This document shows positions 1 to 27,500 of a stretch of DNA of 27,500 nucleotides, in pieces (positions within the stretch are counted from its first letter, which is position 1; the number at the start of each line of letters is the position of its first letter). The stretch comes from Tubiluchus corallicola. Taxonomy: Eukaryota > Priapulida > Priapulimorpha > Priapulimorphida > Tubiluchidae. Both the position numbers and the translations under genes were made by a program. The DNA is taken from the NCBI GenBank assembly GCA_030141605.1, contig JAQGDQ010000837.1, forward strand, positions 1 through 27,500, in the 5' to 3' direction. The notes beneath the pieces were generated by a model. It saw only the letters and a program-made list of their open reading frames with translations, searched no databases and was not told where the DNA came from.

Positions 1-275
1 CCATGATAATTTCACTGAATAAATATAAATGTAAATGAAATATTATCCAGAAATTACAAAAGAGATTCTTATGCAGCATATACATGTGCAAATTACATTA
101 CAGAATAATTTTGATGCCTATAGTTTGAGCCTAAAAGTATAGCTTGACAGGCCAAACTGTACGTGGAAATCTTAAAGAAGTGATTAATAATTGAAATAAT
201 GATAATATATACATAAAAGTGTGGGGGGAGTAGTGAATGAAAGATGAAATCGAGTGAGAACTAGGAAAAACTGTA
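1..275 (-). mobile_element. 3' end of non-LTR retrotransposon (family N1), cut by window edge
   Basis: The reverse complement matches 2130-2460 and 20690-20990 almost base for base (for example around GCTTTTAGGCTCAAACTGTA). It is the 3' untranslated part of a non-LTR retrotransposon whose coding end is preserved in the copies at 1866 and 20390. Homology stops near 275, where an unrelated segment shared with 7460 begins, so the copy is 5'-truncated as usual for these elements. An open frame on the minus strand here has no protein support. Confidence 0.75.
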
Positions 276-589
276 ATTACGATGTAAACTGATGTATGGT
301 ACATTGTTATTATAAATGTTTTAGCACATTCGCTAAGGTTTTGTGGAGGAGGTAACACTTGATTAGATATATGGAGGTGTGCACTGCAAATATATATATA
401 GATGGGAAGTAGTAAATGTATTATTATTATTGAGGGTAAGTTGTTGAAAATGAAAAACAAAACAAAGTGATGAATCAGTAAGTAAGCAAGCAGGTGAATA
501 TGATTAATATATTTTTTTTAAATACGGACAGTGAGCAGACATTTTTAAAGCAATTAAATTCAATAGGTAAGGGCAACTATTGGTGTATC

Positions 590-985
590 AACAGTTTAAA
601 GTGTTCACTATGATTAGATGATATTAACCGAACATTTGTTTTTAGGATTATATCCGATGTACTTGATACAGTTGAAGGCTTGTTCACACAGCCCTCATGC
701 CAGGATTTTGTCAGCTACTCCATGAGATATTTTAAGCATTTTGAAGATTTAATTTGTCCAGTGAAGTCTACCAAGAACAGTGGCGAGGCAACAGTTTAAA
801 GTGTTCACTATGATTAGATGATATTAACCGAACATTTGTTTTTAGGATTATATCCGATGTACTTGATACAGTTAAAGGCTTGTTCACTCAGCCCTCATGC
901 CAGGATTTTGTCAGCTACTCCATGAGATATTTTAAGCATTTTCAAGATTTAATTTGTCCACTGAAGTCTACCAAGAACAGTGGCG
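590..985 (+). repeat. 200-bp tandem duplication carrying an exon-like segment
   Basis: ACAGTTTAAAGTGTTCACTA recurs at 591 and 791. Each unit has TTTGTTTTTAG followed by an open stretch (from 646 and 846) that reads IISDVLDTVEGLFTQP and continues through SCQDFVSYSMRYFKHF. Upstream, AATAG|GTAAGG at 562-570 would make a 79-nt intron up to 645, but the best open frame does not join in phase, so this may be a captured or dead gene fragment. The same duplication is on the other arm (6763-7150). I do not recognise the protein. Confidence 0.6.
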
Positions 986-1287
986 TAGCTAGCAGCGGAG
1001 CAAGGGGGATGCAATCACTCCCCGGAGCACATTTCAAAATTGGCACTTTTTCAATAATGGAGTCATTACTTTGTTTGGCTACCCTGTCTCCCGTGTTTTT
1101 GATATGAGCGTGCTTTAATTCAATTCATTTGCCAAGGTTGTTTGATTGAATCAAGGTTAAGATTGCCCCAAATCTGATTATTATAATATGTTCTTGTCAC
1201 ACGATTATCTAGACACGATTTAGATGTGATTGTCTAGTAGTAGAGGTACTGTCAATTATGTATTGGAAAGCAAGTATTGGTGTCTTT
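978..1287 (-). mobile_element. Truncated hAT-like MITE (family M1)
   Basis: It begins CAGTGGCGTAGCTAGC after ACCAAGAA and follows the reverse complement of the complete copies at 6369-6763 and 22167-22560. It stops at TGTCTTTATATTTT, so the other terminus (CAGGGGCGTAGCTAGG) is missing. A short open frame at 880-1107 is a chimera of the exon-like repeat and this MITE and is not a gene. Confidence 0.7.
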
Positions 1288-1345
1288 ATATTTTTTGGAC
1301 AGTGAACTAAAATGAGATTGAGTCTAAACAATCATCCGGTCTTTT

Positions 1346-1865
1346 AATAGACTTACTTTGGGATGGAAGTGTTTTGACACTTTTAACCAACTGAATCTAC
1401 TAGTAATCGGGTCCAGCATATTACTACTGTAGAAATATGAGTCATGACTCATCACTTTAGTATGCATTGCAAAGGCTTTAAATGAATTTTCAAAACGAAT
1501 TAATGTCACCTATGTGTAATTATTTGAGAAGCATAATTTATATAAGTGAATTGATAAAAACAGAAAAAAAAATTGCAAATCTGATTACTACGTTTAAAAT
1601 TCACAAAAGTTCATGCAAGCTCGGTCGATTTATTTTTTCACAAAGTTAGTTTATAAAATTCTGATACTGATAAAAACACTGAAAATCTGTTGCTGTGTAT
1701 CGTACATATTCACGCAAAACACCTAGTCACCTAGTGCTTGAGCTGCATCCTGAATGAGACTGGCGACCACATATATTCATGATCAGATTGAAAATATCAA
1801 AAAGTATAGGTATTATCTCATGAGTTAAACACTTTCTGAACACCGAACATCTTCTAACATTATAT
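1346..1865. other. AT-rich spacer, nothing recognised
   Basis: No supported exon, terminal repeat or tandem repeat was seen. A 61-codon minus-strand open frame at 1324-1509 starts inside the inverted-repeat arm and has no protein-like features. Confidence 0.5.
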
Positions 1866-2460
1866 AACAGTTTAATATTATCACATTTAAATTACTGCAC
1901 AACATTATGGGGCTTTACTTATACTACAAATTTAGAATGCTTAAGAGTTTTACAACTTTTAAAACTTAAGTGTCACTCCCTTTCAACTTTTAAAAAAACC
2001 GTCAGAAAAGAAATATTTCAAAAGTATTGAGAGTAACACAATTTGATAATGGTAATCGCCTGCATTCTTTTTCCACAGTAATCTTAATAAAACGTGACTG
2101 TGCTCAACAGGTTACTGAACACTTTATAATCATGATCACAGTTTTTCTTAGTTCTCGCTCCATTTCATCTTTCATTCACTACTCTCCCCCCACACTTTTA
2201 TGTATATATTATCATTATTTCAATTATTAATCACTTCTTTAAGATTTCCACGTACAGTTTGGCCCCTGTCAAGCTATGCTTTTAGGCTCAAACTGTATGC
2301 ATCAAAATTACTCTCTAATGTAATTTGCACATGTATATGCTGCTTAAGAATCTCTTTTGTAATTTCTGGATAATATTGCATTTATATTTACTTCAGTGAA
2401 ATTATCTGTATTTTTATAACTGTTAGATGCAGAGTGGAAATAAATAAACTTATACTTATA
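1866..2460 (+). mobile_element. Non-LTR retrotransposon N1, 3' end with RT remnant
   Basis: 1868-1960 translates as SHLNYCTTLWGFTYTTNLEC and on to LRVLQLLK, the conserved block near the end of the reverse-transcriptase region in CR1/L2/jockey-type elements. It is then joined by an internal deletion to the last coding residues (STFKKTVRKEIFQKY, stop at about 2026). About 430 bp of 3' UTR follow, ending GCAGAGTGGAAATAAATAAA near 2450. Other copies are at 1-275 (minus) and 20390-21005. The copy is dead: 5'-truncated and internally deleted. Confidence 0.85.
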
Positions 2461-2700
2461 CAGTTGGTGATGACATTGTGAAAAGTAGCGGGAACTTCAA
2501 ACCACCGGGCAAGTGATTAAATGTTTGGGATCCAGAAACGATGAGATTAATTACAGCGGGTGACAGATTTAAAGCAAAACTGCTATGCTAACATATTAGC
2601 GCATATGATAAATGTTTAGTTGTGTTAAACAGACTGTTTCGACATTTATTATAGTGCACAAAATTGACGTAAAGATGATGTAAAAGCAGCAAAAGCTCTA
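2461..2700. other. Unassigned intergenic sequence
   Basis: No coding, RNA or repeat assignment can be supported here. Confidence 0.4.
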
Positions 2701-2714
2701 TGGCCACACGCAAG

Positions 2715-2966
2715 CGTTTTATTTTTAGATATTCTTACATATATATATATCTGCTACTGTGGAATGTCAAGCAGAAATAGTTATATTATGCAATCACATG
2801 TGTGTGTTTGCATATCAAAATCGTCTATACCTCGGCAATTAAACTATTCTAGTTATTCACATATCCTGAATCTCCATTTCATGAAGATCATTTTGATACT
2901 AAGTTCATCACTCAATGTTATTTCCAAGCGGATATATATAAATATATATATATTTTTAGATATTCT

Positions 2967-3006
<40 letters not shown>
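2715..3006. repeat. (TA)n tract with a duplicated approach sequence
   Basis: TTTTTAGATATTCTTACATA followed by TA dinucleotides occurs twice, at about 2722 and 2954. The second copy ends in a pure (TA) run of about 35 bp. An 80-codon plus-strand frame here ends in repeated Tyr-Ile and is simply the microsatellite. Confidence 0.8.
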
Positions 3007-3007
<1 letters not shown>

Positions 3008-3020
3008 GTTTAAAAACAAT

Positions 3021-3026
3021 TTTATT
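3021..3026 (-). terminator. Possible poly(A) signal for the RILP-like gene
   Basis: TTTATT on the plus strand reads AATAAA on the minus strand, about 265 nt past the candidate stop codon at 3290. Such hexamers are common in AT-rich DNA, so this is weak. Confidence 0.2.
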
Positions 3027-3289
3027 AAATTAAGAACTTCCATTATTTTTTATTTTCCTCATAACAAAAAGGGTACTTTTTGGCAATTGGGAAGATGAGT
3101 GGGCTAAACATACATCCGTTTCTTCCGAACATGTCCTCTCTTTGTACATTAAAAATCATGTTTCTTATGAGGTTTTTCATTAGTCTAAATACGCCTGGAA
3201 TTTTCCCAATCTCATGAATAAAGTAATGGAAATTGTTTTTGTATAGCAGTAGCTGGGGTGGTTTTTACCTCCACTGGAGCAGGTATTAA

Positions 3290-3340
3290 TTACGTGAAAT
3301 ATTTTGCTCTGCTGTCGAATCTAAAGAAGTTCTTAGAATA
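3290..3340 (-). CDS. Candidate terminal exon of the RILP-like gene
   Basis: On the minus strand GATTCATTTGCAG, a good acceptor, is followed by YSKNFFRFDSRAKYFT and a TAA stop. RILPL1-type proteins end with a basic segment of the type IKRLFSFFSRDKKR. The shared pattern is K..F.F.SR.K with the same spacing. It lies downstream of the RH1 exon on the same strand. The RH2 exon expected between them was not found, so this rests on one short motif. Confidence 0.35.
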   Translation of the reverse strand, partial: YSKNFFRFDSRAKYFT

Positions 3341-3490
3341 CTGCAAATGAATCGCAAAAAAGGAGACCTAATGCGTGAGCACATGGCAATTTGATAACAA
3401 TTAACTTATTATAAGCGTATTTCTTCCTTATTTTTTAATTGAAATGTGACATCAAACAAATTAGTCATTTAGTCTTTCATTAGACGATTT

Positions 3491-3535
3491 CAGTGGTGCC
3501 TCGTGTATAGGTACAGTGGAACTGCAGCACCCCCT
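3491..3535. mobile_element. Possible hAT-type terminal fragment
   Basis: A 45-bp stretch begins CAGTGGTGCC and ends GCACCCCCTG, so its ends are imperfect inverted repeats with hAT-like termini. No matching 8-bp target duplication flanks it. It may be a remnant or an end-to-end internal deletion. Confidence 0.3.
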
Positions 3536-3772
3536 GTTTTCACTCGATATTACTGATAATATTCAATATAATGTCTTTTTCTTTAGCTCTTTCTTTGTAC
3601 CTGTTGGAACCAGATCACGGAGGTAGTACTGTTTGCTTCACAGCCCAGCACACTGCGCTCTAGCAACGAGGTGTTTGGCTGTTGTGCGCATGCAGCCATG
3701 CACACATGTCAGAGCCCAGATAGAGAAAGGACTGTCACTCACACAGTTTGTTGACAGTTGTCACATGCTTAC

Positions 3773-3808
3773 AGTGAACGAATCAAGCTTGAACTGCGGC
3801 AACTTAGG
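3773..3808 (-). CDS. Possible 36-nt micro-exon
   Basis: On the minus strand GCTTATTAATAG precedes and GTAAGC follows a 36-nt open segment coding PKLPQFKLDSFT, phase 0 at both ends. In RILP-family proteins the RH2 region starts with a similar short PRFTL-type motif. A micro-exon with such weak similarity could be chance. Confidence 0.18.
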
Positions 3809-4470
3809 CTATTAATAAGCAGAAAATATTTTTTGTTTAGGATTTTATTAAGTTTATGCACAAACTTTCATATGTTTGTTTGTTTAACATTGCAAAATTT
3901 TTGCAAATTACAACACAAAACTACATATGTTTGCTTCCTTTTACACAGTAGTAAAACAATGGCTAAAAATTTTCTGAAGCAGACCTCCATTTTAGCTACG
4001 AGCTTGCCACTGGACGATTTAAAAAATGTCAGAGTCCAACCCCTAAAGTAAATTATCAATGTGCTATATATAAAGGCAGGGTTTTTAGGACTTTTTAGTC
4101 GTACACTGCGGTCAAACTTATTCCCCTTTTCAACATAAGTTTAACTATTGTTTGCTTGTGATTCTATTGTGTGAAATCTACATCAAAAACTTGTTGAAAG
4201 CGATGCACATAAAATAGAATGTAGGTAGCTTCAGCAATTCCCATCCGCCGCTTTACAGGCTAACTAACTGTATTCTTTTTTATGAATGCAGATGGAAAGA
4301 CTAAGGAAGAGTGATGCTCACAAAATTAATAAACATTCAAAAGTTTAGGTCAGATTATAACTCATTATCTACTAAACCAAATGCAATTCCAATTGTTTAC
4401 TTTTGCGCAGTCAGATAAATTTACAAAAGTAACACTACAAATTAACCAATTAAAAAATAGGCCATTATAC

Positions 4471-4743
4471 CGCTTCATATTTCAATCGTTCAACATTCCT
4501 CTCTGATTTTTCTGCTTCTAGCCTTTGAACACTTAGCTGCAATTCATTAATTTGGTCATTTTCTCTTTCATTCTTCTGCGCTAAAGCTTCCAGCTGCTCT
4601 AGAACGTAGATTACTTTGGGCATTAATTCTGTTACAGAATCTGTACCATAAAATTCAATTATTCTCTCAAACTCTTTTCCAATTGAAGAAGCAGACTCAT
4701 AAACGTCAACCACTGTAATGTCTGCAACTTGTTCGACATCCAT
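4471..4743 (-). CDS. RILP-like protein, first coding exon (RH1 domain)
   Basis: The 91 codons from ATG at 4743 read MDVEQVADITVVDVYESASS and continue through GKEFERIIEFYG, ELMPKVIYVLEQLEAL and a heptad-like stretch (INELQLSVQRLEAEKSER). This is the RILP homology 1 signature: V.DVY..A..IG.EFER.I...G...V..LMPKV..VLE.LE, then coiled coil, closest to RILPL1/RILPL2. RH1 dimerises and binds partners such as myosin Va in vertebrate RILPL2, while RH2 (not seen here) binds phospho-Rab8/10. The exon ends in phase 0 at GAAGCG|GTATAA. An in-frame upstream ATG at 4860 would add 39 residues without family similarity, so 4743 is preferred. The rest of the gene lies at lower coordinates. Confidence 0.88.
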
Positions 4744-4980
4744 TTTGACAACGGATTTTATAAAACTTCGCTTTTTATCTACTACTAGATTAATAAAATT
4801 TATAGTTTTTCGCAACACGTGATGAAATTTCGCTATGCGGCGCGAAGGCGTCGATTTCACTTAAATTTAGCAATCGGTCCTAACTGAGCTTAGTGCATCA
4901 CTATGATCTACGCGGTATTTTGCACGACCATGACACGCAAGTTTAAAACAAAGGTTTGTGGTGGATATTATTTTGTCAAA

Positions 4981-5325
4981 TAGGGGTGAGCATTCTCTAC
5001 CAGAAAGAGAATTCGAATCGAATTCGAACCGAACTTCAGTATTTCGAATTGAGATTGAAAGATTTTCCAAAAAAGTTTTCGAACCACCAGTAATCTTACA
5101 CAGTCATGCATATTACACGACTTTGTTCTGCAGTAAAACCACCAATAATTTGTTTAAAAATTGTGCACAAAAGTCACACTTAAATTATGCTGATTGCATG
5201 ACGTTTCAATTTTTTTATTGATCAAGAACATATGTGATTGCAGTGCTGAGTTAGATTCTATAGTTTTAGGTTTGAACTAAAAAAACTCGTTCGAATCAAA
5301 ATTGAACGTTCGATGAGCACCCCTA
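4981..5325. mobile_element. hAT-like MITE with 8-bp target duplication
   Basis: The ends are TAGGGGTGAGCA and the inverse TAGGGGTGCTCA. Direct flanks are TTGTCAAA (4973-4980) and ATGTCTAA (5326-5333), 6 of 8 identical. The subterminal parts are rich in TTCGAA-type motifs (GAATTCGAATCGAATTCG near 5010; GTTCGAATC near 5289), as in many hAT MITEs. No transposase remains. The insertion lies about 240 bp upstream of the RILP-like start codon, possibly in its promoter. Confidence 0.75.
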
Positions 5326-5393
5326 ATGTCTAAATTATCTTGCAAGGCTGACCAAGATTAAATTTTTTGGTACATTGACAAAGAACTGGTCAG

Positions 5394-5394
<1 letters not shown>

Positions 5395-5432
<38 letters not shown>

Positions 5433-6368
5433 TAATCAAAAAGTGATGCACAAAAACAATATTTTCCAAATCCATGATTCTGTTGCAAAGCTACAACAAT
5501 TAGTCTATATTTATTATGGTTACATGTGCACAGATTTTATTATTTGCCAGTAATAACGCCAGACATTCAGATAAAAACTCCACTGGTTGACAGCGTAAAT
5601 GAAAACTGATTACAGCAATAATAACGATGGAGAAACCGGTAGCAACAACACCTTATAAAACATCTTTTACTTATTAATAGCAAATTAATGACATCATTCA
5701 ATAAAAGTCAAATTCAAAATTTTTATGCATTTTATAATAATTTACCATTATATGCTATGATACATATGATGATAATGTTTGTATCAACATCTTGTAACCG
5801 AGATTACTACAAACGTTTTTGCAGAAGGCAATTTATTATGTAAATAAACTATAATTTTTACAAAAAAAATTATTATTATTATTTTACAATAACATTTACA
5901 AAAAACCATTAATTTACTAGATCATTTACTAAAATACTTAAACAACAACTTTTTAAAGGAAGACCGGACGATTGTTCAGACTTAATCTCGTTTTAATTTA
6001 CTGTTCAAAATATACATTTTCTTGCTTATAAAAGTTAGTAATTGTTTCTTATATTTGAATAACTAGCTTAGAAAGTTAATTAACGGCATTATTCTTTATT
6101 CTGAACTAATGTTTGCACAATCACCAGGTTTTCCTTTAAACACCATATTATCTACTATGAAAAACAAACTGAATGGAATAAAATTTAAATAATCGACCAC
6201 CAAAAACAAAAAAATTCTCTTTATAAATAGAACTGAATCACAGAAATTGTTCTTAACATTACTGACTATCATAAGTTATTTATAGTTGCAATAGAAAAAA
6301 ATGATGAAAAAACTTTAACAAGAGTCACTATTTACAGTTCATGTGCAGCATGGCCGCTTGTTCTTATT
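5395..6368 (+). repeat. Segment A of a dispersed duplication (second copy at 19924-22166)
   Basis: Begins with a (CA)n tract (about 5395-5428). The match to 19966-20205 and then 21650-22166 is high, for example ATAACGCCAGACATTCAGAT in both. Segment B is split by about 1.45 kb that is missing here. Part of it (5950-6010) is also found in inverted order at 1290-1345. No conserved coding frame was seen. Confidence 0.8.
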
Positions 6369-7468
6369 CAGGGGCGTAGCTAGGCACTAAAGATAGGGGG
6401 GAGCAAGCACATAAAAAAGGGTACCTTGCTATAACACTCTCATAATAAAATATAAAGACACCAATACTTGCTTTCCAATACATAATTGACAGTACCTCTA
6501 CTACTAGACAATCACATCTAAATCGTGTCTAGATAATCGTGTGACAAGAACATATTATAATAATCAGATTTGGGGCAATCTTAACCTTGATTCAATCAAA
6601 CAACCTTGGCAAATGAATTGAATTAAAGCACGCTCATATCAAAAACACGGGAGACAGGGTAGCCAAACAAAGTAATGACTCCATTATTGAAAAAGTGCCA
6701 ATTTTGAAATGTGCTCCGGGGAGCGGTTGCATCCCCCTTGCTCCGCTGCTAGCTACGCCACTGTTCTTGGTAGACTTCACTGGACAAATTAAATCTTGAA
6801 AATGCTTAAAATATCTCATGGAGTAGCTGACAAAATCCTGGCATGAGGGCTGAGTGAACAAGCCTTTAACTGTATCAAGTACATCGGATATAATCCTAAA
6901 AACAAATGTTCGGTTAATATCATCTAATCATAGTGAACACTTTAAACTGTTGCCTCGCCACTGTTCTTGGTAGACTTCACTGGACAAATTAAATCTTCAA
7001 AATGCTTAAAATATCTCATGGAGTAGCTGACAAAATCCTGGCATGAGGGCTGTGTGAACAAGCCTTCAACTGTATCAAGTACATCGGATATAATCCTAAA
7101 AACAAATGTTCGGTTAATATCACGTAATCATAGTGAACACTTTAAACTGTTGATACACCAATAGTTGCCCTTACCTATTGAATTTAATTGCTTTAAAAAT
7201 GTCTGCTCACTGTCCGTATTTAAAAAAATATATTAATCATATTCACCTGCTTACTTACTGATTAATGACTTTGTTTTGTTTTTCATTTTCAACAACTTAC
7301 CGTCTAGGATAATAATAATACAGGTCCTACTTCCCTTCTGTATGTATATTTGCAGTGCACACCTCCATATATCTAATCAAGTGTTGCCTCCTCCACAAAT
7401 CCTTAGCGAATGTGTTTAAACATTTATAATTACTTTGTACCGTACATCAGTTTATATCGTAATTACGA
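5950..7468 (-). repeat. Right arm of the large inverted repeat
   Basis: Reverse-complement partner of 272-1345. It carries the complete MITE (6369-6763), both 200-bp tandem units (about 6763-7150) and the gene-like outer part. It keeps about 430 bp that the left arm lost. Confidence 0.85.
6369..6763 (+). mobile_element. hAT-like MITE M1, complete copy
   Basis: Ends are CAGGGGCGTAGCTAGG and the inverse of CTAGCTACGCCACTG. Flanks are TTCTTATT on the left and TTCTTGGT on the right, 6 of 8 matching. The 395-bp interior has no transposase. Sister copies are at 22167-22560 (complete) and 978-1287 (truncated). The 75-codon minus frame at 6634-6861 runs across the MITE border and is not a gene. Confidence 0.8.
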
Positions 7469-7539
7469 AATACTACTAACGCCCACTGCATTCCTAACTG
7501 TCAACAATATGTTGTTAATTTTATTTACTCACTAATAAT

Positions 7540-7690
7540 TCTAGTGGCCTAACGTAAGCTTGCTTCCTAGGTCTCTAGCGCAGAGTTTAAGAATTCTATC
7601 TTAATTTTGTTGTATTAAATTTGATTTACAAATGTACTTGTGATGCATAAGTATTTGTTTTTATGTGGAATAAAAATGGTTTGAATTAAT
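7540..7690 (+). mobile_element. Possible retrotransposon 3' end
   Basis: The stretch ending GTGGAATAAAAATGGTTTGA resembles non-LTR 3' ends, with a poly(A) signal close to a short direct-repeat-like tail. No coding part is attached and no second copy is present, so this is tentative. Confidence 0.3.
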
Positions 7691-7769
7691 TAGACCGTGC
7701 TATAGTGCTAACAAAAGAACTGAAGAAGAAGAAGTAGAAGCAAATAATTTTTTGCTATGCCAAACTTAC

Positions 7770-7899
7770 ATGCAGTCATCTGTAGACAAAGGATTGCCAT
7801 GTGTTAACCAATTGATCTGCAACAGCTTTGCACCCTGTTCCTGTATTGTCGCGGTTCCCTCATCACCAAATGCTGCTATGCAGGCCATTTCCTTTTGAA
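7770..7899 (-). CDS. Unrecognised coding exon (orphan)
   Basis: Between an acceptor (TATTCAACTTGCAG) and a strong donor (GCAT|GTAAGTTTGG) lies 130 bp with one open frame. It gives 42 complete codons, QKEMACIAAFGDEG to HGNPLSTDDC. It needs one base from the previous exon and leaves AT at the end. If unspliced, the next codons are ATG TAA, so it could instead be a last exon ending DDCM. Composition is protein-like. I do not recognise the family. It lies 416 bp past the stop codon of the secreted-protein gene. Confidence 0.5.
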
Positions 7900-8279
7900 C
7901 TGCAAGTTGAATATGCATAAGTTTTTTTCAAGTCAGTATCGATAAAAGTTGCAAGAATGTTTACAACATGTTTCCTAGTCTCAGCCACAATAAAAAAATG
8001 AAACTGACAAAGCATGATTGGAAGAATTGTTAAGAGACTGTTGACACTGTATTTACCATGATGGAATTATATTATTACACACATATTGTTCTAAAAACCA
8101 AAATTACATCTACAATGAAACACACATTATTGCAACATGCATGTATGATATAAAACCACGCCGCCCTGCTACGTCACCAATTTGTTTCTGTTGAAACCAT
8201 GGAAACAAAAGTAAAAAGTTTAAAAGCAATTAAAGTTTAAAAGTTTTAAAGCAACAAAAGCAATTAGCTGACGTAAAAC

Positions 8280-8285
8280 TTTATT
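8280..8285 (-). terminator. Poly(A) signal of the secreted-protein gene
   Basis: AATAAA on the minus strand, 30 nt after the TAA stop at 8315-8317. The short 3' UTR and correct position support it. Confidence 0.7.
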
Positions 8286-8314
8286 TTTACTATACTTTTG
8301 CACAAAAAGGCTTC

Positions 8315-8603
8315 TTAACGTCTGAAGTACTCACACTTTACATCACTCAAGAGGTAAGCAGGAACATTCAAACATTGATCTTTTGTAGCCACAAAGAAAG
8401 CTGATGCGTAGAATTTTAAATCAGCAACAGTGATTTCATTAATAATGTGATTCAGCTCGTCTGGAAGGTATTCCAAGCCCAGGTTTGACTTCATTTCTTC
8501 TGGAACAACTTTAAGCATCTCTTCAACAAATTTGTCATCATCTTTGCATTTGGCAACCTTTAACAAATCGACCAAACAACCCGGAAATGGTTCAATTATA
8601 CCC
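8315..8603 (-). CDS. Secreted protein, exon 3 (last)
   Basis: Starts after TTTTGCAG with G that completes the Arg74 codon, then GIIEPFPGCLVDLLK. Ends ...LLSDVKCEYFRR and TAA. It holds Cys 83, 93, 151 and 164. Confidence 0.87.
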
Positions 8604-11600
8604 CTGCAAAACAAAACAACAAACAAACATTTATAAAAAATTATTTAAAACTCGGTGAAACATGTAAAAAAATACGAAATTTTGAAAAGCTGCCTTATAT
8701 TAATAGACATAGACATAAACGTAGACATAGACATAGAACATTTATTTTCTCCAATTTGTTTGACATGACAAGTTTTTTAAATATTACTTAATTATAGTCG
8801 TGGAGCAGGGCAGAGAAGGACCATAGGGTCATCTCGTCTCCTGCCCTGTCTTATAATTAAATTAGTATGTTAAAAATAAATGGTGAGGCTACGGATAACA
8901 AAAACAAATAAGAAAAAATAATAATAAAAAACAGTATAAATGAAAACAAAGTATAAATGAAAACAGTATAAGTGAAAACAAAAAATAATAAAGTTGGATG
9001 ACACCTAAATCTAAACAAAACAATACAATTAATCAGTAATTATGATTATTATATATATTTTCAAATAGGGGCCTTATTGACAGGGGAATTTGACCAAGGT
9101 TAGTGAGTAAAGTTAAAAAAAACTGAGAGTATGGAGAGATAAAATAAGTATCAAAAAGTGTAATATAGAAAATTTAAGAGAAAAAGTAAGTATAAGAAAG
9201 AGCAACAATTACTTCGGAGAAGAGAAAAAAACTTGCTAGCTTGCTTATTAGTCTTACAAGTTATGTATTATAGGTATATTCATTTAGTAAGAATTTTGTG
9301 TATTTTTTGGAAGCAGAAAATAAGCTACCTTTAAAGGCAACGAGTTCCATAATTTAACGCCTCGTGATTTTAAGCTATTGAAACCATAGATTAATCAACT
9401 GTTTAGTAATAGCCCCAACAAACTACAGACTAAACAACAGTCAGGAATGAAATAAAAATGCCTTAACAAAAATCATACAGGATGCACACAATCCAGAATC
9501 TGTCAAAAACAACATGTCTGAGAAAGATTTTTGCTCACCTACGGGTTTGACCAATGCTGTTCCACCATCTTTCTTACATGCAGATTTTTATTAAACGTGC
9601 TTAATTTTTTGTCTTCTCAGACAAACTGTTCAGATTTGTGGGCTTGGAACAAAAATCTCTCACAGACAACGCTGATCAGACCAATAAAAAACAGTCATTT
9701 TCGTCACGTGTCATCTAATAATTGTTTATTTAGGTTATCCACCGCTTCGGTTTGTTTCATATAAAAGTTACCGCTTACCGTTTCTATTGCAGAAAGTTTT
9801 TATTATCACGTGCCATTAGCATAAGAGTTCTCTTGTCATGCAAAAAACACAGTGAAAAAACTGGACTCACCTGCACCAAGTGTGAACTGCGTTTAATATT
9901 GCGTTTCGTATAGCAGACATATCAGTAATGTTAGCAGCAGCTGACATTTGCTCAGTCATCTGCTGTACAGAAGCAGAAATGTTCAGACATTGTGGAGGAA
10001 TATTCTCCATTTGGTCAAGTGGCCCAAAATCACAAGCATAACTTCCAATAACCAGAGCTGAAACAAACACGGTTATTAATATGTGTCAACCCATTGAAAA
10101 TACTGAATTTGGTTGGCCAGGTGTAGGGGTTAGACTCCTGAGGGCCTTGATCATTGACAATGAGGTGGCCTAGTGGTCTCTGGTATATGACTTGTAAGTA
10201 GAAGGTCCCTAGTTCAAGTCCAGGCTATATTCCAACTTTTTCACATAGCTTGTCCTTCATGTCTAGTATTAAAATTTAATTAATTGAGGATTTATATCAT
10301 TACATAATAAAAAACAATTTAAATGCCATGACTTTAGAAGCAATATTCCAATTAAGCTTGAATTTTTAATGTGAGACTAAAAACAATTTGTTTTGTATTT
10401 GTAATACTTTAGCAGTTAAAACAACACGTAATGCAAGCAGCAACCAAATTACAATTTTTTGTTTTATGCAAATTTGAAATTTTGCACTACTGACACTTTA
10501 CCGACTATATCAAATATACAAAAAACCAATACACACAGTTATTTGAATGAAAATGGCAAACTGATTATTTTCTGACTGCATTTTGATAATTAGATTTGTG
10601 TGTCATCTTTGCACATTACAAAAATAAACAATTATGCCAATTTCGAAACAGACTCAAGAGTAAAACAATAGAAAAATTAATATGTGTAATATAACCAATG
10701 TAATATAACCAATAATCCATCCTTACAATCAAAGCTCTTTCAACCAATTTATCACTACACTGCTAAAATAACTTAAGGTACAGGTATAGCTTTAAAAGAT
10801 AAAAATCCCAACACACAGGACTATTCATTATCATCATCATATGCCCATTACGTCTATTGTAGACATTGGGCGTACAGAACTCTAAAATAAAAGAAATCTG
10901 CCCTTAAGACGGGTAAACACAGCAGTTAATCCAGCAAAAAACTAGTCTCCGCTATGCCAGTGGCTTGTCAGCACCACTTCCGATTCACACTAAACAAAAC
11001 AAAGGAACCCAATCCAATTTCTAACTAAACCAGGTTTCAAATAGTTTAAATGTAAACTTATCACCTTACACAGACAATATCAAGCTTCTGGAGATATAGC
11101 AAGCCAATTTTAAATAATCGGCTTACATTCGTAACCGAAAGCCATGCAAATCATTTTCCACATAATTGAGGCTAAATGGATTGGTGAAATCTTGATCTTG
11201 AATGTGCGCCATTTTTGCTAAAGCCCATAGGTTAAAAGTACAAACTATTAGCGAAGCGATACTAGATAGTCCACATCAAAACTTTTCGTTTGATTTGCAG
11301 AAAGTCAAATTTCGTGGTGTAAACAATAACGACGCTAGGCTAGAAAGCCACGCGCTTTTGCAGGGCTAGTTATGCATAACACAGCTTTGTGCCATTATCT
11401 AGCAAGATTACTAGTAAAACTATAGTGTCCTGCCATAGTTATTATCAGCGATGGTGATTTCAAATAACATCATCATTTTTGCGTAAGTGTGAAGTATGAG
11501 AATGTCTGCAAATGGACATGTTTATTAAACGCAAACGATCGTTTCGTCTTAGCAGCCATCTTCAATGCTATAAATCAAGCTAAGAAGATATAATTAGTAA

Positions 11601-12508
11601 GTTCGACACTATACTAATTTGACAACGTACATAATATATCATTACAAAATGAAATACTAGAATTCAAATTCTCAGAATAAAGATTCATATAATTAGAAAA
11701 AAATTCTTAAGAATGTAAAAAAGTGAATGATAAGTTGAAACGATCGTTTGTGCTTGATAAATAGAGTGAACAACACCTAATTGTAGATTCCTAAAGGCTG
11801 GTTCTTTCATGTATTTATCTGAAAATTATTAACAGAGCTACAAAATAATGGGATTCTCTCAGAACAAATATAATGTGGGTTACGCTTCATACAGGTAATT
11901 TTTTGTGCTTTAACTGTCTGCCTATTTATTTTACCTCAGATCATCAAAAATCGCTCTGTAATTTTTTTACATTATTATGATATATTATGACTCCATTATA
12001 CATTCGCTTGCTTATGTCTAAGAATTATGCTTGTGTTATAAATTAAATTTCAGTTGAAATTGTTATTATGTTTCTGTTGTCAGATTTTTATTTCAGTTCT
12101 TATTTCAGTTCAGTTTTATTCAGTTATTTTCAGTTTGATTTTTTTTATTATACACTTATTATTTCTGTGTATGAATTGTACTAACACGTTATAAGCATAT
12201 CAATTTAATGTCATTCGCAACAATTTAGTTTTTATTATAAGCAGTACTAACACTAATACACTGTAGCATAGCGCCTATAAAAAATGTTCATCACTAACCA
12301 AAGGGCAGCTGACTAGATGACTGATTGGTCTTTCGCTGCCCTTTCTTCACATTTTTGTTACCAAATTAACTGTATTATAAGTGTGCGTGTGTTACGAGAT
12401 AAATAGAAGATTATTATTATTATTATTATTATTACGCCGTTCTTCCACTAAAACAGAATTAATAAATGTCTTACCTGTTAGGAAAACTGCAAAGGTAGTT
12501 TTTGCCAT
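8315..12508 (-). CDS. Small secreted cysteine-containing protein, three exons, complete
   Basis: Joining 12508-12475, 10057-9871 and 8603-8315 gives 510 bp, 169 codons plus stop, with matching phases (1 and 2) and GT-AG borders (GTAAGACA, GTGAGTCC; TTTGTTTCAG, TTTTGCAG). The protein starts MAKTTFAVFLTALVIGSYA, a typical signal peptide with likely cleavage before C20. The mature part has about 150 residues, seven Cys (20, 35, 73, 83, 93, 151, 164), two N-glycosylation sequons (N37, N54) and mostly helical composition. It should be secreted or lumenal. No family is recognised. Seven Cys leaves one unpaired or suggests a disulfide-linked dimer. Intron 1 (2.4 kb) and intron 2 (1.3 kb) contain a SINE and retrotransposon 3' ends. 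Confidence 0.85.
8697..9405 (-). mobile_element. Non-LTR retrotransposon 3' end with hairpin and hexanucleotide tail
   Basis: Minus-strand 9390-9300 reads SLKSRGVKLWNSLPLKVAYF, the RG.KLWNSLP block near the RT C-terminus of CR1/L2-like elements, followed by an AT-rich UTR. Near the end is a strong hairpin (8806-8848, CAGGGCAG...CTGCCCTG), then AAATAAATGTTCTATGTC repeated imperfectly, a TATGTC-type tail at 8702-8741. The copy is 5'-truncated and lies inside intron 2 of the secreted-protein gene in the same orientation. Confidence 0.8.
9539..9587 (-). CDS. Weak candidate exon with strong donor
   Basis: CCCGTAG|GTGAGC is a strong minus-strand donor. The frame KSACKKDGGTALVKPV ends in phase 1, which joins in frame to the orphan exon at 7899 (giving ...KPV-VQKEM...). 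The upstream acceptor is poor (no pyrimidine tract), so the 5' limit is unknown. It could also be a non-coding first exon. Confidence 0.25.
9588..9870. other. Intron sequence, nothing else recognised
   Basis: Part of intron 2 of the secreted-protein gene. The plus-strand frame at 9531-9764 has no protein-like character. Confidence 0.5.
9871..10057 (-). CDS. Secreted protein, exon 2
   Basis: Begins CT CTG GTT ATT after GTTTGTTTCAG. The last base of exon 1 completes the Ala12 codon. It codes the end of the signal peptide, C20, C35, two sequons and C73, and ends TGG TGC AG before GTGAGTCCAG. Confidence 0.88.
10150..10312 (+). mobile_element. tRNA-derived SINE (family S1)
   Basis: The polymerase III A box (GTGGCCTAGTGG) and B box (AGTTCAAGTCC) are correctly spaced in GAGGTGGCC...CAGGCT. 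A tRNA-unrelated tail follows, ending in TTAAAATTTAATTAATTGAG, a motif also present in the copy at 17283. The T-arm-like part is intact, but the D-arm side cannot fold into a tRNA, so this is not a functional tRNA gene. Confidence 0.75.
10320..10825. other. Intron 1 sequence without recognised elements
   Basis: AT-rich. It contains a short local duplication (TGTAATATAACCAA twice at 10685-10712). No exon supported. Confidence 0.5.
10830..10920 (-). mobile_element. Retrotransposon-like 3' hairpin with ATG/ATT-type tail
   Basis: On the minus strand TTTTATTTTAGAGTTCTGTA is followed by the hairpin CGCCCAATGTCTAC-AAT-AGACGTAATGGGC (about 10842-10872) and then ATATGATGATGATAATGA. The arrangement of hairpin then trinucleotide tail is the same as in the other non-LTR 3' ends here. 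The 5' limit is not visible. Confidence 0.5.
11127..11212 (-). CDS. Candidate first coding exon of an unidentified gene
   Basis: GCAAAAATGGCG is a favourable start context. The frame reads MAHIQDQDFTNPFSLN and continues YVENDLHGFRLR, and it ends in phase 2 at CGAAT|GTAAGCC, a good donor. It lies inside intron 1 of the secreted-protein gene on the same strand but cannot join that gene's exon 2 in frame. I do not recognise the N-terminus. It may begin a gene whose later exons include 7770-7899. Confidence 0.45.
11220..12080. other. Intergenic/intron sequence, no element identified
   Basis: AACGATCG appears at about 11535 (GCAAACGATCGTTTCGTCT) and again at about 11740 (GAAACGATCGTTTGTGCTTG), two short palindromic sites in opposite contexts about 200 bp apart, possibly ends of a small degenerate element. 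Otherwise nothing supported. Confidence 0.35.
12085..12433 (+). mobile_element. Non-LTR 3' end with hairpin and (ATT)n tail (family N2), copy 1
   Basis: Shares about 330 bp with 16452-16740 and, inverted, with 26957-27297. It contains the hairpin AAAGGGCAGC...GCTGCCCTTT (12300-12344) and ends GATAAATAGAAG followed by (ATT)n. The architecture (hairpin then microsatellite tail) marks a CR1/L2-like 3' end. No RT sequence is attached. It inserted about 40 bp from exon 1 of the secreted-protein gene, inside intron 1. Confidence 0.7.
12475..12508 (-). CDS. Secreted protein, exon 1 (start)
   Basis: ATG GCA AAA ACT ACC TTT GCA GTT TTC CTA ACA G, then GTAAGACA. It is too short for ordinary ORF calling. 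It is supported because the split Ala codon and the resulting signal peptide (MAKTTFAVFLTALVIGSYA) only arise when it is joined to exon 2, and because a TATA box sits at the right distance. Confidence 0.85.
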
Positions 12509-12590
12509 CGTGAATACAGCTATTATACTATACAGTGTCGTAGTACAAATCACAAATACGAATGCTTACATTACTTGCCCTAGCACTGTG

Positions 12591-12598
12591 CTTATATA
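12591..12598 (-). promoter_or_regulatory. TATA box of the secreted-protein gene
   Basis: GGATATATAAGCAC on the minus strand, about 85 nt before the start codon. This predicts transcription starting near 12565 and a 5' UTR of about 55 nt. The 60-bp satellite begins about 55 bp further upstream. Confidence 0.65.
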
Positions 12599-12653
12599 TC
12601 CTTGATCAGCAATCGCCAATGTCCAGGTAGTTTTCCAAAGGCTCTCAGAGGAA

Positions 12654-13502
12654 GCGACACGCTAAGTGCTTTTCTGAGAACTCTGGGCTAAAAATAGAGG
12701 TTTACCTCATTGTGCGACACGCTAAGTGCTTTTCTGAGAACTCTGGTCTAAAAATAGAGGTTTACCTCATTGTGCGACACGCTAAGTGCTTTTCTGAGAA
12801 CTCTGGGCTAAAAATAGAGGTTTACCTCATTGTACGACACGCTAAGTGCTTTTCTGAGAACTCTGGGCTAAAAATAGAGGTTTACCTCATTGTGCGACAC
12901 GCTAAGTGCTTTTCTGAGAACTCTTGGCTAACAGTAGAGGTTTACCTCATTGTGCGACACGCTAAGTGCTTTTCTGAGAACTCTGGGCTAAAAATAGAGG
13001 TTTACCTCATTGTACGACACGCTAAGTGCTTCTCTGAGAACTCTGGGCTAAAAATAGAGGTTTACCTCATTGTGCGACACGCTAAGTGCTTTTCTGAGAA
13101 TTCTGGGCTAAAAATAGAGGTTTACCTCATTGTGCGACACGCTAAGTGCTTTTCTGAGAATTCTGGGCTAAAAATAGAGGTTTACCTCATTGTGCGACAC
13201 GCTAAGTGCTTTTCTGAGAACTCTGGGCTAAAAATAGAGGTTTACCTCATTGTGCGACACGCTAAGCGCTTTTCTGAGAACTCTGGGCTAAAAATAGAGG
13301 TTTACCTCATTGTGCGACACGCTAAGCGCTTCTCTGAGAACTCTGGGCTAAAAATAGAGGTTTACCTCATTGTGCGACACGCTAAGCGCTTCTCTGAGAA
13401 CTCTGGGCTAAAAATAGAGGTTTACCTCATTGTGCGACACGCTAAGTGCTTTTCCGAGAACTCTGGTCTAAAAATAGAGGTTTACCTCATTGTACGACAC
13501 GC
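12654..13502. repeat. 60-bp tandem satellite, 14 copies (array 1)
   Basis: Fourteen head-to-tail units with only a few substitutions each (TAAGTGCT/TAAGCGCT, TTTCTGAG/TCTCTGAG, GTGCGAC/GTACGAC). The array is open through all units in one plus-strand frame because 60 is divisible by three. This is not evidence for a protein. On the minus strand every unit reads AATGAG|GTAAACCTCTATTTTTAG|CC, that is an 18-nt GT...AG segment plus a 42-nt open segment. The array lies directly upstream of the TATA box of the secreted-protein gene. Confidence 0.95.
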
Positions 13503-13619
13503 ATTATACGACAATCCGTTCCATCTTGCTCTGTCACATTTTTATTGTACAGTATCAGAATTGTGAATACAACAACAGGTCTACAGTTATGGAACGGATA
13601 CTGCACAAGTGTTCAAAAT

Positions 13620-13982
13620 AATGGCTTATACAGGAGCCCATAGCGCACGTCTAACCCTTCTTCATGGTCACAGATGGATCTTTTTCAACGTATATTTAAG
13701 TACATTAATATTTCTTCTCCTCTTTTCCTTCTTCCTGTCCCTAATTTTACTATTTTTTTCCATTCCTTCATGTCTACTAACCCTAACCATTCTTTCATTC
13801 ACTGATTTGTGCCACCTTAACAAGCCAAGCTTTCAAGGTGTCATACAGCAACTCTTTTATTTGGTTAATTTGACTTCATCAACGTTTTTTACCTATACTG
13901 TTTCTTTTTGTTTCAATAATATTGTATGTTGATGTATTGCTGGAGTGAAATAAATTGATTGATTGATTGATTGATTGATTAA
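13620..13982 (+). mobile_element. Probable retrotransposon 3' end with (GATT)n tail
   Basis: Pyrimidine-rich 3' UTR-like sequence ends GAGTGAAATAAATTGATT followed by seven GATT units (13955-13982). A small hairpin-like segment is near 13812-13842. This matches the AATAAA-plus-microsatellite end of CR1/L2-type retrotransposons. No RT block is readable upstream. Confidence 0.55.
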
Positions 13983-14364
13983 TTTCTTATAAATTATAAC
14001 TGTTGACTGTACAGAGTATTACAGAGACAACTGAAGTCACGTCCCGATGAATTAATTATTATTATATTCTACGATATATCACTTGTTGTTATGATGATTA
14101 TTTTGTGGGTCTTGAATCCCAGGCATTACATGTACCTGTAGAGTACTTTTGCAGAGCTGCAGTATGGCAACTGTTGCGTGGGACTGCGTGCGTGATCGTG
14201 TTTTACTAAAATTCGTCAGAGTTATTATTATTTATAAAAATAATGTTATTGAGTTTTGCAAGGGTGCCATTCCGTTTGTAAGTACCGCGCAGCGAACGCA
14301 CAGCCGCGGGGTTTTTTTTAGAAATATTTTAACCCAGATTTCAATCGTATTGGCTGCGTGCCAT
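13983..14364. other. No supported feature
   Basis: The plus-strand open frame at 14149-14445 runs into the piggyBac-like element and has no recognisable protein features. Confidence 0.4.
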
Positions 14365-14368
14365 TTAA

Positions 14369-14813
14369 CCCGTTGTATCCCGTGGGATACGAGAATATTT
14401 TCTGCCTTTAAAATTAATAAAATTTTAAAACTGACATTTATTTGATCTGTTAATAGTTATTCTGATTTAAGCCAATAACAATAGACTAAAAATGGTGATA
14501 AAATGGTAAACTAGAAAATCTACATAGCATAAAAAACTGCGCAAGGTACAGTACTTTAGAGACGACTTTGTACAGATCAGCATAGCATGAATACTAAATG
14601 TCTTAAATACTTTAAAAAATTATCAGCAGTTGCAAAATGAAGCACATTTTATGCTTCCATTGAATCCCAATGTATCCCGTGGGATACAGACTATATTTAG
14701 CATGCGGGCACAGGTAGAAAAAATTATTATTATGTGTAAACAAGATGGACATACTGAACAAAAGTACCAAGCCAAAAATTTTTGTTATTAAAAATAATTT
14801 GGGACTGAAAGGG
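14369..14813. mobile_element. piggyBac-like MITE between TTAA sites
   Basis: TTAA at 14365-14368 and 14814-14817 flank a 445-bp segment with ends CCCGTTGTATCCC and, inverted, CCCTTTCAGTCCC (9 of 13). TTAA duplication and CCCTTT-like ends are typical of piggyBac. The palindrome GTATCCCGTGGGATAC occurs twice, at about 14375 and 14672. No transposase remains. Confidence 0.65.
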
Positions 14814-15095
14814 TTAAAGTTACTCAATATAAGTGATTAGAAGTCACTCATTACTATTGCATCACGTCATCTAATTAGATAAATATAAATAATAATAAAA
14901 GCAACGGCAAAAAACTGGGTGATTACGCTACTGGACGGAAATCTAAAATAAGCTGAAAGGAAATCCACAAAAATGATACGTGTAAGTCAAATGAAAGAAA
15001 TGGCTCCACCATCTTTTTCTTGAAATCAGAGCGCGATTTCGCAATTCCTAGAAGTAAAAGGAACTACAAAACTTGTTTACGAAAACACTTTAACA

Positions 15096-15582
15096 CAGGG
15101 GTGTGCAATTGCAGCGCGCCGAGAGAATTTGTGCGGACCGCGAAGAGGTTTGTTAACCTAATGAAAGTGCGGCCCTGGAGATTAATTGAGTGTATCCAGC
15201 TGAAGTCCGTGCCATGATCCCAAAGATAGTGCGGGTAGTTTTTTCTACTAGATCGGATGCCATTAACCCTTACAAGACGGTTGTAGCTTAATGTCACTGT
15301 ACTACACAGACTGTGTGATACACATTACTAATATGCATTGTAATGAAATTGCCACTATCTGTCGTGAAATTAGAAATATATGGTTTGTAATATAAATTTT
15401 AATAACTTCTAAAATAGTTTCTTGAGTGTAGTAGTAAATTAATGATGTACGCAGGTCGGATGCAGAAAAAATCGTTATTAAGCCTTTCTGTACTTGGCTC
15501 CTTGATCAAACTGCCTGAGGCCTGCAGAAAATGTGGGAAAGTTTAATGTGGCCCGGCTAGTCAGATAATTTGCACACCCCTG
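15096..15582. mobile_element. hAT-like MITE
   Basis: Ends are CAGGGGTGTGCAA and, inverted, CAGGGGTGTGCAAATTATCT. Flanks are CTTTAACA and AAGTAACA (5 of 8). The interior has GTGCGGCCCTGG and GTGGCCCGGCTAG, which are GC-rich subterminal motifs frequent in hAT MITEs. Short open frames on both strands within it are not genes. Confidence 0.75.
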
Positions 15583-15830
15583 AAGTAACAGGTACTTTCT
15601 TAAAGATAGCATGTCATGTCCTTGAGCAATAACGACATTTTAGGAGAAATAATCCCAGTGCGTTCATTCACCGGAACGACAATATTGTGAAATAAAATGT
15701 GTCTGAGGACAGGGGAATAATCATAAATATTCAATTCAATGTTCAATTAAAGTTTACTTGATCTAGCCAGTACGATAGGTTGATTATCACTTTTTGATTC
15801 GAAACCAATGAATTTTAATAAGTCATAAGT
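15583..15830. other. No supported feature
   Basis: Unassigned AT-rich spacer between the hAT MITE and the next retrotransposon-like stretch. Confidence 0.4.
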
Positions 15831-16200
15831 CATTTATTTCACCTTACACATTTACAATGGTTACGTATACAATATCTAGTGAAAGGGCCTACAATGAACG
15901 TAATACAAATAAGAAATACTGCACAGGAAAAGCCTCAAACACTGTTCACTTATACACGAAGGTAAATGTGTTGAGGGCAATCAAAAAGCAGGGCTTGTTA
16001 GATTGTCTCACACAGTGATAGAGAAAAAAAGTAATGGAAATAATCTGAAAATTTAAAGTGAATCGTGATAAAAAAACATTAGTGCTTAAAGTGGAATGAT
16101 GTAATGAATGAAACTCATATGTGGGATGATAAAAAAGATAGAAAGACTATAATTTTTTAATAGTATGTAAAATTAAAATAACTTGATTAAGCTAACTGTG
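15831..16200 (-). mobile_element. Possible non-LTR 3' end
   Basis: On the minus strand GTAAGGTGAAATAAATGACT is followed by TATGACTTATT, an AATAAA signal plus short tandem tail, behind an AT-rich UTR-like stretch. No coding block or second copy is visible, so the call rests on end architecture only. Confidence 0.35.
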
Positions 16201-16451
16201 TTAAGCAAACATAACGACAAAATTGTTAATTCAAAATAAAAATAAACCTTAAGCACCAGGGTTCCTGTCAAATTCCCAGGAAGTTCAATGACTTTTTAAG
16301 TTTAGTCACCATTTCCTTGGGGAAACTCTGTCAAGCTGATAAAAACGGGAACACTTTTACATTTTCCAGTTAATTCAAATAATAATCAGTAAAACCACAA
16401 ATTAAACAATTAACTAATCAAATAATCAAATTAGCAAGCTTAAACGCGCAG

Positions 16452-17090
<639 letters not shown>

Positions 17091-17282
17091 CAATTTTAAA
17101 CTGTGATAAGGCTGAATTAAAAAAACGTAACGGTTTCACAATTAAAAAACTGACTGATGATGATTATGCAAGTGAATAATTAATGCAATTTTCGTACCGA
17201 ACTTGAAATATAGAAATTGTAAAAAAAATTTTATACAGCATTGATTTGAACCAAGAAATTTCTGCTTACAAGTCCTAAATAC

Positions 17283-17466
17283 AGTGGCTTAGTCATCCAA
17301 GGCTGACAAAATTAAAAAGGCTTGTAAACACAAGGTACATGGGTTCAAATCTAGACTGTATTAAAAAATTTTCGCATACCAAATTGTGATATACTCAAAA
17401 CTTTTGCATCTTCCAAGTTATGTATCAAAATTTAATTAATTGTGGGTTTGTACTATCATTAATTAT
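17283..17466 (+). mobile_element. tRNA-derived SINE S1, diverged copy
   Basis: The degenerate A box TGGCTTAGTC and B box GGGTTCAAATCTA have a similar order to 10150-10312. The tail ATCAAAATTTAATTAATTGT is nearly the same as in that copy. The body carries small insertions. Confidence 0.6.
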
Positions 17467-17927
17467 AACAATTAATCAATTACCTACGGAAATTTCAGGT
17501 TCAAAATTAATCAAAATAAAAATTAATCTAATTAGTTAAGATCATTGTGTGAATTTTGTGAACTTTGGACTGTTTGGGCCATGAGGTCTGTAGCATTATT
17601 AACAAAAATCTTGACATTAAAACTATAACTATTAAAAAACTGACAGTAGAGCCGAATTAGGAGTATAGCACAAGAAAAGAACATTATAATGCCATAGTAC
17701 TGGGAACTGAGTTTATAAACCCGCTTATTTTTTTACCAACATCAAACACTGACAGGTAGTATTTATCGTACGCGGTTCCTAGAACTGACAGCGAGGAATG
17801 TGATGACCAGCTGTGCTGGTTCTGCTCTGTACTTAAACAGATGATATACAGCCAATTGCTGATATATAATGCTCATTCGTTTACATAGCGAACGTCACAA
17901 AACCGGTCTCAAACTAAATTCGATATC
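17467..17927. other. Unassigned spacer
   Basis: Contains a short palindrome (GACCAGCTGTGCTGGTT, 17808-17824), otherwise nothing supported. Confidence 0.4.
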
Positions 17928-17929
17928 TA

Positions 17930-18390
17930 CAGTCTAGCCTCGTTATCTCGCCCCTCGTTATGCCGCCAAACTCGTATCTCGCCATAGAAAGTACCAGGAC
18001 GGATTTCCTGCTTTGATATTTACCTCGTTAAGTCGCCACCCTCGCTTCTCGCCCTCGCCACGTCATGCTAGGATGAGTGCTTATGTAAACTATATTCGTT
18101 ATGTCGCCAAACAGTCAAACTCAGAGGTGAATCGATCAATACATATACCGTGTGTCGATAATATAACCGCGGTATGTAGACAATGCTGCTGTACTCGATA
18201 GACAGACATAATTAATCTAGTGTGTGTCTCACCAGGATTAGATTAGGAGTGCTGTGGTTGGTTAATGCGCAGAGAAACTAAAGTATATTATGTATATACA
18301 TATAGACTAACTTCGTTATATTCCCGTTACCTCGCCTCTTGCCAAAAATTTGCCCTAGACGGACAGTGGCGAGATAACGAGACTAGACTG
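17930..18390. mobile_element. pogo/Tigger-like MITE with TA target duplication
   Basis: TA flanks both sides (17928-17929, 18391-18392). Ends are CAGTCTAGCCTCGTTATCTC and, inverted, CAGTCTAGTCTCGTTATCTC, 19 of 20 identical, typical of pogo/Tigger (IS630-Tc1-mariner). The interior repeats CTCGTTATxTCGCC-like motifs at least six times. There is no transposase. It lies directly beside the broken retrotransposon endonuclease frame at 18391. Confidence 0.88.
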
Positions 18391-19015
18391 TAATCATCTG
18401 AGTTTGGATGCCTATAGATGACTCCGAATACAATATTTTTGGATTTTGTTTGGATTTCTGTCCAACAATTTTCAGCATGCACTTTTGTAGTGTTTGGGTG
18501 TGTATTTATATTGTATTTGGGGGCAGGACTAAAAATTATTTTTTCATTAACATGTGTTCTAACACCTCCTGCATTAGTTATTGAATTCTGATGGAAAAAT
18601 CTATAGCCTGGAATACTCCATACGAAGTGCCGATTACTTGCTAATCTGGTCTCAGAGACTGCAATCAGGCCAGGCCATGATTGAAAGTTATACAATATAT
18701 CTAAGAAATTACTAAAATGTTTATTTAAACTACTTAGATTAATATGGATCATTGATAAATCTTTGGGGTTTATTTTATATTTGGGGTCAGATTCTAGTTG
18801 ACATAATTTGACATACCTGCTATCATACTGAATTGTGAAGTGATTTGGATCATTGTCCTCATTAGTGTCACACAGAAGAGCATAGTAGTTGATTGAAGGT
18901 AGATTAGTAAGATTTGCTAGTTTTGAATGGTCACCGAGTGCATCACACAGTTCATCTTCATTCAAACTTTGAAATGGTAGTATGTCGTTAACACACGGTC
19001 TGGTTTGAATTTTGT
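18391..19015 (-). pseudogene. Non-LTR retrotransposon ORF2 N-terminus (APE endonuclease), broken
   Basis: The frame, open from about 19015, reads CVNDILPFQSLNEDEL, then LSMIHINLSSLNKHFSNF, GLIAVSETRLASN, IPGYRFFHQNS, GGVRTHVNEKI, ENCWTEIQT and NIVFGVIYRHPN. These are the ordered N-terminal motifs of the apurinic-endonuclease-like domain of CR1/Daphne-type elements: the hNirSL block, the SET catalytic motif, GY, GG and YRPP. Usual SETW reads SETR and YRPP reads YRHP, consistent with decay. Coding similarity stops at the pogo MITE (18390) and no endonuclease C-terminus or RT appears beyond it, so this is an isolated fragment. Confidence 0.85.
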
Positions 19016-19365
19016 TTTACTTATACAAATCTAACGATGCTTCATGAATGGCATTATTGAATAACTATTAATATTAATGTAGTTTTGTGGGTAATGGGCA
19101 TTTCTTATTGCAGGCACGTGTAACATTACTCCTTTCGCTTGAAAAACGAAAGTGAGATCATATTATTGTTCTCCTGATTGTTATGCAAAGTACAATTTTG
19201 ACCACTTGCTCTTTTTTATTTAAAGCATGCTTTCTATGCTTATTTCTTTGGTTATGCTGCAAAATTGCATTTACTTATGAATTCACTTATTGTTTTTTAT
19301 CGTGCTTTGTGCGCAACTGCACATACTGTTGTGGAGATCGCTGGCATCAATTAGAATTACATAGA
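19016..19365. other. No supported feature
   Basis: The 63-codon plus frame (19183-19374) has Cys/Phe-rich random composition and is not supported. Confidence 0.4.
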
Positions 19366-19369
19366 ACAT

Positions 19370-19690
19370 TGTAGAATGTTCTGTTGGAATGACCGCCTTA
19401 TTGTCTGGAACGTTCTGGAACATTACTTCTGGAAGTTTCTTCAGCACGCTATATACAGGCCGCCAACAGGGGAGCACACAGGACGCACGCAGATCTCGCA
19501 CGGACATGTACTTGTATACTTACGTTTTCAGATACACTTAAACGTTTTCCAGATTTTCACGTTTACAGTAATCATTTCTCATTCCTTCATACTACATACT
19601 GTAGAACTCTGGCTAAATAAACTAGTTTTATTTGACGGCGTGTTTTCTGGTTTTCTCTACGAGCCTTCCGAGAGAAACAAAACACAACAC
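19370..19690 (+). mobile_element. Probable solo LTR with heat-shock promoter (alternative: host promoter)
   Basis: The segment opens TGTAGAATG and closes near CACAACACA. It contains perfect heat-shock elements, a TATA box (19449-19455), and AATAAA (19616-19621) 165 bp later, the U3-R-U5 order of an LTR. No HSP coding region follows and no clean 5-bp target duplication is visible, so LTR status is inferred. If it is a host promoter, transcription would start near 19480. Confidence 0.45.
19408..19439 (+). promoter_or_regulatory. Two perfect heat-shock elements
   Basis: GAAcgTTCtgGAA (19408-19420) and TTCtgGAAgtTTC (19427-19439) are each three alternating HSF pentamers in exact register. GAAtgTTC lies upstream at 19374-19381. 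The TATA box begins 10 bp downstream. The arrangement is like heat-inducible promoters bound by HSF1 trimers. Confidence 0.75.
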
Positions 19691-20389
19691 ATACACAAGG
19701 GTTAGAAAATTTAGTCACAAACATAAAAATAAGCTAAAACAGGCACAGGTAAAACTTCTGTTAGAGCACTATTACCAAGAGACATAAAGCTGTACAATGC
19801 ACATCCTGCTCGTCTGTGAACCATCCGCCATAATAACTGGTCAGTCTGTGAAAATTCTCTGTATCCCTGTGACTAGGTTTTAGTTGAAAGAGAGTAAGTT
19901 ATTCAAAACAATGCAGTAGTTCATACACGCACATGCACACACACGCGCACGCACGCACGCACACACTGCTAATGAAAAGTGATGCACAACCACAATATTT
20001 TCAAATTCCACGATTACGTTGAAAAGTTATAACACTTAGTCTATACTTATTATAGTTACATGTGCACAGATTTTATTATTTGCCAGTAATAACGCCAGAC
20101 ATTCAGATAAAAACTCCACCGGTTGACAGCGTAAATGAAAACTGATTACAGCAATAATAATGGCGGAGAAACCGCTAGCAACAACACCTTACACAACATC
20201 TTTCCTTATATAGACAGTCTTTTCCTATATCAGTTTGTGCAAATAAGTAACAGAAATAACAAAAAAACAACGTCTCTACATTTAACATTTACTAGTATAA
20301 AACAGTAATAAACTTTTATATCGTGATAACTATTTACATTACCAACAACAAATTATTTCCAACTTTTTTTGAAAATCCAGTCTAGATAA

Positions 20390-21005
20390 ATGTAAAAAGA
20401 TACAATACCAGACATAATGAATATATACCAAGACGTTGTAGAACAAATATGGCGAAACATTTCATTAGCTATGTGGGACCAGTCCTATGGAATAGACTAA
20501 GCCGCAATTCAAAATGTAGTGACTCCCTTTCAATTTTTAAAAAAACCGTCAGAAAAGAAATATTTCAAAAGTATTGAGAGTAACACAGTTTGACAATGGT
20601 AATCACCTGCATTCTTTTTCCACAGTAATCTTAATAAAACGTGACTATGCTCAACAGGTTACTGAACACTTTATAATCATGATCACAGTTTTTCTTAGTT
20701 CTCGCTCCATTTCATCTTTCATTCACTACTCTCCCCCCCTCACTTTTATGTATATATTATCATTATTTCAATTATTAATCACTTCTTTAAGATTTCCACG
20801 TACAGTTTGGCCTGTCAAGCTATGCTTTTAGGCTCAAACTGTATGCATCAAAATTACTCTGTACTGTAATTTGCACAAATACATGCTGCATAAGAATCTC
20901 TTTTGTAATTTCTGGATAATATTGCATTTATATTTATATTTACTTTAGTGAAATTATCTGTATTTTTATTATAACTGTTAGATGCAGAGTGGAAATAAAC
21001 TTATA
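20390..21005 (+). mobile_element. Non-LTR retrotransposon N1, 3' end with RT C-terminus
   Basis: From about 20430 the frame reads RTNMAKHFISYVGPVLWNRL, then SRNSKCSDSLSIFKKTVRKE and IFQKY-stop at 20576. The RTN..K..I.Y.GP.LWN.L...FKK block is diagnostic of the RT C-terminal region of CR1/L2/jockey-group elements. About 430 bp of 3' UTR follow, ending GCAGAGTGGAAATAAACTTA. It is the best coding copy of the family here, 5'-truncated. Confidence 0.88.
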
Positions 21006-21510
21006 ACTTATTACATCAAAAAGCAACCAACTAACTTATTCCTATCAGACACAACTATGCTGAATCAAAGGCTAAGACAACGAAGTTGCTGAATCAAAGG
21101 CTAAAACAACGAAGTGGTTCCACGTGGCATAAACATACGTCACCTAAACAACAAAGTAGCCACGTTTCTTTGACTTGACTCTCCAGTGGGCAGTATAACA
21201 TTTGATTATATTATTATGCATTTTAACACATACAGAGTACTTAATTTAACGAAATTTTGTAAAAAAATTAATCAGACATCAACACAAGAAACAAACAAAA
21301 CAGCATTGATCTTAACACATTTTTTCTGCTTTTAGTCAGAGAAATTTCAAGTCAATCTGATATTTACACATATTTCCAGCTTCACAGAAATTTACATACA
21401 ATATTTTAAGTGCATACTATAGACAACCAAACTACTGTTTCAAAGTACCTAATATTATTTAACTTTATAAAGTATGAGAAATTTTAACAAACGCAAATTT
21501 CGTACAATTT
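21006..21510. other. Insert unique to segment B, unassigned
   Basis: Has a short tandem duplication (GCTGAATCAAAGGCTAA-ACAACGAAGT twice, 21058-21116). No coding or terminal repeats recognised. Confidence 0.4.
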
Positions 21511-21529
21511 TTTTTGCAAAATGTCCAAG

Positions 21530-21650
21530 ACATTTAGGCTTGTTCCAGTTGATGAAGTCCACAACTGATGGGTAACTGGTTCAAATACAGTCTGAGTCAT
21601 AACTTTTTCTGATTTTCTCTCTTTACATCAAGTATGGTGTCATAAACAAT
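21530..21650 (+). mobile_element. Possible degenerate SINE fragment
   Basis: CTGGTTCAAATACAGTCTGA resembles a B box and the sequence after it in the S1 copies. The A box is not convincing. Confidence 0.3.
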
Positions 21651-22166
21651 TACTCGCAAATTAATGACATCATTCATTCATTCTATAATAATTTAGCATT
21701 ACGTATTATGATACGTATGATGATAATGTTTGTATCAACATCCTGTAGCCAAGATTACTACAAACGTTTTTGCAGAATACAAATTATACGTAAATAAACT
21801 ATAATTTTTACAAAAAAAATCATTATTACTATTTTACAGTAACATGTACAAATAATCATTAATTTACTAATTCACTTACTAAAATACTTAGACAACAACT
21901 TTTTAAGCAAATTAATTCCAACAAAATTTGTTATTAAACACCGTATTAGCTACTACGAAAAACAAACTGAATGGAATAAAATTTAAATAATTGACCACCA
22001 ACAACGAAAAAATTCTCTTTATAAATAGAACTTAATCACAGAAATTCTTATTAACATTACTGACTATCATAAGTTATTTATAATTGTAATAGAAAAAAAT
22101 GATGAAAAAACTTTAACAAGAGGCACTATTTACAGTTCATGTGCAGCATGGCCGCTCGTTCTTATT

Positions 22167-22560
22167 CAGGGGCGTAGCTAGGCACTAAAGTTAGGGGGGA
22201 GCAAGCACATAAAAAAGGGTGCCTTGCTATAACACTCTCATAATAAAATGCAAAGACACCAATACTTGTTTTCCAATATATAATTGACAGTACCTCTACT
22301 ACTAGACAATCACATCTAAACCGTGTCTAGATAATCGTGTGACAAGAACATATTATAATAATCAGATTTGGGGCAATCTTAACCTTGATTCAATCAAACA
22401 ACCTTGGCAAATGAATTGTGTTAATGCACGCTCATATCAAGAACACGGGAGACAGGTTAGTCAAACAAAGTAATGACTCCATTATTGAAAAAGTGCAAAT
22501 TTTGAAATGTGTTCTGGGGAGCGGTTGCACCCCCTTGCTCCCCTACTAGCTACGCCACTG
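22167..22560 (+). mobile_element. hAT-like MITE M1, complete copy in segment B
   Basis: 394 bp, ends CAGGGGCGTAGCTAGG and CTAGCTACGCCACTG, flanked by TTCTTATT and TTCTTAAC (6 of 8). Highly similar to 6369-6763. Confidence 0.82.
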
Positions 22561-22944
22561 TTCTTAACATACCTGTGTGGAATATTGTAGGAAAAGATCG
22601 TACCCGTGTATTTAAACGTCTGCACACATAGTTGCCTAACCAAGCATATCATAAATAGACTTCAGGTAATTAATACTGATGCAAATAGGTGAATTTCGTA
22701 CTTCAACGCAATGCGAAGTAAAGACATGAAAGCGTAACTAGTCAAAGGAATTCAAAACCAAATAAGTGATTTGCTCAGAATCAAAATGAACCAAACATTA
22801 AAATTAGTTCTTTGATTAACTCGTACATGAAACTAACCCATGAGGAAGTTAGTACACTTTTCGTTTACTTGGTTAAAAAGGAAATATTTCAGTACACGAG
22901 TTGTTTACCTTTTAAGGTAGTTATTTCGTAGAAAATAACAAAAT
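22561..22944. other. No supported feature
   Basis: AT-rich spacer between the MITE and a pogo-like terminus. Confidence 0.4.
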
Positions 22945-22946
22945 AC

Positions 22947-23150
22947 AGTCGAGCCTCCCCTTTACAATGCTAACCCCAGATTTTTACCAGAACAAAATGT
23001 CTATATTTGCATAGACATGTAGTACTACAGCACCTTGTAGCAATGCTAACCTCGCTTATCGCCCAGACTTCTACCAGAACAAAATGTCTATATTTGCATA
23101 GACATGTAGTACTAAAGCACCTTCTAACAATGCCAAATTCGCTTAACGGC
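22947..23150. mobile_element. pogo-like terminus with 87-bp tandem duplication
   Basis: ACAGTCGAGCCTCCCCTTTA resembles the 17930 TIR type. It is followed by two copies (about 22976 and 23063) of an 87-bp unit containing GTCTATATTTGCATAGAC, a near-palindrome. No opposite terminus was found, so the element is partial. The 80-codon minus frame across it is repeat-derived. Confidence 0.5.
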
Positions 23151-23613
23151 AATTTTCTTGCAGCCTTAAAGTAGGCGCTATAAAGACGTTTGACTGATGG
23201 AAGCAGAAACAATGTAGATCAATTTAAATAAACACGACAGCAAGACTAAGTTTTGTAGCATGAAATAACATATTGTAAAAATTATCAAAGTTATGTCATA
23301 GTTAAGTGTACACAGTGAAAGAGAACACATTATTAGCTAGAAGAACACCGGTTTTCGATGAAAAAACACGGAAGCAATTTTAGTACGAGTTTTCGTGACA
23401 GATGAATGTAGACGAAATAGCATTATCGCGTTTGTGACATTCCATTAGATACCATCTTTTTTCCTAGTCGAAAAGCTGTGCCAGTATCTGATTCCGATTC
23501 GGAACTTTTGAGTCGAACAAAACTGAACTTTGACCTACTAGGAAGCAGATAATGGCGTCGCGCAATCGTAAAAATGTTTTTCTGTAGGTGTACATATGTA
23601 CAATGTGGTTTGC
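23151..23613 (-). other. Presumed 3' UTR/downstream region of the FYVE gene
   Basis: Follows the FYVE stop codon on the minus strand. No AATAAA was found close to the stop, so the transcript end is unknown. The short minus frame at 23423-23686 is partly the UTR and FYVE exon in another frame. Confidence 0.35.
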
Positions 23614-23784
23614 TCACAATGTTGGAGTGGCTGGTGTCTCTGTGCTGAAGTACGGAGCGGAATCTTGGACTAGAAGCGTGTGGCACACGTCACAAACCTT
23701 TGACGGTCGCTGGTTGGGACCACTCGGAACTGTTTTTGCCGTGCAGTCATTGCAGAATATCCTGCCACAATGACGGCAGTGATG
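23614..23784 (-). CDS. FYVE gene, last coding exon
   Basis: After ATTTAG the exon reads HHCRHCGRIFCNDC, TVPSGPNQRPSKVCDVC, HTLLVQDSAPYFSTE, TPATPTL and TGA. It supplies the second half of the zinc finger and a 21-residue tail after the last Cys. Confidence 0.93.
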   Translation of the reverse strand, partial: HHCRHCGRIFCNDCTAKTVPSGPNQRPSKVCDVCHTLLVQDSAPYFSTETPATPTL

Positions 23785-25869
23785 CTAAATATAAAATGCA
23801 AACAGTGATGTAACATTTACATAGTTAGTGGATTTTTTTGTGTAAACAATACTTGTTAATCAGTTCAAGTGATTAAACTAGTTACAATCTCGAAATTACA
23901 GACAGGTATAAAGCTTGCATTAAGTGACTGAAAATGACTGTTTACAGTTTAACACAACCTTGAGTTGAGCGACTGAAAATGACTGTTTACAGTTACGACA
24001 TTACAGTTTAGCACAAACTTTGTGTTAAGTGACTGAAAATGACTGTTTACAGTTACGACATTACAGTTTAGCATAAACCTTGTGTCGAGTAACTGAAAAT
24101 GACTGTTTACAGTTACGACATTACAGTTTAACACAAACTTTGCATCGAGTGACTGAAAATGACTGTTTACAGTTACGACATTACAGTTTAGCACAAACCT
24201 CGCGTTAAGTGACTGAAAATGACTGTTCACAGTTACGACATTACAGTTTAGCACAAACCTTGTGTTAAGTGACTGAAAATGACTGTTTACAGTTACGACA
24301 TTACGGTTTAACACAAACCTTGCATCGAGTAGCTGAAAATGACTGTTTACCGTTACGACATTACAGTTTAGCACAAACTTTGTGTTAAGTGACTGAAAAT
24401 GACTGTTTACAGTTACGACATTACAGTTTAACACAAACCTTGCATTGCGCGACTGAAAATGACTGTTTACAGTTACGACATTACAGTTTAACACAAACCT
24501 TGTGTCAAGTGACTGAAAATGACTGTTTACCGTTACGACATTACAGTTTAACACAAACCTTGCGTCGAGTAACTGAAAATGACTGTTTACAGTTACGACA
24601 TTACAGTTTAACACAAACCTTGTGTCGAGTGACTGAAAATGACTGTTTACCGTTATGACATTACAGTTTAGCACAAACCTTGTGTTAAGTGACTGAAAAT
24701 GACTGTTTACAGTTACGACATTACAGTTTAACACAAACTTTGCATCGAGTGACTGAAAATGACTGTTTACAGTTACGACATTACAGTTTGACACAAACTT
24801 TGCATCGAGTGACTGAAAATGACTGTTTACAGTTACGACATTACAGTTTAGCACAAACCTTGCGTTAAGTGACTGAAAATGACTGTTCACAGTTACGACA
24901 TTACAGTTTAGCACAAACTTTGTGTTAAGTGACTGAAAATGACTGTTTACAGTTACGACATTACGGTTTAACACAAACCTTGCATCGTGTGACTGAAAAT
25001 GACTGTTTACCGTTACGACATTACAGTTTAACACAAACCTTGCGTCGTGTGACTGAAAATGACTGTTTACAGTTACGACATTGCGGTTTAGTACAAACCT
25101 TGCGTCGAGTGACTGAAAATGACTGTTTACAGTTACGACATTACAGTTTAACACAAACCTTGCGTCGAGTGACTGAAAATGACTGTTTACAGTTACGACA
25201 TTACAGTTTAACACAAACCTTGCGTCGAGTGACTGAAAATGACTGTTTACAGTTACGACATTGCGGTTTAGTACAAACCTTGCGTCGAGTGACTGAAAAT
25301 GACTGTTTACAGTTACGACATTACAGTTTAACACAAACCTTGTGTTAAGTGACTGAAAATGACTGTTTACAGTTACGACATTACAGTTTGACACAAACCT
25401 TGCGTCGAGTGACTGAAAATGACTGTTTACAGTTACGACATTACAGTTTAACACAAACCTTGTGTCGTGTGACTGAAAATGACTGTTTACAGTTACGACA
25501 TTACAGTTTAACACAAACCTTGCGTCGAGTGACTGAAAATGACTGTTTACAGTTACGACATTACAGTTTAGTACAAACCTTGCGTCGAGTGACTGAAAAT
25601 GACTGTTTACAGTTACGACATTACAGTTTAACACAAACCTTGTGTCGAGTGACTGAAAATGACTGTTTACAGTTACGACATTACAGTTTAACACAAACCT
25701 TGCGTCGAGTGACTGAAAATGACTGTTTACAGTTACGACATTACAGTTTAACACAAACCTTGCGTCGTGTGACTGAAAATGACTGTTTACAGTTACGACA
25801 CTCCTCAGCATCTTCCTCATGCTCCCAGCGCACCTGCGTGTTCACCTGCCGTATCGACTCCAGCTGCAT
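23614..25869 (-). CDS. FYVE zinc-finger protein (RUFY/EEA1-type), last two coding exons, 5' partial
   Basis: Joining 25869-25759 and 23784-23614 gives 93 C-terminal residues in phase 0, forming a whole FYVE domain. W15 is followed by C24xxC27, then FSVTRRK and, across the splice site, HHCRHCGRIFCNDC with C40, C43, C48, C51, then KVCDVC (C68, C71). All eight zinc ligands and the RKHHCR core that binds phosphatidylinositol 3-phosphate are present. The WxxD motif is W-E-H-E. A C-terminal FYVE after coiled coil, ending CHTLLVQ, resembles RUFY proteins (CHTLLLQ) and EEA1. It should act on early endosomes. The intron between the exons (1974 bp) is mostly the 60-bp array made from the first exon's own end. 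Confidence 0.92.
23912..25818 (-). repeat. 60-bp satellite (array 2), about 31 copies of the FYVE exon-intron border
   Basis: Thirty-one full units with register marks at 25800, 25740 ... 24000, plus a partial, deleted unit at 23912-23947. On the minus strand each is 42 nt that code CRNCKQSFSVTRRK in the FYVE frame, then GTTTGTGTTAAACTGTAA, the first 18 nt of the intron. The unit at the high-coordinate edge is the functional exon end. Most differences fall in the TGCGTCG region. A 623-codon minus frame and three plus frames run through the array only because 60 is a multiple of three. Confidence 0.96.
25759..25869 (-). CDS. FYVE gene, penultimate exon
   Basis: After TTATTATTTATCAG the 111-nt exon codes MQLESIRQVNTQVRWEHEED, then AEECRNCKQSFSVTRRK, ending CGCAAG|GTTTGT. 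The exon is phase 0 at both ends. GC content is clearly higher at 25800-25869 than in the surroundings. Upstream exons were not found before 27500. Confidence 0.92.
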
Positions 25870-25879
25870 CTGATAAATA

Positions 25880-26027
25880 ATAAGCTTATTAGGAAAACAG
25901 TCATTAGCCTATAAAATTTGCGAATGACAAGACAATTAAAATCGAAGATCGTTTCAAAATGTGACAAACAATTATAAAATTTTGAAGTTTGTTACAATAA
26001 TACACTCAAAATTTCGTTTTTTGTCAA
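25880..26027. other. Intron of the FYVE gene, nothing recognised
   Basis: AT-rich sequence between the penultimate exon and a MITE. Confidence 0.5.
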
Positions 26028-26036
26028 GAACACTAA

Positions 26037-26700
26037 GGCGCTATTACACTTTCGCACCGCCTAGCTTTTCCTGGCCTATTGGTTCTTTTCATGCCTGCAG
26101 GCCAGAAAGCAGACCAACAGGGGTAATATACACCATATTCCCATAATATTAGTGCTTTTTACGCTTTATAATTCCAGATTAAAATCATACATTACTTATC
26201 GCCGCCATTAAAAGCTGCAAGTGAATAACCGTGTTTACACCACTAATGCGCAATCGCTCTCGCGCAGTGACGTAGTGGCCCTTAACCTGTATTTTTAGTT
26301 TTTTTGCATAATTTATGATTATTATGGTTGCAGCCACGGGAGTTTGTATCATATTACAGTGTTCCCACATATTAGATTATAAAAGTAAAGGTTTTTTCTT
26401 TATTTCGTAAATGCAATTAAGATGAAAGTGTGTCACGTGCCTTTTAAGCTAGGCCCTGATAATGCATAAACTAGTACGAAATTCGTCACGTGACTACACA
26501 CACAAACAAGATGGCGATACTGTGTAGAACTGTGAATACAGCGTAATTATTGGTAATTATACCTAAATAAATGATTAAATTACAATTAGATTAGCGGAAA
26601 CATTCACTGATGACGTAAGAATAATAGAATAATGACCTACGGGCCTAGAAACGAGTAATAACCTAGGAAAAGCTAGGCGGTGCGAAAGTGTAATAGCGCC
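26037..26700. mobile_element. Mutator-like (MULE) MITE with 9-bp target duplication
   Basis: Perfect 36-bp terminal inverted repeats start GGCGCTATTACACTTTCGCA. Flanks are GAACACTAA (26028-26036) and GAACAGTAA (26701-26709), 8 of 9 identical. A 9-bp duplication with long TIRs points to the Mutator superfamily. The 664-bp interior has no transposase. It lies in the intron upstream of the FYVE exon. Confidence 0.85.
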
Positions 26701-26852
26701 GAACAGTAATTAAAAAGTGAAATATACACGATCTTGAATTCCCCACAGTGGTAGAAATTTACAGCTAAATTCAATTCGAATTTTTTTGTTCCCAAACTTA
26801 AGGCAATCACATAACTGTCACAATAAGATTAAAATTATTGCAAGTGGAATCG

Positions 26853-26935
26853 TACAGCAAACTCCACGTAACTCAAATCCAAGGATCCGAAAAAACCGAG
26901 TTACGCGATATTTTGAGTTAAGCGATGTTGGAAAT
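26853..26935. mobile_element. pogo/jerky-like terminal fragment
   Basis: ACAGCAAACTCCACGTAACT and the inner GAGTTACGCGATATTTTGAG show the repeated GAGTTAcGCGA motif of pogo/Tigger-group ends. The partner terminus was not found. Confidence 0.4.
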
Positions 26936-26956
26936 TTTCCAGGATAGATACTCTAA

Positions 26957-27297
26957 TAAATAATAATAATAATAATCTTTTTATTTATCTTGTAACACAC
27001 GCACAGTTATAATACAATTAATTTGGAAACAAAAATGTGAAGAAAGGGCAGCGAAAGACCAATTGGTCATCTAGTCAGCTGCCCTTTGGTTAGTGATGAA
27101 CATTTTTGATAGGCGCTATGCTACAGTGTATTACGGTTAGTACTGCTTATAATAAAGATTTAATTGTTACGAATGACATTAAATTGATGTGCTTATAACG
27201 CGTTAATACAATTCATAACACAGTAATAATAAGTGCATAATAAAAAAAATCAAACTGAAATAAAACTGAACTGAATTTAAGAACTGAAATAAGATCT
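26957..27297 (-). mobile_element. Non-LTR 3' end N2, copy 3
   Basis: Reverse-complement match to copies at 12085 and 16452, with an intact hairpin (27043-27087) and a short (ATT)n tail (26957-26977). Beyond 27297 the sequence is not shared. Confidence 0.75.
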
Positions 27298-27500
27298 AAA
27301 CCCCTCCTCCGGAAGGCAGAAAGTCAACCCTTCTATACATAAACGACGATATTTCACGACAATTACATAAAAAATAAGAGATTACATAGAGATACACGAC
27401 TTTTTTATGTTACAAAAAGACACGTACACAACACTATTAAACTACATACCAGTGTCTTACGTACTGCAGTTCAGTTTATGAATGCGTAGTTCAATTATTT
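27298..27500. other. Window edge, unassigned
   Basis: CCCCTCCTCCGGAAGGCAG is a GC-rich patch just outside the retrotransposon homology. It may be more of that element, but no conserved RT motif can be read. Confidence 0.35.

Follow-up and report, generated by a model that had tools for sequence, protein, structure and literature searches.

How does an intron come to be filled with some thirty copies of the exon edge that precedes it, and which came first, the edge or the array? The question is raised by a minus-strand gene in the 27,500-nucleotide window (the whole stretch of DNA analyzed here), where most of the intron that divides a predicted FYVE finger is occupied by a 60-nt tandem repeat.

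When exon 25869-25759 is joined to the exon starting at 23784, the predicted product carries a FYVE domain (Pfam PF01363, E=4e-19), and the two joined exons match the FYVE structures of RUFY1 and EEA1. Both homology and this Pfam match point to 25759-25869 being the penultimate FYVE exon, as a sequence-only reading of the window had proposed. A protein search returned 34 homologues, every one carrying PF01363; PF09311, the rabaptin-type domain, accompanies it in 15. Because PF09311 occurs in these 15 homologues, the gene is probably rabaptin-like; its C-terminal FYVE is closest to proteins that have PF09311 in addition, and its best named relative is a Blattella germanica protein with both domains (71% identity). 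A tblastn search with the 34 homologues for an upstream exon between 25856 and the window end at 27500 found none (best E 0.10), and the remainder of the gene appears to lie outside the window or to be too diverged. G+C content is low across the window (21-39% per 1-kb step). Just downstream of the gene, positions 22975-23145 hold two 87-bp tandem copies with 90% matches. The window also contains an exon of a RILP-like gene (Table 1), for which the top match stands at 77% and the best named relative is from Priapulus caudatus (66%), with oyster at 59% and beetle at 61%. Insects, molluscs and a priapulid are among the named relatives of the two genes, which, with the low G+C, suggests that the animal is not a lancelet; an ecdysozoan is possible.

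Table 1. Positions of the exons, the intron and the parts of the tandem array within the window; splice sites are predicted by homology.
Feature	Position	Strand	Description
RILP-like gene exon	4465-4860	-	RH1 domain PF09744, E=2.1e-28
Penultimate coding exon	25759-25869	-	111 nt; encodes MQLESIRQVNTQVRWEHEEDAEECRNCKQSFSVTRRK, the first half of the C-terminal FYVE finger; probably rabaptin-like gene
Intron (predicted)	23785-25758	-	1,974 nt with GT...AG ends; phase 0, splitting TRRK/HHCR after the K
Last coding exon	23620-23784	-	HHCRHCGRIFCNDCTAKTVPSGPNQRPSKVCDVCHTLLVQDSAPYFSTETPATPTL; reaches the stop codon
Unit 1	25741-25800	-	Final 42 nt of the exon plus initial 18 nt of the intron; includes the donor site
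Tandem array	23942-25800	-	31 units x 60 nt, counting the exon edge as the first
Truncated terminal unit	23910-23941	-	Aligns to unit positions 15-46 over 32 nt
Unique 3' part of intron	23785-23896	-	Last 112 nt

The exon ends in ...CGC AAG and the intron continues with GTTTGTGTTAAACTGTAA, giving a donor site AAG/GTTTGT at 25759/25758 on the minus strand, and unit 1 consists of the 14 codons CRNCKQSFSVTRRK followed by that same GTTTGTGTTAAACTGTAA. Tandem Repeats Finder reports a period of 60 at 23942-25800, with 31.0 copies, 92% matches and 0% indels. Reading the minus strand from 25800 in 60-nt steps, with a limit of 20 mismatches per step, likewise gives 31 units in gapless succession; unit 31 has a 1-nt deletion. 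Alignment of the truncated unit from 23941 scores 44, a value reached by 0 of 1000 shuffles, and the junction before it reads as a putative 14-nt deletion between two ACTGTAA repeats. Unit similarity was then sought in the 112 nt that close the intron (23896-23785) and none was found (717 of 1000 shuffles score as high), nor is there a unit signal in the 57 nt after the truncated unit or in the final 55 nt of the intron when scored separately, where 722 and 449 of 1000 shuffles do as well. A self-match of 25547-25614 to 23882-23949 (81%) had raised the possibility of decayed units past 23910; it was rejected, as the tail pieces score at chance. These results uphold the 42 coding plus 18 intron nucleotides and the copy number of about 31 given by the sequence-only reading, as do the GT...AG ends at 25758 and 23785 its intron length and the periodicity anchored at 25800 its placement of the array start at the exon edge. 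Its statement that the array fills most of the intron also stands (approximately 1.85 kb of 1,974 nt), with the end corrected, in that the array proper stops near 23910. The term satellite, in its dispersed sense, would go further than what is seen, a minisatellite at a single locus. Self-comparison of the window gives the array no match outside itself, and the unit's core 22-mer has 0 exact matches in viral and 0 in genome contig collections, a weak test given that these hold viral and prokaryotic DNA.

Alignment of the units to the exon edge, a check that the earlier reading had suggested, shows between 0 and 6 mismatches to unit 1 in each of units 2-30, unit 13 being identical to it. Across units 1-30, 19 of the 60 columns vary, in many combinations, and 41 are constant. 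The copies (units 2-30) are without coding constraint: the peptide is still encoded in 10 of 29 and lost in 19, nine carry a stop in the exon-derived part, and codon 12 is altered in 10 and codon 13 in 17. CpG columns vary more often than others (5/6 versus 14/54, p=0.01), which fits CpG decay in unselected copies and presumes methylation in this animal. Plain neutral decay does not predict the sparse variation in unit positions 1-28 (3/28 columns, versus 16/32 in positions 29-60; p=0.002), which persists among non-CpG columns (2/26 versus 12/28, p=0.005), the cut point being post hoc in both comparisons. The exonic (13/42) and intronic (6/18) parts of the unit have similar proportions of varying columns, which, like the sparse stretch, counts against the explanation favoured below.

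From unit 2 to unit 30, the farther a unit lies from unit 1, the more mismatches to it the unit carries (Spearman 0.63, a value matched in 0 of 10000 permutations, in a test that assumes independent units, whereas copies in an array are not independent), and the mean number of mismatches rises from 2.2 in units 2-13 to 4.5 in units 14-30. This gradient agrees with copying from exon to array and with older units lying farther out. Since unit 13 equals unit 1, however, the order of units is not a strict age ladder, and some exchange or re-copying has taken place. A higher-order repeat, suggested by eye from the resemblance of units 14-19 to 25-30, was rejected because permuted orders often match as well. 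Although lag 11 has the highest mean unit identity among lags 1-19 (0.941 versus 0.927 overall), the 347 of 360 matches between these two runs only tie with the best six-unit run (347 as well, for units 1-6 at lag 8). Permuted orders reach 347 matches in 179 of 500 cases, a figure that rises to 330 of 500 if the permutation is confined to units 14-30.

The direction of copying can be read from several features taken together. A loose motif for the exon block is present in 29 of the 34 homologues (P0024, P0025, P0027, P0031 and P0034 do not match), and in the nine of 34 homologues aligned to the block C24, C27 and K37 show no variation and R35 and R36 almost none. Unit 1 alone is joined to the remainder of the exon. 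With the block retained across homologues, a single unit attached to the exon, decay of units 2-30 in the manner of non-coding sequence and divergence that grows with distance, derivation of the array from the exon edge is well supported by sequence comparison, and the exon-to-array direction of the earlier reading gains the homologue evidence to stand beside the junction argument.

We consider it very probable that the locus is an exon-border minisatellite, produced by tandem duplication of the exon edge and by slippage or unequal exchange, with a selected exon copy, decaying further copies and tolerated splicing. A 60-nt stretch across the 3' edge of the conserved FYVE exon would have been duplicated in tandem and then amplified, presumably through slippage during replication or through unequal exchange, so that a short intron of perhaps some 130 nt (its length without units 2 onward) grew to 1,974 nt. 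The exon-resident unit would be kept by selection on the protein and the copies would be free to decay, which would explain why the units near the exon are most like it. The exon's own donor, the closest to the upstream acceptor, would be used, and the array would be removed with the intron; since splicing would use this exon-proximal donor, the array would be tolerated, and it is most likely near-neutral. An unlikely elaboration is that the exon edge acts as a standing template that re-seeds the array, unit 1 being held by selection while exchange copies it outwards, and that the more than 20 intact donors form a reservoir of splice decoys. If so, an alternative protein end or new introns could arise from this bank of donors.

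The array might instead be a selected splicing device, in which about thirty spare donors compete for U1 and thereby tune the output of full-length FYVE protein. Use of a donor at unit 2 or later would retain 60 nt per added unit, in frame. Because the intron part of unit 1 ends in TAA, any later donor would give the same truncated protein ending in TRRKVCVKL, so that every decoy would yield one product that lacks half of the FYVE finger. Under the 50-nt rule of vertebrates, only the donor of unit 2 would place the stop close enough to the last junction to escape nonsense-mediated decay. What speaks for such a device is that 30/30 units retain GT at the donor position, 22/30 AAGGTTTGT and 28/30 the terminal TAA, and that modelled U1 pairing is predicted at -5.5 or -5.6 kcal/mol in 23/30 units. 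But with 41 of the 60 columns never varying, an unvarying GT is not unusual and the intact donors are no sign of selection; moreover, G at -1 is lost in six units, where the modelled pairing would fall to -1.2. Signals in lancelet border arrays could act as cryptic sites, according to the report on them, but the same paper describes the arrays as leaving regular splicing undisturbed (PMC3087553). We regard a selected device as quite improbable. RNA structure that would hide the decoy donors was considered and rejected, the first five units (25800-25501) folding only a little more stably than shuffled sequence (z -1.74; equalled by 8 of 200 shuffles).

Still less probable is an assembly artefact, in which a much shorter array, or none at all, was expanded during assembly. 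Copy number is easily misjudged in tandem arrays, and a study of lancelet PGBD5 gives 2 versus 7 copies of a 60-bp unit in two assemblies (PMC3902484). However, stitched copies of one read would lack the many combinations of the 19 varying columns seen in the first 30 units, so an artefact is unlikely to have made the array, an argument that bears on its existence more than on its exact number of units. Least credible of all is the insertion or capture of a pre-existing satellite with a secondary identity at the exon edge (the edge having been overwritten from the array, for example): unit 13 being identical to unit 1 shows that sequence was exchanged or copied between edge and array at least once, but the exon version is ancestral because homology places its 14 residues within the FYVE family, and the core 22-mer lacks exact matches, which says little given the viral and prokaryotic DNA searched.

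Other repeats occur in the window. A second tandem array at 12654-13502 also has a period of exactly 60 (14.1 copies, 97% matches), and on its minus strand GAGGTAAAC is present in 14/14 units and TTTTTAG in 13/14. Considered as a border array, it gave 0 Pfam matches for two neighbouring plus-strand frames and one minus-strand frame. A 311-residue open frame runs through it and draws matches to seven families, three of them above the whole-protein cut-off; because no stretch passes on its own, these are read as repeat artefacts. Its unit aligns to that of the FYVE array with scores of just 14 and 12, obtained without a shuffle control. Positions 273-1294 and 6447-7466 are inverted copies, 97% identical over approximately 1 kb with a common internal 200-bp tandem duplication, and are probably a mobile element. 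Three copies of one further element (12091-12434, 16455-16766 and 26954-27300) are 91-93% identical, and two of them lead into ATT repeats, of which the 347-bp run at 16741-17087 is one. A LINE-like frame in the window had one weak match.

A literature search, conducted without queries by gene name, returned no report of this locus. Judging by its title, Zhuo et al. 2007 reportedly derives the origin of introns from tandem arrays; the FYVE array, by comparison, lengthens an intron that probably pre-existed. A paper on novel Drosophila introns by tandem duplication (PMC2891723) and another on prawn lectin repeats (PMC7536079) may include arthropod cases. The sequence-only reading had held this arrangement to be unusual, and any claim of exceptional novelty is weakened, as the same anatomy is described for lancelet 'mirages' (PMC3087553, PMC3902484). 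These are minisatellite-like tandem duplications of exon-intron borders in Adh3 and the globins BflGb6 and BflGb9, with units of 10-72 bp in Adh3 and 150-160 bp in the globins, many with AG/GT signals; BflGb9 duplicates the 3' boundary of exon 2, BflGb6 has 6 and 3 units in its two haplotypes, and regular mRNA splicing is reported (PMC3087553). As in the mirages so described, the FYVE unit appears to span an exon-intron border (42 + 18 nt, the exon being assigned by homology), is of minisatellite size (60 bp, against 10-160 bp) and keeps its splice-signal dinucleotides, GT in every one of 30 units and AAGGTTTGT in 22. Unlike the lancelet cases given there, it comprises about 31 units of 60 bp, lies in a probably rabaptin-like gene and is known from the DNA of one haplotype. 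In lancelet PGBD5, 60-bp units overlap exon 3 and 108-bp units exon 4, with the first units abutting splice sites and copies numbering 2 or 7 and 3 or 6 by assembly (PMC3902484); the two loci thus share 60-bp units at a splice site, and the genes are unrelated. Human variable internal tandem repeats are minisatellites at exon-intron boundaries (on average 30-bp units x 4, in segmental duplications) that alter gene structure and can form novel introns (PMC2812944), whereas the FYVE array bears no sign of an altered exon. The array is accordingly a further case, with high copy number, of the exon-border minisatellites known in lancelets, and apparently extends the phenomenon, with a clear source and direction, to a different branch of animals. 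As a natural experiment, the locus bears on how the spliceosome settles on a single donor when about thirty almost identical ones are present, and on how introns lengthen.
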